Shown here: positions 1-64,000 of the stretch, in pieces
How positions within the stretch are numbered: position 1 is the stretch's first letter
Layout of the letters: each line of letters opens with the position of its first letter
Assembly (NCBI RefSeq): GCF_027111355.2
Contig: NZ_CP114291.2
Coordinates: 3,596,001-3,660,000, forward strand
From: Flavobacterium eburneipallidum
Lineage (GTDB): Bacteria > Bacteroidota > Bacteroidia > Flavobacteriales > Flavobacteriaceae
Length of the DNA: 64,000 nt
Direction: 5' to 3'
The notes under the pieces: model-generated
Told to the model about the DNA's origin: nothing
Database searches by the model: none
The model's input: the letters and a program-made list of their open reading frames with translations, nothing else
Made by a program: the position numbers and the translations under genes

Positions 1-1005
1 TTTCGCTTCTTTTTGGACAACAGTTGAACTCGAATTCAATTCTCCTTTTCCTGGAATAATAATTTTTTGTCCAACTCTTAAAGTTTTATTGGCTAATGTT
101 GGATTGGCTTTTTGCAAATCAGAAAGCGTAATTCCATATTGTTTGGCAATGGAATACAACGATTCTTTTGGTAAAATTTCGTGAGTGATTTCAGTTTCTA
201 ATTGCTCTTTGACTACAACAGGAATTACTTTTGGTTCTTCAATTTCCTGTGTCTTTTTTTCAACTTTAATTTCTTTTTTGTCTTCTATCAAACTCAAATT
301 TACTTCTTCTTTGACAGGAATAATAATCTTTTGACCTGCTTTTAAGGAAGTAGTTTCTAGTATTGGATTAGCTTTTTGTAAATCGGAGAGTTTGATTCCG
401 TATTTTTTTGCAATCGAATACAAAGATTCTTTTGGCAAAACTTCATAAGTGATTCCTTCGGTTGGAACTGCTATTTTCTCTTCTTTTTTTGAAGCTAAAA
501 CTATTTCTTCTTTTATACTATTTTTTTTAACTTCAATTGGCTTTTTAGCTTCAATTGGCTTTTCCGATTTTACAATCGTTTCTAAATTACCGGAAGTTGT
601 TTGAGGAATTTTTATGATTTGCCCAATTTTCAAACCTTCTTTTTCTAGGCTAGGATTGATTTTATAAAGTTCTTCGAGGCTTACTTTGTATTGTTTTGTA
701 ATACCATAAACGGTTTCTTTTGGCAATACTTCATGTTCTTTTTCGGAACTATTAGAAGAAACAGTAATTGAAGATTTGTTGTGATTTTTTGTTTGAGTCG
801 GAATTAACAAAACCATTTTATATTTAATTCCGTTTATGGCATCAGGATTTAGTTCATAAATTGATTCTGCTTTTATCTTATAATGTGCTGCTATTTGACT
901 GATGGTTTCTCCTTTCAAAACAGTATGCTGTTTGTATTTTTCTTGCGAAAAAACACTCCAGCTACTTAAAAAAACCAACAAAACTAAACACCTATAATAC
1001 TTCAT
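1..1005 (-). CDS. LysM-repeat secreted protein (5' part, cut by window start)
   Basis: The reading frame starts at an ATG at 1005 and is still open at base 1, so at least 335 residues are present and the C-terminus lies outside the window. Residues 1-20 form a signal peptide ending in WSVFSQ. Four LysM repeats follow at about residues 25-69, 87-135, 183-233 and 273-325. Each has the pattern H/Y-x-VLPKE-(T/S)-hydrophobic-Y-x-I-(A/T)-K-x-Y, then a (N)P and G-x-(K)I-x-IP ending. They are separated by Lys/Glu/Pro-rich linkers. LysM modules bind N-acetylglucosamine-containing glycans, so the protein is probably periplasmic or surface-exposed and holds on to peptidoglycan. The catalytic or partner domain cannot be judged because it is missing. 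Flavobacterial homologues sometimes carry a periplasmic-binding-protein-like C-terminal domain; that is recall, not seen here. Confidence 0.85.
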   Translation of the reverse strand, partial: MKYYRCLVLLVFLSSWSVFSQEKYKQHTVLKGETISQIAAHYKIKAESIYELNPDAINGIKYKMVLLIPTQTKNHNKSSITVSSNSSEKEHEVLPKETVYGITKQYKVSLEELYKINPSLEKEGLKIGQIIKIPQTTSGNLETIVKSEKPIEAKKPIEVKKNSIKEEIVLASKKEEKIAVPTEGITYEVLPKESLYSIAKKYGIKLSDLQKANPILETTSLKAGQKIIIPVKEEVNLSLIEDKKEIKVEKKTQEIEEPKVIPVVVKEQLETEITHEILPKESLYSIAKQYGITLSDLQKANPTLANKTLRVGQKIIIPGKGELNSSSTVVQKEAK

Positions 1006-1204
1006 AAACTCCTTTTAATTTTTAAACTTTTTCGCTTACATTTCTTTTAACGGTCACACTTCAATCACTTCAAACATTGAATTATTGTTTTACTTTAACG
1101 ATAAAACCCAACAATAAAGTATAGTCCAAATACAAATTTAAGTTATAAATACAGAAATCGCAATTTTTGAAGCACTCTTTATAGTTCATTTAACAAAATT
1201 ACCA

Positions 1205-1240
1205 CCAAAAAAAATGCTCTGTTTTTCACAAAGCATTTTG
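1205..1240 (-). terminator. Rho-independent terminator after the mitochondrial-type aconitase
   Basis: AAAATGCT (1211-1218) pairs with AGCATTTT (1232-1239) around a 13-nt loop. On the minus strand the hairpin runs into a T-tract. It lies 22 nt beyond the aconitase stop codon. Confidence 0.6.
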
Positions 1241-1261
1241 AAAAGAAACAAATCAATTGAG

Positions 1262-3529
1262 TTAAGCATTAGCTTCAGCTGCAATTAAATTCAATGCTGA
1301 ACCAGCAACGAACCAACCAATTTGACTGGCATTATAGGTATGATTTGCCAAAATAACATCTTTAGAACCATCGGCGTGAATGAATTCTAATGTCAATGGT
1401 TTTCCTGGAGCAAAATCAACTAAATCCAAGAAATTAATAGTATCATCTTCCTGAATTTTGTCATAATCTGCTTCGTTAGCAAAGGTAAGACCTAGCATTC
1501 CTTGTTTTTTCAAATTGGTTTCATGGATACGAGCAAAAGATTTTACCAAAACTGCTTTTACTCCCAAGAAACGAGGCTCCATTGCAGCGTGTTCACGAGA
1601 AGAACCTTCACCGTAATTATGATCTCCCACAACAACTGAAGGGATTCCAGCTGCTTTGTAAGCACGAGCTACAGCAGGAACAGCATCATAAGCACCTGTC
1701 AATTGATTTTTAACTGAATTAGTTTTATCATTGAAAGCATTTACAGCACCAATCAACATATTGTTGGAAATATTATCCAAATGCCCACGGAAACGCAACC
1801 AAGGACCAGCCATAGAAATATGATCTGTAGTACATTTTCCGAAAGCTTTAATTAGCAATTTTGCTCCTGTAATATTTTTTTCATCCCAAGCTTCAAAAGG
1901 TGCTAAAAGTTGTAATCTATCGGAAGTTTCGCTTACCAAAATTTGAACCCCAGAACCATCAGCAGCTGGTGCTTGAAATCCTGCGTCTTCTACAGCAAAA
2001 CCTTTTTTAGGTAATTCATCGCCATAAGGCGCAGTTAATTTCACTTCTTCTCCATTATCATTAATCAAAGAATCAGTTATAGGATTAAAATCCAAACGTC
2101 CTGAAATAGCTAAAGCAGCCACCATTTCTGGTGAAGTTACAAAAGCGTGAGTGTTTGGATTTCCATCGGCACGTTTAGAAAAGTTACGATTAAACGAGTG
2201 AACGATGGTGTTTTTCTCTCCTTTATCTGCTCCTGCTCTATCCCATTGCCCGATACAAGGACCACAAGCATTGGTAAATACTTTGGTTCCCATTTTTTCG
2301 AAAGTAGCTATGATTCCGTCTCTTTCGATTGTATATCTAATTTGTTCCGAACCTGGATTGATACCAAACTCGGCTTTAGGACTAATTCCTAATTCAACGG
2401 CTTGGTTTACGATAGACGCAGCACGAGCCATATCTTCATAAGAAGAGTTGGTACAAGAACCGATTAATCCCCATTCTACTTTTAATGGCCATCCATTTGC
2501 GGCAGCTTCTGTTTTCATTTTAGAAACGGGAGTTCCTCTGTCCGGAGTAAAAGGACCATTAATATGTGGTTCTAATTCCGAAAGATTGATTTCGATTAAT
2601 TGATCAAAATAAGATTCTGGATTAGCATACACTTCTGGATCAGCAGTTAAATAAGATGCTACTTCATCCGCAGCATCTACTACATCTTGGCGACCTGTTG
2701 CAGAAAGGTATCTTCTCATCGATTCATCGTAACCAAACGTAGAAGTAGTAGCTCCAATTTCGGCTCCCATATTACAAATAGTTCCTTTTCCGGTACAAGA
2801 CATCGAAGTAGCTCCTTCACCAAAATATTCTACAATTGCTCCAGTTCCTCCTTTTACAGTAAGAATATCAGCTACTTTTAGAATTACATCTTTTGGCGCA
2901 GTCCAACCAGATAATTTTCCAGTTAATTTCACCCCTATTAATTTTGGAAATTTCAATTCCCAAGACATTCCCGACATTACATCTACCGCATCAGCACCAC
3001 CAACCCCAATAGCTAGCATTCCTAATCCGCCAGCATTCACCGTATGGGAATCGGTACCAATCATCAAACCTCCAGGAAACGCATAGTTTTCTAAAACGAT
3101 TTGGTGAATGATTCCCGAACCTGGTTTCCAAAAACCAATTCCGTATTTATTAGATACAGAAGAAAGGAAGTCAAAAACTTCTTTGGATTGGGTATTGGCT
3201 ACAGCTAAATCTTTTTCTGCTCCATTTTTAGCTAAAATCAAATGATCACAGTGCACTGTTGTTGGAACTGCAACTGTCTTCTTTCCAGCGTGCATAAATT
3301 GTAACAAAGCCATTTGAGCCGTTGCATCCTGACAAGCGACTCTATCTGGAGCAAAGTCAACATAATCAGTTCCTCTTTTAAAAGTTTGAGTAGGCTGCCC
3401 TTCCCAAAGGTGACTGTATAAAATTTTCTCTGTTAAAGTTAACGGACGACCCACAATTTTTCGTGCTGCATCCACACGACTCGTCATGTTGGCATACACT
3501 TTTTTAATCATTTCAATATCAAAAGCCAT
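1262..3529 (-). CDS. Aconitate hydratase, mitochondrial-type (755 aa)
   Basis: This is a citrate/isocitrate hydro-lyase of the TCA cycle, carrying a [4Fe-4S] cluster, and is cytoplasmic. Length and sequence follow the eukaryotic mitochondrial aconitase type rather than AcnB. The cluster ligands are at C359 ([10 protein letters not shown]) and C422/C425 ([10 protein letters not shown]). The substrate-binding stretch GTDSHT lies at 158-163, and the swivel domain contains [10 protein letters not shown]. The ATG at 3529 gives the expected N-terminus ([12 protein letters not shown]). The gene lies downstream of acnB on the same strand, but a terminator sits in the 124-bp gap, so it is probably transcribed separately. 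I leave the symbol empty because acnA is normally used for the IRP1-like enzyme of about 890 aa. Confidence 0.95.
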
Positions 3530-3593
3530 AATTTATATATTTATTTTGTTATCCTAATTATTTAATTATCACAAGTTACAAAAAATAGACTAC

Positions 3594-3628
3594 AAAAAAA
3601 AGCCTGAATCATCAGAATCAGGCTTTTA
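3594..3628 (-). terminator. Terminator between acnB and the second aconitase gene
   Basis: AGCCTGA (3601-3607) pairs with TCAGGCT (3618-3624). An A-run on the plus strand at 3594-3600 gives a U-tract in the minus-strand transcript. It lies 26 nt past the acnB stop and should separate the two aconitase transcripts. Confidence 0.65.
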
Positions 3629-3653
3629 AACTATAATTAACTAATTATGTGAA

Positions 3654-6425
3654 TTATTTAACTAGTAATTTATGAGAAGGCGCAAATTTAGTAAGATTGA
3701 TTCCTTCTACAGCTGTTTTATATTCTTCTATTGTTGGTGTTCTACCAAGAATTGTAGATAATACCACAACTGGGGTAGAAGAAAGTAAGGACTCTCCTTT
3801 TTTACCTTCAGTATCTTCAACAACTCTTCCTTGGAAAAGACGCGTAGAGGTTGCCATTACGGTATCTCCTTTCGCAGCTTTTTCTTGGTTACCCATACAA
3901 AGATTACAACCTGGACGTTCTAAATACAACATCTTTTCATAAGAAGTACGTGCTGCAGCTTTAGGTGCGTTATCGTCAAATTCGAAACCAGAATATTTTT
4001 GTAAAATTTCCCAATCACCTTCTGCTTTTAATTCATCAACAATATTATAAGTAGGAGGAGCTACAACTAGTGGTGCTTTGAACTCAACTTTACCGTTTTG
4101 CTCGTCAATATTTTTAAGCATGTGAGCCAAGATTTTCATATCTCCTTTGTGAACCATACAAGAGCCAATAAATCCAAGATCTACTTTTTTGTCTCCACCA
4201 TAGAACGATAATGGTCTGATGGTATCGTGCGTATATCTTTTAGAAACATCGGCATTATTGACATCTGGATCAGCAATCATTGGTTCAGCAATTTGATCTA
4301 AATCAACAACAACTTCAGCGTAATATTTGGCATTTGCATCTGGTCTCAAAGCTGGTTTCTCACCTGAAATAATTTCAGCGATTCTCTTATCAGCAATGGC
4401 AATCAATCCTTTAAGAACCTGATTTTTATTATCCATTCCTTTATCAATCATGATCTGGATTCTACCTTTCGCCATCTCTAGAGATTCAATTAAGGTATAA
4501 TCTTCAGAAATACAGATAGAAGCTTTTGCTTTCATTTCTGCTGTCCAATCTGTAAATGTAAAGGCTTGATCCGCATTCAGCGTTCCTAAATGAACCTCAA
4601 TAATTCTTCCTTGGAATACATTCTCTCCACCAAATGTTTTAAGCATTTGAGCTTGTGTAGCATGCACTACATCACGGAAATCCATGTATCCTTTCATGTC
4701 TCCTTTGAAAGTTACTTTTACAGATTCTGGAATTGGCATAGAAGCCTCACCAGTAGCCAATGCAAGAGCAACAGTTCCTGAATCAGCACCAAAAGCAACA
4801 CCTTTTGACATTCTTGTATGAGAATCACCACCAATGATGATAGCCCACTCATTTACAGTAATATCATTCAATACTTTATGAATAACATCCGTCATAGAGT
4901 GATAAACGCCTTTCGGGTCACGAGCTGTAATCAAACCGAAATCGTTCATGAATTTCATCAATCTAGGAATATTTGCTTTGGATTTATTATCCCAAACAGA
5001 AGCCGTGTGACAACCTGATTGGTAAGCACCGTCAACAATTGGAGAAATCACAGTAGCAGCCATAGACTCTAATTCCTGTGAAGTCATAAGTCCAGTTGTA
5101 TCTTGTGAACCAACAATATTTACAGTAACACGAACATCTGAACCAGCGTGTAAAATTTTACCTGGAGTTGTCCCAACCGCATTTTTATTAAATATTTTTT
5201 CAACAGCAGTAAGACCTTGTCCTTCAATAGAAACTTCTTTTGAAGGAGCATATACTGGAACAATATCAATACCCAGCGTTTTTGAAGCAAATGTTTGTAA
5301 TTTTTTTCCAAATACAATTGCGTAAGAACCACCCGCTTTTATGAATTCAATTTTTTGAGGAGTAAATGCCTTGGAAATATCAATTAATTCTTTGTCTCCG
5401 TTATAAAGTTTTTTAGTTTTTGTATTGATCGTAAGAACAGTACCTGTAGCAACAGAATAAACTTCTTCAAGAATAGGATCACCACTTTCGTTAAGAAGAG
5501 GTTTCCCATTTTCGTCTAATTTTTTAACCCAGTTTTTAAGATCAAGACCAATACCTCCAGTAACATCAACAGTTGTTAGGAAAATTGGAGAAATACCATT
5601 TGTTCCTGCAACAATTGGAGCAATATTAATAAACGGAACATACGGACTTGCTTGTTTTCCTGTCCAAAGTGCCACGTTATTTACACCTGACATTCTGGAT
5701 GAACCCACACCCATAGTACCTTTTTCGGCGATTAACATCACGCTCTTATCCGGATTTGCAGTTGCTAAAGCTTTGATTTCAGCTTGTGCTTCAGGAGAAA
5801 TTAAACATTTTCCGTGCAATTCACGATCTGAACGAGAGTGTGCTTGGTTTCCTGGAGAAAGTAAATCAGTTGAAATATCTCCCTCGCCAGCAATGTATGT
5901 AACTACTTTAATTTCTTCTGCAATTTCAGGCAGTTTAGTAAAGAACTCCGCTTTAGCATAACTTTCTAGGATATCTTTTGCAATTTCGTTACCATTTTTA
6001 AAAGCTTCAGCCAAACGATCTGTGTCAGCCTCATAAAGGTAAACTTGTGTTTTCAAAACTTCAGCGGCTTGTTTAGCAACAGCAACATCATTTCCTAAAG
6101 CTAAATCAAGTAAAACTTTGATAGAAGTACCACCTTTCATGTGAGACAACAACTCTAAAGCAAAAGCAGGCGTGATTTCAGCAACTACTGATTGACCTAA
6201 AACAATTTCTTTCAAAAAATTGGCTTTTACATTTGCAGCAGGAGTAGTTCCAGGAACAACATTATAAATAAAGAAGTTAAGAGAATCTGCTCTATACTCG
6301 TTATTCAAATCTTTAATTTGCGCAATGATTTCGCTTAATAATTCAGCACCATCAATTGGTTTTGGGTGAAGACCCTGACCTTTACGCTCTTCAATCTCTT
6401 GGAGATAATCCTTATAAGTATTCAT
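3654..6425 (-). CDS. acnB: Aconitate hydratase B / 2-methylisocitrate dehydratase (923 aa)
   Basis: This is the AcnB-type aconitase. It interconverts citrate and isocitrate and, in this family, also hydrates 2-methyl-cis-aconitate. The N-terminal HEAT-like domain (about residues 1-160), unique to AcnB, is present, followed by the swivel domain and the catalytic domains. The [4Fe-4S] ligands are near the C-terminus, in GFIGSCMVHKG (C about 756) and GCNLCMGNQ (C about 840 and 843). The protein is longer than the E. coli enzyme (865 aa), mostly through internal insertions around residues 290-350, which I believe is usual for Bacteroidota. The start at 6425 gives MNTYKDYLQEIEERKGQG. A candidate -7 box lies about 100 nt upstream, and a terminator follows. 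Confidence 0.96.
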   Translation of the reverse strand: MNTYKDYLQEIEERKGQGLHPKPIDGAELLSEIIAQIKDLNNEYRADSLNFFIYNVVPGTTPAANVKANFLKEIVLGQSVVAEITPAFALELLSHMKGGTSIKVLLDLALGNDVAVAKQAAEVLKTQVYLYEADTDRLAEAFKNGNEIAKDILESYAKAEFFTKLPEIAEEIKVVTYIAGEGDISTDLLSPGNQAHSRSDRELHGKCLISPEAQAEIKALATANPDKSVMLIAEKGTMGVGSSRMSGVNNVALWTGKQASPYVPFINIAPIVAGTNGISPIFLTTVDVTGGIGLDLKNWVKKLDENGKPLLNESGDPILEEVYSVATGTVLTINTKTKKLYNGDKELIDISKAFTPQKIEFIKAGGSYAIVFGKKLQTFASKTLGIDIVPVYAPSKEVSIEGQGLTAVEKIFNKNAVGTTPGKILHAGSDVRVTVNIVGSQDTTGLMTSQELESMAATVISPIVDGAYQSGCHTASVWDNKSKANIPRLMKFMNDFGLITARDPKGVYHSMTDVIHKVLNDITVNEWAIIIGGDSHTRMSKGVAFGADSGTVALALATGEASMPIPESVKVTFKGDMKGYMDFRDVVHATQAQMLKTFGGENVFQGRIIEVHLGTLNADQAFTFTDWTAEMKAKASICISEDYTLIESLEMAKGRIQIMIDKGMDNKNQVLKGLIAIADKRIAEIISGEKPALRPDANAKYYAEVVVDLDQIAEPMIADPDVNNADVSKRYTHDTIRPLSFYGGDKKVDLGFIGSCMVHKGDMKILAHMLKNIDEQNGKVEFKAPLVVAPPTYNIVDELKAEGDWEILQKYSGFEFDDNAPKAAARTSYEKMLYLERPGCNLCMGNQEKAAKGDTVMATSTRLFQGRVVEDTEGKKGESLLSSTPVVVLSTILGRTPTIEEYKTAVEGINLTKFAPSHKLLVK

Positions 6426-6780
6426 AATAGAAGTCTTTTCAGTGTTATATGACTAATTTACCTTGATTAATTCAAAATCTAAAAGCCAAAATATTTAGTT
6501 TTTTATTGTTTTTTTAGTTTTGCAAATTTAAAGCATTTATGATGAGAATTAAAAAGATTTTAGAACAAGATAGCAATTGAAGCATTATAATTACAAATAA
6601 ATGAAATTATGTGATTTTTATTGAAATATTCTAAATATCAGATTGATTATTTATCTAATTACCACTTAATAAGACAAAAAAAGAATTTGCTTTTGATTTA
6701 TTTAGTTTGTTTTTACAAATCATAATATCAAATATCTGATTTTAAAATTGAAAAAACATCAAACCAAGAAAAACAAGTAT
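6426..6780. other. 355-bp intergenic region, acnB promoter region
   Basis: This AT-rich stretch lies between the end of the MoxR gene and acnB. The acnB-proximal half holds a TAnnTTTG candidate at 6523-6530. The rest (6540-6780) has no open frame of note and no clear hairpin. I see no RNA gene here. Confidence 0.5.
6523..6530 (-). promoter_or_regulatory. Candidate -7 box for acnB
   Basis: The minus strand reads TAAATTTG, matching the Bacteroidota TAnnTTTG consensus. No TTTG -33 box is seen at the expected spacing. The predicted leader is about 95 nt. Confidence 0.35.
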
Positions 6781-7734
6781 TTACATCAGCTTATCAATAA
6801 TCATTTCTTCGGTAATTCCTTCTGCGTCTGCTTTGTAGTTTTTAATAATTCTGTGACGAAGAATTCCAGTTGCTACTGCTTTTACATCTTCAATATCTGG
6901 CGAAAATTTACCCTTAAAAGCCGCATTGGCTTTGGCTGCCAAAATTAAATTTTGCGATGCTCTAGGTCCTGCTCCCCAATCCAAATAATTTTTCACAAAT
7001 TCGTTTGACAAAGCATTATCTGGACGAGTTTTACTAACCAAACTTACCGCATATTCAATCACATTATCCGCAACAGGAATCCTGCGAATCAAATGCTGAA
7101 AATCTATAATTTCTTGAGCTGTAAACAACGGATTAATTGAATTTTTATCATCAGAAGTTGTTCTTTTTACCACCTGAACTTCTTCTTTAAAAGAAGGATA
7201 ATTCAATTTTATAGCAAACATGAAACGGTCTAATTGTGCTTCTGGCAAAGGATAGGTTCCTTCTTGTTCAATTGGATTTTGTGTTGCTAATACAAAATAA
7301 GGCAAATCTAATCTATAGTTATGACCTGCAATAGTAACAGAGCGTTCCTGCATGGCTTCAAGCAAAGCCGCCTGTGTTTTTGGAGGTGTTCTATTGATTT
7401 CGTCCGCTAGAATAATATTCGAAAAAATGGGTCCTTTTATGAATTTGAAATGACGGGTTTCATCTAATATTTCGCTTCCTAAAATATCTGAAGGCATTAA
7501 ATCTGGCGTAAACTGAATTCTTTTAAAATCTAAACCCAATGCTTGAGCCAACGTGTTTACCAGCAAAGTTTTGGCTAAACCAGGAACACCTACTAAAAGT
7601 GCATGTCCTCCAGAGAAAATGCACAATAAAATTTGATCAACGACAGCATCTTGACCCACAATAATTTTTGCAATTTCTTTTTTTAGTTCATTTCTTTTGT
7701 GAACTAAACTCTGTATAGCTGCTACATCTGACAT
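6781..7734 (-). CDS. MoxR-family AAA+ ATPase (317 aa)
   Basis: This is a cytoplasmic AAA+ ATPase of the MoxR type, a group thought to act as chaperones for assembly of metal-dependent or von Willebrand-A-domain complexes. Walker A is GVPGLAKT (49-56), Walker B is NIILADEINRT (106-116), and the YPLPEAQLDRF box typical of MoxR follows. The C-terminal lid domain includes WGAGPRASQNLILAAKA. It sits 79 nt downstream of a periplasmic prolyl isomerase gene on the same strand. No vWA-domain or DUF58 gene, the usual MoxR partners, lies within the window, so its client cannot be read from context. Confidence 0.93.
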   Translation of the reverse strand: MSDVAAIQSLVHKRNELKKEIAKIIVGQDAVVDQILLCIFSGGHALLVGVPGLAKTLLVNTLAQALGLDFKRIQFTPDLMPSDILGSEILDETRHFKFIKGPIFSNIILADEINRTPPKTQAALLEAMQERSVTIAGHNYRLDLPYFVLATQNPIEQEGTYPLPEAQLDRFMFAIKLNYPSFKEEVQVVKRTTSDDKNSINPLFTAQEIIDFQHLIRRIPVADNVIEYAVSLVSKTRPDNALSNEFVKNYLDWGAGPRASQNLILAAKANAAFKGKFSPDIEDVKAVATGILRHRIIKNYKADAEGITEEMIIDKLM

Positions 7735-7780
7735 AAAATATTTTAGATTTTAGAATTAAGATATTAGATTTCTAATCCGC

Positions 7781-7815
7781 AACCACTGAACACTCAAAAC
7801 TGAATACTGAACACT
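7781..7815. repeat. Short ACTGAACACT repeats in the ppiC-moxR gap
   Basis: ACTGAACACT occurs at 7785-7794 and again at about 7807-7816, with AAAACTGAATACTGAA between. The same word is found in the inverted repeat at 48888-48927. This looks like low-complexity intergenic sequence. Confidence 0.4.
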
Positions 7816-9226
7816 ATTTCTTAAGCCAATTATTTGTAAAAGTACAATCTCTGTATTCTCCGTTAATTTTGATGTAAGTATCTTTAATCTTATCATCAAA
7901 CCACTTCCCAATGGCTTTGATTTGCTTTTCTTTTAATGCCAATTCTTTTATTTTAGTATAATCCTTGGCATAATCAGCGGTATGCTCATTAATTCTATTG
8001 GTTACAGTAATTAATTTGTATTTTTTCTTACCCGATTGATCTTCATCCAACAAAGGCGAAGAAATTTCATTTTCTTTCAAATTGGAAATCTGACTGTACA
8101 AAGTAGGCTCCATTTTGGTCAATTCGAAACGAGTATCTTGGGTTCTTGGATTAATCAAAACACCACCATTAGTTCTGGTTTCTTTTTCATCCGACATGGT
8201 TTTTGCAGCTTTATCAAAAGAAATTTCTTTATCTTCAATTCGCTTTCTAATCAAAGTAATTTTATCTTTAGCTTCTTTCAAATCGTCAGAAGTAACAGCA
8301 GGAGTCAATAGAATATGACGCAATTCGACATCTTGACCTTTAATTTTTTCTACATAAATAATATGAAAACCAAAATCAGTTTCAAAAGGTTCTGAAATTT
8401 CTCCTTCGGCAAGACTAAAGGCTACTTCTTTAAATTCTTTTACGAATTGTGTTTTTCGGTTCATTTTATAGTAACCTCCAGTAGCTCTTGAACCTGGATC
8501 TTGCGAATACAAAACAGCTTTAGTAGCAAAACTAGAACCTCCTTCTTGAATTTCTTTTTTAAATTCTTTCAGTTTATTAATCACCTTTTGTTTCTCGGCT
8601 TCCGAAACTTTTGGTGTTATAACAATCTGTGCTACTTCCATTTCTGCTCCAAAAACAGGAAGCTCATCTTTAGGTATGGCTTTAAAGAAATTACGGACTT
8701 CTTCTGGAGTAATTTCTACGGCATCAACAATTTTCTTCTGCATTTCAGAGGTCAACTTTTGTTCTTTTAAAACATCAAAAAAGTAGGTTCTAAAATCTTC
8801 TTCTGAACTTTTTTTATAATATTTTACTACTTTTTCCATAGAACCTATTTGCTCCACCATATAATTCAATCGTTCTTCCATAGAAGTCCTAACCTCTGCA
8901 TCCGTAACTTTCAAACTATCTTGTACCGCTTGATGAGCATACAATTTATCTTCCATTAATTTACCTAGCATTTGGCATCTTGTTATATCTTTAACAGAAC
9001 CTCCTTGGCTTGAAATTTCTAAATACGATTTATCAATATCCGAATCCAAAATAATGTAATCTCCCACTTTAGCAATAATACCATCTACTTTCAACTTCTT
9101 GCCTGTATCAACTTTTTTGACAGTATCAACTACACTTTCTTTTATTATTTCTTGTGCTACAGCAAAACTGCTTGAAAAAAGCAAAAGAAAAAACACAAGT
9201 GCAATTTTAGTAGTAACGAACTTCAT
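7814..9226 (-). CDS. Periplasmic peptidylprolyl isomerase, SurA/PpiC type
   Basis: This is a parvulin-type prolyl isomerase predicted to act in the periplasm on unfolded outer-membrane or secreted proteins. I place the start at 9226 (MKFVTTKIAL...), which begins a signal peptide ending near FAVAQ. An in-frame ATG 21 nt upstream at 9247 is the alternative. A SurA-like helical N-terminal region covers about residues 45-180. Two rotamase domains follow at about 195-296 (GGYYKMNRKTQF ... FGFHIIYVEKI) and 300-403 (ELRHILLTP ... TNGGVLINPRT). It precedes moxR on the same strand. Flavobacteria commonly have several such genes in a row; only one lies here. Confidence 0.9.
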   Translation of the reverse strand: MKFVTTKIALVFFLLLFSSSFAVAQEIIKESVVDTVKKVDTGKKLKVDGIIAKVGDYIILDSDIDKSYLEISSQGGSVKDITRCQMLGKLMEDKLYAHQAVQDSLKVTDAEVRTSMEERLNYMVEQIGSMEKVVKYYKKSSEEDFRTYFFDVLKEQKLTSEMQKKIVDAVEITPEEVRNFFKAIPKDELPVFGAEMEVAQIVITPKVSEAEKQKVINKLKEFKKEIQEGGSSFATKAVLYSQDPGSRATGGYYKMNRKTQFVKEFKEVAFSLAEGEISEPFETDFGFHIIYVEKIKGQDVELRHILLTPAVTSDDLKEAKDKITLIRKRIEDKEISFDKAAKTMSDEKETRTNGGVLINPRTQDTRFELTKMEPTLYSQISNLKENEISSPLLDEDQSGKKKYKLITVTNRINEHTADYAKDYTKIKELALKEKQIKAIGKWFDDKIKDTYIKINGEYRDCTFTNNWLKK

Positions 9227-9328
9227 TGGTATTGATTTTAAAAGCATTATTTTGAAATTTTATTTTATTTATAAATTATTCAGGAAACCAGCGCAAGATT
9301 AAAATACTAACCTCCAATTAATCGAAGG

Positions 9329-9336
9329 CAAATATA
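9329..9336 (-). promoter_or_regulatory. Candidate -7 box for the ppiC-type gene
   Basis: The minus strand reads TATATTTG, matching TAnnTTTG, about 100 nt before the start codon. No convincing -33 box is visible. Confidence 0.35.
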
Positions 9337-9515
9337 CGCTTTAAGAATCAAGAAATAGAATTGTTTTAACGGCTAGAATAGCATTAAATTATAGCTGTAA
9401 AAATAACAATTCAAATACATAATACAAGTTTCCGAGATAGTATTAACATAAATTTATAGGCGCAATTATTTTACTTTGAAAAGAATCAAATACTTTTATA
9501 CCAAACTTATTTCAA

Positions 9516-10250
9516 ATGGCAAAAACTTACACTTTTATTCTACTACTACTTTTTATTTCACAACTTGGATTTTCACAAACTGAAAAAGAAATAAAAGGTA
9601 AAATTATTTGTAACTACACTCCTATTCAAAACGTCGAAGTACTAAATTTAGCGAGTCAAAAGACATCTATTTCCAATGAGAATGGAACATTTTCTATTTT
9701 AGGAAAAACGGAAGACATTCTTGTTTTTGTTACTAAAAGATACGATTACAAAAGCTTTGTCTTAAAAGAAGATGACTTCAAAAAGAAAGAAATCATCATC
9801 GAATTAACACAAAAAACAGAACAATTAGATGAAGTTGAGATTTCAAAATCACCAATTAAAACATCTGGGTTTTACAGCAAAGAAGCTGCAGATGAAATAA
9901 ATTTAAGAAAAGCAAACAGTCCAAAACCGATAGGTGTTTATGATGGGTCTTTAGCAAATAGTGCCGACTTAATTCAAATTGGAAAAAAAATATTAAAATT
10001 ATTCAAAAAAGAACAAGAAACAACTACGGATAAAGATTCAAAAATTGAATTCAAAGAGTTAGCAGCAACCTCATTTACTCAAGATTATTTCAACAAAACA
10101 CTGCAATTAAAATCAGAAGAAGTAAATCTTTTTTTAGAATATTGTGATGCTGACCCTAAATCAAAAATCATCATAGAAAATTCAAATCCCTTGAGCTTAA
10201 TGGATTTTTTATTTGATAAAAATGAAGAATATAAGAAATTGAAAAAGTAA
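9516..10250 (+). CDS. Secreted protein with carboxypeptidase-regulatory-like N-terminal domain (244 aa)
   Basis: Residues 1-21 are a signal peptide (ending SQLGFSQ). Residues about 24-100 resemble the CarboxypepD_reg-like beta-sandwich domain: a GKIICNYTPIQNVEVLN strand pattern, then NENGTFSILGKTEDILVFV. The C-terminal part (100-244) is Lys/Glu-rich and matches no family I recognise. It is an envelope or periplasmic protein of unknown role. It is a lone plus-strand gene between two minus-strand units, and it shares a bidirectional terminator with carA. Confidence 0.75.
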   Translation: MAKTYTFILLLLFISQLGFSQTEKEIKGKIICNYTPIQNVEVLNLASQKTSISNENGTFSILGKTEDILVFVTKRYDYKSFVLKEDDFKKKEIIIELTQKTEQLDEVEISKSPIKTSGFYSKEAADEINLRKANSPKPIGVYDGSLANSADLIQIGKKILKLFKKEQETTTDKDSKIEFKELAATSFTQDYFNKTLQLKSEEVNLFLEYCDADPKSKIIIENSNPLSLMDFLFDKNEEYKKLKK

Positions 10251-10257
10251 CCAATAA

Positions 10258-10292
10258 AAAAAAGCTGTCAAAATTGACAGCTTCCGGTTTTA
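10258..10292. terminator. Bidirectional terminator between convergent genes
   Basis: AAGCTGTC (10262-10269) pairs with GACAGCTT (10276-10283) around AAAATT. An A-run lies on the left and a weaker T-rich stretch on the right, so it can stop transcription from both the 9516-10250 gene and carA. Confidence 0.65.
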
Positions 10293-10313
10293 TCAAAAAT
10301 TCAATTAAGAATT

Positions 10314-11414
10314 TTATTTTTTCATATTTTCAATAAATTGATCAAACAAATAGGATGAATCGTGTGGTCCTGGACTTGCTTCTGGATGATACTGTACAGA
10401 GAAACAATTTTTGTCTTTCACTCGCATTCCTGCAACAGTTCCATCATTCAAATGAAGGTGTGTAATTTCCATATCTGAATTATTATCCAACTCTTCTTTA
10501 TTTACAGCAAATCCATGATTTTGAGAAGTGATTTCTCCTCTTCCAGTAATGATGTTTTTCACAGGATGATTAATTCCTCTGTGTCCGTTGAACATTTTAT
10601 AAGTAGAAATTCCATTTGCCAAACCAATAATTTGGTGTCCTAAACAAATACCAAATAAAGGCTTATCATTAGCCAAAATTTCTTTGGCAACTTCAATAAC
10701 CCCAGTTAATGGCTCTGGATCACCAGGCCCATTGGATAAGAAAAATCCATCTGGATTAAATTCAGCTAAATCTGAATATTTTGAATCATAAGGAAATACC
10801 TTAATGTAACAATCTCTTTTGGCAAAATTACGAAGGATATTAGTTTTAATTCCTAAATCTAAAGCTGCTATTTTATAGGTTGCATTTTCATCTCCATAGA
10901 AATAAGGTTCGGTGGTAGAAACTTTAGAAGCCAATTCCAAACCTTTCATATCTGGAACTTTTGCTAAAGCCGCTTTCAGTTCTTCAATTGGAGTTCCATC
11001 AGTACAAATTACCGAGTTCATTGCTCCATTGTCGCGAATGTAACTTACCAATCCACGAGTATCAACATCAGAGATACAGATCAAGTTTTGTTTGGTAAAA
11101 TAATCTTCCAAACTTCCTGAAGCATCTTCACGAGAATAATTGAAACTGAAATTTTTACAAACTAACCCTGCGATTTTTACATCACCTGATTCTACTTCTT
11201 TGTCATTTACTCCGTAGTTTCCAATATGAGCATTAGTAGCGACCATAATTTGTCCGAAGTAAGATGGGTCAGTAAATATTTCCTGATAACCCGTCATACC
11301 AGTATTAAAGCATACTTCGCCAAAAGTAGTTCCTGAAATTCCAATAGATTTTCCGTGGAAAATGGTTCCGTCACTTAATAAAAGTATAGCGCTTTTTCTT
11401 GTTGTGTATTTCAT
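10314..11414 (-). CDS. carA: Carbamoyl-phosphate synthase small (glutaminase) subunit
   Basis: This subunit hydrolyses glutamine and passes ammonia to CarB for carbamoyl phosphate, used in pyrimidine and arginine synthesis. The 366-aa length is normal. The N-terminal CarA domain includes SDGTIFHGKSIG and FNTGMTGYQEI. The class I amidotransferase domain follows with the nucleophile C257 in FGICLGHQ and the His/Glu pair H343/E345 in YHPEASPGP. It lies downstream of rplQ on the same strand, but a terminator and its own -7 box lie in the 272-bp gap, so it is probably a separate unit. carB is not in the window. Confidence 0.97.
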   Translation of the reverse strand: MKYTTRKSAILLLSDGTIFHGKSIGISGTTFGEVCFNTGMTGYQEIFTDPSYFGQIMVATNAHIGNYGVNDKEVESGDVKIAGLVCKNFSFNYSREDASGSLEDYFTKQNLICISDVDTRGLVSYIRDNGAMNSVICTDGTPIEELKAALAKVPDMKGLELASKVSTTEPYFYGDENATYKIAALDLGIKTNILRNFAKRDCYIKVFPYDSKYSDLAEFNPDGFFLSNGPGDPEPLTGVIEVAKEILANDKPLFGICLGHQIIGLANGISTYKMFNGHRGINHPVKNIITGRGEITSQNHGFAVNKEELDNNSDMEITHLHLNDGTVAGMRVKDKNCFSVQYHPEASPGPHDSSYLFDQFIENMKK

Positions 11415-11487
11415 TCGTTGGTGTCTATTATTTTTTTTATGATCTAATGAAGTGCAAAATTCGTTTCGTCAGTAGTCAAATTTTTTG

Positions 11488-11519
11488 CAAATTTAATTCT
11501 TTAAAACAGTGGATGCAAT
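11488..11519 (-). promoter_or_regulatory. Candidate carA promoter
   Basis: On the minus strand a TAAATTTG box (11488-11495) is preceded, 20 nt away, by ATTG (11516-11519), a near match to TTTG. The predicted leader is about 70 nt. Confidence 0.45.
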
Positions 11520-11626
11520 GTTTTTTGAAAAATTTATATTTATTGAAGAGTTTATTATGAAAAATCAAAAGCACAAACTATTACGAATAATCTTCATAGT
11601 AAATTTTAAAGTTCTAAAAAATCAAA

Positions 11627-11662
11627 AAAAAAGGACAAACTAATAAAAGTTTATCCTTAATT
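11627..11662 (-). terminator. Terminator at the end of the rpsD-rpoA-rplQ unit
   Basis: AAGGACAAACT (11631-11641) pairs with AGTTTATCCTT (11648-11658), 11 bp with one mismatch and a 6-nt loop. Nine adenines on the plus-strand left flank give a U-tract in the minus transcript. It lies 28 nt after the rplQ stop. Confidence 0.75.
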
Positions 11663-11686
11663 TTTATAGAATGATTATTTTCATAA

Positions 11687-12196
11687 TTATTCAGCAGCCT
11701 CTTTTGGAGTTTCAGGTTCAGCAGCAGGACCTTCTGTTTCAGCCACAGGAGCTTCAACAACATCATCTGCTTTTTTAGCTTTTCCACCACGACGGCTTTT
11801 TGCTTTTTTAACTTCTTTTTTACCTCCGTTGTAAAGCTCATTGAAATCTACTAATTCGATCATTGCCATATCAGCATTATCTCCTAAACGATTTCCAACT
11901 TTAATGATACGAGTGTATCCACCTGGACGGTCACCTACTTTAGCAGCTACGTCTCTGAACAAATCAGTTACAGCATATTTGCTACGTAAGTATCCAAAAA
12001 CGATACGACGGTTGTGAGTCGTGTCAGATTTAGATTTTGTAATTAATGGCTCAACAAATTGTTTAAGCGCTTTAGCTTTTGCAACAGTTGTATTGATACG
12101 TTTGTGCTCAATAAGAGAACAAGCCATATTAGCCAACATAGAACCTCTATGTGCAGTCTGTCTGCTTAAGTGATTGAATTTTTTTCCGTGTCTCAT
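11687..12196 (-). CDS. rplQ: 50S ribosomal protein L17
   Basis: The N-terminus ([20 protein letters not shown]) and the core up to about residue 120 are classic L17, which lines the peptide exit tunnel side of the large subunit. At 169 aa it is longer than the E. coli protein (127 aa). The extra C-terminal tail of about 45 residues is first Lys/Arg-rich, then Ala/Glu/Pro-rich and acidic. It is the last gene of the rpsD-rpoA-rplQ group, 62 nt after rpoA. That gap contains a small possible hairpin with TTGCT/AGCAA ends. Confidence 0.97.
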
Positions 12197-12258
12197 GACA
12201 TATTTTTTTTATCTTCATCTTGCTATAATCCACCCTGGACAGCAAAATATGAAGTAAT

Positions 12259-13251
12259 TTATTCTTTATCTAATTTGTATTTTGCTAAATCCATTCCGAA
12301 GTTCAAATTTTTAATCGCCACTAGTTCATCTAGTTCCGTTAAAGATTTTTTACCGAAATTACGGAATTTCATTAGGTCATTTTTATTGAAAGATACTAAA
12401 TCTCCAAGTGTATCAACTTCAGCAGCTTTTAAGCAATTTAATGCTCTTACAGAAAGATCCATATCAACAAGCTTGGTTTTAAGCAATTGTCTCATGTGTA
12501 ATGACTCTTCGTCATACGATTCTGTTTGTGCAATTTCGTCAGCCTCAAGAGTAATTCTTTCGTCTGAGAACAACATAAAGTGGTGAATCAAAACTTTAGC
12601 AGCTTCAGTAAGGGCATCTTTTGGATTAATTGAACCATCAGTTTTAATTTCAAAAACTAATTTTTCGTAATCTGTTTTTTGCTCTACACGGAAATTTTCA
12701 ATAGCATACTTAACATTTTTTACCGGAGTAAAAATAGAGTCAGTAAATATAGTTCCAATTGCAGCATTTTGTTTTTTGTTCTCTTCAGCAGGAACATATC
12801 CTCTACCTTTTTCGATTGTTAAATCGAAGTGTAGTTTGATTTTAGGATCTAAATTACAGATTACAAGTTCTGGATTCAAAACTTGGAAACCTGAAATAAA
12901 TTTCTGGAAATCACCAGCTGTTAATTGATCTTTACCAGTAACTGAAATAGTAACTGATTCATTATCTATATCTTCGATTTGACGTTTGAAACGTACTTGC
13001 TTAAGATTAAGAATAATTTCTGTAACGTCTTCAACAACTCCTGAGATAGTAGAAAACTCATGATCTACACCTTCGATGCGTACCGATGTGATTGCATAAC
13101 CTTCTAATGCTGAAAGCAAAACTCTTCTAAGTGCGTTACCAACTGTCAATCCGTAACCAGGTTCTAAAGGTCTAAATTCGAATTTACCTTCAAAATCGGT
13201 TGAATCAATCATGATAACTTTATCGGGCTTCTGAAAATTAAATATTGCCAT
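12259..13251 (-). CDS. rpoA: RNA polymerase subunit alpha
   Basis: At 330 aa this is a full-length alpha subunit. The N-terminal assembly domain covers about residues 1-235 ([20 protein letters not shown] and GYVPAEENK), and the C-terminal DNA-binding domain covers about 250-320 ([20 protein letters not shown], then [12 protein letters not shown]). It dimerises to nucleate the RNA polymerase core, and its C-terminal domain contacts UP elements and activators. The gene follows rpsD by 21 nt and precedes rplQ, the standard alpha-operon order. Confidence 0.98.
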
Positions 13252-13272
13252 AAATTTCGACTAAGTCAATTA

Positions 13273-13878
13273 TTATTTGTTGTACAACTCTACGATTAAT
13301 TGTTCTTTAATGTTTTCTGGAATTTGAAGTCTAGCTGGTACAGAAACGAAAGTACCTTCTTTTAATTCATTATTCCAAGTAATCCATTCATAAACATGAC
13401 TTGAATTTGACAAAGAACGTTCGATAGCTTCTAATGATTTAGATTTTTCACGAACTGCAACTTTATCACCAGGTCTAAGGTGGTAAGAAGGAATATTAAC
13501 CACTTCACCATTAACGGTTACGTGTCTGTGAGAAACGATTTGACGAGCACCTCTTCTAGAAGGAGCAATACCCATTCTAAAAACTACGTTGTCTAATCTT
13601 GCTTCACATAACTGTAATAAAACTTCACCAGTAACACCTTTAGTAGCTGATGCTTTTTTGAATAAACCTCTGAATTGTTTTTCTAAAATTCCATAAGAAT
13701 ATTTAGCTTTTTGTTTTTCCATTAATTGGATAGCAAATTCAGATTTTTTTCCTCTTTTTTTAGCCATCCCGTGTTGTCCAGGAGGGTAATTTCTTTTTTC
13801 GAATGCTTTATCGTCTCCGAAAATTGCTTCGCCAAATTTACGAGCGATTCTTGTACTAGGACCAGTATATCTTGCCAT
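13273..13878 (-). CDS. rpsD: 30S ribosomal protein S4
   Basis: S4 is a primary 16S rRNA-binding assembly protein. It is 201 aa, starts [20 protein letters not shown], and has the S4 RNA-binding domain at about residues 92-155 ([20 protein letters not shown]). It lacks the zinc-binding Cys set of some S4 proteins. In E. coli and B. subtilis S4 is a translational autoregulator. Here the 93-nt gap before rpsD holds a long imperfect hairpin (13892-13943) that could serve that purpose, but this is inference. Confidence 0.98.
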
Positions 13879-13891
13879 TTTAAATTGTTTA

Positions 13892-13943
13892 AGATTGAGA
13901 TTATGAATTCAGGTCTGATCCTTCAATAATCGATATTCAATCT
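13892..13943 (-). promoter_or_regulatory. Folded leader before rpsD (possible S4 autoregulatory element)
   Basis: AGATTGA (13892-13898) pairs with TCAATCT (13937-13943). Inside, GATTAT (13899-13904) pairs with ATAATC (13926-13931), with further GAA/TTC and GG/CC pairs, giving an imperfect hairpin of about 52 nt. It begins 14 nt before the rpsD start codon, in the only gap of more than 90 nt between rpsK and rplQ. It has no U-tract, so it is not an obvious terminator. Confidence 0.45.
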
Positions 13944-13971
13944 AGGTTATACTATAATTTGTTTTTGAGTA

Positions 13972-14355
13972 TTAAACTCTACGTCTTTTTGGAGGACGAC
14001 ATCCGTTGTGAGGCATTGGAGTAACATCAATGATTTCAGTCACTTCAATTCCACCGTTATGCAAAGAACGGATAGCAGACTCTCGTCCGTTTCCTGGTCC
14101 TTTTACATAAACTTTTACTTTTTTAAGTCCAGCTTCTAACGCTACTTTACTGCAATCTTCTGCTGCCATTTGAGCTGCATACGGAGTGTTCTTTTTAGAA
14201 CCTCTGAAACCCATTTTACCTGCAGAAGACCAAGAAATAACATCACCTTTCTTATTTGTCAAAGAAATAATGATGTTGTTAAAAGTGGCACTAATATGAG
14301 CTTCACCCGTTGATTCAACGATAACTTTACGTTTTTTTGTAGTTGCTTTAGCCAT
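13972..14355 (-). CDS. rpsK: 30S ribosomal protein S11
   Basis: S11 (127 aa) sits on the platform of the small subunit near the mRNA exit. It shows the family core [20 protein letters not shown] and the C-terminal [10 protein letters not shown]. It lies 8 nt after rpsM and is followed by a 93-nt gap before rpsD. Its start at 14355 gives the usual [10 protein letters not shown] basic N-terminus. Confidence 0.98.
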
Positions 14356-14363
14356 ATTACTTA

Positions 14364-14738
14364 TTATTTAGTTGCTTTTTTCTTGTTAGCAACAGTTTTT
14401 CTTTTACCTTTTCTTGTTCTAGAGTTGTTCTTCGTTCTTTGTCCTCTTAATGGAAGACCAGATCTATGACGAATACCTCTATAACATCCAATATCCATTA
14501 AACGTTTAATGTTTAAAGAAACTTCTGAACGTAGTTCACCTTCAATTTTGAAAAATGATACAGCATCACGAATTGCTCCGATCTCGTCATCATTCCAATC
14601 TTGCACTTTTGTATCTTGGCTAACTTGAGCTTTCTCTAAAATCTCAATTGCTCTACTTCTACCTATTCCGAAAATGTAGGTCAAAGCGATAACTCCTCTT
14701 TTGTTTTTTGGGATATCTACCCCTGCTATTCTTGCCAT
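14364..14738 (-). CDS. rpsM: 30S ribosomal protein S13
   Basis: S13 (124 aa) is in the 30S head and contacts the P-site tRNA and the B1 intersubunit bridge. The start [20 protein letters not shown] is canonical. The helix-two-turn-helix region and the basic tail ([18 protein letters not shown]) are intact. It overlaps nothing and starts 2 nt after rpmJ ends. Confidence 0.98.
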
Positions 14739-14740
14739 AA

Positions 14741-14857
14741 CTATCCTTGTCTTTGTTTAAATCTAGGATTCTTTTTGTTGATTACGTATAATCTGCCTTT
14801 TCTTCGTACAATCTTGCACTCGGCACTTCTTTTTTTAACTGATGCTCTTACTTTCAT
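14741..14857 (-). CDS. rpmJ: 50S ribosomal protein L36
   Basis: This is a 38-residue gene read directly from the sequence: ATG at 14857, TAG at 14741-14743. It begins [20 protein letters not shown] and ends NPRFKQRQG. This is the C-minus-like form: only one Cys (C14) remains, without the CxxC...C...H zinc ribbon of the C+ form. It sits between infA (11 nt) and rpsM (2 nt), exactly where L36 is expected. Confidence 0.95.
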
Positions 14858-14868
14858 TGTGAATATCT

Positions 14869-15084
14869 TTAATATCTATAAGTAATTCTTGCTTTTGACA
14901 AATCGTAAGGGCTCATTTCTAGTTTCACTTTATCACCGGGTAATAATTTGATGTAATGCATACGCATTTTTCCAGATATATGAGCAATTACTATATGTCC
15001 ATTTTCTAACTCAACACGGAACATTGCATTTGACAATGCTTCAATGATTGATCCGTCTTGTTCTATTGCTGATTGTTTTGCCAT
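14869..15084 (-). CDS. infA: Translation initiation factor IF-1
   Basis: IF-1 is a 71-aa OB-fold protein that binds the ribosomal A site during initiation. The family signature is complete: [20 protein letters not shown], then [20 protein letters not shown] and the ending KARITYRY. It lies 4 nt after secY and 11 nt before rpmJ, as in most bacterial spc operons. Confidence 0.98.
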
Positions 15085-15088
15085 AAGA

Positions 15089-16435
15089 TTAAGCTACTGC
15101 TTTTCTATTTTTACCACTTTTCATTAATCCATCATAATGTTTATTCAACAAGTATGAATTGATTTGCTGAATAGTATCTATTGCAACACCAACCATAATG
15201 ATTAATGATGTACCTCCAAAAAACATTGCCCAAGATTGTTGAACATCCATAACACTAACTACAATCGCTGGGAACACAGCTATCAGCGCCAGAAATAAAG
15301 AGCCTGGAAATGTGATTAAAGACATCACTTTATCAAGAAATTCAGAAGTTTCAACTCCTGGTCGAACACCTGGAATAAAACCACCACTTCTTTTTAAATC
15401 GTCAGACATCTTATTAGTAGGAACTGTGATTGCAGTATAGAAGAAAGTAAATACAACTATTAAAGTTGCAAAAACAAAATTATACCAAAACCCGAACATA
15501 TTACTAAAAGCACCAACTATTGATTGTGCAGTATCTGCTTTTGATAAACCTGCAACAGCAGCAGGAATAAACATAATTGCCTGAGCAAAGATAATTGGCA
15601 TTACACCAGAGGCATTTAATTTCAATGGAATCCACTGTCTGTTACCACCCATCATATCTTGTTCAAAATCCCCTGAAGTAGTACGACGTGCGTACTGTAC
15701 AGGTATCTTTCTCACTGCCATTACTAACAGTATACAAGAAATAATAACTAATAACCAAACAATAATTTCCACAACTAACAACATTAGTCCTCCATTATTG
15801 TTTGTAACTCTAGCAGCAAATTCCTGTATAAAAGCTTGTGGAAATCTAGCCAAAATACCTACCATAATTAACAGAGAAATTCCGTTACCGATTCCTTTGT
15901 CAGTGATTTTTTCTCCTAACCACATGGCAAAAATTGTACCTGTAACTAGAATAATTACTGAAGAAAATAAAAATTCAAATGAATCAAAACCTAACAAGAA
16001 CGCACTACTTGGTATTGTTCTATATAGATTATAAATGTATCCTGGTCCTTCAACCAATGTTATACCTATTGTTAACCAACGAGTAATTTGATTGATTTTT
16101 TTTCTACCACTTTCTCCATCACTCTGAAGTTTTTGTAAATACGGAATCGCAATTCCCATTAACTGAACAACAATTGAAGCAGAAATATAAGGCATAATAC
16201 CTAAAGCAAAAACGGAAGCTTTTGAAAAAGCACCACCAGTAAACATATCCAGAACTGAACCAATTCCTTCTTTAGTTTGTCCAGCTAATCCAGTCAATTG
16301 CGTAGCATCAATACCAGGAAGAGTAACATGAGCACCAAAACGATACACTAAAAGAATACCTAATGTAATTAGAATTCTATTTTTTAGCTCCTCGATTTTC
16401 CAAACATTAATTAGCGATTCAATAAATTTCTTCAT
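15089..16435 (-). CDS. secY: Preprotein translocase subunit SecY
   Basis: SecY (448 aa) is the central channel of the Sec translocon in the inner membrane. Ten hydrophobic segments can be seen. The first begins near [19 protein letters not shown], and the plug-side [20 protein letters not shown] follows. The cytoplasmic loop with [10 protein letters not shown] lies before TM9. The start at 16435 ([20 protein letters not shown]) fits the family. It is embedded in the ribosomal cluster between rplO and infA, coupling translocon and ribosome supply. Confidence 0.98.
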
Positions 16436-16448
16436 CTTAATCGGAAAA

Positions 16449-16901
16449 TTAAAGTGTTACAGCTTCTCCACCAGCAGCTTCAATAGCAGCTTTTGCAGTA
16501 GCAGTAAATTTGTGAGCAGTTACCGTTAATTTTGCTTTCAATTCTCCTCTTCCTAAAATCTTAACGATCTCATTTTTAGTAGCTAAACGGTTAGCAACAT
16601 AAACAGTCATATCAACTGCATCTGTAACAATACCATTATCCACTAACAATTGAAGTGTATCAAGATTCACACCTTCGTATTCTTTACGGTTGATGTTTGT
16701 GAAACCAAACTTAGGCACACGTCTTTGAAGTGGCATTTGTCCACCTTCAAATCCAATCTTTTTAGAATAACCAGAACGAGATTTTGCTCCTTTGTGACCA
16801 CGTGCAGCAGTACCACCTTTTCCAGAACCTTCTCCTCTACCCAATCTTTTATTTTGATTGTGTGTTGACCCTTCAGCCGGTTTTAAGTTACTTAAATTCA
16901 T
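16449..16901 (-). CDS. rplO: 50S ribosomal protein L15
   Basis: L15 (150 aa from this start) is a late-assembly large-subunit protein. I choose the ATG at 16901 (MNLSNLKPAEGSTHNQNKRL). A longer frame from 16928 would overlap the end of rpmD by 17 nt and add nine residues that are not typical. The Gly/Arg-rich N-terminal loop (RLGRGEGSGKGGTAARGHKG) is present. It ends 13 nt before secY. Confidence 0.96.
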   Translation of the reverse strand: MNLSNLKPAEGSTHNQNKRLGRGEGSGKGGTAARGHKGAKSRSGYSKKIGFEGGQMPLQRRVPKFGFTNINRKEYEGVNLDTLQLLVDNGIVTDAVDMTVYVANRLATKNEIVKILGRGELKAKLTVTAHKFTATAKAAIEAAGGEAVTL

Positions 16902-16911
16902 AACGTATTTG

Positions 16912-17094
16912 TTATTTAGCTTCTTCAACAGAAACTAAGTGTTTAACTTTATTTATCATTCCAAGGATAGTTGGATTTGAATCGTGTTCTACAACTTGAC
17001 CCATTTTACGAAGACCTAAAGCTTCTAAACCTCTTTTTTGAGAAAGAGGACAGTTGATTTTGCTTCTTACTTGTTTTACTAATAATTTAGCCAT
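16912..17094 (-). CDS. rpmD: 50S ribosomal protein L30
   Basis: L30 is a 60-residue large-subunit protein with the usual pattern [20 protein letters not shown], then [13 protein letters not shown]. It lies 12 nt after rpsE and 10 nt before the chosen rplO start. Its short length is normal for bacterial L30. Confidence 0.97.
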
Positions 17095-17106
17095 AATTTC
17101 CTTGAA

Positions 17107-17634
17107 TTAACCTTTAAAAACTTTTTCTAAAGAAACACCTCTCTGTTTTGCAACAGTATAAGCACTTCTCATTTGTAATAAAGCATCAAAAGTTGCTTTA
17201 ACCACGTTGTGAGGATTTGATGATCCTTGAGATTTTGACAACACATCATGTATCCCAACAGACTCAAGTACTGAACGAACAGCACCACCAGCAATAACTC
17301 CAGTACCATGAGAGGCAGGAATTAAAAACACACGTGCTCCACCAAATTTTCCTTTTTGCTCGTGAGGAACTGATTGTCCATTCAAAGGAATCTTAACTAA
17401 ATTTTTCTTTGCATCTTCTACTGCTTTCGCAATTGCTTCAGAAACATCTTTAGATTTTCCTAATCCGTGACCAACTACTCCATTTTCATCACCTACAACT
17501 ACAATAGCAGAAAAACCAAATGCTCTACCACCTTTTGTAACTTTAGTAACACGATTTACACTTACCAAACGATCTTTTAATTCAAGACCAGTTGGTTTTA
17601 CTAGCTCTACATTCTTGTATTTACTATTAGACAT
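17107..17634 (-). CDS. rpsE: 30S ribosomal protein S5
   Basis: S5 (175 aa) stabilises the decoding region and takes part in translational accuracy. The N-terminal double-stranded-RNA-like domain is seen in [20 protein letters not shown] and the C-terminal fold in [19 protein letters not shown]. The loop that carries spectinomycin-resistance changes in other species ([10 protein letters not shown]) looks unaltered. It is 6 nt after rplR. Confidence 0.98.
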
Positions 17635-17640
17635 ACTATA

Positions 17641-17991
17641 TTAGAATTTAAGTCCAGCCGCTCTCGCGCCTTCCGCTAATGATTTAATACGACCGTGATA
17701 TAAATAACCTCCTCTATCAAAAGTTACTTTTTCTATCCCAGCTTTTAACGCTTTTTCTGCAACTAGTTTTCCAACTGCTGTTGCAACTTCTACGTTTGTA
17801 CCGTTTCCTATTTCTTTTTCTCTTGAAGAAGCAGCTAATAAAGTAACTCCATTTACATCATCAATAAGTTGAGCATAAATTTCTTTGTTACTTCTAAATA
17901 CAGAAAGTCTTGGATTAGTAGCAGTACCACTAATTGTTTTTCTAATTCTGAATCTGATTCTCTGTCTTCTTTCAGGTTTTGTTAATGACAT
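17641..17991 (-). CDS. rplR: 50S ribosomal protein L18
   Basis: L18 (116 aa) binds 5S rRNA together with L5. The N-terminal basic stretch ([17 protein letters not shown]) and the C-terminal [20 protein letters not shown] are typical. It lies 11 nt after rplF and 6 nt before rpsE. Confidence 0.98.
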
Positions 17992-18002
17992 AATGTTATT
18001 TT

Positions 18003-18545
18003 TTACGCTGATTTACCTGCTTTTCTTCTTAATACTTCACCTACAAACTTAACACCTTTTCCTTTGTATGGTTCTGGCTTACGGAAACCTCTGATTTTCG
18101 CAGCAACAGCTCCTAAAAGTTGTTTGTCAAATGATGTTAATTTCACGATTGGATTTTTACCTTTTTCAGATATTGTTTCTACTTTAACTTCTGGAGCTAC
18201 TTCTAAAACAATATTATGAGAAAATCCAAGAGCTAAATCTAATTTTTGTCCTTGATTAGAAGCTCTATAACCAACTCCTACCAATTCTAATTCTTTAGTA
18301 AAACCTTCAGTTACACCAGTAATCATATTATTGATTAAAGATCTGTACAAACCATGTTTTGCTCTTTGGTCTTTGTGATCAGATGATCTGTCCACTTGAA
18401 CTTGATCTCCTTCAACTGTTACAGTAACATCTGAATATTCCTGCGTTAGTTGACCATTTTTTCCTTTTACTGTAATAATACCATTAGCAACTTCAACAGT
18501 TACTCCGGCAGGGATTACAACGGGATTTTTACCTATTCTTGACAT
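18003..18545 (-). CDS. rplF: 50S ribosomal protein L6
   Basis: L6 (180 aa) lies near the sarcin-ricin loop and the factor-binding site. The start [20 protein letters not shown] and the C-terminal [14 protein letters not shown] motif are diagnostic. Two tandem L6 beta domains span about residues 11-82 and 90-165. It follows rpsH by 19 nt. Confidence 0.98.
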
Positions 18546-18564
18546 CTCTTATAAGTCTTTTTAA

Positions 18565-18963
18565 TTAGTATACGTAACAAATTACTTCACCACCTACATT
18601 TAATTGCTTTGCTTGTTTTCCAGTCATAAGACCTTTTGAAGTTGAAACGATAGCAATTCCTAATCCGTTAAGGATTCTTGGGATGTTAGAAGAACCTGCA
18701 TACTTACGTAAACCTGGTTTACTAATTCTTTGGATATCTTTGATTACAGACTCTTTAGTATCTTTATCATACTTCAAAGCGATTTTGATTGAACCCTGAA
18801 CGGTGTTGCTCTCAAATTTGTAACTTAAGATATATCCTTGATCAAATAAGATCTTAGTTATTTCTTTTTTAAGATTAGATGCTGGAATTTCGACAACTTT
18901 GTGGTTTGCAGCCACAGCGTTTCTAACTCTCGTCAAATAATCTGCAATAGGATCTGTATACAT
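18565..18963 (-). CDS. rpsH: 30S ribosomal protein S8
   Basis: S8 (132 aa) binds helix 21 of 16S rRNA and, in E. coli, represses the spc operon through a look-alike mRNA fold. The start [20 protein letters not shown] and the C-terminal [20 protein letters not shown] are classic. It is preceded by a 103-nt gap, much the longest inside the spc block, which contains a -7 box and a stable hairpin. That suggests a new transcription start and possible S8 control here rather than further upstream (inference). Confidence 0.98.
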
Positions 18964-18977
18964 ATGTATAAAATTGC

Positions 18978-19020
18978 GGCTATGGTTTTCGTGAGATACT
19001 CATCAAACGAACCTTTAGCC
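18978..19020 (-). promoter_or_regulatory. Folded leader before rpsH (possible S8 autoregulatory element)
   Basis: GGCTA (18978-18982) pairs with TAGCC (19016-19020), GGTT (18984-18987) with AACC (19010-19013), and CGT (18990-18992) with ACG (19007-19009), with small internal loops between. The hairpin ends 14 nt before the rpsH start codon and lies downstream of a TAnnTTTG box. A helix broken by conserved internal loops is what S8 recognises in other bacteria. Confidence 0.45.
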
Positions 19021-19042
19021 AGTTAAATTATTTTTTGGATTG

Positions 19043-19050
19043 CAAAAGTA
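19043..19050 (-). promoter_or_regulatory. Candidate internal promoter upstream of rpsH
   Basis: The minus strand reads TACTTTTG. At 20-nt spacing the -33 position reads CTTG (19071-19074), one base off TTTG, inside the end of rpsN. It would give a leader of about 75 nt carrying the hairpin at 18978-19020. Confidence 0.5.
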
Positions 19051-19066
19051 CAAACTTTTTTTCAGA

Positions 19067-19336
19067 TTACCAAGATGCTTTTTTAACACCTGGAATTAAT
19101 CCATTATTTGCCATTTCACGAAATGTTACACGTGAAATACCAAATTGACGAATATAACCTCTTGGTCTTCCTGTTAATTTACAACGATTGTGTAAACGAA
19201 CTGGTGAAGCATTTTTTGGTAATTTTTGCAAACCTACTGAATCTCCAGCTTCTTTCAAAGCTTTTCTTTTTTCAGCATACTTTGCTACCGTTCTTTCTCT
19301 CTTCACCTCGCGGGCTTTCATTGATTCTTTAGCCAT
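19067..19336 (-). CDS. rpsN: 30S ribosomal protein S14 (zinc-free form)
   Basis: At 89 aa this is the longer C-minus S14, without the CxxC-x12-CxxC zinc ribbon; only one Cys remains ([20 protein letters not shown]). It lies in the 30S head. It follows rplE by 3 nt and is the last gene before the 103-nt gap ahead of rpsH. Confidence 0.97.
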
Positions 19337-19339
19337 GTC

Positions 19340-19891
19340 TTAATTCTTTTTAAAAGGTAATCCTAATTCAGCCAATAGTGACTTTGCTTCCTTGTCTGTT
19401 TTTGCAGAAGTAACAAAAGTAATATCCATACCTGAAATTTTGTTTACTTTATCAATATCAATTTCTGGGAAAATGATTTGCTCCAAAACACCAAGGTTAT
19501 AGTTCCCTCTTCCGTCAAAACCAGTAGCTTTAATTCCACTGAAATCTCTAACACGTGGCAAAGAAGAAGTAATCAATCTGTCTAAAAACTCATACATTCT
19601 TTCTCCGCGCAAAGTAACTTTTGCTCCAATAGGCATACCTTTTCTCAATTTAAAAGACGCAACGTCTTTCTTTGAAATTGTAGCTACTGCTTTCTGTCCA
19701 GTGATCTTTGTTAACTCCTCAACCGCATAGTCAATAAGTTTTTTATCAGATACAGCTGCACCAACTCCTTTACTCAAAACGATTTTTTCCAATTTTGGAA
19801 CCTGCATTACGTTTGTGTAACCGAATTCTTCTTTAAGAGCAGAGATAACTCTACTCTTATATTCTTCTTTTAGTCTAGGTATATATGCCAT
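19340..19891 (-). CDS. rplE: 50S ribosomal protein L5
   Basis: L5 (183 aa) binds 5S rRNA and forms intersubunit bridge B1b. Family signatures include the N-terminal [20 protein letters not shown], then [11 protein letters not shown], and the C-terminal [20 protein letters not shown]. It is 2 nt downstream of rplX and 3 nt upstream of rpsN. Confidence 0.98.
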
Positions 19892-19893
19892 TA

Positions 19894-20208
19894 CTATAGT
19901 ACTTGATTAGATTTTTTTGAAAATCTTACTTTCTTATCTCCTTCAACTCTAATTCCAACTCTAGTTGTTTCCTTTGTTTTAGGATCAATTAGAGAGATGT
20001 TAGAAATTTGTATAGAAGCTTCCTTTTTTACAATACCACCTTGAGGGTTTTTTGCACTTGGTTTCGTGTGTTTTGAAACCATGTTTACACCTTCAACAAT
20101 TGCTTTGTTTTTCTCTTTGTACACACGTAAAACTTTACCTTCAGCGCCTTTATGGTCACCAGCGATAACTCTTACAATGTCACCTGATTTTATTTTTAGC
20201 TTTATCAT
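19894..20208 (-). CDS. rplX: 50S ribosomal protein L24
   Basis: L24 (104 aa) starts large-subunit assembly. The KOW motif is at the N-terminus ([20 protein letters not shown]), followed by [20 protein letters not shown]. It lies 10 nt after rplN and 2 nt before rplE. Confidence 0.97.
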
Positions 20209-20218
20209 CTTAAAATAA

Positions 20219-20587
20219 TTAAAGCACTTCTGGTGCTAATGATACAATTTTCATGAATTGTTTTTCACGAAGTTCTCTTGCTACTGGACCAAAAACACGA
20301 GTCCCTCTCATTTCTCCTGCAGCGTTCAAAAGGACACATGCATTGTCATCGAAACGGATATAAGAACCATCAGCTCTTCTCACTTCTTTTTTGGTACGTA
20401 CAACAACTGCAGTTGAAACAGCTCCTTTTTTAACGTTTCCGTTTGGAGTTGCATCTTTTATAGAAACTACAATCTTGTCACCAACAGAGGCATACCTTCT
20501 TTTGGTACCTCCTAAAACACGGATAGTTAAAACTTCTTTTGCTCCCGTGTTATCTGCTACTTTTAGTCTTGATTCTTGTTGTACCAT
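20219..20587 (-). CDS. rplN: 50S ribosomal protein L14
   Basis: L14 (122 aa) lies at the subunit interface. The start [20 protein letters not shown] and the motif ending [20 protein letters not shown] are diagnostic. It is 2 nt downstream of rpsQ. Confidence 0.98.
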
Positions 20588-20589
20588 AA

Positions 20590-20850
20590 TTATTTAGCTC
20601 TTTCTAAGATTTCAACTAATCTCCAACATTTTGATTTACTCAAAGGACGCGTTTCGCTAATTCTTACAGTATCTCCAATGTTACAGTCGTTTGTTTCGTC
20701 ATGCGCAACAAATTTCTTTGTTTTCAACACGAACTTACCGTATAATGGGTGTTTTACTCTAGTTACTTGAGCAACAACGATGGATTTATCCATTTTGTTT
20801 GAAGTAACAACCCCAATTCTTTCTTTTCTTAAATTTCTTTTTTCTTCCAT
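20590..20850 (-). CDS. rpsQ: 30S ribosomal protein S17
   Basis: S17 (86 aa) is an OB-fold protein that binds the 5' domain of 16S rRNA. The signature [20 protein letters not shown] is approximated by [20 protein letters not shown], and [20 protein letters not shown] follows. It lies 17 nt after rpmC and 2 nt before rplN. Confidence 0.97.
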
Positions 20851-20867
20851 CTTTCAGCAGACTACAA

Positions 20868-21059
20868 TTATTGTAATTCTCTTTTAGTAAGTTCTGTAGC
20901 TAATCTAGCAACCGTTCTTCTTACACTTCTAATTTGAAGTGGATTCTCGATTGGAGAAATAGCATGAGCCATTTTTAAGTCGGCATAAACCTTCTTAGTT
21001 TGGTTAAGTTTTTCTTGCAACTCTACTGCAGAAAGATCTTTTATTTCTGATTGTTTCAT
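20868..21059 (-). CDS. rpmC: 50S ribosomal protein L29
   Basis: L29 (63 aa) is an alpha-helical hairpin near the tunnel exit that contacts the signal recognition particle. MKQSEIKDLSAVELQEKLNQ starts the protein, and PLQIRSVRRTVARLATELTK is the conserved second helix. It lies between rplP (13 nt) and rpsQ (17 nt). Confidence 0.97.
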   Translation of the reverse strand: MKQSEIKDLSAVELQEKLNQTKKVYADLKMAHAISPIENPLQIRSVRRTVARLATELTKRELQ

Positions 21060-21072
21060 AATATATAATTAA

Positions 21073-21498
21073 TTATGCTTCGAAATCTCTAGCAACAACG
21101 AACTTTGTTTTTACTGGTAGTTTTTGAGCTGCAAGACGTAAAGCCTCTTTTGCAACTGACAATGGAACTCCTCCAACTTCAAACATAATTCTTCCGGGTT
21201 TAACAACGGCAGCCCAATACTCAACTGCTCCTTTACCTTTACCCATACGTACCTCTAAAGGCTTCTTAGTAATTGGTTTGTCTGGAAATATTTTAATCCA
21301 TAATTGTCCTTCTCTTTTCATAAAACGAGTTGCAGCGATACGTGCAGCTTCGATTTGACGAGAGGTTAAGAACATTCCATCTTCATGTACAGATTTAATA
21401 CCAAACATTCCATTAGAAAGTTCATGCCCTCTTTGAGAGTTCCCTTTCATTTTACCCTTTTGTACCTTACGGTATTTTGTTCTTTTAGGCTGTAACAT
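21073..21498 (-). CDS. rplP: 50S ribosomal protein L16
   Basis: L16 (141 aa) lies near the A-site tRNA elbow. The N-terminus [20 protein letters not shown] and the central [20 protein letters not shown] are diagnostic. The Arg equivalent to E. coli R81, which some bacteria hydroxylate, lies in this MGKGKG region. It follows rpsC by 19 nt. Confidence 0.98.
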
Positions 21499-21517
21499 TT
21501 TACTTTAATTTAAAAAT

Positions 21518-22279
21518 TTACTTTCTTTTACGAGCGTCTGGTTTTCCACCTTTATTAAAAGTTTTTCTGTCTCCTCTCGGAGCATCTCCACCTTTACCAC
21601 CACCAGTTCCAGATTGTTTTTTATCCATTCCTGCAAGTGGAGAAAGATCTCTCTTTCCATAAACTTCACCTTTCATGATCCATACTTTGATACCCATTCT
21701 ACCGTAAGTAGTATGTGCTTCAGCCAAAGCATAATCAATATCAGCTCTGAAAGTTGATAGAGGAATTCTTCCTTCTTTGAAACCTTCTGAACGTGCCATC
21801 TCTGCACCATTCAAACGACCAGAAATCAAAACTTTGATACCTTCAGCGTTCATACGCATAGAAGCAGCAATAGCCATTTTGATTGCACGTCTGTAAGAAA
21901 TACGGCTTTCGATTTGACGACAGATGCTTGTAGCAACTAGATACGCGTCAAGTTCAGGTCTTTTTATTTCAAAGATGTTGATTTGAACCTCTTTGTCAGT
22001 AACTTTCTTGAGTTCTTCTTTCAACTTGTCTACCTCTTGACCACCTTTTCCGATAATAATACCAGGTCTAGCAGTAGTGATAGTAACGGTTACAAGCTTC
22101 AAAGTTCTCTCGATGATTACTTTTGATACACTAGCTTTTGATAAACGAGCATGTACATACTTTCTGATTTTATAGTCTTCGGCTAATTTATCACCGTAGT
22201 CATTTCCACCATACCAGTTAGAGTCCCATCCTCTGATGATACCAAGTCTATTTCCAATTGGATTTGTCTTTTGTCCCAT
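21518..22279 (-). CDS. rpsC: 30S ribosomal protein S3
   Basis: S3 (253 aa) lines the mRNA entry tunnel and takes part in mRNA unwinding. The KH domain is at about residues 40-110 ([20 protein letters not shown]), and the C-terminal S3 domain runs to about 215. The last 35 residues form a Gly/Lys/Arg-rich low-complexity tail ([18 protein letters not shown]), which makes the protein longer than in E. coli (233 aa). It is 6 nt after rplV. Confidence 0.98.
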
Positions 22280-22285
22280 CTTTAA

Positions 22286-22699
22286 TTATTTTGCTTGTGT
22301 GTTATCATTAATAGCCCCTAACACGATTGTTACGTGGTTTGAACGTTTTCTAATTCTGTGTGCTCTACCTTGTGGAGCTGGACGAAGTCTTTTCAACATC
22401 ATTCCACCATCTACAGTGATAGTTTTTACAAATAAGCCTGCTTCTTCTAAACTAGCTTCACTATTCTTTTGCTCCCAATTATTGATAGCAGATAATAATA
22501 GTTTTTCTAATTTTCTTGAAGCTTCTTTAGAACTAAATCTTAATATATTTAGTGCTCTTTCTACCTTCTGACCTCTTACTAGATCTGCTACTAAGCGCAT
22601 TTTTCTAGGTGAAGTAGGGCAGTTATTCAATTTTGCAAAAGCTAGTGACTTATTAGCCTCTTTTCTTGCATCAGCTGTTTCTCTTTTACGAACTCCCAT
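22286..22699 (-). CDS. rplV: 50S ribosomal protein L22
   Basis: L22 (137 aa) reaches into the exit tunnel; its beta-hairpin loop ([20 protein letters not shown]) forms part of the tunnel constriction where macrolide-resistance changes arise in other species. That loop looks standard. The N-terminus is about 20 residues longer than in E. coli. It lies 6 nt after rpsS. Confidence 0.98.
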
Positions 22700-22705
22700 T
22701 GCTTC

Positions 22706-22984
22706 TTATTTTTTACCTTTATTTTTTGCTCCAGCATGACCTCTAAAAGATCTAGTTGGTGAAAATTCTCCTAATTTATGACCTACCATGTTTTCTGTTA
22801 CGTAAACTGGTACAAATTGACGACCGTTATGAACTGCGATAGTTTGTCCAACAAAATCTGGAGTAATCATAGAAGCTCTAGACCAAGTCTTAACCACTCC
22901 TTTATTACCACCTGCAATGTTTTCTTCAACTTTCTTTTCTAACTTATAATGAACGAAAGGTCCTTTTTTTAATGAACGTGCCAT
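22706..22984 (-). CDS. rpsS: 30S ribosomal protein S19
   Basis: S19 (92 aa) lies in the 30S head beside S13. [20 protein letters not shown] starts the protein, and [20 protein letters not shown] is the conserved C-terminal motif. It lies 6 nt after rplB and 6 nt before rplV. Confidence 0.98.
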
Positions 22985-22990
22985 ATCTTA

Positions 22991-23815
22991 TTATTTCTTT
23001 CTACGTTCTACAATGTACTTGTTACTCGGGTTTTTCTTAGAACGTGTTCTATAACCTTTAGCAGGTATACCGTTTCTAGAGCGTGGATGTCCACCAGAAG
23101 AACGACCTTCACCACCACCCATTGGGTGATCGACAGGGTTCATTGCAACAGGTCTTGTTCTCGGTCTTCTACCTAACCATCTTGTTCTACCTGCTTTACC
23201 AGATACAACTAATTGGTGGTCTGAATTAGAAACCGCACCAATTGTAGCCGAACAAGTCAACAAAATCAATCTTGTTTCTCCAGAAGGCATTTTGATTGTT
23301 GCATATTTTCCATCTCTTGCCATTAATTGAGCAAATGTTCCAGCAGAACGAGCAATAACTGCTCCTTGTCCTGGTCTCAATTCGATACAAGAAATTACAG
23401 TTCCAAGCGGAACTCTACTTAATGGTAATGTGTTCCCAATTTCAGGTTGAGATTCTGGACCAGAAACTAATTTCTGACCAACTTTCAATCCGTTTTGAGC
23501 AATAACATAAGTTTTCTCTCCATCAGCATAAGCCAACAAAGCGATAAACGCAGTTCTGTTTGGATCGTACTCAATTGATTTAACTGTAGCTGGAATTCCA
23601 TCTTTAGTTCTTTTGAAATCAATAATACGATATCTCTGCTTGTGACCACCACCCGTATAACGCATGGTCATCTTTCCTTGACTATTTCTACCTCCAGAGT
23701 TTTTTATCGGCGCTATCAAAGAGCGTTCCGGCTTATCAGTTGTAATGGCGTCATAACCATTCACAACTCTAAATCGCTGACCTGGGGTAATAGGTTTTAA
23801 TTTTCTTACTGACAT
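22991..23815 (-). CDS. rplB: 50S ribosomal protein L2
   Basis: L2 (274 aa) is a primary 23S rRNA-binding protein next to the peptidyl-transferase centre and is needed for subunit joining. The N-terminal OB domain and the C-terminal SH3-like domain are complete. The C-terminal loop [20 protein letters not shown] holds the conserved His (in DHPMGGGEG) close to the active site. It lies 6 nt after rplW. Confidence 0.98.
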
Positions 23816-23821
23816 TTTATC

Positions 23822-24112
23822 TTAGATATTGTTGTAAAAATCAATTGTTTCTCCTTCTTGTACTTGCACAATTGCTTTTTTGATTGCATTTGTCTTTCCA
23901 CTGATAAGACCACTTTTAGTGTATTTTGTAGTTCTATCCGGCCTTACGTTCATCGTGTTAACTGAAACGATAGTTACTCCATAAGCAGCTTCAATAGCTT
24001 TCTTAATTTGAACTTTGTTTGCTTTTTTGTCAACAACGAATCCGAAGCGATTTAAAACTTCACTTTCTTTGGTTACTTTTTCTGTTACTATAGGTTTAAT
24101 TATGATGCTCAT
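23822..24112 (-). CDS. rplW: 50S ribosomal protein L23
   Basis: L23 (96 aa) is at the tunnel exit and docks trigger factor and SRP. IIKPIVTEKVTKESEVLNRF starts the fold, and VQIKKAIEAAYGVTIVSVNT is the conserved segment. It lies 6 nt after rplD and 6 nt before rplB. Confidence 0.97.
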   Translation of the reverse strand: MSIIIKPIVTEKVTKESEVLNRFGFVVDKKANKVQIKKAIEAAYGVTIVSVNTMNVRPDRTTKYTKSGLISGKTNAIKKAIVQVQEGETIDFYNNI

Positions 24113-24118
24113 ATCCTA

Positions 24119-24748
24119 TTATTTGCTTAAATTTTCTTCAATTACCTCTAAAGAACCCTCTAAAAGCACTAAAGTATTAGTATTTAAAATATCATAAGTA
24201 CTTAATTCAGAGCTACTTATAACATTAGACGCCTTTAAATTACGAGACGACAAATATACATTTTTATTCGAATCGCCCAACACAAATAAAGATTTTTTAT
24301 TCTCCAACTCTAAAGCTTTCAAAACGTTAATGAAATTTTTAGTGTTTGGTGTTTCAAAATTGAAGTCTTCAAGAACGATAATATTCGACTCTTTTGCTTT
24401 AATTGAGAAAGCAGATTTTCTAGCCAATCTTTTCAAGTTTTTATTCAATTTGAATGAATAACTTCTTGGTCTTGGTCCAAAAACTGTTCCACCACCTTTA
24501 AACAATGGATTTTTTGCACTACCCGCACGAGCAGTACCAGTTCCTTTTTGTTTTTTAATTTTACGAGTACTTCCGGCTACTTCAGCTCTTTCTTTAGCTT
24601 TGTGCGTTCCTTGTCTTTGATTAGCAAGATATTGCTTAACATCAAGGTATACTGCGTGATTGTTTGGTTCTATACCGAATACTGAATCAGAAAGTTGAAC
24701 TTTTCTTCCAGTATCTTTTCCATTGAAATCTAATACTTTTGCTTCCAT
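24119..24748 (-). CDS. rplD: 50S ribosomal protein L4
   Basis: L4 (209 aa) has a globular domain and an extended loop in the exit tunnel (KQKGTGTARAGSAKNPLFKG). In E. coli it also represses the S10 operon. Its ATG overlaps the rplC stop region by one base (start at 24748, rplC ends at 24748), which suggests translational coupling. A candidate promoter with a short leader lies just before rplC rather than before rpsJ. Confidence 0.97.
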   Translation of the reverse strand: MEAKVLDFNGKDTGRKVQLSDSVFGIEPNNHAVYLDVKQYLANQRQGTHKAKERAEVAGSTRKIKKQKGTGTARAGSAKNPLFKGGGTVFGPRPRSYSFKLNKNLKRLARKSAFSIKAKESNIIVLEDFNFETPNTKNFINVLKALELENKKSLFVLGDSNKNVYLSSRNLKASNVISSSELSTYDILNTNTLVLLEGSLEVIEENLSK

Positions 24749-25365
24749 TACTTCTGAATGATTACATAAGAGTTGTTATGACCAGGAACACATCCTTTAA
24801 TAACAAGTAGGTTCTTATCAGCCACTACTTTTAAAACTCTAAGGTTTTGAACTTTTACATTATCTCCTCCCATTCTTCCAGCCATACGCATTCCTTTGAA
24901 TACTCTAGATGGATAAGAAGAAGCTCCTACAGAACCTGGCGCTCTTAAACGGTTGTGTTGACCGTGAGTTGCTTGTCCAACACCACCAAAACCGTGACGT
25001 TTAACAACCCCTTGAAAACCTTTACCTTTAGATACACCTTGTACATCTACAAATTCTCCTTCTTCAAAAATAGACACATTAATAACGTCTCCTAATTTTT
25101 GTTCGCTTGCAAAATCTTGGAATTCAACGACTTTTTTCTTAGCTACAGTTCCCGCTTTCGCAAAGTGACCAATGGCCGCTTTAGTGGAATGTTTCTCGTT
25201 TTTGTCATCGAAACCTAGTTGCAACGCTTCATACCCGTCAACACCTTTGGTTCTGACTTGGGTAACTACACATGGTCCAGCTTCAATAACAGTACAAGGA
25301 ATGTTTTTCCCGTTCTCGTCAAAGATGCTTGTCATGCCAATTTTTCTTCCGATTAACCCAGACAT
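24748..25365 (-). CDS. rplC: 50S ribosomal protein L3
   Basis: L3 (205 aa) is an early-assembly protein reaching to the peptidyl-transferase centre. [20 protein letters not shown] starts it. The conserved loop [20 protein letters not shown] includes the Gln that is methylated in E. coli. It is separated from rpsJ by 153 bp, unusual in an S10 cluster, and that gap holds a good promoter match. Confidence 0.98.
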
Positions 25366-25405
25366 AAATATTAATTATTAATTATTAAATACAAATATAG
25401 AACGC

Positions 25406-25470
25406 AGCTTTTAAGCAAGCTTTATTTTTTTGGTGGTGCAAAAGTAAACATTATTTGCACACAAACCAAA
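25406..25470 (-). promoter_or_regulatory. Promoter and short hairpin leader upstream of rplC
   Basis: On the minus strand TTTG (25467-25470) is followed after exactly 20 nt by TACTTTTG (25439-25446), a full match to the Bacteroidota -33/-7 pair. Downstream in the leader AGCTT (25417-25421) can pair with AAGCT (25406-25410 in mirror) around a 6-nt loop. This splits the rpsL-rpsG-fusA-rpsJ unit from the rplC-led unit. Confidence 0.65.
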
Positions 25471-25518
25471 AAAATATTTTTCACTTAAAAACAGCGCCCT
25501 TTTTTACTAGTAAGCTAA

Positions 25519-25824
25519 CTAAACTTTGATCTCTACTTCAACTCCGCTAGGCAATTCCAACTTCATCAAGGCATCAATAGTTTTTGATGAAGATGAATAA
25601 ATATCAATCAATCTCTTGTATGACATTACTTCAAATTGCTCTCTCGCTTTTTTGTTAACGTGTGGAGAACGTAGTACAGTAAAAAGTTTTTTGTGAGTTG
25701 GTAACGGAATTGGCCCTGTAACAACTGCACCGGTAGTTTTAACCGTTTTTACAATCTTTTCAGCAGACTTATCTACCAACATATGATCGTAAGATTTTAG
25801 TTTTATTCTGATTTTTTGACTCAT
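25519..25824 (-). CDS. rpsJ: 30S ribosomal protein S10
   Basis: S10 (101 aa) is in the 30S head; in many bacteria it also binds NusB in antitermination. The start [20 protein letters not shown] and [20 protein letters not shown] are diagnostic. It lies 11 nt after fusA and is followed by a 153-bp gap with a new promoter. S10 therefore seems to be grouped with the str genes rather than leading the S10 operon. Confidence 0.97.
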
Positions 25825-25835
25825 TTTCTTAAAGA

Positions 25836-27992
25836 TTATGCGTTTCCTTTTGCTTTTTTGATAACCGCTTCTGAAATATTAGAAGGCGTTTCTGAATAGT
25901 GTGAAAATTCCATTGTAGATGTTGCTCTACCAGAAGACAACGTTCTTAATGTTGTTACATAACCAAACATTTCTGATAATGGCACATCTGCCTTAATAGT
26001 TTTTGCACCATTTCTATCCCCCATATCATTTACCTGACCTCTACGACGGTTAATATCACCTACGATATCTCCCATGTTTTCTTCCGGTGTAATAACTTCC
26101 ATTTTCATGATAGGCTCAAGAATAACTGCACCAGCAGCTTTAGCCACCTCTCTATATCCCATTCTAGCCGCTAATTCAAAAGAAAGTGCATCAGAATCCA
26201 CAGGATGGAAAGACCCGTCTAATAAAGTAACTTTTAAACTATCCACTTGGTATCCTGCTAAAGGACCAGTTTTCATAGCTTCACGGAAACCTTTTTCTAC
26301 AGAAGGTATATATTCTTTTGGAACGTTTCCTCCTTTTACCTCATTCACAAACTGCAATCCAACCGGAACTTTACCATCAACTTCTTCAGCAGGCTCAAGT
26401 CTAAATACGATATCACCGAATTTACCACGACCTCCAGATTGTTTCTTGTAAGTTTCTCTGTGTTGAGCAGATTTTGTAAAAGCTTCTTTGTATTCAACTT
26501 GAGGCTCACCTTGGTTTACTTCAACTTTGAATTCACGCTTCATTCTATCAACCAAGATATCCAAGTGAAGCTCACCCATACCTGAAATAATTGTTTGACC
26601 TGAAGCTTCGTCAGTTCTAACTGTAAAAGTTGGATCCTCTTCAGCTAATTTAGCCAAAGCCATACCCATTTTATCTACGTCAGCTTTAGTTTTAGGCTCA
26701 ATAGCAATACCAATTACTGGAGCAGGGAATTTCATAGACTCAAGAATGATTGGGTGTTTTTCATCACACAATGTATCTCCAGTTTTGATATCTTTAAATC
26801 CAACAGCAGCTCCAATATCTCCAGCCTCAATATATTCGATTGGATTTTGTTTGTTAGCGTGCATTTGGTAGATACGAGAAATTCTTTCTTTGTTTCCAGA
26901 ACGAGTATTCAATACATAAGAACCAGCATCCAATCTTCCTGAATAAGCACGGAAGAAAGCCAAACGACCTACGAATGGGTCAGTAGCAATCTTAAATGCC
27001 AAAGCAGCGAATGGCTCTTTTACATCTGGTTTACGCAAAATTTGAGTTTGATCTTCTTCAAGCAATTCAGCATCATCTGGGTGAATTCCAGAAATACCTT
27101 CTTTATCCATTGGAGATGGTAAATATTTACATACTGCATCTAACATAAATTGAACTCCTTTATTTTTGAAAGATGAACCAGCAATCATAGGAATGATAGC
27201 CATATCCATAGTCGCAGCTCTTAATGCAATATTAATCTCTTCTTCTGTGATAGAATCCGGATCTTCCATGTATTTATCAAGCAAGTTCTCATCATAATCA
27301 GCAACCGCTTCAATAAGAATATCTCTGTATTCTTTTACTTCATCAACCATATCCGCAGGGATATCGATAATATCAAAAGTAGCTCCTTGTGTAGCATCAT
27401 GCCAAACAATAGCTTGATTTTTAACTAAATCGACAACACCTTTAAAATCATTTTCTTCACCAATTGGCAAAGTGATTGCAACAGCGTTTGATTTCAACAT
27501 ATCTCTAACTTGTTGACATACATTCAAAAAGTTAGAACCTTGTCTATCCATTTTATTAACAAATCCCATACGTGGCACACGATATTGATCTGCTAATCTC
27601 CAGTTAGTTTCTGATTGAGGCTCAACACCATCAACAGCACTAAATAAAAAAACCAAACCATCAAGTACACGCAAAGAACGGTTTACTTCAACTGTAAAGT
27701 CAACGTGTCCTGGGGTATCGATAATATTAAAGTGATATGATTTTGAATCTGGTAAAACTTTACCTTGTTCAGTTGGAAAGTTCCATTCACAAGTTGTAGC
27801 TGCAGAAGTAATTGTAATACCTCTCTCTTGCTCTTGTGCCATCCAGTCCATTGTTGCAGCACCATCGTGTACTTCACCAATTTTATGTGATTTTCCTGTA
27901 TAGAATAAAATACGCTCTGTTGTTGTTGTCTTACCAGCATCAATGTGAGCAGCAATTCCTATGTTTCTTGTATATTTAAGATCTCTAGCCAT
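25836..27992 (-). CDS. fusA: Elongation factor G
   Basis: EF-G (718 aa) is the translocation GTPase. G1 is AHIDAGKT (15-22), the switch I stretch is [12 protein letters not shown]3 is DTPGH (92-96) and G4 is NKMD (145-148). Domains II-V follow in order, with the domain IV loop region [14 protein letters not shown] and the C-terminal [16 protein letters not shown]. It lies 10 nt after rpsG and 11 nt before rpsJ. The usual neighbour tuf is absent here. Confidence 0.98.
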
Positions 27993-28002
27993 TTCTTAAG
28001 AA

Positions 28003-28479
28003 TTAAAATCTAAAGTGAGAGAAAGCTTTGTTAGCCTCTGCCATTTTGTGAGTATCCATTCTTTTTTTCACAGCAGCTCCTTCTTCTTTAGCCGCAGCTA
28101 AACATTCTGAAGCCAATCTTTGAGCCATTGATTTTTCGTTTCTTCTTCTTGAATAAAGAATCAACCATTTCATAGCCATAGAAATTTTTCTATCTGGTCT
28201 AATTTGCATTGGAATTTGAAATGTAGCTCCACCAACTCTACGACTACGTACTTCTACGTGAGGCATAACGTTTGTTAAAGCATCTTTCCAGATTTCTAAT
28301 GACGTTTTTTCGTCATTTTGCTTTTTAGTTTCAATGATGTCAATTGCATCATAAAAAACTTTAAAAGCTGTTGATTTCTTACCATCCCACATTAAGTTGT
28401 TCACAAAACGCGTTACCAATTGGTCATTAAACCTTGGATCTGGTAAAAGTGGTCTTTTCTTTGCCGCTCTTTTTCTCAT
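28003..28479 (-). CDS. rpsG: 30S ribosomal protein S7
   Basis: S7 (158 aa) nucleates assembly of the 16S 3' domain. [20 protein letters not shown] starts it, and [20 protein letters not shown] is the conserved core. It lies 62 nt after rpsL and 10 nt before fusA, as in other str operons. Confidence 0.98.
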
Positions 28480-28541
28480 TTCTTCTTTTTTTTGTTATTG
28501 ATAATAATTTCTATAATTAAAATCAAATAACTAGTTTAGAT

Positions 28542-28925
28542 TTACTTTTTTGCTTCTTTTGGACGTTTTGCACCGTATTTTGATCTACGTTGTGTTCTTC
28601 CTGCTACACCTGAAGTATCAAGCGCACCACGAACGATGTGGTACCTTACTCCTGGTAAATCTTTTACTCTTCCGCCTCGCACTAATACTATCGAGTGCTC
28701 TTGTAGATTATGTCCTTCTCCAGGGATGTAAGCATTTACTTCATTTCCATTTGTCAAACGTACACGCGCTACTTTACGCATTGCAGAGTTTGGTTTTTTT
28801 GGAGTTGTAGTGTAAACACGTGTACAAACACCTCTTCTTTGAGGACAAGAATCTAAAGCAACCGATTTACTCTTCTTAGTGATCTGAGTTCTTCCTGTTC
28901 TTACTAATTGTTGAATAGTTGGCAT
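28542..28925 (-). CDS. rpsL: 30S ribosomal protein S12
   Basis: S12 (127 aa) is at the decoding centre. The loops where streptomycin-resistance changes occur in other bacteria are in the common sensitive form: [11 protein letters not shown] (K43/K44 by gene numbering) and [11 protein letters not shown] (K88). It is the first gene of the str unit. A promoter match lies about 55 nt upstream, and a short hairpin lies at the predicted 5' end of the mRNA. Confidence 0.98.
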
Positions 28926-28959
28926 AGTTAAATACTAAAAATTACTTGTTTATAAAATT

Positions 28960-28974
28960 CCCGCTTTTTACGGG
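28960..28974 (-). promoter_or_regulatory. Short hairpin at the predicted 5' end of the rpsL mRNA
   Basis: CCCG (28960-28963) and CGGG (28971-28974) are complementary around a 7-nt loop. The -7 box ends at 28979, so this hairpin would form right at the mRNA 5' end, where it could stabilise the transcript. Confidence 0.35.
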
Positions 28975-28978
28975 GTTG

Positions 28979-29009
28979 CAAATGTAGAAATTTTTTTTCA
29001 GTAAACAAA
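28979..29009 (-). promoter_or_regulatory. Promoter of the str operon (rpsL-rpsG-fusA-rpsJ)
   Basis: On the minus strand TTTG (29006-29009) is followed after 19 nt by TACATTTG (28979-28986), matching the Bacteroidota -33/-7 consensus. The rest of the 269-bp gap to the divergent gene at 29195 is AT-rich with no gene. Confidence 0.6.
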
Positions 29010-29194
29010 CCATAATCAATTAATTTTCAACAGAAGTAAATATTTGTTTATTAGCAAAATACAAAACAACCTAAACACTATTCTTATCCAAATCAAAACA
29101 ATACTTCCAGAGTCATGCCGTTACCTTTATTTATACTCTAAATTTTATAGCAAAGATTAGATATTTGCATTACTTTTATTAAAATTTTATTAAT

Positions 29195-30892
29195 TTGAAA
29201 CCTTTCCTATTCATTCTATTATTCCTAAACTTTGTACTCAATTGTTTTGGACAAAATTTTCAATTACAAGTAATTGGAAATTCTGATTACGAAAACAAAA
29301 TAATTGATTCGCTATTGTACAACCCTAAACACAAAAGCATAAAATCACTAACGGAAGAAATTAATTTAGTTTCAGAAAAATTATCAAAAAAAGGTTTTAT
29401 CGAGAATCAAGTATCAGAAACCGTTAAAAAAAACGATTCAAATTATATAGCAAAATTAAATTTGGGCGAAAGAATCAAATCGATACATATATATATAAGT
29501 AGAAATTCCGTAGTTTTTGATTTAGTTGCATTTGACAAAACAAAAGACACCTTGATAATCCCATATATAGAAACCGAACCCTTTTTAAACAAGACACTAA
29601 TCAGTTTAGAACAGAAGGGTTTTGCTATGGCGAAACTAAAATTAACCAACATCCAAAGAAAGAAAAATTTACTTTATGCCGATTTACAATTTGAATCCGG
29701 ACCACAAAGACAACTAAACACCATTGTTGTTAAATTTGCTGATAGTAATAAAAAAAATAATTTCCCTAAAGGACACTTAAAACAGATTAATCGTAAATAC
29801 AACAATAATTTATTCAATCAAGACATCGTTAAAAACATTTACAATGATTTTGAAAAATTCAGATTTGTAAATCAAATAAAATATCCCGAAATTTTATTTA
29901 CCAAAGACACCACCAAAGTATTTGTTTATTTAGAAAAAAGAAAATCTAATAATTTTGATGGCTTTGTAGGCTTCACCAATAATGATAACAATAAATTAGT
30001 CTTTAACGGTTATCTAGATCTTACATTGGAAAATGCCCTAAAAGCCGGAGAACAGCTTTCACTTAACTGGAAAAGCGACGGAAACCAACAAACGACTTTC
30101 AAAGCTAATATTGACATCCCTTACTTATTTAAAAGTCCAATAGGAGTAAAAGCTCAAATTTATATTTTTAAACAAGATAGTATTTTTCAAAACACAAAAA
30201 CATCAATTGATTTAGGCTATCTACTGGATTACAACACTCGATTTTATTTAGGGTATCAAGCTACAGAATCTAGCGACATTCAAAACACCAACAACAACAC
30301 CATCAGTGATTTTGAGAATTCTTTTTTGACAACCAATTTAGAATACACAAAACTAGACAACACTCATTCTACGTTCTCAAAAAAAACAAATCTTTCACTA
30401 ACTCTAGGAACTGGAAAAAGAACAAAAAACGGATTATTTGAAACAACTGGAGCTGACAAACAAATTTTCATCAACATTAATGCGATGCATAACTTCTATT
30501 GGAACAAAAAAAACTGTATTAACATAAATTATCAAAATTATTTCTTAAAAAGTAACAACTATATTATTAATGAATTATATCGATTTGGGGGAACCAACTC
30601 TATTCGAGGATTTGCAGAAAACAGTTTACAAGCTAATTTCATGACGGCTATCATCACAGAATACCGGCATATTATTTCATCCGAATTATTCATAAACACC
30701 ATCATGGATTATGGCTATTACGAAGACAAAAGCACAAAAACTAGAGAAAATCTGGTAGGTTTAGGCTTTGGCATAGGAATTAAAACAAGAAATGGATTAC
30801 TAAAAATTGCTTTTTCAAACGGAAAAACGAGCAATCAAAAGTTAAAATTTGAAAACACAATCGCTACCATTAGTTACAATATTAAATTTTAA
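29195..30892 (+). CDS. Omp85-superfamily outer-membrane protein (TTG start)
   Basis: At 565 aa, this starts with a signal peptide (KPFLFILLFLNFVLNCFGQ). The middle (about residues 60-250) has alternating alpha/beta segments like POTRA domains. The C-terminal half is a beta-barrel with the Omp85 signature RFGGTNSIRGFAENSL (about 465-480), and the last strand ends in aromatic F (ATISYNIKF). The protein is smaller than BamA, so it is likelier a TamA/FhaC-like or surface-antigen-D15 relative. The start codon is TTG: the frame upstream is closed by TAA at 29180-29182 with no ATG in between. It stands alone upstream of the SusC operon on the same strand; cargo unknown. Confidence 0.75.
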   Translation: MKPFLFILLFLNFVLNCFGQNFQLQVIGNSDYENKIIDSLLYNPKHKSIKSLTEEINLVSEKLSKKGFIENQVSETVKKNDSNYIAKLNLGERIKSIHIYISRNSVVFDLVAFDKTKDTLIIPYIETEPFLNKTLISLEQKGFAMAKLKLTNIQRKKNLLYADLQFESGPQRQLNTIVVKFADSNKKNNFPKGHLKQINRKYNNNLFNQDIVKNIYNDFEKFRFVNQIKYPEILFTKDTTKVFVYLEKRKSNNFDGFVGFTNNDNNKLVFNGYLDLTLENALKAGEQLSLNWKSDGNQQTTFKANIDIPYLFKSPIGVKAQIYIFKQDSIFQNTKTSIDLGYLLDYNTRFYLGYQATESSDIQNTNNNTISDFENSFLTTNLEYTKLDNTHSTFSKKTNLSLTLGTGKRTKNGLFETTGADKQIFININAMHNFYWNKKNCININYQNYFLKSNNYIINELYRFGGTNSIRGFAENSLQANFMTAIITEYRHIISSELFINTIMDYGYYEDKSTKTRENLVGLGFGIGIKTRNGLLKIAFSNGKTSNQKLKFENTIATISYNIKF

Positions 30893-30915
30893 GCCTCAAA
30901 AAAACACATAATATA

Positions 30916-30943
30916 ACATTTTAACTTATTAATGTTAAAACAT
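30916..30943 (+). other. AT-rich inverted repeat between the Omp85 gene and susC
   Basis: TTTTAAC (30919-30925) is complementary to GTTAAAA (30934-30940). It lies 27 nt after the Omp85 stop. It is AT-only apart from one base per arm and has no T-run, so it is a weak terminator candidate or a protein-binding site. Confidence 0.25.
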
Positions 30944-31038
30944 CAATTTTAATATGCACGCATAAAATAACGTTATAAATATTAGGAAAGTTAACAAATT
31001 ATTAAGAATTTTGTTTTACTAATTCAAAATATTTAAAC

Positions 31039-34000
31039 ATGAAACTAAAGTTCAATGGATTCTTAGTACTATTCGCAGTACTTATGGTGCAAATAACATT
31101 TGCGCAAGAAAGAGTTGTCACAGGTGTCGTTTCTGATAATTCAGGATTGCCTCTTCCAGGCGTGAGCGTATTAGTAAAAGGAACTCAGACCTCTGCGCAA
31201 TCTGATTTTGATGGAAAATACTTCATCAAAGCAACACCAAGCCAAGTCTTGGTATTTAGCTTCATTGGGATGAAAACCCAAGAAGTTACTGCTAGTTCAT
31301 CTCAAATTAACATTAAGTTACTATCATCTGAAGAACAATTAAGTGAAGTTGTTGTAACTGCAGTTGGTATCAAAAGAGAGAAGGCCTCTATTGGATCTGC
31401 ACAAACAACAATCAAATCTGAAAAACTAAATCAAGGCGCACAAACGAACGTTGCCGACGCTCTCAAAGGCAAGGTTGCTGGGGTTGTTATAAGCAATGCT
31501 TCAACAGACCCTGGAGCTTCTTCAGGGGTTATTATCAGAGGTTTCAGCAGTATGTCTGGATCAAATCAACCTTTATATGTAGTAGATGGGATTCCAATTA
31601 ATGATGAATCAAACTTTTCTGACGCACTAACTGGTGGCTACGATTTTGGTAGAGGCTCTGGAGACATCAACCCAAATGATATTGAAACATTAACTGTACT
31701 TAAAGGAGCTTCTGCAACGGCACTGTACGGATCAAGAGCAGCAAATGGAGCCATTATCATTACAACAAAAAAAGGTAAATCAGGAAAAATTTCAGTTGAT
31801 GTTACAAGTACAATGTCTTTTTCTGAAATTTTAAGAACCCCTAAATACCAATCTACTTTTGGTCAAGGATGGGATGGATCACATTATCTAATTGAAAATG
31901 GTTCTTGGGGACCAAAATTTGACAACCAACCAAGAGTTTGGGGTAATGTCGTTGACAATTCTCAATTACTAAAACCATTTTCTTTTCAAAAAGATCAATT
32001 AGAAAACTTTTTTGACACTGGTATTTCTAAAATAAATTCGATAGCAATTTCAGGAGGAAGCGAAAGTTCTACAGCTAGACTATCCTACTCAAATACGCAA
32101 CAAGATGGGATTTACCCAACAGATGCTGATTCATTCGGAAGACACACATTAGCATTAACCGCTAGCACTAAAGTAAATAAATTCTCTTTTTCAGGCAATT
32201 TAAATTACGTAAAAACAAGTGGTAGTGGTGTAGCTACAGGACAAGGACTTAGCTTAATGAACAATCTTATGCAAATTCCTACTGATATTCCAATAACAGA
32301 ATTTAGAGACTATAAGGGAGCATTTCACAATATAGACAACTACTACACCCCTTACGGAATTACAAACCCTTATTTTACTCTGAATGAAGACGGTTCAGAC
32401 TATAGTAAAAATCGTGTATATGGATCAGTTGATGTTTCTTATGAAATCAATAAATGGTCTAACATTACCTACCGATTTGGATTAGATCATTCTAACGATT
32501 TATTAAAAAGATGGGTTGCTAAAGTAGATGCTTCACCTGGAAGTCCAAATGATGGTTCTTCAACAGAACAAGCAGGATCTTATGCGGAAATTAGCCAAAC
32601 CTTGAGTCAATACAATCATGACATACTATACAGTTTAGATTTTGATTTGGGTAGTAATTTCAAACTTGCCTCTACATTTGGATGGAATATGAATGAAAGA
32701 CATGAATATTTATCAGACGCTAGTGTTGGTAGTCAAGATATAGCTGGTTTTCATTCCTTCAGTAATTCATCTCAAAACCCTACTGTTACTTCTGAAATAA
32801 GCAAAAGAAAGTTATACGGAATTTATAACTCAAGTACTTTGTCTTATGATAATCAATTATTCCTTACTACAAATATCAGAAATGACTGGTATTCTACCTT
32901 ACCTAAAGAAAATCAGTCTGTATTGTATGGAGGCTTAAATACCAGTTGGGTATTCACTAATACTTTTCCAGCGATTAAAAAAATCATATCCTATGGTAAG
33001 TTAAGAGCAGGATATGGAGAAACTGGAGTTGACACAGCTCCTTATCAGATTGGTTCAGTTTATGTTGCTGGAACTACCGACAATCAAGGCTTTGCAGAGT
33101 TAGCTTTTCCTTTAAATGGAGTTAACGGTTATGAAGTAGGAAATAGAGCCGCAAACCCGTTCTTAAAACCAGAAATTAGAAAAGAATATGAAGTTGGAGC
33201 TGAACTTTCTTTTTTCAAGAGTCGTATCAATTTAGATTTTGCATACTATAACGCAAAGGTAGAAAATCAAATTTTATCACTTCCTTTAGCCCCAAGTAGT
33301 GGATATACCTCACAAACTGCTAACATAGGAACATTATCTAACAAAGGTATTGAAGCTTTATTATCGGTTCTTATCATTAAAAATTCAAACAATGGATTCA
33401 ATTGGACTACTACTCTCAACTATGCTAAAAACAATACAATCCTTGAAGAGTTAGATCCAAGAATAGCACAAGTTTCATTAGGAGGATTAAGTACTACATC
33501 GTTTATTGCAAGAGAAGGTCAACCTGTAGGGCTTATATACGGAAGTGTTCCTTTGAGAGATCCTAATGGAAACATTGTTGTAGATTCAGATGGAATACCT
33601 GTTGCGTCACCTGACAAAGAAGTGTATGGTGATACTCAGTACGATTATACTTTAGGTGTTGGAAACACATTTACATACAAAAATTTTACACTTGATTTTA
33701 GTTTCGACATTCGTCAAGGCGGTTTAATGTATTCAAGAACTGCCGAAATCACAAGATTCACAGGAAACTCAATTACAACAACCTACAACGATCGTAACCC
33801 GTTTATTGTTCCAAATTCAGTAGTAGCAAATACTGACGGAGCAGGAAATGTAACTTACACTCCAAATACAACTCCTGTTGATAACGAACACATGGATAAT
33901 TATTATTCAGCAGTAGCTTTAGATAGAGAAAATGTAATCGATAAATCATTTGTGAAACTACGTGAAGTTGTATTAAGCTACAATTTACCTTCAAATATAC

Positions 34001-34194
34001 TTAAAGGAACTGGTCTTAATAATTTAACGGTATCAATTATTGGTCGTAACTTATTTCTATGGACTCCTGCAAGCAACCAATACATTGATCCTGAAGCATC
34101 AACATTCGGAACTGATTTAGAAGGACAATTTGGAGAATTCAGCGCAAACCCTTCAACTAGAAGTCTTGGATTTAGTCTTAAAGCTAACTTTTAA
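31039..34194 (+). CDS. SusC/RagA-family TonB-dependent outer-membrane transporter (1051 aa)
   Basis: This is the barrel component of a SusCD-type nutrient importer in the outer membrane. The signal peptide is followed by a carboxypeptidase-regulatory-like domain at about residues 25-100 (GVVSDNSGLPLPGVSVLVKG). A TonB-box-like EVVVTAVG follows, then the plug domain at about 115-225 with the SusC hallmark PLYVVDGIPIND and VLKGASATALYGSRAANGAI. The barrel ends in aromatic F (SLGFSLKANF). The next gene, 10 nt downstream, is its SusD partner. No glycoside hydrolase, lyase or sulfatase lies nearby, so the substrate cannot be assigned; peptides and other non-glycans are also possible. Confidence 0.95.
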   Translation: MKLKFNGFLVLFAVLMVQITFAQERVVTGVVSDNSGLPLPGVSVLVKGTQTSAQSDFDGKYFIKATPSQVLVFSFIGMKTQEVTASSSQINIKLLSSEEQLSEVVVTAVGIKREKASIGSAQTTIKSEKLNQGAQTNVADALKGKVAGVVISNASTDPGASSGVIIRGFSSMSGSNQPLYVVDGIPINDESNFSDALTGGYDFGRGSGDINPNDIETLTVLKGASATALYGSRAANGAIIITTKKGKSGKISVDVTSTMSFSEILRTPKYQSTFGQGWDGSHYLIENGSWGPKFDNQPRVWGNVVDNSQLLKPFSFQKDQLENFFDTGISKINSIAISGGSESSTARLSYSNTQQDGIYPTDADSFGRHTLALTASTKVNKFSFSGNLNYVKTSGSGVATGQGLSLMNNLMQIPTDIPITEFRDYKGAFHNIDNYYTPYGITNPYFTLNEDGSDYSKNRVYGSVDVSYEINKWSNITYRFGLDHSNDLLKRWVAKVDASPGSPNDGSSTEQAGSYAEISQTLSQYNHDILYSLDFDLGSNFKLASTFGWNMNERHEYLSDASVGSQDIAGFHSFSNSSQNPTVTSEISKRKLYGIYNSSTLSYDNQLFLTTNIRNDWYSTLPKENQSVLYGGLNTSWVFTNTFPAIKKIISYGKLRAGYGETGVDTAPYQIGSVYVAGTTDNQGFAELAFPLNGVNGYEVGNRAANPFLKPEIRKEYEVGAELSFFKSRINLDFAYYNAKVENQILSLPLAPSSGYTSQTANIGTLSNKGIEALLSVLIIKNSNNGFNWTTTLNYAKNNTILEELDPRIAQVSLGGLSTTSFIAREGQPVGLIYGSVPLRDPNGNIVVDSDGIPVASPDKEVYGDTQYDYTLGVGNTFTYKNFTLDFSFDIRQGGLMYSRTAEITRFTGNSITTTYNDRNPFIVPNSVVANTDGAGNVTYTPNTTPVDNEHMDNYYSAVALDRENVIDKSFVKLREVVLSYNLPSNILKGTGLNNLTVSIIGRNLFLWTPASNQYIDPEASTFGTDLEGQFGEFSANPSTRSLGFSLKANF

Positions 34195-34204
34195 TTAAAA
34201 AATT

Positions 34205-35665
34205 ATGAAATCAATAAATAAACTATTTTTAGTGCTTTTAACAGGAATACTTTTTTCTTGCGAAAATCAGCTAGACATTAATACTGATCCCAATTCTCCA
34301 ACTGAAATCACACCAGGTCTAGCACTTTCAGCAGCACAAGCCTCACTCATAACAGTTACAGGCGGAGATTTTTCTAACCTTGGAGGCTTTTATGCTCAAT
34401 ACCACACACAAGCACCTACAGCAGGTCAATACGAAACTATTGATCAATACAATATGGACACCTCTTATGCCAATAGAACTTGGACAGAACTGTATGCTGG
34501 TTGTATCAACGATTTAGAATTCGTAATTACTGAATCCAACAAAACTGGCGACACTGGTGGTGTACTTATTGGTACAGCTTTGAAAGCTTATACATTTCAA
34601 CTTTTAGTAGATGTTTTTGGTGATGTTCCTTATACTGAAGCCCTACAAGGGGTAAATAACATTACACCTAAAACAACTGAAGGAAGTGTCATTTACTTGG
34701 ATTTAATCGCTAAAATTGATGCAGCATTAGCAAGTTACAAAGCCAATCCTGTTACCACTTCAATAGGCAAACAAGACAATATTTACGAATCAGATATGGA
34801 TCAGTGGGTAAAATTTGCAAATACACTAAAATTGAAAATGTATTTGAGAATGGCTTATACTTCTCTAGCTAATCCTACAAAAGTGAACACACTACTCGCT
34901 GAAAATGATTTTTTAGAATCTGATGCCAAATTTTCAAATTTTGGAACAGGATTGAATCAAAGAAATCCTTTTTACGAAGTACAAATGATTTTTTTGGGAG
35001 ATGTAAACAATGTAGCTAGTAACTCCCTTTTTGAATTTTATAATATAAACGAAGACCCTAGATTAGAATCAGTATTTAGAGCAAATTCTGCAGGGGCTTA
35101 TTTATCAATCTCTCAAGGATCAGGAGACACTTTCAATAATTTAGCTAGCAATTATTCTAGACCTAATATCAAAGCTGACACTCCAGTCTATTTATTGACA
35201 GTTGCTGAAAGTAACTTTCTACAAGCAGAAGCTTTAATTCGTTACGGAGGAGGAGCTGGTGCAAAAGCAAAATACGAAGAAGGTGTAAAAACTTCTTTTG
35301 AAACTTATGGCTTATCTAGAGCTTTAGCTACACCTTTTTTAGCCACAGGAGGTGTTTATGAATATATTTCTGGATCGGGTATCGAAGCGACTGTAAGACA
35401 AGTAATTATTCAAAAATGGGCTTCATTGGCATACATCAATAACATGGAAGCCTACATAGAAACTACAAGAACTAAATTTCCTGAAATAGTTACAAAAGCA
35501 AGTGCAAACTATGCTTTAGGAAATAGAATTCCATCTGAAATATCAGTACTTAGTGGAAACACAGTTCCAAGCATATTATACTACCCTGATAATGAAACTG
35601 AAAGAAATCCAAATATCAAACAACATTTGAATTTGACTCAAAAAGTATGGTGGGATAAAAAATAA
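34205..35665 (+). CDS. SusD/RagB-family lipoprotein (SusD-like type 2)
   Basis: This is a surface lipoprotein of 486 aa that acts as the lid and ligand-binding partner of the SusC transporter encoded just upstream. The lipobox is GILFSC with the lipidated C19, followed by ENQLDINTDPNSPTEITPGL. That N(D)PN segment and the helical TPR-like scaffold suggest the SusD-like_2 branch. WTELYAGCINDLEFV, PYTEALQG and YLLTVAESNFLQAEAL match the family core. Translation is probably coupled to susC and to the two lipoprotein genes that follow. Confidence 0.92.
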   Translation: MKSINKLFLVLLTGILFSCENQLDINTDPNSPTEITPGLALSAAQASLITVTGGDFSNLGGFYAQYHTQAPTAGQYETIDQYNMDTSYANRTWTELYAGCINDLEFVITESNKTGDTGGVLIGTALKAYTFQLLVDVFGDVPYTEALQGVNNITPKTTEGSVIYLDLIAKIDAALASYKANPVTTSIGKQDNIYESDMDQWVKFANTLKLKMYLRMAYTSLANPTKVNTLLAENDFLESDAKFSNFGTGLNQRNPFYEVQMIFLGDVNNVASNSLFEFYNINEDPRLESVFRANSAGAYLSISQGSGDTFNNLASNYSRPNIKADTPVYLLTVAESNFLQAEALIRYGGGAGAKAKYEEGVKTSFETYGLSRALATPFLATGGVYEYISGSGIEATVRQVIIQKWASLAYINNMEAYIETTRTKFPEIVTKASANYALGNRIPSEISVLSGNTVPSILYYPDNETERNPNIKQHLNLTQKVWWDKK

Positions 35666-35689
35666 ATTAAATATTTAAAATAAATAATT

Positions 35690-36436
35690 ATGAAAAATAT
35701 AAAAAAACTATGTTTTCTGGTTTTATCTATAACTACATTGATTTCGTGTAGTAACGAACCAGAAATAGGATCAACGATAACTGTATATCCCATTATCACT
35801 GTTTCTGGAACTAATCCTTTTTTTGTTCCACTAGGGACTACATATACAGACCCAGGCGCTACAGCAAAAGCTGGATCTACAACAATTCCAGTTACAACAG
35901 TTGCAACTGGAAAATACAGAGGAACTAAAACTTTAGATACTAGCAAAGCAGATGAATATTTAGTAACCTATACAGCTACAAATTCAGACGGTTTTGACGC
36001 TAACGCATCTAGAAAAGTAATTGTATATAAAAATGGAGATTTAGTAAATAGTATTGAAGGTCTTTATACTTGTACAATTAGCAGAAACGGAGTTACTCCA
36101 AGTGATGCTTACAGAAACATCAAATACATTCACATCTGGAAAAATACTGATGGCACATACGGAGTATCTGATTCTTTTGGAGGTTGGTATGAATATGGAA
36201 GAGCAATTGCTGATTCTGAAACACCCGGAGGTATAATAAATGCAGTAAATATTTCTACTAATACATTTACATTCCCAGGCACATTAACTAATTCATATTT
36301 TGGAGGTTCTGCCACAATTACAAGTTTAACAGTAGATGCTGCAAGCAAAAAAGTAGTACTTACTTGTGTATGGAATACAGCAGCCCCAGTTACTGTCTAT
36401 ACTTTTGTAGCAACACTAACTCAAGTTCAACCTTAA
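35690..36436 (+). CDS. Lipoprotein with Ig-like DUF5011-type domain (BT_2262-like)
   Basis: This is a 248-aa lipoprotein with a lipobox ending at C20 (TLISC). Residues about 30-110 form an immunoglobulin-like domain of the DUF5011/HYR type: TVSGTNPFFVPLGTTYTDPG, ending DEYLVTYTATNSDGFDANAS. The C-terminal half (about 115-248) resembles the domain found in Bacteroides SusCD-linked surface proteins (SIEGLYTC, then IHIWKNTDGTYGVSDSFGGW). It lies 24 nt after susD. By position it should be the surface glycan- or ligand-binding protein of the unit, though binding is not shown by sequence. Confidence 0.75.
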   Translation: MKNIKKLCFLVLSITTLISCSNEPEIGSTITVYPIITVSGTNPFFVPLGTTYTDPGATAKAGSTTIPVTTVATGKYRGTKTLDTSKADEYLVTYTATNSDGFDANASRKVIVYKNGDLVNSIEGLYTCTISRNGVTPSDAYRNIKYIHIWKNTDGTYGVSDSFGGWYEYGRAIADSETPGGIINAVNISTNTFTFPGTLTNSYFGGSATITSLTVDAASKKVVLTCVWNTAAPVTVYTFVATLTQVQP

Positions 36437-36446
36437 AACAAACAAG

Positions 36447-36935
36447 ATGAAAAAAATAATATCTAAAATAGCGTTTGTATCTATACTTATTGCTGGCCTA
36501 ATATCTTGTGAAGACAATGGCTATGAAGAATACAAAAAAGGTAACACTCCAAGTGTTGCAATGAATGGCGAGTGGTATATAGATATCAGTGATGAATCTG
36601 GAGACATTTTAGTACAACATGCCATGCATAAAACCTTTGATGCAAATGATGGAAAAATGTATATCAATGATGCAAAATTAGGATGGTGGTTAAAAGGAAA
36701 ATTAAATGTAAATCCTACCGATTTGACATTTAATGTTACCAAAGAGGCAAATTTGAATGATCCTGGAACAACTTTCACAATTACTGAAGGGAAAATTATA
36801 AAAAATGCAGCAAAATCTAAAACAGGTGTTATGGTGGATAGCATCTACTTTGTTGCAGAATTTAGCTATGATCCTGGGGTAAAATACATCCACGCAGGAC
36901 ACAGAAGAACAGGATTTTTAGAAGATGATTTCTAA
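36447..36935 (+). CDS. Lipoprotein, lipid-binding-like (SusCD-associated, 162 aa)
   Basis: The lipobox ends at C21 (GLISC). The mature part shows NGEWYIDISDESGDILVQHA and a final YIHAGHRRTGFLEDDF. The length and pattern resemble the Lipid_bd (PF12888-type) proteins that commonly close SusC/SusD/Ig-lipoprotein operons in Bacteroidota. It is 10 nt after the preceding lipoprotein gene and is the last gene before a strong terminator. Function unknown. Confidence 0.7.
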   Translation: MKKIISKIAFVSILIAGLISCEDNGYEEYKKGNTPSVAMNGEWYIDISDESGDILVQHAMHKTFDANDGKMYINDAKLGWWLKGKLNVNPTDLTFNVTKEANLNDPGTTFTITEGKIIKNAAKSKTGVMVDSIYFVAEFSYDPGVKYIHAGHRRTGFLEDDF

Positions 36936-36957
36936 AATTTAATCTTAAAACATTTCT

Positions 36958-36990
36958 CAAAACCATCCCGCATCTCGGGATGGTTTTTTT
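36958..36990 (+). terminator. Strong terminator of the SusCD operon
   Basis: AAACCATCCCG (36960-36970) pairs perfectly with CGGGATGGTTT (36976-36986) around CATCT, followed by a T-run. It overlaps the region where the rlmB promoter would need its -33 box. Confidence 0.9.
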
Positions 36991-36992
36991 TA

Positions 36993-37000
36993 TATCTTTG
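36993..37000 (+). promoter_or_regulatory. -7 box 4 nt before the rlmB ATG (predicted leaderless mRNA)
   Basis: TATCTTTG matches TAnnTTTG and is separated from the ATG at 37005 by only CGCC. The start site would fall at or next to the start codon. The -33 position lies inside the upstream terminator and does not match TTTG. Confidence 0.5.
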
Positions 37001-37004
37001 CGCC

Positions 37005-37739
37005 ATGGAAAAAGAACATTTAATATTCGGAATACGGGCCATTATTGAGGCAATACAAGCAGGAAAGGAAGTAGATAAAGTATTTATACAGAAAGAAATA
37101 TCAGGCGAATTAATGAAAGACTTAATGAAGGTAATGAAACGTGCTAACATTAACTTTTCTTATGTCCCGGTAGAAAAACTAAATCGATTAACTCCAAACA
37201 ATCATCAAGGAGCCGTAGCCTCCATTTCTCCAATAGGTTTTATCGAATTAGAACAGTTAGTAGATGCTACCGTTGCTTCTGGAAAAGTACCTTTGTTCTT
37301 AATTTTAGATCAAATATCTGACGCACGTAATTTCGGTGCTATTATTAGAACCGCTGAATGTACCGGTGTAAACGGAATTATAGTTCAAAAAGCTGGTTCT
37401 GCTCCAGTTAATGGTGACACTGTAAAAACGTCAGCTGGTGCTGTATTTAATGTACCTATTTGTAAAGTAGAACACATTAAAGATGCTATTTTCTACCTAC
37501 AAGGATCTAGCATAAAAACTGTTGCTGCTACCGAAAAAACAGACCAAAACATTTATGACATTAATTTAAAAGAAGGTGTTGCTATCATCATGGGATCAGA
37601 AGATAGAGGAATAAATCCTTCTGTACTGAAAATTGTAGACGAAAAAGCAAAACTTCCAATGTTTGGAACAATTGGTTCGCTAAATGTTTCTGTGGCTTGT
37701 GGTGCTTTTTTATACGAAGCAGTTAGACAAAGAGTCTAA
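37005..37739 (+). CDS. rlmB: 23S rRNA (guanosine-2'-O-)-methyltransferase RlmB family
   Basis: This SpoU-type SPOUT methyltransferase (244 aa) is expected to methylate G2251 of 23S rRNA. The N-terminal substrate-binding domain starts HLIFGIRAIIEAIQAG. The three SPOUT motifs are present: DQISDARNFGAIIRTAEC, then IIMGSEDRGINPS, then GSLNVSVACGAFLYEAVRQR with the knot Asn/Ser. It is a single gene with its own -7 box immediately before the ATG. Confidence 0.93.
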   Translation: MEKEHLIFGIRAIIEAIQAGKEVDKVFIQKEISGELMKDLMKVMKRANINFSYVPVEKLNRLTPNNHQGAVASISPIGFIELEQLVDATVASGKVPLFLILDQISDARNFGAIIRTAECTGVNGIIVQKAGSAPVNGDTVKTSAGAVFNVPICKVEHIKDAIFYLQGSSIKTVAATEKTDQNIYDINLKEGVAIIMGSEDRGINPSVLKIVDEKAKLPMFGTIGSLNVSVACGAFLYEAVRQRV

Positions 37740-37784
37740 AATTTTAGAATTTAGATTTCAAGAAATATAGAAAATGAATTAAGA

Positions 37785-38549
37785 CTATGGTTTTGATTCA
37801 TTTTTTTGGTTTAAGACAATCTCGTAATTCACAGGAAGATTAGAAGAAAAATAGGATTGTATTTCTTCATCTGGTTCAATGACTGGAAGATTCACAAAAT
37901 TACCATTTTCGTCAAAACGTTGCATAAACTTATCTTGCATCGGATCATAATCAGGATGTTCCCAATCGTATTTGATTATTTTTTTATATTCGGGCGTTTT
38001 GTAAAATAACGAAAGTGCAAAACCAGTAATAAATCCTGCCAGATGTCCTTCCCAAGAAATCTTATCTTCAACCTTAGGGAATACATACCAAATCAAACCA
38101 CCATAAACCACAATAACAGTAAGTGACAAAGCCACTAATCGATAATATTTGGTTTGAATTCCTTTGAAAAAAATAAAACTAACCAAAACATAAATTAGTC
38201 CACTTGCTCCAATGTGATAACTATCTCTTCCTATTATCCAAGTTATTAATCCTGAAAATAAAATCCCATAGCCAATAACAGCAAAAGATTGTTTGGCATA
38301 AAAAAAACGCAAAGCTGCTAATAAAATCAATAATGGAATCGAATTATTATAAAGATGCTGAATATCTGCATGAATAAAAGGACTGAAAATAATACCCTGC
38401 AAACCCGAAAATGTTCTTGGAAAAATTCCGTTTTCATCAAAATCAAAATCAAATTTGATTTGCAACCAATAAATAAACCACAAAAACCAAACAAAAAAAA
38501 GCGGTATGGCGATTACAGAATTAGAATATTTGAATTGATTGTCGTCCAT
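37785..38549 (-). CDS. Rhomboid-family intramembrane serine protease (254 aa)
   Basis: This is an integral inner-membrane protease. The catalytic Ser is S116 in HIGASGLIYV and the catalytic His is H169 in SWEGHLAGFITG. The HLYNN box (H65-N69) supplies the oxyanion residues. Six hydrophobic segments fit the basic rhomboid core. The C-terminal 60 residues are cytoplasmic and rich in Asp/Glu/Pro (IEPDEEIQSYF). It is a monocistronic gene, convergent with rlmB, with a TACTTTTG -7 candidate 53 nt upstream. The substrate is unknown. Confidence 0.92.
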   Translation of the reverse strand: MDDNQFKYSNSVIAIPLFFVWFLWFIYWLQIKFDFDFDENGIFPRTFSGLQGIIFSPFIHADIQHLYNNSIPLLILLAALRFFYAKQSFAVIGYGILFSGLITWIIGRDSYHIGASGLIYVLVSFIFFKGIQTKYYRLVALSLTVIVVYGGLIWYVFPKVEDKISWEGHLAGFITGFALSLFYKTPEYKKIIKYDWEHPDYDPMQDKFMQRFDENGNFVNLPVIEPDEEIQSYFSSNLPVNYEIVLNQKNESKP

Positions 38550-38601
38550 TAGAAATTTTAGAGTTTTGACTTTAAATTTTAGATTTATTCAAAAATGTAT
38601 C

Positions 38602-38609
38602 CAAAAGTA
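38602..38609 (-). promoter_or_regulatory. Candidate -7 box for the rhomboid gene
   Basis: The minus strand reads TACTTTTG. No TTTG is found at the expected -33 spacing. The predicted leader is about 50 nt. Confidence 0.35.
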
Positions 38610-38757
38610 ATTTAGTGCTATTTTGTCATATATAAAAAAAGAAAATAGAATAAAGAGAAAAGAAGATAGAGTCAATAGCTTCAAATAAAAACAGTAATTT
38701 TACAACAGTTTTTTTTTGATTTCAGATTGAAGAATAACAATTTTAGATTTTAAAAAA

Positions 38758-40035
38758 ATGCAAGCACCACTAGCCGAACGCATACGCCCGCAAAAATTAG
38801 AAGACTACATCAGTCAATCGCACTTGGTGGGTCCAAATGGCTCTTTGACACAACAAATTGCCAAAGGAATTATTCCCTCATTATTATTTTGGGGACCACC
38901 AGGAACAGGCAAAACGACTTTGGCACAAATCATTGCACAAGAATCAAAACGTCCTTTTTATATTTTGAGTGCTATTAACTCGGGTGTAAAAGACATTAGA
39001 GATGTAATTGACAAAGCCAAACAAAGTGGTGGACTTTTTACAGCCAAAAATCCAATTCTATTTATAGACGAGATTCATCGCTTTAGTAAATCACAACAAG
39101 ATTCTTTGTTGGCAGCTGTCGAAAAAGGTTGGATAACACTGATTGGAGCTACGACAGAAAACCCAAGTTTTGAGGTCATTCCCGCTTTATTATCACGTTG
39201 TCAGGTTTATATTCTGAATGCTTTCACTAAAGAGGATTTGGAAAGTTTACTATATCGAGCAATGAAAACCGATGCGTATTTAGCTTCTAAAAACATTAAA
39301 CTAACTGAAACAGAAGCACTATTGCGACTTTCAGGTGGTGATGGGCGCAAACTATTAAATATTTTTGAACTGGTCGTAAATGCTTCCGCTGAAGACGAAA
39401 TTAACATCACCAACGATCGTGTTTTTCAACTAGTCCAACAAAACACCGTTTTGTATGACAAAAGTGGTGAACAACATTACGACATTATTTCAGCATTCAT
39501 CAAATCCATTCGAGGGAGCGACCCAAACGGTGCGGTTTATTGGCTGGCAAGAATGATTGAAGGTGGCGAAGATGTAAAATTCATCGCCCGACGAATGCTA
39601 ATTTTATCCAGTGAAGATATTGGCAATGCTAACCCAACTGCTTTTATTATGGCTAACAACACTTTTCAAGCTGTTGCAACAATTGGTTACCCAGAGAGTA
39701 GAATTATTTTGAGTCAATGTGCTATTTATTTAGCCACTTCTCCCAAAAGTAATGCTTCGTATTTAGCCATCGGAAATGCGCAACAGTTGGTCAAACAAAC
39801 TGGAGATTTGCCTGTTCCAATTCATTTGCGAAACGCACCGACAAAATTGATGAAAGAATTGGGTTATGGAGATGAGTATAAATATTCACACGATTATGCT
39901 AATAATTTTGCCGAGCAAGAATTTCTTCCTGACAACATTTCAGAAACTGTTTTCTACAATCCAGGCAATAATTCTAGAGAAAACAGTACTCGAGAATTTC
40001 TAAAAAACCGCTGGAAAAGTAAGTATGGATATTAA
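38758..40035 (+). CDS. rarA: Replication-associated recombination protein A (RarA/MgsA)
   Basis: This AAA+ ATPase of 425 aa is related to clamp loaders and acts at stalled replication forks. Walker A is GPPGTGKT (46-53), Walker B is LFIDEIHRF (101-109), and sensor 1 is [20 protein letters not shown]. The C-terminal MgsA domain includes [39 protein letters not shown] and [14 protein letters not shown]. The length is typical. It is single, and the 208-bp region upstream shows no clear promoter box. Confidence 0.96.
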
Positions 40036-40116
40036 ATTAGACGGCAGTTAACAATTAGCAAGTTACAGATTTAATGTAAAAAAAAACAGATTCCAGATTA
40101 GAGGTTTAACCTTCTT

Positions 40117-40166
40117 AATCTGAAATCTGAAATCTGAAATCTGAAATCTGAAATCTGAAATCTGAA
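40117..40166. repeat. Seven tandem copies of AATCTGA
   Basis: A perfect 7-bp tandem repeat (AATCTGA x7, 50 bp) abuts the stop codon of the minus-strand gene that ends at 40167. It lies between convergent genes. Array length may vary between strains by slippage. Confidence 0.9.
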
Positions 40167-40913
40167 CTAAAACTTAACCGAAACTTTTTCAGAAACTAAT
40201 TTATCGTCTTTGTAATATTCAAAAAACCATTGATTGTCTTTGGCATTTAGAGTACCTTGAACACCGTTCTTTATAGCAATAAAAGAGTCTGCTCTAGAAG
40301 TTTTCAATAATTTCATCACCACTTTTGGCGTTTTATCAATTAATTGGAAACCATTTTCTGTGGGTTGGGCGTATAGCAAATTCGGATCTGTTACTGAAGC
40401 AACAGGAGGTGAAACAACTACTGGAACGACAGCAACTGTTGGCACAATTGCTACAGAAGGCGACACGGATTTTGTATTTAAACTTACGCCTCCATTGTAA
40501 TTGTATTGCAAATCATTAACAAATACAAAAGCATTATTTAACGATTCTTTATAAGCCGATTCAAAATCTTTTTCTCTACTTTTTCCAATTTCAGACTGGA
40601 AAACAAGTTTATTATTACAATCTCTGAAAGTGACAAATAATTTGGTTACCATAAAAGAATTGTCTTTTTTTACATCTATATACAACAAACTACATCTATC
40701 ATTCAATTCAGCAGGAATTTGTTCATTGTTGTAATAAGCCGAAAACCCTGCTTTTTCCAAATTATACTTTGTCAAAGTTTGCAGTCGATATTGATTTTCA
40801 ACATTTTGAAAATCATATTTAGTGGGTATAATTACTGCTTTATAATCATTAACCGATTGCGAAAAAGTAATGAAAGAAGTGAGAATAATAAGGAGCAAAA
40901 ATTTAATTTTCAT
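40167..40913 (-). CDS. Secreted hypothetical protein (248 aa)
   Basis: The signal peptide ends near TSFITFSQS. Residues 20-130 form a mixed alpha/beta region (DYKAVIIPTKYDFQNVENQY, then LLYIDVKKDNSFMVTKLFV). A Val/Pro/Ser-rich low-complexity linker covers about 145-178 (PTVAVVPVVVSPPVASV). A short C-terminal beta-rich domain follows (NGVQGTLNAKDNQWFFEYYK). I do not recognise a named family. The gene starts 2 nt after yjjG ends, so it is probably cotranscribed with radC and yjjG. The 7-bp tandem repeat touches its stop codon. Confidence 0.7.
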   Translation of the reverse strand: MKIKFLLLIILTSFITFSQSVNDYKAVIIPTKYDFQNVENQYRLQTLTKYNLEKAGFSAYYNNEQIPAELNDRCSLLYIDVKKDNSFMVTKLFVTFRDCNNKLVFQSEIGKSREKDFESAYKESLNNAFVFVNDLQYNYNGGVSLNTKSVSPSVAIVPTVAVVPVVVSPPVASVTDPNLLYAQPTENGFQLIDKTPKVVMKLLKTSRADSFIAIKNGVQGTLNAKDNQWFFEYYKDDKLVSEKVSVKF

Positions 40914-40915
40914 AA

Positions 40916-41602
40916 TTATAAATATTTTTTAAGTTCTAATAAATGGTTTATTTGCTTGATACTTTCTGGAGCTTTTATTTTTTTGTCATTAAAGAAAATA
41001 GCATCTAAACCTGCATTCAAAGCACCATTAACATCAGCATCCAGACAATCACCAATCATAATACAATTTTCTTTAGATGCTTGAGCCCAATTAATAGCAT
41101 AATCAAAGATACCACTATTTGGCTTTTTAACGCCTGCTAAATCTGAATTTGTTATTGTATTAAAATATCCCGAAAGGGCTGCATTATTTATTTTTTTGTC
41201 CTGCACATGGGCAAAACCATTGGTAATAATATGCAACTTATATTTTGGTTTCAAATACTCTAAAACTTCTATTGCCCCATCAAAAAGATGGTTATTATCG
41301 GTTAGAAATTCAATATAATCGTTGGCAATTTGATGAATATCTTCGTCAGAAATGGCAACATCCAAAGCATCGAAAGAATATTTTAATCTATTGTAACGCA
41401 ATTCTAGATGCGTAATTGCATCGTTCTGATACAACTTCCAACAGGCTTGATTGATGGGAATGTATTTTTCTGCAAAATCCCGACTATCAATTTCTGGAAA
41501 TCTACTCTTAAAAATTCGATGAAAAGCCAATTCAGAATTTCTATCAAAATCCCAAAGAGTGTGGTCTAAATCGAAAAAAACGTCAGTTATATTGGTGGTC
41601 AT
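40916..41602 (-). CDS. yjjG: HAD hydrolase, YjjG-type noncanonical pyrimidine nucleotidase
   Basis: This is a cytoplasmic HAD-superfamily phosphatase (228 aa), expected to dephosphorylate pyrimidine or damaged nucleoside monophosphates. Motif I is FFDLDHTLWDF with D11 and D13. Motif II is LHIITNG, and motifs III/IV are KKPNSGIFDYA and MIGDCLDADVNGALNAGL. The helical cap occupies about residues 18-85. It lies 15 nt after radC and 2 nt before the hypothetical gene in an apparent three-gene unit. Confidence 0.88.
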   Translation of the reverse strand: MTTNITDVFFDLDHTLWDFDRNSELAFHRIFKSRFPEIDSRDFAEKYIPINQACWKLYQNDAITHLELRYNRLKYSFDALDVAISDEDIHQIANDYIEFLTDNNHLFDGAIEVLEYLKPKYKLHIITNGFAHVQDKKINNAALSGYFNTITNSDLAGVKKPNSGIFDYAINWAQASKENCIMIGDCLDADVNGALNAGLDAIFFNDKKIKAPESIKQINHLLELKKYL

Positions 41603-41617
41603 TATATTTATTTATTT

Positions 41618-42310
41618 TTATAAAATATCTGTATCCGCAAAACTAAAATAACCGTTTTCGGTAATAATTACGTGATCCAAAACAGAAATATCTAGTGTTT
41701 GTCCAGCAGCTTTGAGTTTTTGAGTCAATTTTTTGTCTGGTTCACTTGGGTTCAAATTCCCCGAAGGATGATTGTGACACAAGATGATTGCTGTTGCTCC
41801 CAATTCCAAAGCAACTTTAAAAACCAATCGAGTATCGGCTACCGTTCCTGTAATCCCTCCTTTGCCTTGCTGCGATTTCGAAAGTACTTTATTGGAATTA
41901 TTCAAATACAAAACCCAAAATTCTTCATGAGGCAGTTCTCCAATAATGGGCTGCATCAATTCGAAAATCATTTTACTGGACGTTATCTTCTTCAATTCAA
42001 CAGCCTCTTCTGCTCGTCTTCGCCTTCCCAATTCCATTGCCGCAATAATCGAAATCGCTTTGGCCTCACCTATTCCTTTGAAATTCATCAATTGCTGAAT
42101 AGTTAATTTTCCTAAGGCATTTAAATTATTGTCCACACTCGCCAAAATTCTTTTGCTTAAATCTACCGCCGATTCGTTTCTATTTCCAGAACCAATCAAA
42201 ATCGCAATTAATTCGGCATCGCTCAAAGCACTTCTGCCTTTTAGCATCAGCTTTTCACGAGGTTTATCGTCTTCTGACCAATTGGTTATGGGAAAATTAG
42301 TTTGTTCCAA
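41618..42310 (-). CDS. radC: RadC-family JAB-domain protein (TTG start)
   Basis: This protein of 230 aa has an N-terminal helix-hairpin-helix region (LMNFKGIGEAKAISIIAAME) and a C-terminal JAMM metalloprotease-like domain with H179, H181 and D192 in CHNHPSGNLNPSEPD. A role in DNA repair is traditional but poorly supported. The start codon is TTG at 42310. The upstream frame is closed by TGA at 42320-42322, and the nearest ATG (42321-42323) is out of frame. It heads the radC-yjjG-hypothetical unit, and a TACTTTTG box lies 30 nt upstream. Confidence 0.93.
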   Translation of the reverse strand: MEQTNFPITNWSEDDKPREKLMLKGRSALSDAELIAILIGSGNRNESAVDLSKRILASVDNNLNALGKLTIQQLMNFKGIGEAKAISIIAAMELGRRRRAEEAVELKKITSSKMIFELMQPIIGELPHEEFWVLYLNNSNKVLSKSQQGKGGITGTVADTRLVFKVALELGATAIILCHNHPSGNLNPSEPDKKLTQKLKAAGQTLDISVLDHVIITENGYFSFADTDIL

Positions 42311-42340
42311 ATTTTGTCTTCATTTTAATTACTTATACTA

Positions 42341-42348
42341 CAAAAGTA
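42341..42348 (-). promoter_or_regulatory. Candidate -7 box for radC-yjjG
   Basis: The minus strand reads TACTTTTG, 30 nt before the radC TTG start. No matching -33 box is seen. Confidence 0.4.
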
Positions 42349-42379
42349 AAATTAGCGTTATTTGATTAAAGATAAAAAT

Positions 42380-42985
42380 ATGAAGCACTTTTATTTATTT
42401 CTAATCCTAATTTCGTTCCTTACTACTAAATCAAAAGGACAAATACAAACAACAACAAAACCCTTTTCCGCCAAATTATCCGATGCTGCTATTGCCATCA
42501 TTAACCCTAATATAATATATGACCCATCTTATTTTTCGATACCCTATCCTAACGGAGATATTCTTAAAAACAAAGGCGTTTGCACCGATGTAATTATTAG
42601 GGCTTATCGAAAACTTGGAATTGATTTGCAAAAAGAAGTTCACGAAGATATGAAATCACATTTTTCAGAATATCCCAATTTAAAAAAATGGGGTATGAGC
42701 AAAACTGATTCGAATATTGACCACAGAAGAGTTCCTAATCTTGAAGTTTACTTAAAAAGAAAAGGAACAAAATTACCTGTTTCAAAAAACGCAAATGATT
42801 ATAAAACTGGAGAAATCGTTACTTGGATGATTAATGGAAAGCTTCCTCATATCGGCATCATAACTAACCGAAAATCTGCTGATGGCAAGCGAAATCTTAT
42901 TGTACACAATGTAGGAAACGGACAGGTTTTAGAAGATTGTTTGTTTAGTTATGTAATTGTGGGACATTTTAAATATGTGAAATAA
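42380..42985 (+). CDS. DUF1287-family secreted protein (201 aa)
   Basis: I place the start at the ATG at 42380. An upstream TTG at 42362 would add six residues before the signal peptide (MKHFYLFLILISFLTT, cleaved near SKGQ). The family core is seen in YPNGDILKNKGVCTDVIIRA, KEVHEDMKSHF, NIDHRRVPNLEVYL and TGEIVTWMINGKLPHIGIIT. The conserved Cys and the two His residues resemble the NlpC/P60-like peptidase fold to which DUF1287 is thought to be related. It is probably periplasmic; substrate unknown. The gene ends 17 nt inside the remnant of the convergent GNAT gene. Confidence 0.8.
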   Translation: MKHFYLFLILISFLTTKSKGQIQTTTKPFSAKLSDAAIAIINPNIIYDPSYFSIPYPNGDILKNKGVCTDVIIRAYRKLGIDLQKEVHEDMKSHFSEYPNLKKWGMSKTDSNIDHRRVPNLEVYLKRKGTKLPVSKNANDYKTGEIVTWMINGKLPHIGIITNRKSADGKRNLIVHNVGNGQVLEDCLFSYVIVGHFKYVK

Positions 42986-43448
42986 AATATTTCATTTTTT
43001 TTCTCATACAAACACTACGTTCCAAACCAATGTAAGGTTCATAATTATCAACAATAGAATACCCTACTTTTTGATATAAAGCGATAGCTTCTACTTACTT
43101 GTATAAAGTTTCTAAAATGGAATAGGAATATCCTTTTTGAGATGCCAAAAACTCTAATTCATATAATACTTTTTGAGCAATCCCCTTCTCTCTAGCTTCT
43201 GGCAAAACAAACATACGTTTAATTTCTATAGTGTTTTTATCGTATTCCTTGAAACAACCACAGGCAGCAACATTTTTATTGAAATAAATCAGAACCACAT
43301 TGGAATTAAATTCTATCACATTATTTCCCCAGTAATTGGTTTTCAATTCCGGATATCTATCCCATAAATAGGCATCAAAGGCAGTATATAATTTTATAAA
43401 ATCTTTATTCTCGCTAGTCGTTTTAATAATTCCTATACTATCACTCAT
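42969..43448 (-). pseudogene. GNAT N-acetyltransferase interrupted by an in-frame stop
   Basis: The frame starts at ATG 43448 (MSDSIGIIKTTSENKDFIKL) and shows the GNAT core NVVLIYFNKNVAACGCFKEY, IKRMFVLPEAREKGIAQKVL and YSYSILETLYK. A TAA stop at 43095-43097 then cuts it after 117 residues. Reading on in the same frame gives VEAIALYQKVGYSIVDNYEP, then YIGLERSVCMRKKM and a stop at 42969. This is the expected GNAT C-terminus including the ALYQKVGY motif, so a single substitution (for example CAA to TAA) explains it. The truncated product would lack the last beta strands of the acetyl-CoA fold. It follows mpl by 10 nt. Confidence 0.85.
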
Positions 43449-43458
43449 AGAATCGCTG

Positions 43459-44814
43459 TTATTCAATCAATCCTTTTACCTCATCAAAATTCAATCCGCC
43501 ATAATTCCCTGAACTCATCAATAACAAAGCTGAATTCTCTAGATTTTGACTGAATAAAAATGTTTTAAATTCTGCAGGATTGGTATAAATAATCAAATCT
43601 TCTCTGTTGAATGATTGAGCAATTTGCTCATAAGTCACTTCTTCCAATTGCTTGATTTTTACCGCATCCGGCGAATAGAAAACTACGGCAACATCGGCAT
43701 ATTCTAATGCCCCTTCATATTCTTTCAAGAATTCGGCATTCAAACTACTGTAAGTGTGCAATTCCAAGCAAGCTACTAAAGTTCGGTTTGGATATTGTTC
43801 TTTCACTGCTTTTGTCGTTGCCGCTACTTTGCTTGGTGAATGCGCAAAATCTTTGTAAGCCACTTTTCCTTTTCCTTCTGCAATTTTTTCCAAACGTTTA
43901 GAAGCTCCTTTGAAACTCGCAATGGCCTCGTAGAAATCAGCTTCGTCAACGCCCATATTCTGACAAATCCATTTGGCTCCAGCTAAATTATTCAGGTTAT
44001 GTGCACCAAAAACTTCGATAGGCATTGCTCCTTCTGGAGTTTCTAATAAAGTAACCCCATCTTTCACTTCATATTTTGGCGTAGTGTAAGGAATTTTTCG
44101 GATTGGATTTGTCGCTGCTTCTGCCACACGCTTTACTTCTGAATCTTCTTCATTGTAAACTAAAATTCCACCATTGGTAATTTTAGCAATGAAAGTTTCG
44201 AACTGTTCTACATAGAAATCGTAAGTTGGAAAAACATTGATATGATCCCAAGCAATTCCAGAAATCAAAGCAATATTGGGCTGATACAAATGAAATTTTG
44301 GTCTTCTGTCTATTGGCGAAGACAAATATTCATCGCCTTCGAGAACGATAAAATCATTTTTCTCAGTAAGATGAACCATAGTATCAAAACCTTCGAGTTG
44401 TGCGCCCACCATATAATCTACTTCAATATTATGATAATGCATCACATGCAAAATCATAGAAGTAATGGTTGTTTTTCCGTGAGAACCTCCAATAACTACA
44501 CGGGTTTTATTTTTGGATTGTTCGTATAAGAATTCCGGATATGAATAAATTTTTAGTCCTAATTCTTGTGCTTTTAGCAATTCTGGATTATCGGCTTTGG
44601 CATGCATTCCTAGAATTACAGCTTCAATATCTTGGGTTATTTTTTCCGGAAACCAACCCATTTCTGCTGGCAAAATTCCTTTTTTCTCCAAACGAGTTTT
44701 TGATGGTTCAAAAATAGCATCGTCACTTCCTGTAACCTGATATCCTTTATTATGTAATGCCAAAGCCAAGTTGTGCATTGCACTTCCGCCAATGGCGATA
44801 AAATGAGTTCTCAT
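43459..44814 (-). CDS. mpl: UDP-N-acetylmuramate--L-Ala-gamma-D-Glu-meso-DAP ligase
   Basis: This Mur-ligase-family enzyme (451 aa) recycles murein tripeptide by joining it to UDP-MurNAc. The N-terminal Rossmann domain begins MRTHFIAIGGSAMHNLALAL. The P-loop is GGSHGKTTITSMI (about 108-120), and HPxK-like FAHSPSKVAATTKAVK marks the central/C-terminal boundary. MRTHFIAIGGSAM and GSDDAIFEPS are closer to Mpl than to MurC. It acts in the cytoplasm. The broken GNAT gene follows 10 nt downstream on the same strand. Confidence 0.9.
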   Translation of the reverse strand: MRTHFIAIGGSAMHNLALALHNKGYQVTGSDDAIFEPSKTRLEKKGILPAEMGWFPEKITQDIEAVILGMHAKADNPELLKAQELGLKIYSYPEFLYEQSKNKTRVVIGGSHGKTTITSMILHVMHYHNIEVDYMVGAQLEGFDTMVHLTEKNDFIVLEGDEYLSSPIDRRPKFHLYQPNIALISGIAWDHINVFPTYDFYVEQFETFIAKITNGGILVYNEEDSEVKRVAEAATNPIRKIPYTTPKYEVKDGVTLLETPEGAMPIEVFGAHNLNNLAGAKWICQNMGVDEADFYEAIASFKGASKRLEKIAEGKGKVAYKDFAHSPSKVAATTKAVKEQYPNRTLVACLELHTYSSLNAEFLKEYEGALEYADVAVVFYSPDAVKIKQLEEVTYEQIAQSFNREDLIIYTNPAEFKTFLFSQNLENSALLLMSSGNYGGLNFDEVKGLIE

Positions 44815-44873
44815 ATATTAAATTTCAATTTTTAAACCAAATTCAAACTTGAAATTTGGGCTTTTAGATTTGA

Positions 44874-45563
44874 TTATTTTTTGTCGAATTGTTGTTTTAA
44901 ATCCTGTGCCTTTTTGGGGTCTTTTAATTTTTTCAAATATAAATTATATAATGCTTGAAATGTAATTTTCGATTTACCAATTTCATTTGCTTTGATATAA
45001 TTTTTTTCAGCCGCTGTGTATCTTTCAAAATATTCATCAATTTGACCTCGGGACAAATAGCCGTCCACGGGAGATAATTTCAACAATTCGTTCGAATATT
45101 TGATGGCTTTGGATTCACTTCCACCTACAATCGCAGGAAGATTAATATACAACATCACTAAAGCCCAGCGGGCTTCAATGTGTTTTGGATTTAATTCAAT
45201 AGCTTTTTCGAATGATGCTTTAATCTCGCTAATCATACCAAGAGCCTTGAATTTATTGGATTCTTTGGCTTTCATCCCCAATACGCCACCATATTTAAAA
45301 TAATAATTGGCTTCAGAAGATTTCAATTGTTTGAGTTTTTTATAATAAACAATGGCTTTGTCCCACGATTGATTATTTCCTGCGATATCTCCCAAATATT
45401 CTAACGTCTTCAAATGAGAAGGATTCTGTTTTAAAAAAATTTCGAAAATAGGTTGCGCTTGATCGTATTTTTTTTCTTTAAATAATTGTTCGGCTTTATC
45501 AAAATTGGTTTGCCCCAAAATCAATAAAGGAAACAACAAAAAGAGGATAAGTATTTTTTTCAT
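44874..45563 (-). CDS. Tetratricopeptide-repeat secreted protein (229 aa)
   Basis: The signal peptide (MKKILILFLLFPLLILGQ) is followed by TPR-like helical pairs: NFDKAEQLFKEKKYDQAQPI, SHLKTLEYLGDIAGNNQSWD, WDKAIVYYKKLKQLKSSEAN, and a further repeat near ASFEKAIELNPKHIEARWAL. It probably serves as a periplasmic scaffold; partner unknown. A -7 box lies exactly 4 nt before the ATG, so the mRNA may be leaderless. Confidence 0.8.
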   Translation of the reverse strand: MKKILILFLLFPLLILGQTNFDKAEQLFKEKKYDQAQPIFEIFLKQNPSHLKTLEYLGDIAGNNQSWDKAIVYYKKLKQLKSSEANYYFKYGGVLGMKAKESNKFKALGMISEIKASFEKAIELNPKHIEARWALVMLYINLPAIVGGSESKAIKYSNELLKLSPVDGYLSRGQIDEYFERYTAAEKNYIKANEIGKSKITFQALYNLYLKKLKDPKKAQDLKQQFDKK

Positions 45564-45866
45564 TCTTCAAAAATAAGGAAATGTGAAAAGTTTCATTTCT
45601 TTTTAAGTAAAAATTAGTACTTTTAGAAATAGCTTACTTTTTAAATCTTTAATTTTTCATCAAACAAAAGCAGTATATCAACCTCTCGATGAGCAACTGG
45701 ATTACTTATAGAAGAGATTTTTATCTAAAATTCATAAATTTATTCCCATAAACACAAACACATTTTTGAAGCAAGCTGCTATTTTTTTTTGTTTATAACA
45801 AACTCAATCTTAATACTAAAGAAACACTACCCTAACACTAGCCTCCTACTTTCGTAAAAACTTTTT
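45564..45866. other. 303-bp divergent intergenic region
   Basis: This lies between the divergent TPR and LpxH-like genes. It holds the TATTTTTG box for the TPR gene (45568-45575, minus). Close to the other gene is a near match, TACTTTCG, about 13 nt before its ATG. The remaining roughly 220 bp are AT-rich, with no open frame or hairpin I can support. Confidence 0.5.
45568..45575 (-). promoter_or_regulatory. -7 box 4 nt before the TPR gene ATG (predicted leaderless mRNA)
   Basis: The minus strand reads TATTTTTG, then four bases (AAGA), then the ATG whose first base is 45563. Spacing is identical to that at rlmB and at the 62289 gene. Confidence 0.45.
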
Positions 45867-46682
45867 ATGAAAAGGAAACGAAAAATACCTTTAGTAGTCA
45901 TTAGCGATGTTCATCTTGGCACTTATGGCTGTCACGCCAAAGAATTACTGCAGTATTTAAAATCAATCAATCCACAAACCTTGGTTTTAAACGGCGACAT
46001 TATTGATATGTGGAACTTTACCAAACGCTACTTTCCTGCATCTCATATGGAAGTGTTGCGCTATATCATCAAAATGTCCAATCTAGGAACTCGTGTGGTT
46101 TACATAACTGGAAATCACGACGAAGCCTTACGCAAATACTCCGATTTTATTTTAGGAAATCTAGAATTAGTCGATAAACTAATCTTGGAATTGGACGGAA
46201 AAAAAACTTGGATTTTTCACGGTGATGTGTTCGATTCTTCTACAAAAGGATATGCCAAAATACTAGCCAAATTGGGTGGCAAAGGATATGACTTACTGAT
46301 TTTGATGAACAGTTTTATCAATTGGATTTTGGTTGCTTGCGGAAGAGAGAAACGAAGCTTTTCGAAAACCATTAAAAACAGCGTAAAGAAGGCCGTTTCC
46401 TTTATTTCTAATTTTGAAACTACTGCAGCCGAAATCGCCATCGAAAAAAAATACAGCTATGTAGTTTGCGGACACATTCACATGCCAAAAATGAAAGAAG
46501 TGGAAAACGAAAACGGAAAAGTATTGTATTTAAACAGTGGCGACTGGATTGAGAATCTTACTGCATTGGAATACAAAAAAGAAAAATGGAAAATTTACCA
46601 ATATGATAAATCACAATACTTAAACCAAGACACCAAAGAAGATGCTGTTATCAATGATATTGTTGCTAAAATTTTATCCTAA
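45867..46682 (+). CDS. LpxH-like metallophosphoesterase (UDP-2,3-diacylglucosamine diphosphatase family)
   Basis: This calcineurin-like phosphoesterase (271 aa) has the full metal-binding set: D14/H16 in ISDVHLG, D44 in LNGDIIDMW, N83/H84/D85 in GNHDEAL, H118/D120 in FHGDVFD, and CGHIHMPK near the C-terminus. The GDIIDMWN motif and overall pattern fit the LpxH branch, which makes lipid X for lipid A synthesis. A related paralogue lineage also exists, so the exact substrate is uncertain. It lies 29 nt upstream of a glycosyltransferase gene, probably in one operon. Confidence 0.8.
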   Translation: MKRKRKIPLVVISDVHLGTYGCHAKELLQYLKSINPQTLVLNGDIIDMWNFTKRYFPASHMEVLRYIIKMSNLGTRVVYITGNHDEALRKYSDFILGNLELVDKLILELDGKKTWIFHGDVFDSSTKGYAKILAKLGGKGYDLLILMNSFINWILVACGREKRSFSKTIKNSVKKAVSFISNFETTAAEIAIEKKYSYVVCGHIHMPKMKEVENENGKVLYLNSGDWIENLTALEYKKEKWKIYQYDKSQYLNQDTKEDAVINDIVAKILS

Positions 46683-46711
46683 AAAATTCTCTTCTAATTA
46701 AACAGAAATCC

Positions 46712-47701
46712 ATGAAAATATTTTATGCCATACAGGCAACAGGCAACGGTCACATTAGTAGAGCTACACAATTGTATCCTTATTTGAAAAAATTTGGTGA
46801 GATTGATTTCTTGTTGAGCGGGAATAATGCCAGCTTGGATATTGACTTACCCATAAAATTTAGAAGTGCTGGTTGTAGTTTGCATTACAGCAAATGTGGT
46901 GGATTGAATTATTGGGATATTGTAAAAAACATTCGCCCTCTTCAAATATATAAAGATGCCGAAGCCTTGCCTTTGAAAGATTATGATGTGATTATTAATG
47001 ACTTTGACTCGGTAACTTCACTGGCTTGCAAAATGCAAAAAGTACATTCGGTGCAGTTTGGACATCAAGCGAGTTTCGTTTCTGAAAATACGCCAAGACC
47101 AGATAAAAAAAGTATCATGGGCGAAATGATTCTGAAACATTATGCGCCTTCACCAAAGAATATTGGTTTGCATTTTGAAAAATACGATTCTTTCATCCAT
47201 CCTCCTGTTATCAAAGACGAAATAACGCAGGCTGAACCCAAAGACCTCAAACACATCACAGTTTATTTGCCTTCTTTCCAAAAAGATTGTCTGGAAAAAG
47301 CATTCCATAAACTTTCGGATATTCAGTTTCATTGGTTCCTGAATGATGTACCTTTCAAATACACCGAAGGCAATATTACCTATTATCCTGTCAATCAAAA
47401 ACTCTTCAACAAAAGTTTAATTAATTGTCACGGAATCATCACTGGAGGCGGATTCGAAACTCCTGCCGAAGCTTTACACCTTGGTAAAAAAATATTAAGC
47501 ATCCCTATCCGTGATCATTACGAACAAGAATGCAATGCAGCTGCCTTAAAACAATTAGGCGTTCCTGTTGTGTATGAAGTGGGCGATGATTTTGATGCAG
47601 TGATAGAAAACTGGCTAAAATCACCCATAATTTATCCTAAAATGGAAGCGAATAATATTCCTGAAACCTTACAGTTTTTATTTGATACGTATCGGGATTA
47701 A
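46712..47701 (+). CDS. MurG-like glycosyltransferase family protein (329 aa)
   Basis: The N-terminus has the glycine-rich loop of GT-B enzymes (FYAIQATGNGHISRATQLYP). The C-terminal half has the UDP-sugar-binding signature of the GT28 type: CHGIITGGGFETPAEALHLG, then KKILSIPIRDHYEQECNAAA. Acceptor and donor are unknown. It is probably cotranscribed with the LpxH-like gene, which suggests a role in envelope lipid or glycolipid synthesis (inference). Confidence 0.8.
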   Translation: MKIFYAIQATGNGHISRATQLYPYLKKFGEIDFLLSGNNASLDIDLPIKFRSAGCSLHYSKCGGLNYWDIVKNIRPLQIYKDAEALPLKDYDVIINDFDSVTSLACKMQKVHSVQFGHQASFVSENTPRPDKKSIMGEMILKHYAPSPKNIGLHFEKYDSFIHPPVIKDEITQAEPKDLKHITVYLPSFQKDCLEKAFHKLSDIQFHWFLNDVPFKYTEGNITYYPVNQKLFNKSLINCHGIITGGGFETPAEALHLGKKILSIPIRDHYEQECNAAALKQLGVPVVYEVGDDFDAVIENWLKSPIIYPKMEANNIPETLQFLFDTYRD

Positions 47702-47725
47702 TTCTTGCTTACTCAAAGTTAATTT

Positions 47726-47793
47726 GTCATTTCGACGAAGGAGAAATCTCATTAGTTGCTCTCGTTATGTGATTTCTCCTTCGTCGAAATGAC
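47726..47793. repeat. Palindromic dispersed-type repeat with 23-bp perfect arms
   Basis: The left arm at 47726-47748 starts GTCATTTCGACGAAGG. The right arm at 47771-47793 is its exact reverse complement, with a 22-nt spacer. No T-run follows. The sequence looks like the GAAGGAGAAATC palindromes I recall as scattered between genes in flavobacterial genomes. Confidence 0.8.
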
Positions 47794-47805
47794 ACATTGA
47801 TACTG

Positions 47806-47855
47806 TTTTATAAACGAAAAGGACTCTATTTCTAGAGTCCTTTTCGTTTATAAAA
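47806..47855. terminator. Very long perfect hairpin, bidirectional terminator
   Basis: A 23-bp perfect stem (47806-47828 with 47833-47855) encloses a 4-nt loop. The core AAAAGGACTCTA pairs with TAGAGTCCTTTT. The arms end in TTTTAT and ATAAAA. It lies 9 nt from the obgE stop and serves both converging genes. Confidence 0.85.
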
Positions 47856-47864
47856 TTTCAACTT

Positions 47865-48866
47865 TTAGTCATTCAGCATTTTCCAAAGTTTATCTTTTAA
47901 ATCTGTCAAACCTTGTTGCGCAACAGATGAAATAAACATATAAGGAATATCTTTGAACTCTTTGTCTAATTGTATTTTCAATTCTGCTTTTAGTTCATCA
48001 TCAAGCATATCACATTTTGAGATTACCAAAAGACGTTCCTTATCAAGCATTTCAGGATTGTATTTTGTCAATTCATTCACCAAAATATCATATTCCCCTT
48101 TGATATCCGGCGTATCAACTGGAACCAAGAACAACAACGTCGAATTTCTTTCAATATGTCTTAAGAAATAATGACCAAGCCCTTTTCCTTCGGCAGCACC
48201 TTCAATAATTCCAGGAATATCAGCAATTACAAAAGACTGAAAATCTCTGTACGCCACGATTCCAAGATTTGGTTTTAAAGTCGTAAAAGGATAATCAGCA
48301 ATTTTTGGTTTCGCCGAAGTCAGAACAGACAATAAAGTTGATTTTCCTGCATTTGGAAAACCTACCAAACCTACGTCTGCCAAAACTTTAAGTTCTAGAA
48401 TCACGTCCATTTCCACACCAGGTAAACCTGGCTGGGCGTATCTTGGTGTTTGATTGGTCGAGCTTCTAAAGTGCCAGTTTCCTAGTCCTCCTTTACCTCC
48501 ACGAGAAAGAATTTGTTTTTCGCCATCTTCCGTAATTTCGAACAATACTTCTCCAGTTTCTTTGTCTTTCACAACAGTTCCTAACGGTACTTCAATGTAC
48601 TTATCTTCTCCATCAGCTCCTGTGCTTCGGTCACCTCCACCATCTCCGCCATGACCCGCTTTGATATGACGGGCAAATTTCAAATGAAACAAAGTCCAAA
48701 GTCCTTTATTTCCCACCAAATAAACGTGTCCTCCACGACCACCATCACCTCCATCCGGACCACCATATTGGATGAATTTTTCTCTATGCAAATGCGTAGA
48801 TCCTTTTCCTCCCTTTCCAGAAGAAACAAATATTTTAACGTAATCTACAAAATTTCCTTCTGTCAT
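47865..48866 (-). CDS. obgE: GTPase ObgE/CgtA
   Basis: This is an essential ribosome-assembly GTPase (333 aa). The glycine-rich Obg domain spans about residues 1-160 ([35 protein letters not shown]). The G domain follows: G1 GFPNAGKST (about 168-176), the switch region [12 protein letters not shown]3 DIPG in [19 protein letters not shown], and NKxD replaced by SKCD ([11 protein letters not shown]). There is no long C-terminal extension beyond the G domain. The start [14 protein letters not shown] is standard. It is monocistronic. Confidence 0.95.
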
Positions 48867-48887
48867 TTTTTTTAGTATTCAGTTTTC

Positions 48888-48927
48888 AGTTTTCAGTGAT
48901 CAGTTTGCTTACTGAACACTAAAAACT
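48888..48927. repeat. Imperfect inverted repeat between obgE and the CBS-domain gene
   Basis: AGTTTTCAGTGATCAGT (48888-48904) and ACTGAACACTAAAAACT (48911-48927) are complementary at 15 of 17 positions with a 6-nt loop. The ACTGAACACT word is shared with the repeats at 7781-7815. It may double as the terminator of the adk-side unit. Confidence 0.55.
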
Positions 48928-48938
48928 GACCACTATTT

Positions 48939-50213
48939 TTACAGTTTTAAGGCTTTCACCGCCACTTTATCAATCTTCACGCCATCCATATCAATGACTT
49001 CTAACTCAAATTTTTGCCAAATCAACTTCTCTCCCTCTTTTGGAATACGGGAAAGTTCAGTCATTATTAATCCACTTACTGTGGTTACTTCGTAGTCATT
49101 GATTAATTCATCCAATTCGAAATAGGTCAGGAAATCATGTAGTGAATAATGTCCGTCCACCATCCAAGTTCCGTCTTCTCTTTCGATTAATTTGAAATCA
49201 TCTTTATAAAAATCAGAAGCATCACCAACCAAAGCTTCCAAAATGTCATTCAAAGTAATTATCCCCTGAAAAACACCATATTCATCCGAAACAAAAGCAT
49301 AATGAATTCCCGATTTTTTGAACTGTTCCAATGCTTTGTAGGCCGTGGTTTGTTCCATCATAAACGGGGCTTCAGTCATAATTTCGGGCAAATTGAAACT
49401 GCTGTTTTCAAAATGAGCGAAGATATTTTTCAAATTTACCACACCAACAATATCATCGTGATTTTCCCCATAAACTGGATAAATTGAATGCAATTCCTTA
49501 AGCATATATTCCTTAACTTGCTCTTTATTAGAATGCAATGGCAACAACACCACCGATTTTCTGTGGGTCATCAAGGAGTTTATTTTTCTATCTCCAATAT
49601 GAAAAACACGTTCCACAATATCCTGCTCAATTTCTTGTACTTCTCCACCTTCTGTACCTTCTTTGATGATGGCTTTGATTTCTTCTTCGGTTACTTTACC
49701 GTCGGCTGTGGGTTTTATTTGTAAAACATTCAATAAAAAATCAGTCGAACTGGTCAATAACCAAATAAAAGGCGCAGTAATAATCGAAACAATTTTCATA
49801 GGCAAAGCCACCGCTTTGGCTATGGCTTCGGGATGATTTAATCCAATCCGCTTTGGCAATAATTCTCCTAAAACCAAAGAGAAAAATGTCAAAACTACTA
49901 CCACTACTCCAACAGCAATTGAATCTGCAAAAGGGGTAAATGTTGGAATCGTTTTTATGAAATTCTCAACATCACTAGTTATTTTATCCCCAGAATAAAT
50001 ACCCGTCAAAATTCCGATAAGCGTGATTCCTATCTGAACTGTGGATAAAAATTTATTAGGTGAATTGGCCAGATCCAATGCAATTTGGGCATTTTTGTTG
50101 CCTTTTTTGGCGGAGGTTTCCAATCGGTTTTTTCGTGCCGAAATCAATGCGATTTCCGACATAGAAAAAACACCATTTAAGAGAATTAAAAAGAATATTA
50201 TTAAAACTTCCAT
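48939..50213 (-). CDS. Hemolysin-family / CNNM-CorC-type membrane protein with CBS domains
   Basis: This is an inner-membrane protein of 424 aa. The N-terminal CNNM (DUF21) domain has four hydrophobic segments at about residues 1-180 (ILLNGVFSMSEIALISARKN). Two CBS domains follow at about 205-330, after the linker HIGDRKINSLMTHRKSVVLL. A CorC/HlyC C-terminal domain (about 340-420) contains FELEVIDMDGVKIDKV. Relatives are linked to Mg2+/Co2+ efflux; the old name hemolysin is not informative. It starts 24 nt after the adk stop, so hpt, adk and this gene may share a transcript. Confidence 0.88.
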   Translation of the reverse strand: MEVLIIFFLILLNGVFSMSEIALISARKNRLETSAKKGNKNAQIALDLANSPNKFLSTVQIGITLIGILTGIYSGDKITSDVENFIKTIPTFTPFADSIAVGVVVVVLTFFSLVLGELLPKRIGLNHPEAIAKAVALPMKIVSIITAPFIWLLTSSTDFLLNVLQIKPTADGKVTEEEIKAIIKEGTEGGEVQEIEQDIVERVFHIGDRKINSLMTHRKSVVLLPLHSNKEQVKEYMLKELHSIYPVYGENHDDIVGVVNLKNIFAHFENSSFNLPEIMTEAPFMMEQTTAYKALEQFKKSGIHYAFVSDEYGVFQGIITLNDILEALVGDASDFYKDDFKLIEREDGTWMVDGHYSLHDFLTYFELDELINDYEVTTVSGLIMTELSRIPKEGEKLIWQKFELEVIDMDGVKIDKVAVKALKL

Positions 50214-50237
50214 AGTTGATTAGAAAACGTATGTTCC

Positions 50238-50810
50238 TTATAAACTTTCGATTACAGTGCTCAAACGCTCTGTAATTTCAGCTATAGAACCAATCCCATT
50301 TACTGGATAAAATTTATTTTGATTTGTATAATACTCCATCAAAGGAGCAGTTTTTTCATTGTATTCTTGGTAACGATTTCTGATTTTTTCTTCATCCTGA
50401 TCGTCTATTCTTCCGCTGGTTTTTCCTCTTTCCAATAGACGGGCAACCAAAATTTCATCGTCTGCTTCTAGGGCAATTGTAGCTGTAATACTTTGGTCTT
50501 TTCCTGCTAAAAAAACATCCAAAGCCTCTGCTTGAGCTATCGTTCTTGGAAAACCATCAAATAAAAACCCTTTGGAATCAGGATTTTTAGCAACCTCATC
50601 TTCTAACATTTTGATTGTTACTTCGTCTGGAACCAAATCTCCTTGCTCGATATAAGACTTTGCTAACTGACCTAAAGCGGTATCATTTTTCATATTGAAA
50701 CGAAAAATATCACCTGTTGAAAGATGTGTCAAATTGTATTTTCCTTTTAAAAACTCTGCTTGAGTTCCTTTTCCTGCTCCTGGTTTCCCAAATAAAACAA
50801 TGTTAATCAT
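50238..50810 (-). CDS. adk: Adenylate kinase (short LID form)
   Basis: This converts AMP + ATP to 2 ADP in the cytoplasm. The P-loop is GKPGAGKGTQ (8-17), and the AMP-binding region shows HLSTGDIFRFNM and FLFDGFPRTIAQAE. At 190 aa it is the short form, with a brief LID (ERGKTSGRIDDQDEEKIRNR) and no zinc-binding Cys set. It lies between hpt (35 nt upstream) and the CBS-domain gene, on the same strand, as part of a purine-salvage group. Confidence 0.97.
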   Translation of the reverse strand: MINIVLFGKPGAGKGTQAEFLKGKYNLTHLSTGDIFRFNMKNDTALGQLAKSYIEQGDLVPDEVTIKMLEDEVAKNPDSKGFLFDGFPRTIAQAEALDVFLAGKDQSITATIALEADDEILVARLLERGKTSGRIDDQDEEKIRNRYQEYNEKTAPLMEYYTNQNKFYPVNGIGSIAEITERLSTVIESL

Positions 50811-50845
50811 TTTTGTAATTGTAAGTTATGTAATGTATTAGTTTA

Positions 50846-51376
50846 TTATTCTTTCAGTTGATATATTTCGGGTAAATTTCTACCCAGCCCATCGTAGTCT
50901 AAACCATATCCCACGATGAATTTATTTGGAATTCTAATCCCGATGTAATCAATCTTAATATCTTGTTTATAAGCTTCTGGTTTGAAAAACAGGGTTGCTA
51001 TTTTAAAACGCTTCACATTTTGACTTTTAATTAAAGCCTTTAAAGCCACCAAAGTGTTTCCTGTATCGACAATATCTTCAATCAAAACCACCGAGCGACC
51101 AGATAAATCTTTGTCTAAACCCAGTAATTGTTTCACCTCATTTGTAGAAGTTGTCCCTTCATAAGAAGCCATTTTAACGAAACTCACTTGACAAGCTCCT
51201 TTATAATGTTTCATAAAATCGGACACCACCATAAAAGCTCCGTTCAAAACTCCAATAAAAACAGGTGTTTCTTCTGCAAAATCATCTTCTACCAATCGCG
51301 CTATCTGGGCAATTGCAAAATCGATTTCCTGTGCAGAAACAAACGGAACAAATTGTTTATCGTGGAGTTGAATCAC
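50846..51376 (-). CDS. hpt: Hypoxanthine phosphoribosyltransferase (GTG start)
   Basis: This salvages hypoxanthine (and usually guanine) with PRPP to IMP/GMP. The PRPP-binding signature is VVLIEDIVDTGNTL, and the loop FVKMASYEGTTSTNEVKQLL and the C-terminal GYGLDYDGLGRNLPEIYQL complete the fold (176 aa). The start codon is GTG at 51376: the codon two positions upstream is a stop (TGA), and the next in-frame Met is far inside the domain. It is divergent from the 51467 gene. Confidence 0.95.
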   Translation of the reverse strand: MIQLHDKQFVPFVSAQEIDFAIAQIARLVEDDFAEETPVFIGVLNGAFMVVSDFMKHYKGACQVSFVKMASYEGTTSTNEVKQLLGLDKDLSGRSVVLIEDIVDTGNTLVALKALIKSQNVKRFKIATLFFKPEAYKQDIKIDYIGIRIPNKFIVGYGLDYDGLGRNLPEIYQLKE

Positions 51377-51399
51377 TTTTCAGATTTAAAAATAATTGG

Positions 51400-51407
51400 C
51401 AAAGATA
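51400..51407 (-). promoter_or_regulatory. Candidate -7 box for hpt
   Basis: The minus strand reads TATCTTTG, 23 nt before the GTG start. The best -33 candidate (ATTG) is only 16 nt away. Confidence 0.4.
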
Positions 51408-51466
51408 GGGATTTCACTTTTGACAATTGATAATTGATTTGTACTTTTCAATCAAAATTAGAATGG

Positions 51467-52021
51467 ATGAATCCTGATTTCCAAAAAAGATTAGATTCTG
51501 TAACCGGATACAAAGACAGCAGGCAAAAATGTGCCGATGAAGTACTGGAAAATCCAGAGCTTTTCCCTGAATTGGTTCAGCTTTGTTTCCAAACTTCCAA
51601 CAAAAACATATCCAAAGCTTGTTGGGTTTTGGAATTGGTTTGCTATGAAAAACTGGAGTGGATTCAAGAGTATTTGGATTTTTTCTGTCCCAATATCAAA
51701 AACTTAACTGATGATGGCGCTCTTCGTTCTATTTCGAAAGTTTGTCTCTTATTGACTATTTTTCATTTCAAAAAAGCAGCAATTATACTTTCCGAAAATC
51801 AGTTGCAACAAATCACTGAAACTTGTTTCGATTGGCTAATCAAAGATACTAAAGTCGCTTCGAAATGTTATGCAATTCGTGCATTACATTTATTAGGTAA
51901 GCATTATGATTGGGTTTATCCAGAATTGAAAATTATTTTAGAAAAGGATTACATTCATCATTCTGCCGCTTATAAAGCCGTTGGAAAGGAAATTTTAAAG
52001 AAAATAAACCATCAAAAATAA
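51467..52021 (+). CDS. Conserved helical hypothetical protein next to hpt (184 aa)
   Basis: The start is the ATG at 51467 (MNPDFQKRLDSVTGYKDSRQ); a TTG 33 nt upstream could extend it but is less likely. The protein is all-alpha, with regular HEAT-like helices (KNISKACWVLELVCYEKLEW, SISKVCLLLTIFHFKKAAII, SKCYAIRALHLLGKHYDWVY). It has no signal peptide and no catalytic motif I recognise. Similar flavobacterial proteins have, to my memory, sometimes been labelled adenylosuccinate lyase, which this sequence does not support, since the fumarase/aspartase signature is absent. It is divergent from hpt. Confidence 0.7.
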   Translation: MNPDFQKRLDSVTGYKDSRQKCADEVLENPELFPELVQLCFQTSNKNISKACWVLELVCYEKLEWIQEYLDFFCPNIKNLTDDGALRSISKVCLLLTIFHFKKAAIILSENQLQQITETCFDWLIKDTKVASKCYAIRALHLLGKHYDWVYPELKIILEKDYIHHSAAYKAVGKEILKKINHQK

Positions 52022-52029
52022 TTATTACG

Positions 52030-52037
52030 TACATTTG
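52030..52037 (+). promoter_or_regulatory. Candidate -7 box of the toxin-antitoxin pair
   Basis: TACATTTG matches TAnnTTTG and lies 17 nt before the antitoxin ATG at 52055. The -33 region falls in the end of the previous gene and has no TTTG. Confidence 0.4.
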
Positions 52038-52054
52038 CAAAAAATACACGTGCT

Positions 52055-52318
52055 ATGAATACTAAACTCACATTATCGTTAGAAAAAACGGTTATTGAAG
52101 ATGCTAAAGCCTACGCTAAAGGCACTGGTCGAAGTTTGTCTGAAATGGTCGAAAATTATTTTAAAAGTTTGGTTGCAAAATCCAATAAAGACTATAATAA
52201 CAATGACGATGAGATTGATCCAAGCCTAAAAAAATTGGTTGGAATTATTGAATTACCACCTGATTTTGACATTAAAAAAGCGAGAGATGAGCACTACAAA
52301 GAGAAATACGGTTTATGA
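52055..52318 (+). CDS. Antitoxin-like DUF6364 / ribbon-helix-helix protein (87 aa)
   Basis: The N-terminal 45 residues form a ribbon-helix-helix fold: beta strand KLTLSLEKTVIEDAKAYA, then KGTGRSLSEMVENYFKSLVA. This is the DUF6364 pattern usually paired with PIN toxins. The C-terminal tail (residues 60-87), with DIKKARDEHYKEKYGL, probably wraps the toxin. Its stop codon overlaps the toxin start by 4 nt (ATGA), so translation is coupled. It probably represses its own promoter, as related antitoxins do (known of the class, not shown here). Confidence 0.85.
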   Translation: MNTKLTLSLEKTVIEDAKAYAKGTGRSLSEMVENYFKSLVAKSNKDYNNNDDEIDPSLKKLVGIIELPPDFDIKKARDEHYKEKYGL

Positions 52319-52731
52319 AAAATATTTTTATTGACATCAATATTTTAGTAGATGTATTTGCTAATAGGGAACCATTTGTTCATAAATCATTAGCAATTTA
52401 TAATTTGGCTACTAAAAGAAAAATAAAATTATATTCCTCTTCAAATACCATCACAACATTACATTATATTTTAAAAAAATCAATTTCTGAAGAAAAAACA
52501 AGATTGGCACTAGAGCACGTTATTGAATATGTATCTATTATTCCAGTAGATATCAATATCATCAAAAAAAGTTTAAAATCAAATCATAAAGACTTTGAAG
52601 ATGCTATTCAAATCATTTCAGCACAGTCCATTAATGACATGGATTGCATCGTCACAAGAAATTTAAAAGATTACAAAAATGCCGAAATAAATGTACTTTC
52701 TCCTGATGATTTTTTAAATACTTTAAACTAA
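52315..52731 (+). CDS. PIN-domain ribonuclease toxin (VapC-like, PIN_3 type)
   Basis: This 138-aa PIN domain is predicted to be a Mg2+-dependent RNase. The acidic residues are D7 (FIDINILVD), D96 (KDFEDAIQ) and D110 (MDCIVTRNLKDY). The central acidic residue of classical VapC is replaced by the SSSNTITTLHYILK stretch, as in the PIN_3 subfamily. It overlaps the antitoxin gene by 4 nt. The pair lies between a hypothetical gene and purK and is the only clear accessory module in the window. Confidence 0.87.
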   Translation: MKNIFIDINILVDVFANREPFVHKSLAIYNLATKRKIKLYSSSNTITTLHYILKKSISEEKTRLALEHVIEYVSIIPVDINIIKKSLKSNHKDFEDAIQIISAQSINDMDCIVTRNLKDYKNAEINVLSPDDFLNTLN

Positions 52732-52804
52732 AACAACTATTACAAGATAATGACACGAGCAAAACGACTGCATTTGACCGTAAAAAAAACAATAACTACA
52801 ACAA

Positions 52805-53956
52805 ATGAATTATTTCTCTTCTGATTTTAAATTAGGCATTCTTGGTGGCGGACAACTAGGCAAAATGCTGTTATCTGACACCCGAAAATTTGACATACAA
52901 ACTTATGTTTTGGATCCAAGCGAGGAAGCCCCTTGCAAAATTGCTTGCAATCACTTTTTTCAAGGCGATTTAATGGATTTTGAAACCGTTTATAATTTTG
53001 GCAAACAAGTCGATGTTTTGACTTTCGAAATTGAATTGGTCAATCTGGAAGCATTGGAAAAATTGGAAAACGAAGGCAAAAAAGTATATCCTTCGCCAAA
53101 AACCTTGAAATTGATTCAAAATAAAGGAATCCAAAAAGAGTTTTATGCCAAAAATAATATTCCAACAGCACCTTTCGAAAAATTTGAAAATCTCGAAAAT
53201 CTAAAATCTAATGTCACATCGAGCGCAGTCGAGATGCCTTTCGTTTGGAAATGCACTGAATTTGGTTATGACGGAAATGGTGTAAAAATTGTTCGAACAC
53301 TGCAAGATTTAGATAATTTACCCAACGTAGAATGTATTGCCGAAGAAATGGTTCCCTTCAAAAATGAATTGGCCGTTATCGTTTGTCGCAATCCGTCAGG
53401 TGAAATCAAAACTTATCCTGTTGTCGAAATGGAATTCCATCCCGAAGCCAACCAAGTGGAATATGTAATTTGCCCTGCTCGTATCGACGAAAAAGTTGCC
53501 GAAAAAGCCAGAGCCATTGCATTGGAAGTTTCTAAAAAATTTAATCACGTTGGTCTTTTGGCAGTAGAAATGTTCCAAACAGAAAGCGATGAAATTTTGG
53601 TAAACGAAGTCGCTCCGCGCCCTCATAATTCAGGACATTACAGCATCGAAGCCAGTTATACTTCGCAATTCGAAAACCATTTGCGTGCCATTTTGGATTT
53701 ACCTTTAGGAAATACAAATAGCAAAGCCGTTGGAATTATGGTCAATCTTACCGGAGCCGAAGGTTTTTCTGGAGATGTGATTTATGAAAACATCGAAACC
53801 ATTTTAGGCTGGAATGGTGTTACGCCTCACATCTACGGAAAAAAACAAACACGTCCTTTCAGAAAAATGGGACACGTTACCATAGTAAATGAAGATATTG
53901 TCGTAGCGAGAAAAATTGCAGAGGATGTAAAGAATACAATAAGAGTGATTGCATAA
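52805..53956 (+). CDS. purK: N5-carboxyaminoimidazole ribonucleotide synthase
   Basis: This ATP-grasp enzyme (383 aa) carboxylates AIR to N5-CAIR in purine synthesis; PurE, encoded 221 nt downstream, uses the product. The N-terminal preATP-grasp domain begins KLGILGGGQLGKMLLSDTRK. The ATP-grasp core includes FVWKCTEFGYDGNGVKIV and VNEVAPRPHNSGHYSIEA. The linker before that core (residues about 137-146, NVTSSAVEMP) is encoded by a palindromic-repeat-like sequence at 53213-53236, which seems to have inserted in frame. Confidence 0.96.
   Translation: MNYFSSDFKLGILGGGQLGKMLLSDTRKFDIQTYVLDPSEEAPCKIACNHFFQGDLMDFETVYNFGKQVDVLTFEIELVNLEALEKLENEGKKVYPSPKTLKLIQNKGIQKEFYAKNNIPTAPFEKFENLENLKSNVTSSAVEMPFVWKCTEFGYDGNGVKIVRTLQDLDNLPNVECIAEEMVPFKNELAVIVCRNPSGEIKTYPVVEMEFHPEANQVEYVICPARIDEKVAEKARAIALEVSKKFNHVGLLAVEMFQTESDEILVNEVAPRPHNSGHYSIEASYTSQFENHLRAILDLPLGNTNSKAVGIMVNLTGAEGFSGDVIYENIETILGWNGVTPHIYGKKQTRPFRKMGHVTIVNEDIVVARKIAEDVKNTIRVIA
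53213..53236. repeat. Palindromic-repeat-like sequence inside purK
   Basis: ATCGAGCGCAGTCGAGAT is an imperfect palindrome (TCGA...TCGA), markedly more GC-rich than its surroundings, flanked by GTCAC on the left. It encodes part of a surface linker of PurK in frame. It resembles dispersed intergenic repeats I recall from Flavobacteriaceae. Confidence 0.6.
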
Positions 53957-54162
53957 ATGGATATATTAGATTTTATTATAAATTTATTGAATCTTACTGA
54001 TTCAGAAAATCTTGTAAAAAAAAATTGGAATATTTTCTCTGATAAAAATGAATATTTAGGAGAAAGAATAATTAGCTTTTTTCTTTCATTTTATTAATTG
54101 CACTTTATCTATTTCTAATAACATTTACATTTTATATAATCTATTATTTATTTTTCAAATAA
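53957..54162 (+). pseudogene. Small membrane-protein ORF, apparently frameshifted at a T-run
   Basis: An ATG at 53957, right after the purK stop, opens a 46-codon frame (MDILDFIINLLNLTDSENLV ... ERIISFFLSFY) ending at 54097. One extra T in the six-T run at 54077-54082 would switch to the frame that continues SFILLIALYLFLITFTFYII and stops at 54160-54162. That gives a 68-residue protein with one C-terminal membrane helix. The run plus the following C (TTTTTTC) is also a possible slippery site. Family unknown. Whether it is a relic, a sequencing artefact or a slippage gene is open. Confidence 0.45.
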
Positions 54163-54177
54163 AAACAATAAAAACAA

Positions 54178-54663
54178 ATGAGCAAAGTAGCCGTAATAAT
54201 GGGAAGCATATCCGATATGCCCGTAATTCAAGAAGCAATTGACATCCTGAAAGGATTTGATATAGAAACAGAAGTCGATATTGTTTCGGCACACAGAACA
54301 CCCGAAAAACTATTTGATTTCAGTAAAAACGCCCACACACGCGGTATTTCGGTAATTATTGCAGGTGCTGGCGGGGCGGCACATTTACCTGGAATGGTAG
54401 CCTCGATGTCACCGCTTCCAGTAATTGGGGTTCCTGTAAAATCAAGTAACTCTATCGATGGTTGGGATTCAGTTTTGTCAATTTTACAAATGCCAGGAGG
54501 TGTTCCTGTCGCAACTGTTGCTTTAAATGGTTCTAAAAATGCAGGTATTTTGGCCGCTCAAATCATCGGAAGCTCGGACAAATGCGTTTTAGACAAAATC
54601 ATAGCTTACAAAGAAGGATTGAAAGCAGCTGTAAATAAAGCAGCAGAAGGTTTAAAAAAATAA
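54178..54663 (+). CDS. purE: N5-carboxyaminoimidazole ribonucleotide mutase (class I PurE)
   Basis: This 161-aa enzyme rearranges N5-CAIR to CAIR, the step after PurK. GSISDMPVIQEAIDILKGF and VDIVSAHRTPEKLFDF carry the conserved Ser, Asp and catalytic His. GAGGAAHLPGMVASMSPLPV and the central MPGGVPVATVALNGSKNAGI complete the signature. It is cytoplasmic and octameric in the family. It probably belongs to the purK operon despite the 221-nt gap holding a small ORF. Confidence 0.97.
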   Translation: MSKVAVIMGSISDMPVIQEAIDILKGFDIETEVDIVSAHRTPEKLFDFSKNAHTRGISVIIAGAGGAAHLPGMVASMSPLPVIGVPVKSSNSIDGWDSVLSILQMPGGVPVATVALNGSKNAGILAAQIIGSSDKCVLDKIIAYKEGLKAAVNKAAEGLKK

Positions 54664-54693
54664 AAAAAAATTCACGGAGATTCACAAAGCAAA

Positions 54694-54741
54694 CACAAAG
54701 CTTCGCAAAGAATAATTCAAAAAACTTTGCGAAGCTCTGTG
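54694..54741. repeat. Imperfect inverted repeat after purE (AAGCTTCGCAAAG family)
   Basis: CACAAAGCTTCGCAAAG (54694-54710) and CTTTGCGAAGCTCTGTG (54725-54741) are complementary at 16 of 17 positions, with a 14-nt loop. A further related word, GCGAAACTTTGCGT, follows at about 54750-54763. A T-run after the right arm (CTTTTTAG) means it may act as the purE terminator. Confidence 0.65.
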
Positions 54742-54777
54742 TCTTTTTAGCGAAACTTTGCGTAACACAAAAACACT

Positions 54778-56805
54778 ATGAGCGTATTAACACAACATTT
54801 CGACACCAAACACAATACTGCACCATTTTCGCAGATAAAATTAGAAGATTACAAACCCGCTTTTATCGAAAACATCGCTGTTGCAAAAGCAGAAATTGAT
54901 GCTATAATCAATAATCCTGAAACTCCAACTTTCGAAAATACTATCGAAGCTTTGGATTTTTCCGGTCATGCTTTGGACAGATTATCTTCAATTTTCTTTA
55001 ATCTGAATTCGGCGGAAACCTGCGAAGAAATGCAAAAAATTGCTCAGGAAGTTTCGCCTTTATTGACTGAATTTAGCAATGATATTACCTTAAACGAGGA
55101 TTTATTCAAAAGAATAAAAGCCGTTTACGAGCAAAAAGACAGCCTTAATTTATCTCCGGAACAAGCCACTTTATTAGACAAGAAATTCAAAAGTTTCTCC
55201 CGAAACGGAGCTTTGCTTTCTGAAGATAAAAAAATAAAATTGCGTGAAATCGACACGGAATTAGCGAAACTAAAACTGACTTACGGCGAAAATGTTTTAG
55301 CAGAAACCAACAACTATCAATTGCATATTACCAATGAAAGCGACCTAAAAGGACTTCCGGAAGGAACTATTGAAGCGGCAAAATCATTGGCAAAAAGCAA
55401 AGATTTAGATGGCTGGATTTTTACTTTGGATTTCCCAAGTTATATTCCGTTTGTTACTTATGCGGATAATCGTGAATTGCGAAAAGAAATGGCTATTGCT
55501 GCGGGTAAAAAAGCATTTCAGAACAACGAATTCGACAATCAGAAAACCACATTAAAGATTGCCAAATTGCGTTTTGAAAGAGCCAATTTATTAGGCTATG
55601 AAACACATTCTCATTTTGTTTTAGAAGAAAGAATGGCACAAAATCCGGATAAAGTAAAATCGTTTTTGAATGATTTATTAGCCAAAGCCAAACCTGCAGC
55701 CCAAAGAGAATTTGCAGAATTGACTGCTTTCGCCAAAGAACTCGACGGAATTGACCATTTAGAGAAATGGGACGGAGCTTATTATTCTGAAAAATTGAAG
55801 CAAAAATTATTCAATTTGGATGATGAAAAACTGAAACCTTATTTTCAATTAGAAAATGTTCTTAACGGGGCTTTTACTGTTGCTAATAAATTATTCGGAT
55901 TGACTTTTACCGAAATATTCGATATTGATAAATACCACGAAGAAGTTACTACTTATGAAGTCAAAGATGAATTTGGCAAACTGGTGGCTATTTTCTACGC
56001 CGATTTCTTTCCAAGAAAAGGGAAACGAAATGGTGCCTGGATGACTTCTTTCAAATCACAATATATTAAAGATGGTATAAACGAGAGACCGCATATTTCT
56101 AACGTTTGCAATTTTACCAAGCCAACAGAAACCAAACCATCATTACTAACATTTAATGAAGTGACGACTTTATTCCACGAATTCGGTCACGGATTACACG
56201 GAATGTTGGCTAATACTACTTACCCAAGTTTGTCTGGAACATCTGTTTATTGGGATTTTGTGGAATTGCCGAGCCAGGTAATGGAAAACTGGTGTTACGA
56301 GCCAGAAGCTTTGGCTTTGTTCGCCAAACATTATGAAACAGGTGAAATCATTCCACAGGAATATGTAGAAAAAATCAAGGAAAGCGCGAGTTTTCAGGAA
56401 GGAATGGCAACCTTGCGTCAAATTAGTTTCGGATTATTGGATATGGCTTTCCACAGCAACAATCCAACTGAAATTACCAATGTAAAAGCTTTTGAAAGAA
56501 CCGCTTTTGAAGGCACAACTTTATATCCTGATGTAGCCGAAAATTGTATGTCGGTTTCCTTTTCTCATATTTTTCAGGGAGGCTATTCTTCCGGATATTA
56601 CAGTTACAAATGGGCCGAAGTTCTGGATGCCGATGCTTTTGCATATTTTCAAGAAAAAGGAATTTTCAACAAAGAAGTGGCTACCAAATTTAAAGACAAT
56701 GTACTTTCTAAAGGCGGAACTGAATTGCCAATGGAATTGTACAAACGTTTTAGAGGACAAGAACCAAAACCGGATGCTTTATTGAAAAGAGCGGGGTTGA
56801 TATAA
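54778..56805 (+). CDS. M3-family metallopeptidase (Dcp/oligopeptidase A type)
   Basis: This zinc oligopeptidase of 675 aa has no signal peptide, so it is probably cytoplasmic. The zinc motif is HEFGH (467-471) in TLFHEFGHGLHGML. The third ligand Glu lies about 25 residues on, in VYWDFVELPSQVMENW. The N-terminal region (KHNTAPFSQIKLEDYKPAFI) and the C-terminal YSSGYYSYKWAEVLDADAFA match peptidyl-dipeptidase Dcp and oligopeptidase A. It probably degrades short peptides in general turnover. It is followed 15 nt later by a small lipoprotein gene. Confidence 0.93.
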   Translation: MSVLTQHFDTKHNTAPFSQIKLEDYKPAFIENIAVAKAEIDAIINNPETPTFENTIEALDFSGHALDRLSSIFFNLNSAETCEEMQKIAQEVSPLLTEFSNDITLNEDLFKRIKAVYEQKDSLNLSPEQATLLDKKFKSFSRNGALLSEDKKIKLREIDTELAKLKLTYGENVLAETNNYQLHITNESDLKGLPEGTIEAAKSLAKSKDLDGWIFTLDFPSYIPFVTYADNRELRKEMAIAAGKKAFQNNEFDNQKTTLKIAKLRFERANLLGYETHSHFVLEERMAQNPDKVKSFLNDLLAKAKPAAQREFAELTAFAKELDGIDHLEKWDGAYYSEKLKQKLFNLDDEKLKPYFQLENVLNGAFTVANKLFGLTFTEIFDIDKYHEEVTTYEVKDEFGKLVAIFYADFFPRKGKRNGAWMTSFKSQYIKDGINERPHISNVCNFTKPTETKPSLLTFNEVTTLFHEFGHGLHGMLANTTYPSLSGTSVYWDFVELPSQVMENWCYEPEALALFAKHYETGEIIPQEYVEKIKESASFQEGMATLRQISFGLLDMAFHSNNPTEITNVKAFERTAFEGTTLYPDVAENCMSVSFSHIFQGGYSSGYYSYKWAEVLDADAFAYFQEKGIFNKEVATKFKDNVLSKGGTELPMELYKRFRGQEPKPDALLKRAGLI

Positions 56806-56820
56806 TTAAATTTTCAGTAT

Positions 56821-57309
56821 ATGAAAAAATTAGTTTTACTATTACTTATTGTAATTATTTGTAGCTGTAAATCAGGTGCTCAAAATGATTTTGATACTAT
56901 AATTCACTATTCAATTACTGATGAGAAAGCTTTACAAAATGAAAATAACAATTCATTCAACAAATTATATAGCGGATTAGAGGCTTCAAAATCAATTGAA
57001 AAAGACTTTGAAAAAAAATTAATTTCGTATGGTTATGTAAAAACTATTGTTCCAAAAGATAAAACATCAGCAATATGCCAAACCATTTCAAATGATATTA
57101 ATTTAAAATATCACGAAGTAGCTTGCATTCCAATGTATAGAGATATATTACTATTTCAAAAAGACAATAAAACAAAAGCTATTTTGAAAGTTTGTTTTGA
57201 ATGTGGAATGAATGCTCTGTCTGGAAAATTTGAAAGTAATTTTAACTATAAAGAAACTAATATTATGAGTAATTACTATCCTTTATATAAAACTCTTTAT
57301 AACGAATAA
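56821..57309 (+). CDS. Small lipoprotein of unknown function (162 aa)
   Basis: A lipobox-like VIICSC places a lipidated Cys at residue 14 or 16. The mature part has four further Cys residues (TSAICQTI, EVACIPMY, KVCFECGMN), which could form disulfides or bind metal. I recognise no family. It lies 15 nt downstream of the M3 peptidase gene, on the same strand, and is followed by a terminator about 75 nt beyond its stop. Confidence 0.65.
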   Translation: MKKLVLLLLIVIICSCKSGAQNDFDTIIHYSITDEKALQNENNNSFNKLYSGLEASKSIEKDFEKKLISYGYVKTIVPKDKTSAICQTISNDINLKYHEVACIPMYRDILLFQKDNKTKAILKVCFECGMNALSGKFESNFNYKETNIMSNYYPLYKTLYNE

Positions 57310-57383
57310 AAAAACAACTTACAATTGCTTTATGTTAGTAGTATTGATTTAAAAGATTACAGAATCTAGATTTTAGAACGCAT

Positions 57384-57417
57384 AAAAAGCCGAAATAGAA
57401 ATACTTCGGCTTTATTT
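57384..57417 (+). terminator. Terminator after the M3 peptidase / lipoprotein genes
   Basis: AAAGCCGAA (57386-57394) pairs with TTCGGCTTT (57405-57413), followed by ATTTTTA. Confidence 0.75.
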
Positions 57418-57423
57418 TTAAAC

Positions 57424-57470
57424 AAACTTTCATTTATTTTTGAAAGTTTAAAAATTTTTACTTACATTTG
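57424..57470 (+). promoter_or_regulatory. gbsR promoter with overlapping inverted-repeat operator (site 1)
   Basis: TTTG (57439-57442) and TACATTTG (57463-57470) with exactly 20 nt between them form a full -33/-7 promoter. The inverted repeat AAACTTTCA (57424-57432) / TGAAAGTTT (57441-57449), 8-nt spacer, covers the -33 box. This is placed well for autorepression by the GbsR/MarR protein. The same repeat recurs at 58014-58039. Confidence 0.75.
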
Positions 57471-57496
57471 TTTCAACAAAAGGAAATAAAACCAAA

Positions 57497-58000
57497 ATGG
57501 AATTCAAAGAAGCAAAAAATAAATTCGTACAAACCTGGGGAGCTTTAGGTTCTCAATGGGGAATTAACAAAACCATGGCGCAAATTCATGCTTTGTTGAT
57601 GGTATCAGGCGAAGCTGTTTCGATGGAAGAAGTTATGGAAGAATTGCAAATTTCTCGTGGAAATGCCAGTATGAACTTAAGAGCCTTGATGGATTGGGGA
57701 ATTGTTTACAAAGAATACAAAGCAGGTGAGCGTAAAGAATTTTTTACAGCCGAAAAAGATTTAGACGAACTGGCTTCTAAAATTGCAAGAGAGAGAAGCA
57801 AAAGAGAAATCAAACCTGCTCTTAAAATTTTAAAAGAAGTTTCCTCGATTGAATCGAAAGATACTGTAGAAGAAAAACACTTTGTGGATCAAACCACTAA
57901 ACTGTATGATTTTGTTTTGAAAGCCGATAATATGTTGGACAAAATAACAGAATTCAAGGAAAACTGGTTGGGAAAATTGATTATAAAAATAATGAAATAA
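57497..58000 (+). CDS. GbsR/MarR-family transcriptional regulator (167 aa)
   Basis: This is a winged-helix DNA-binding protein of the GbsR type. The N-terminal FVQTWGALGSQWGINKTMAQ is followed by the helix-turn-helix VSMEEVMEELQISRGNASMN, the wing at YKEYKAGERKEFFTAEKD, and a helical C-terminal dimerisation region. Other family members sense choline or act on osmoprotectant genes, but many in Bacteroidota have unknown ligands. It heads the set with DCC, epimerase and SRPBCC genes. An identical 9-8-9 inverted repeat lies before this gene and before the next one, which strongly suggests it controls both. Confidence 0.9.
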   Translation: MEFKEAKNKFVQTWGALGSQWGINKTMAQIHALLMVSGEAVSMEEVMEELQISRGNASMNLRALMDWGIVYKEYKAGERKEFFTAEKDLDELASKIARERSKREIKPALKILKEVSSIESKDTVEEKHFVDQTTKLYDFVLKADNMLDKITEFKENWLGKLIIKIMK

Positions 58001-58013
58001 AAAAATTTAATCA

Positions 58014-58039
58014 AAACTTTCATTTTTTTCTGAAAGTTT
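58014..58039 (+). promoter_or_regulatory. Second copy of the AAACTTTCA-N8-TGAAAGTTT operator (site 2)
   Basis: AAACTTTCA (58014-58022) and TGAAAGTTT (58031-58039) repeat site 1 base for base in the arms, with the same 8-nt spacer, inside the 53-nt gap between gbsR and the DCC gene. No TAnnTTTG box is visible between it and the ATG at 58054. Confidence 0.7.
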
Positions 58040-58053
58040 AAAAATAAAATATT

Positions 58054-58875
58054 ATGAAAACTTTAGAAAACCAAACTTTGCTTTATGATGAAGATTGCCC
58101 GCTTTGTAGCATTTACACAACTGGCTTTATAAAAGCAGGAATGCTTGATGAAAATGGCAGAAAATCATATTGTCAATTAAGTAACGAAGAACAAAATTTT
58201 ATTGATGTAAAACGTGCTTCAAACGAAATTGCGTTGGTAGACAACAAAAACAAAACGGTTCTTTACGGAATTGACAGTCTCTTGAAAGTAATTGGAAATT
58301 CATTTCCTTGGATGGAGAAAGCTGGAAACATCAAACCGATAAAATATCTTCTTAAAAAAATGTATTCTTTTGTTTCTTACAACCGTAAAGTGATTATTCC
58401 GAGTAAAATAAATCCAGATATAAAACTGCAATGTGTACCCACTTTCCACTGTAAATTTCGTTTTTTATATATTGCTTTTGCAATCACAATAACTACTATC
58501 ATACTTTATCAGTTTTCAGAATTGATTGCGAATCTACCAAAAGCAAATTTTAGCAGAGAATTGATTCTTGCAGTAGGACAAATTGTTTTTCAAAGTTTAT
58601 TTTTAATAAAATTCAACAAAGAAAAAATATTGAATTACGCAGGAAATTTAATAACAGTTTCTTTAATAGGCTCACTAATTTTGATTCCTTTATTGATTCT
58701 CAATAATTTTATAAATCTTCCTGAAATGTTAATTCTAGGCTGGTTCACAATAACTGTTTTAATCATGTTTGCAGAACATTTTAGAAGAATAAAACTGTTA
58801 GAACTTCCTTTTTATCTCTCTTACACTTGGGTACTTTACAGAATAATTGCTTTATTATTTATTTTAAATTTATAA
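58054..58875 (+). CDS. DCC-family thiol-disulfide-type protein with membrane tail (273 aa)
   Basis: The N-terminal domain (1-130) is a DCC (DUF393) thioredoxin-like domain with CxxC at C15/C18 in LLYDEDCPLCSIY and ALVDNKNKTVLYGIDSLLKV. The C-terminal half (about 140-273) has four to five hydrophobic helices (FLYIAFAITITTIILYQFSE, YAGNLITVSLIGSLILIPLL), so the protein is anchored in the inner membrane. A redox role is implied by the family but unproven. It is the first gene after operator site 2, and its stop is 2 nt before the epimerase ATG. Confidence 0.85.
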   Translation: MKTLENQTLLYDEDCPLCSIYTTGFIKAGMLDENGRKSYCQLSNEEQNFIDVKRASNEIALVDNKNKTVLYGIDSLLKVIGNSFPWMEKAGNIKPIKYLLKKMYSFVSYNRKVIIPSKINPDIKLQCVPTFHCKFRFLYIAFAITITTIILYQFSELIANLPKANFSRELILAVGQIVFQSLFLIKFNKEKILNYAGNLITVSLIGSLILIPLLILNNFINLPEMLILGWFTITVLIMFAEHFRRIKLLELPFYLSYTWVLYRIIALLFILNL

Positions 58876-58877
58876 CT

Positions 58878-59789
58878 ATGAAAAAACTCATCATCGCAGC
58901 AGGAACAGGCTTTTTAGGAGAAGTTCTAATCAACCATTTCAAAGATAAATTTGAAGAAATTATTATCTTAACTAGAGGAGAGTCTAAAACTAATGGCAAT
59001 ATCAAATATGTAAACTGGAATGCTAAAACTTTTACTGGTTGGGAAACAGCATTAGAAAATGCCGACGTTTTAATCAATCTTGCTGGAAAATCTGTGGATT
59101 GTCGTTACACAGAAAAGAATAAGAAAGAAATTTTATTGTCTCGTATTCAAAGCACCAAAATTCTAAACAAAGCGGTTTTGAATTGTAAAAATCCACCGAA
59201 ACATTGGTTGAATTCATCAACTTCTACCATCTATCGTTTTTCTTTGGATAAACAAATGGATGAAATAGATGGCGAAATTGGAAATGATTTTTCGATGAAC
59301 GTTGCTCAATCTTGGGAAAAATCTTTTTTCAAAACAGAAACTCCCAAAACCTTAAAAACAGCTTTGAGAACTTCTATCGTTTTAGGCAAAAATGGGGGTG
59401 CTTTTATTCCATTGAAAATTTTGGCAAAAGTAGGTTTTGGCGGAAAACAAGGAAGTGGCAATCAATTTATCAGTTGGATTCACGAAGAAGATTTTGCCAA
59501 TGCTGTTGATTTTATCATTCAAAGAGAAATGACCGGAGTTGTCAATATTGTTTCTCCAGAACCAATTCGAAATTTTAATTTTATGAAAAAACTCCGAAAA
59601 GCAGTTGGTTTTCCTTTTGGTATTCCAATTAATACTTTTTTGTTGAAAATTGGATCTTTTATCATTCGAACAGAAACCGAATTAGTTTTAAAAAGTAGAA
59701 ATGTGATTCCAAAACGACTGTTAGAAAATGGATTCCAATTCAAGTTCGGAAATATTGATAACGCATTTCAAAATTTATTAAAAAAATGA
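58878..59789 (+). CDS. TIGR01777-family NAD(P)-dependent epimerase (SDR39U1-like)
   Basis: I set the start at the ATG at 58878 (MKKLIIAAGTGFLGEVLINH). A longer frame from 58827 overlaps the previous gene and adds no family sequence. The Rossmann glycine motif is AAGTGFLGE, and VLINLAGKSVDCRYTEKNKK and NSSTSTIYRF fit the SDR core. The C-terminal DUF1731 segment is present (KLRKAVGFPFGIPIN, VLKSRNVIPKRLLENGFQF). Substrate unknown. Its last four bases overlap the next start (ATGA). Confidence 0.9.
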   Translation: MKKLIIAAGTGFLGEVLINHFKDKFEEIIILTRGESKTNGNIKYVNWNAKTFTGWETALENADVLINLAGKSVDCRYTEKNKKEILLSRIQSTKILNKAVLNCKNPPKHWLNSSTSTIYRFSLDKQMDEIDGEIGNDFSMNVAQSWEKSFFKTETPKTLKTALRTSIVLGKNGGAFIPLKILAKVGFGGKQGSGNQFISWIHEEDFANAVDFIIQREMTGVVNIVSPEPIRNFNFMKKLRKAVGFPFGIPINTFLLKIGSFIIRTETELVLKSRNVIPKRLLENGFQFKFGNIDNAFQNLLKK

Positions 59790-60253
59790 CAACAATCCAT
59801 CTCACAACAACAATCCAAGCTCCAATACAAACCGTTTTTGATGTTTCTAGAAACATTGATATTCATCAGCAATCTGCCAGCAAATCAAATGAAATCGCCA
59901 TTGCTGGTGTAACTTCTGGATTGATAAATCTAAACGAAACCGTAACTTGGAAAGGAAAACACTTTGGATTTTATTTAACTCATAAAAGCCGAATTACAGC
60001 CATGACTTTTTACTATTATTTTGTTGATGAAATGGAGGAAGGAAAATTCAAAACTTTCAAGCACGAACATTTTTTTGAAGAAAAAAATGGAATTACCATA
60101 ATGACAGATCAACTGCACTATGAAACTCCGTTTGGTATTTTTGGAAAATTATTTGATTATTTGTTTTTGAAAAAGCATCTGACTCAATTCCTTTTAGAAA
60201 GAAACAAGGTTCTGAAAAAAGTCTGTGAAACTACATCTTCAAAAACTCCCTAA
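59786..60253 (+). CDS. SRPBCC-family protein (155 aa)
   Basis: This is a START-like lipid/ligand-binding fold protein. TTIHLTTTIQAPIQTVFDVS is the typical first strand, and TDQLHYETPFGIFGKLFDYL with FLLERNKVLKKVCETT is the long C-terminal helix. Similar proteins are sometimes annotated as cell division inhibitor or cyclase/dehydrase; nothing in the sequence proves an enzymatic role. It is translationally coupled to the epimerase gene (4-nt overlap) and converges, with a 23-nt overlap, on the DUF4143 ATPase gene. Confidence 0.82.
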   Translation: MTTIHLTTTIQAPIQTVFDVSRNIDIHQQSASKSNEIAIAGVTSGLINLNETVTWKGKHFGFYLTHKSRITAMTFYYYFVDEMEEGKFKTFKHEHFFEEKNGITIMTDQLHYETPFGIFGKLFDYLFLKKHLTQFLLERNKVLKKVCETTSSKTP

Positions 60254-61346
60254 AATTATCGGCAGTTACTATAGTAAAACTCCCCGTATAATTATCTAAA
60301 AAAGGCTTGGGTAACTTGGCTTTTTTGACTTTCCATTTAATTTCAAAAGCATTTACTTCGTCGGCTACAACCTCTACATAATCTACTTCTTGTTGTTGTG
60401 TAGTTCGCCAAAAATAAGGTTTAGCATTTCTGTTTTCATAACTTAACAATTTCATTCTTTCAGAAATTAAAAAATTTTCCCAAAGTGCTCCTTTGTCTTG
60501 TCGAAAATCTAAAAAATTAAAATTCCCTATCAACATATTGCGAACGCCATTGTCATAGAAATAGATTTTTTTATTGGCCTTAATTTCATTTCGATGATTG
60601 CGACTAAAACTGTTCAATCTAAAAATCACGAAACTTTTCTCCAATAAATCAATATAATTACTGACCGTATTTTTATCGACACCTACCAATTGGGCAATTT
60701 CATTATAACTTACCTCACTCCCTATTTGGAAAGCCAAAGCCTGCAAAATTTTCTCTAAAACTTCGGATTTTCTGATTCCAGCCAAACTCAAAATATCTTT
60801 ATACAAATAACTCGACACCAGATTTTTCAGGATTTCATATTCGTTCCCTAAATTATTAATGACATCAGGATACATTCCATACAACAACCGTAATTCCAAT
60901 TGCTGTTGAGCTTTCATATAGCCTACATTTTTCTCAAACTCATTCCACGAAATCGGATACAGATGGTATTCAAACTTTCTACCCGTAAGTGGTTCTTGAG
61001 TAACATGATTAATATCAAAAGCCGACGAGCCGCTCACAATCACCTGAACATCCTTGATTTGATCTACAATTATTTTCAATTTCAAACCAATATTCGGAAT
61101 GCGTTGTACCTCATCAATAAAAACATACTTATAATCACCAATAATATTTTTAAGCGTTTCAGTATTAGCATTCGATAGTGTTTCCACAACAACGGAATCA
61201 TCTCCATCAAGAAACAAAAAAGGAATTCCTTTCAATAAGCTTTGAACCATAGTCGTTTTCCCTACTTGACGTGGCCCAACAAGCACAATAACCTTTCCTT
61301 TATTGAGTCTTTCTTCAATATTTGATATTAAAAACCTGTCTATCAT
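60231..61346 (-). CDS. AAA-family ATPase with DUF4143 domain (371 aa)
   Basis: The start is the ATG at 61346 (MIDRFLISNIEERLNKGKVI); the TTG at 61364 would lie at the predicted transcription start. Walker A is GPRQVGKT (24-31) and Walker B is YVFIDEVQRI. A winged-helix region (ALAFQIGSEVSYNEIAQLVG, then VDKNTVSNYIDLLEKSFVIF) links to the C-terminal DUF4143 nuclease-like region (GALWENFLISERM, WRTTQQQEVDYVEV, AFEIKWK). The PD-(D/E)xK-like E...D...E-x-K pattern is seen there. The family is widespread and of unknown function. It lies behind 33-bp direct repeats. Confidence 0.87.
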   Translation of the reverse strand: MIDRFLISNIEERLNKGKVIVLVGPRQVGKTTMVQSLLKGIPFLFLDGDDSVVVETLSNANTETLKNIIGDYKYVFIDEVQRIPNIGLKLKIIVDQIKDVQVIVSGSSAFDINHVTQEPLTGRKFEYHLYPISWNEFEKNVGYMKAQQQLELRLLYGMYPDVINNLGNEYEILKNLVSSYLYKDILSLAGIRKSEVLEKILQALAFQIGSEVSYNEIAQLVGVDKNTVSNYIDLLEKSFVIFRLNSFSRNHRNEIKANKKIYFYDNGVRNMLIGNFNFLDFRQDKGALWENFLISERMKLLSYENRNAKPYFWRTTQQQEVDYVEVVADEVNAFEIKWKVKKAKLPKPFLDNYTGSFTIVTADNFREFLKM

Positions 61347-61361
61347 CTTTTTAATTTTAAA

Positions 61362-61369
61362 CAAAGATA
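61362..61369 (-). promoter_or_regulatory. Candidate -7 box for the DUF4143 ATPase gene
   Basis: The minus strand reads TATCTTTG, 15 nt before the ATG at 61346. A near -33 match (ATTG, 61391-61394) lies 21 nt away, inside the first direct repeat. Confidence 0.45.
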
Positions 61370-61380
61370 TATAAAAATAT

Positions 61381-61460
61381 TTATATTCACCAATTTAAGA
61401 TGTTATTCAGTGATTATATTCACCAATTTAAGGTATTATTCAGTGATTATATTCACCAAT
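61381..61460. repeat. 33-bp direct repeats (2.4 copies) in the DUF4143 gene promoter region
   Basis: The unit starting TTATATTCACCAATTTAAG occurs at 61381-61413 and 61414-61446 (three differences at most), with a partial third copy from 61447. Each junction forms a near-palindrome, AGTGATTATATTCACC (61410-61425 and 61443-61458), with GTGA/TCAC ends, so these look like two operator sites spaced 33 bp (about three helical turns). Confidence 0.75.
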
Positions 61461-61470
61461 ATTAGTATTT

Positions 61471-62289
61471 TTAAAATAAAAACACCATAAACCACCAAAG
61501 AATAGGTACGCTTTCAGCCCAAAAAGAAGTATAGTATTTGGAGCGTTTTTCATTGGCGAAAGCCAAGAACAAAGATGTAATAATCGCAATGATAATAACC
61601 AATAATAAGTGAGTGATATTAGAATTAAAATTACTATTCAGAAGTTCTAAAGCACAAAAAATCAACAATAGAAAATATCCCAAATTTTTAGTCCGTTTCA
61701 CTCCTATTTGTTGCGGAACGGTTTTTAAATGCGGATCATCATGAGTTAAATCAAGGATTTCAAAAATAAGTATCAGTACAAATACGAGTATAAATCGTTG
61801 GATACTTTTGAGATAAAAATCGGAAGTTATTGCAATGCCTGAATCTATAATTGGTAATACCAAAGTCACTCCCACCCAACACAAAGACACAATATAAATT
61901 TTGACACCCGCCCAATTTCTAGCATTTTTGCGATTTGGAAAAAAAGGCAATGTGTATAATAAAGTCAGAGACAAAACTCCTATAGAAACCATTTGCGTTA
62001 AACGTTGCAATTGAAAAAAATAAAATCCAGTAGCTAAAAAAGATAAAGCACTAAACAAAATAATAAGTTTCAAACTGGTACGAAATTGGACTTTATTAGT
62101 TCGGGCGAAGCTATCGTATTTCACAAAATTATAACCAACAATAGTTCCAAAAAAAGCAAAATTGGCTATGGGTTTATCTTCTGGAATATGAAACATAAAA
62201 CAGGTCATTTGCACCAAAGAATATACCGACAAAGCCACGTGAATACTGCTTTGAATATAAAAATCGAATACCTTTTTTAAAACTTTCAT
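61471..62289 (-). CDS. Polytopic membrane protein, possibly UbiA-like (272 aa)
   Basis: The start is the ATG at 62289 (MKVLKKVFDFYIQSSIHVAL); upstream in-frame residues have no ATG. Seven to eight hydrophobic helices span the length (LIILFSALSFLATGFYFF, MVSIGVLSLTLLYTLPFF, FILVFVLILIFEILDL). The polar stretch LDLTHDDPHLKTVPQQIGVK resembles the second Asp-rich motif of UbiA prenyltransferases. The first motif (NDxxDxxxD) is not obvious, so membership is uncertain. It is inner-membrane, divergent from gcvP, with a -7 box exactly 4 nt upstream of the ATG. Confidence 0.65.
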   Translation of the reverse strand: MKVLKKVFDFYIQSSIHVALSVYSLVQMTCFMFHIPEDKPIANFAFFGTIVGYNFVKYDSFARTNKVQFRTSLKLIILFSALSFLATGFYFFQLQRLTQMVSIGVLSLTLLYTLPFFPNRKNARNWAGVKIYIVSLCWVGVTLVLPIIDSGIAITSDFYLKSIQRFILVFVLILIFEILDLTHDDPHLKTVPQQIGVKRTKNLGYFLLLIFCALELLNSNFNSNITHLLLVIIIAIITSLFLAFANEKRSKYYTSFWAESVPILWWFMVFLF

Positions 62290-62293
62290 CACA

Positions 62294-62301
62294 CAAAAAT
62301 A
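62294..62301 (-). promoter_or_regulatory. -7 box 4 nt before the ATG at 62289 (predicted leaderless mRNA)
   Basis: The minus strand reads TATTTTTG followed by four bases and the ATG. Same geometry as at 36993 and 45568. Confidence 0.45.
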
Positions 62302-62387
62302 AGCAAGGTTGTTAACAAGTAGCAACTTTAGTTGAAAGATTCCTAAAAATCAATTCCTTGAAGCCGATTTCTTTTGAATATTCTCCG

Positions 62388-62395
62388 TAAATTTG
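62388..62395 (+). promoter_or_regulatory. Candidate -7 box for gcvP
   Basis: TAAATTTG matches TAnnTTTG and lies 33 nt before the ATG at 62429. The nearest TTTG (62373-62376) is too close to be a -33 box. Confidence 0.4.
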
Positions 62396-62428
62396 CACCA
62401 CGAAAAATACAACCTTTTTTACAGCTAC

Positions 62429-64000
62429 ATGAAAACAGACGCTTTTGCTTTAAGACACATAGGTCCAGAGGAATCAGACTTACAACATATGTTGAAAACA
62501 ATAGGAGTTGACTCGATAGAACAACTCATCTATGAGACCCTTCCGGATGATATACGTCTAAAAGAACCTCTAAATTTAGATCCCGAAATGACGGAATATG
62601 AATATTTAAAACATATTACGCTTTTAGGAAGTAAAAATAAAATGTTCAAAACCTACATAGGTTTAGGTTACAACCAAGCCATTGTTCCTGCGGTTATTCA
62701 GCGAAATGTCTTTGAAAATCCGGGTTGGTACACGGCTTACACGCCTTACCAGGCCGAAATTGCGCAAGGTCGTCTGGAAGCAATTTTGAATTTCCAAACG
62801 ATGGTTATCGAATTAACCGGAATGGAAATCGCCAATGCTTCACTTCTTGACGAAGGTACTGCTGCAGCTGAGGCTATGGCATTATTATTTGATGTAAGAA
62901 CCAGAGAGCAAAAGAAAGCTAATGTTTGTAAATTCTTCGTTTCTGAAGAAATCTTACCACAAACCTTATCGGTTTTACAAACCCGTTCTACACCAATTGG
63001 AGTAGAATTAGTAATAGGAAATCACGAAAATTTCGACTTTTCTGATGAATTCTTCGGAGCTATTTTACAATATCCTGGGAAATTCGGTCAGGTAAATGAC
63101 TATACTGCTTTTATTGCAAAAGCTGCCGAAAACAATATCAAAGTTGCTGTTGCCGCTGATATTTTAAGTTTAGCCAAATTAACACCTCCGGGAGAAATGG
63201 GCGCTGCAGTAGCATTAGGTACGACACAACGTTTCGGAATTCCGTTAGGTTACGGTGGGCCTCATGCGGCTTATTTTGCTACCAAAGAAGAATACAAACG
63301 CTCGATGCCAGGAAGAATCATCGGGGTAACTGTTGATACTAATGGAAACCGTGCGTTACGTATGGCATTGCAAACACGTGAGCAACACATTAAACGTGAT
63401 AAAGCCACTTCAAACATTTGTACTGCACAGGTTTTATTGTCCGTAATGGCTAGTATGTATGCTGTTTATCACGGTCCAAGAGGATTAAGATACATTGCAA
63501 ACAAAGTACATGCTTCAGCGGTGACTTTAGCAAATACCTTAGCTAAATTAGGATTCGAACAAACCAATACTGCTTTTTTTGATACTATTGTTATAAAAGC
63601 AGATGCTAAAAAAATAAGAGAAATTGCCGAAGCAAACGAGGTAAATTTCTTTTATCCAAACGAAAATTCAGTTTCTATTTCATTGAATGAAACCATCGGT
63701 TTTGCTGATTTGAATAAAGTAATTTCTATTTTTGCTGCTGCAAAAGAACTGGCAACCATTACAATTAGCGAATTATCCGAAACGAATCATTTCCCGGAAA
63801 GCTTAATCAGAACTTCAACATTCTTACAACACGAAGTTTTCAACAGATACCATTCGGAAACTGCTTTGATGCGTTACATCAAAATGTTAGAGCGTAAAGA
63901 TTTGGCATTAAATCACTCAATGATTTCGCTAGGTTCTTGCACGATGAAACTAAATGCCGCTGCCGAAATGTTGCCATTAAGTTCTCCAAGCTGGAATAGC
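62429..64000 (+). CDS. gcvP: Glycine dehydrogenase (aminomethyl-transferring), P-protein (5' part)
   Basis: The first 524 codons of the glycine cleavage P-protein are present, and the frame runs off the window end. MKTDAFALRHIGPEESDLQH is the standard bacterial/mitochondrial start. YIGLGYNQAIVPAVIQRNVF, NPGWYTAYTPYQAEIAQGRL and LLDEGTAAAEAMALLFDVRT are hallmark segments of the N-terminal half, and GGPHAAYFATKEEYKRSMPG follows. The PLP-binding lysine lies in the C-terminal half, outside the window. It releases CO2 from glycine and passes the aminomethyl group to the H-protein. No gcvT or gcvH is in view. Confidence 0.96.
   Translation, partial: MKTDAFALRHIGPEESDLQHMLKTIGVDSIEQLIYETLPDDIRLKEPLNLDPEMTEYEYLKHITLLGSKNKMFKTYIGLGYNQAIVPAVIQRNVFENPGWYTAYTPYQAEIAQGRLEAILNFQTMVIELTGMEIANASLLDEGTAAAEAMALLFDVRTREQKKANVCKFFVSEEILPQTLSVLQTRSTPIGVELVIGNHENFDFSDEFFGAILQYPGKFGQVNDYTAFIAKAAENNIKVAVAADILSLAKLTPPGEMGAAVALGTTQRFGIPLGYGGPHAAYFATKEEYKRSMPGRIIGVTVDTNGNRALRMALQTREQHIKRDKATSNICTAQVLLSVMASMYAVYHGPRGLRYIANKVHASAVTLANTLAKLGFEQTNTAFFDTIVIKADAKKIREIAEANEVNFFYPNENSVSISLNETIGFADLNKVISIFAAAKELATITISELSETNHFPESLIRTSTFLQHEVFNRYHSETALMRYIKMLERKDLALNHSMISLGSCTMKLNAAAEMLPLSSPSWNS

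Follow-up and report, generated by a model that had tools for sequence, protein, structure and literature searches.

A conserved pair of inverted repeats brackets a GbsR-type regulator gene in Flavobacterium and its relatives: a putative two-site operator

What does a GbsR-type regulator control when its genomic neighborhood offers no obvious clue? According to the accessible part of a 2018 survey of the family, the neighborhoods of 73 of 179 homologs, chiefly from Euryarchaeota and Bacteroidetes, gave no deducible function, and the Bacteroidetes proteins formed no consistent picture (PMC6207618). Flavobacterium eburneipallidum poses this question with a gbsR gene that has an inverted repeat in front of it and another behind it. 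The initial annotation of the window (the whole stretch of DNA that we analyzed, 64,000 nucleotides of contig NZ_CP114291.2) took the repeats for two base-identical operators that define one small autoregulated regulon, made up of the regulator, a DCC thiol protein, a TIGR01777 epimerase, and an SRPBCC protein. The open-license literature yielded nothing on GbsR in Flavobacterium or on COG1510, nothing on TIGR01777 with Flavobacterium or with SRPBCC and photolyase, and no paper pairing any of DUF2071, SRPBCC, and DCC.

Both repeats are present as described: AAACTTTCA-N8-TGAAAGTTT occurs without mismatches at two sites 590 bp apart (Table 1). With up to three mismatches allowed, the inverted repeat has two matches in the window, against 0.39 expected from shuffled sequences at the same tolerance. 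The 9-bp arms are the same at both sites and the 8-bp spacers (TTTATTTT and TTTTTTTC) are unlike, so the sites are arm-identical and not, as had been claimed, base-identical over their full length. Across the complete one-contig genome (3,845,436 bases), AACTTTCA-N8-TGAAAGTT has two exact matches, both at the gbsR locus. Up to two mismatches add four more, for a total of six versus six in the reversed control. The degenerate form AASTTTCA-N8-TGAAASTT, at no more than one mismatch, recovers sites 1 and 2 only (reversed control, one match), and the scan for further copies that the initial annotation had recommended thus found the full operator nowhere else. The bare core TTTCA-N8-TGAAA gave 42 genomic matches versus 12 in the reversed control, which indicates that the core by itself is common in this genome. 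Away from the locus, 30 of the 40 bare cores lie within open reading frames (ORFs) of at least 100 amino acids and 10 lie between ORFs. A wider regulon was rejected after 6 of these 10 intergenic cores were viewed by eye; their ORFs were kinase-like, lipoprotein-like, and sigma-factor-like, among others, and no cassette-like neighborhood was seen.

Table 1. Features of the gbsR locus (coordinates are positions in the window)
Feature	Coordinates	Strand	Description
Site 1	57424..57449	.	AAACTTTCA-TTTATTTT-TGAAAGTTT; inferred operator over the -33 element of the gbsR promoter
-33 element of P1	57439..57442	+	TTTG, within the right half of site 1
-7 element of P1	57463..57470	+	TACATTTG; sigma-A consensus TAnnTTTG
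gbsR	57497..58000	+	GbsR/MarR-type winged-helix regulator, 167 aa
Site 2	58014..58039	.	AAACTTTCA-TTTTTTTC-TGAAAGTTT; inferred intercistronic operator
DCC-type thiol-disulfide oxidoreductase	58054..58875	+	273 aa; PF04134, E = 1.6e-6, 29.8 bits (cutoff, 27.8)
TIGR01777-family NAD-dependent epimerase/oxidoreductase	58878..59789	+	303 aa; TIGR01777 (256 bits), PF08338, PF01370
SRPBCC-like protein	59786..60253	+	155 aa; overlaps the TIGR01777 gene by 4 nt

By its sequence, the regulator belongs to the GbsR family. Its profile matches Mj223 (PDB 1ku9), the best solved relative, with an E value of 7.3e-25 across positions 3 to 153 of 166, which points to a winged-helix fold with a C-terminal dimerization part like that of Mj223. 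The Pfam MarR_2 model scores 26 bits, slightly under its cutoff of 27, and the NCBIfam CudC equivalog model fails with 54 bits against a cutoff of 218. Choline-responsive GbsR proteins carry an aromatic cage near the linker between their domains; residues 84 to 112 of the window regulator include no F, Y, or W, and the aligned regulators have no invariant aromatic column in these residues. The window neighbors of gbsR encode an M3 peptidase, an unassigned small ORF, the DCC, TIGR01777, and SRPBCC-like proteins, and a DUF4143 ATPase; among them are no glycine betaine synthesis or uptake genes and no cydAB. Across 28 aligned regulators, with identities down to 42%, S53, R54, G55, N56, N60, and R62 are invariant, and we take this SRGN...N.R stretch as the putative recognition helix.

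Scanning for the regulator gave 286 confirmed relatives, the best 80 of which, nearly all labeled Flavobacterium, were kept as named loci. All of these best 80 of 286 carry a site before gbsR and another behind it (81 of 81 with the window), and the ten core bases, TTTCA and TGAAA, are constant at both sites of all 81 loci. Only C and G are seen at position 4; position 23 has G or C and, in one instance, A. The combinations at site 1 are C..G (54 loci), G..G (19), C..C (7), and C..A (1), and those at site 2 are C..G (78), G..G (2), and G..C (1). The two positions change singly, which fits protein contacts on half-sites. By a cutoff of E below 1e-80, gbsR is present in 27 of 60 genomes of the genus, with a weak match of 8e-4 in G019 left out. 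Flavobacterium johnsoniae CI04 also has the gbsR locus (L107). AASTTTCA-N8-TGAAASTT occurs in 27 of 27 gbsR-positive genomes versus 1 of 33 gbsR-negative ones, a comparison between related and hence nonindependent genomes, for which Fisher P values of motif or cargo co-occurrence overstate the case. Of the 52 copies in the gbsR-positive genomes, 51 lie at the gbsR locus. The one gbsR-negative genome with the motif (G041, locus L156) has an exact copy of the degenerate form, which may be a remnant or have arisen by chance.

Across 395 searched genomes of the order, the regulator was found in 107 (E up to 1e-20), including 81 outside Flavobacterium. We examined 49 of these 81 loci, with all 23 genera represented and regulators 43 to 75% identical. 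Of the 49 loci, 48 have TTTCA-N8-TGAAA in the 150 nt before gbsR and 44 have it in the 250 nt behind the gene; simulated sequences of the same dinucleotide makeup gave 0.06 and 0.07 loci, respectively. Other spacings from N0 to N20 occur in 0 to 3 of 49 loci, except for N20 downstream, which occurs in 14 through an extra TTTCA. The N8 core was found neither inside gbsR nor in two control stretches of these loci. In those 14 of 49 loci, the extra TTTCA is invariably 12 nt upstream of the left half of site 2 and is possibly a third half-site. Five of the 49 loci lack the downstream core: L123 and L124 have gbsR without a cassette behind it (L123 keeps the regulator with neither site), the contig stops right behind gbsR in L127, and in L125 the core lies about 750 nt further downstream, between the first and second genes. 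L205 is a true absence of site 2, with a c4/c5-family ORF next.

At the level of the phylum, the regulator profile was positive in 129 of 395 genomes, and 40 of their loci were examined. The 25 loci scoring above 200 bits (class or phylum level) have site 1 in 23 cases (absent in L262 and L272) and site 2 in 12. Two of the 15 lower-scoring loci have an upstream core, over 110 nt away from the start codon, and none has a downstream core. The upstream search in gbsR orthologs proposed by the initial annotation therefore found the motif in 80 of the 80 best relatives, 48 of 49 other loci, and 23 of 25 distant ones. Conservation this far past the genus supports the proposal of two operators in one small autoregulated regulon and, on the sequence evidence, makes the site pair a conserved trait of the whole regulator clade and not a local curiosity.

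Site 1 coincides with a promoter, as the initial annotation had described. The sigma-A -7 consensus, TAnnTTTG, spans -12 to -5 according to the available part of a transcription start study (PMC9723704), and in the window TTTG and TACATTTG are separated by 20 nt (promoter P1). At site 1, TTG-N20-TAnnTTTG stands in a fixed register, with a perfect six-of-six -7 box, in all 81 Flavobacterium loci, the window among them. Outside Flavobacterium, the -7 box is perfect in 38 of 48 site 1 loci and matches at five of six bases in the other 10. Position 17 is the one base that consistently tells the two sites apart: every one of the 81 copies of site 1 has T there, which completes the -33 TTG, and every one of the 81 copies of site 2 has C.

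Counting from the -7 box also predicts where gbsR transcripts begin. A leaderless mRNA starting at the A of the ATG is predicted for 67 of the 81 loci of the genus, and the same is predicted for 26 of the 49 loci from elsewhere in the order and for 7 of the 25 distant ones; in the window, 26 nt lie between the -7 box and the ATG (57463-57497). By the available part of the F. psychrophilum study, leaderless mRNAs made up 5.5% of those examined (PMC9723704).

Site 2 starts 13 nt past the gbsR stop codon and 544 nt past the -7 box of P1, and it ends 14 nt ahead of the next ATG. Among Flavobacterium loci, the gap from the gbsR stop to the core is 17 nt in 43 of 81 and 29 to 30 nt in 23 of 81. We searched for TTG-N18-21-TAnnTTTG from -120 to +30 nt of the site 2 start and found it in 0 of 137 loci from all sets; the control, 150 nt of gbsR, was also empty, and one mismatch in the -7 box raised the count at site 2 to 11 of 137. 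A sigma-A promoter at site 2 was also rejected on the region past it, where a perfect TAnnTTTG occurs within 32 nt in 0 of 125 loci. Five-of-six matches occur there in 60 of 125, and nearly all of those in Flavobacterium are the start-codon region itself (TAATTATG/TAACTATG/TAGTTATG; 48 matches at two adjacent positions). Synonymous conservation, read by eye, revealed no hidden element near the 3' end of gbsR.

Behind site 2 in the window, the C-terminal part of the DCC protein was judged by eye to be membrane, and the TIGR01777 gene begins 2 nt past the DCC stop codon. The SRPBCC-like protein has no Pfam or NCBIfam match at an E value of 0.001; its label rests on the initial annotation and on our reading of the sequence, and relatives occur in the same operon of other loci. 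The initial annotation's set of three recurs in part. In f17, another family of the class, site 2 is immediately followed by DCC and TIGR01777 genes at six loci (L261, L266, L271, L289, L293, and L294), with SRPBCC next in L266 and L271; L260 (f24) has DCC at this place. The set is not fixed, and the cargo of most Flavobacterium loci is different or larger. The first ORF behind site 2 in the best 80 loci belongs to c4 (small membrane type) in 52 cases and to c5 (DUF2071 type or related) in 15; the rest are c0 (4), DCC (4), TIGR01777 (1), and others (4). Anywhere downstream of gbsR, these 80 loci include at least 65 with TIGR01777, 61 with SRPBCC, 56 with c4, 50 with c0, 44 with c5, 32 with DCC, 18 with c16, 11 with a fatty acid desaturase (c20), and 10 with c22. 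These counts come from simple ORF picking and BLAST clusters with clipped loci included and are therefore lower bounds. One representative per family was compared with Pfam: DUF2071 and FA_desaturase were clear, and DUF4149 (c0), DUF4345 (c22), and PRA1 (c4) stayed under the cutoff.

The presence of site 2 follows that of the cassette. Of the 25 distant loci, 16 have module genes (BLAST E value of 1e-4 to a reference set), and 12 of these have site 2; L258, L267, L268, and L275 have module genes and no site 2. Site 2 is absent from all 9 loci that lack module genes, including L274, which is clipped by its contig edge. In the same-genus genomes, the c0 pair is found in 14 of 27 gbsR-positive versus 0 of 33 gbsR-negative genomes and DCC in 8 of 27 versus 0 of 33 (weak broken matches in G033 and G014, respectively, were left out). 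Operon-type SRPBCC genes occur in five genomes without gbsR (G007, G029, G055, G016, and G072), and the SRPBCC gene is therefore independent of the regulator. By its gene content, the cargo is modular and exchanged between species. Because it consists of membrane proteins, some of them small and multispanning, together with a desaturase, a CxxC protein with a membrane anchor, and probable ligand-binding folds, it may hint at membrane or lipid homeostasis, a suggestion that we hold tentatively and think somewhat less likely true than false. Five loci (L187, L192, L193, L194, and L196) have ECF-sigma-like and small zinc-finger-like genes (n10 and n11) after the cassette, as seen by eye.

The observed sites, their positions, their conservation, and their co-occurrence with the regulator suggest how the locus may work. 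We consider it fairly probable that a GbsR/MarR-type repressor uses site 1 to block the promoter of its own gene and site 2 as a roadblock; the binding, the repression, the roadblock, the cotranscription, and the function of the cargo are what we infer. A regulator dimer would use its winged helices to read TTTCA-N8-TGAAA. Bound to site 1, the dimer would cover the -33 element of the only recognizable promoter and switch gbsR off, and the genes behind gbsR would be silenced too if they are cotranscribed from P1. A second dimer at site 2, in the transcribed gap, would stand in the way of RNA polymerase that escaped the first, the cassette thereby being held down harder than gbsR, and an inducer would free both sites. 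We propose promoter block and roadblock together because two B. subtilis regulators show one mode each: in the available part of their description, OpcR has an operator over the -35 region and sterically blocks RNA polymerase, and GbsR has an operator downstream of the transcription start that works as a roadblock (PMC7396694).

Site 2 might instead control, by steric block, a second promoter of an unrecognized type, such as one for an alternative sigma factor, with gbsR and the cassette as separate units. Outside Flavobacterium, 17 of the 44 loci that have site 2 show a hairpin between the gbsR stop codon and site 2; these are all the loci with a gap of at least 30 nt (L126, L128, L191, L208-L211, L215-L220, L222-L224, and L226), and a T-run follows most of the hairpins as read by eye. 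Some distant loci have the hairpin too (L263, L264, and L269-L271, by eye). At these loci, the hairpin speaks for read-through or for a separate promoter that has escaped notice. In addition, -7 boxes with at least five of six matches are commoner in the 150 nt before site 2 than in the gbsR control (68 versus 16 of 81 loci in Flavobacterium and 34 versus 21 of 44 elsewhere), 16 of the 44 non-Flavobacterium loci have a -7-like box over the left half of site 2, and in F. psychrophilum non-sigma-A motifs accounted for 7% of high-confidence starts, by the available part of that study (PMC9723704). However, the boxes nearly all lack a TTG at 18 to 21 nt (15 of the 16 over the left half), those in Flavobacterium lie at varied positions, and no full sigma-A promoter turned up in any of the 137 loci. 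The Flavobacterium gap is short, with no terminator seen by eye, and the invariant C at position 17 of site 2 abolishes the TTG of site 1. We regard a second promoter as unlikely, though to be kept in mind.

The spacing of the sites invites a different explanation, in which one tetramer or two dimers bridge them and a DNA loop of about 570 bp shuts the promoter. The identical sites lie 558 to 711 bp apart (median, 571) in 125 loci, with a phase concentration (R) of 0.37 over all of these nonindependent loci. Yet the distance is largely the length of gbsR, helical phasing is absent across the 40 distinct distances (R = 0.08), and GbsR and OpuAR are dimers in the available parts of both studies (PMC7396694 and PMC6207618), which leaves a loop improbable. 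That another protein binds the palindrome and gbsR is just one target would accord with the exact motif in G041, which lacks gbsR, but we think it very unlikely: the motif tracks gbsR through the same-genus genomes, stays by gbsR while the flanking genes differ across families, and is missing from 13 of the 15 lower-scoring homolog loci. Least credible is an RNA hairpin formed by site 2 in the cassette leader for translation control or processing. In 60 of the 81 loci of Flavobacterium, site 2 does end 16 to 17 nt before the ATG (the window has 14 nt), and it could fold there with a mean of -6.5 kcal/mol. We disfavor it on the weak folds outside the genus, where 26 of 44 are weaker than -3 kcal/mol, and on the unpaired changes at stem positions 4 and 23; moreover, site 1 has the same sequence upstream of the expected transcription start.

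The repressor with promoter block and roadblock can be compared with known members of the family, again through the available parts of the sources. B. subtilis GbsR, acting on gbsAB and opuB, is a GbsR/MarR-type repressor with an A/T-rich inverted repeat, as is proposed here (PMC7396694). Its gbsAB operator has a 4-bp spacer versus 8 bp here, and the half-sites found here occur with an N4 spacer in 0 of 49 loci upstream and 0 of 49 downstream. It serves choline and osmoprotection genes, unlike the membrane/redox cassette, and at the locus described here a further site overlaps the -33 element from which the regulator gene itself is expected to be transcribed. OpcR (opuB and opuC) shares the operator-over-promoter block proposed for site 1 but targets transport operons, and the part of its description available mentions no second operator behind its own gene (PMC7396694). 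Mj223 of Methanocaldococcus jannaschii, the nearest solved relative, is archaeal, with an operator given there as unknown (PMC7396694). CydE of Alishewanella is, as here, a GbsR-type repressor outside osmoregulation; its reported inducer is sulfate (Xia et al. 2018, as cited in PMC6207618), and its target is the terminal oxidase cydAB, unlike the present cassette (PMC6207618). Within GbsR-type control, the present locus differs in its 8-bp operator spacing, its two-site layout, and its exchangeable cargo.

The initial annotation had placed these protein families near photolyase/cryptochrome genes in some Bacteroidota. TIGR01777- and SRPBCC-type genes are part of light-induced photolyase regulons of the LitR/CarH type, whose regulator belongs to a family other than that of gbsR. 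The genome of F. eburneipallidum has three photolyase-family genes elsewhere, and the link to photolyases holds indirectly, insofar as a distant SRPBCC paralog directly precedes one of them, a likeness to the LitR/CarH type. Carotenoid-type genes lie upstream by eye and a distant TIGR01777 paralog lies nearby (L121, 7033-8789 and 13740-14654). The link does not extend to regulation by the motif, as the photolyase loci have no full operator, and the sole bare core sits within a photolyase ORF.

Several features lie near the locus. An AAA_14/DUF4143 ATPase gene (60231-61364, minus strand) directly follows the SRPBCC-like gene, and a 93% identical copy adjoins gbsR in L019. Direct repeats of about 32 bp (tattcaccaatttaag...ttattcagtgat) at 61380-61470, just upstream of the ATPase gene, are possibly its operator. 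A membrane-type protein with no Pfam or NCBIfam match (61471-62325, minus strand) belongs to a family found downstream in at least 50 of the best 80 loci, and a gene that looks glycine-dehydrogenase-like by eye is downstream in at least 33 of them. Two overlapping small ORFs at 52055-52731 appear by eye to be toxin-antitoxin-like (ribbon-helix-helix-like and PIN-like).

More broadly, and as a speculation that we think rather doubtful as a whole, a Bacteroidia-wide orphan GbsR clade could form a regulatory chassis that uses both modes of the family at once and carries swappable cargo for a dedicated, inducible membrane-lipid stress response of which our searches found no description, with a new class of inducer and a leaderless regulator mRNA in most of the Flavobacterium species examined. 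The Bacteroidetes group of GbsR regulators gains a candidate regulon and a putative operator. With a two-site layout, a recurrent list of cargo genes, and an operator recognizable by its sequence, testable experiments come within reach, as do regulon outlines in many genomes.
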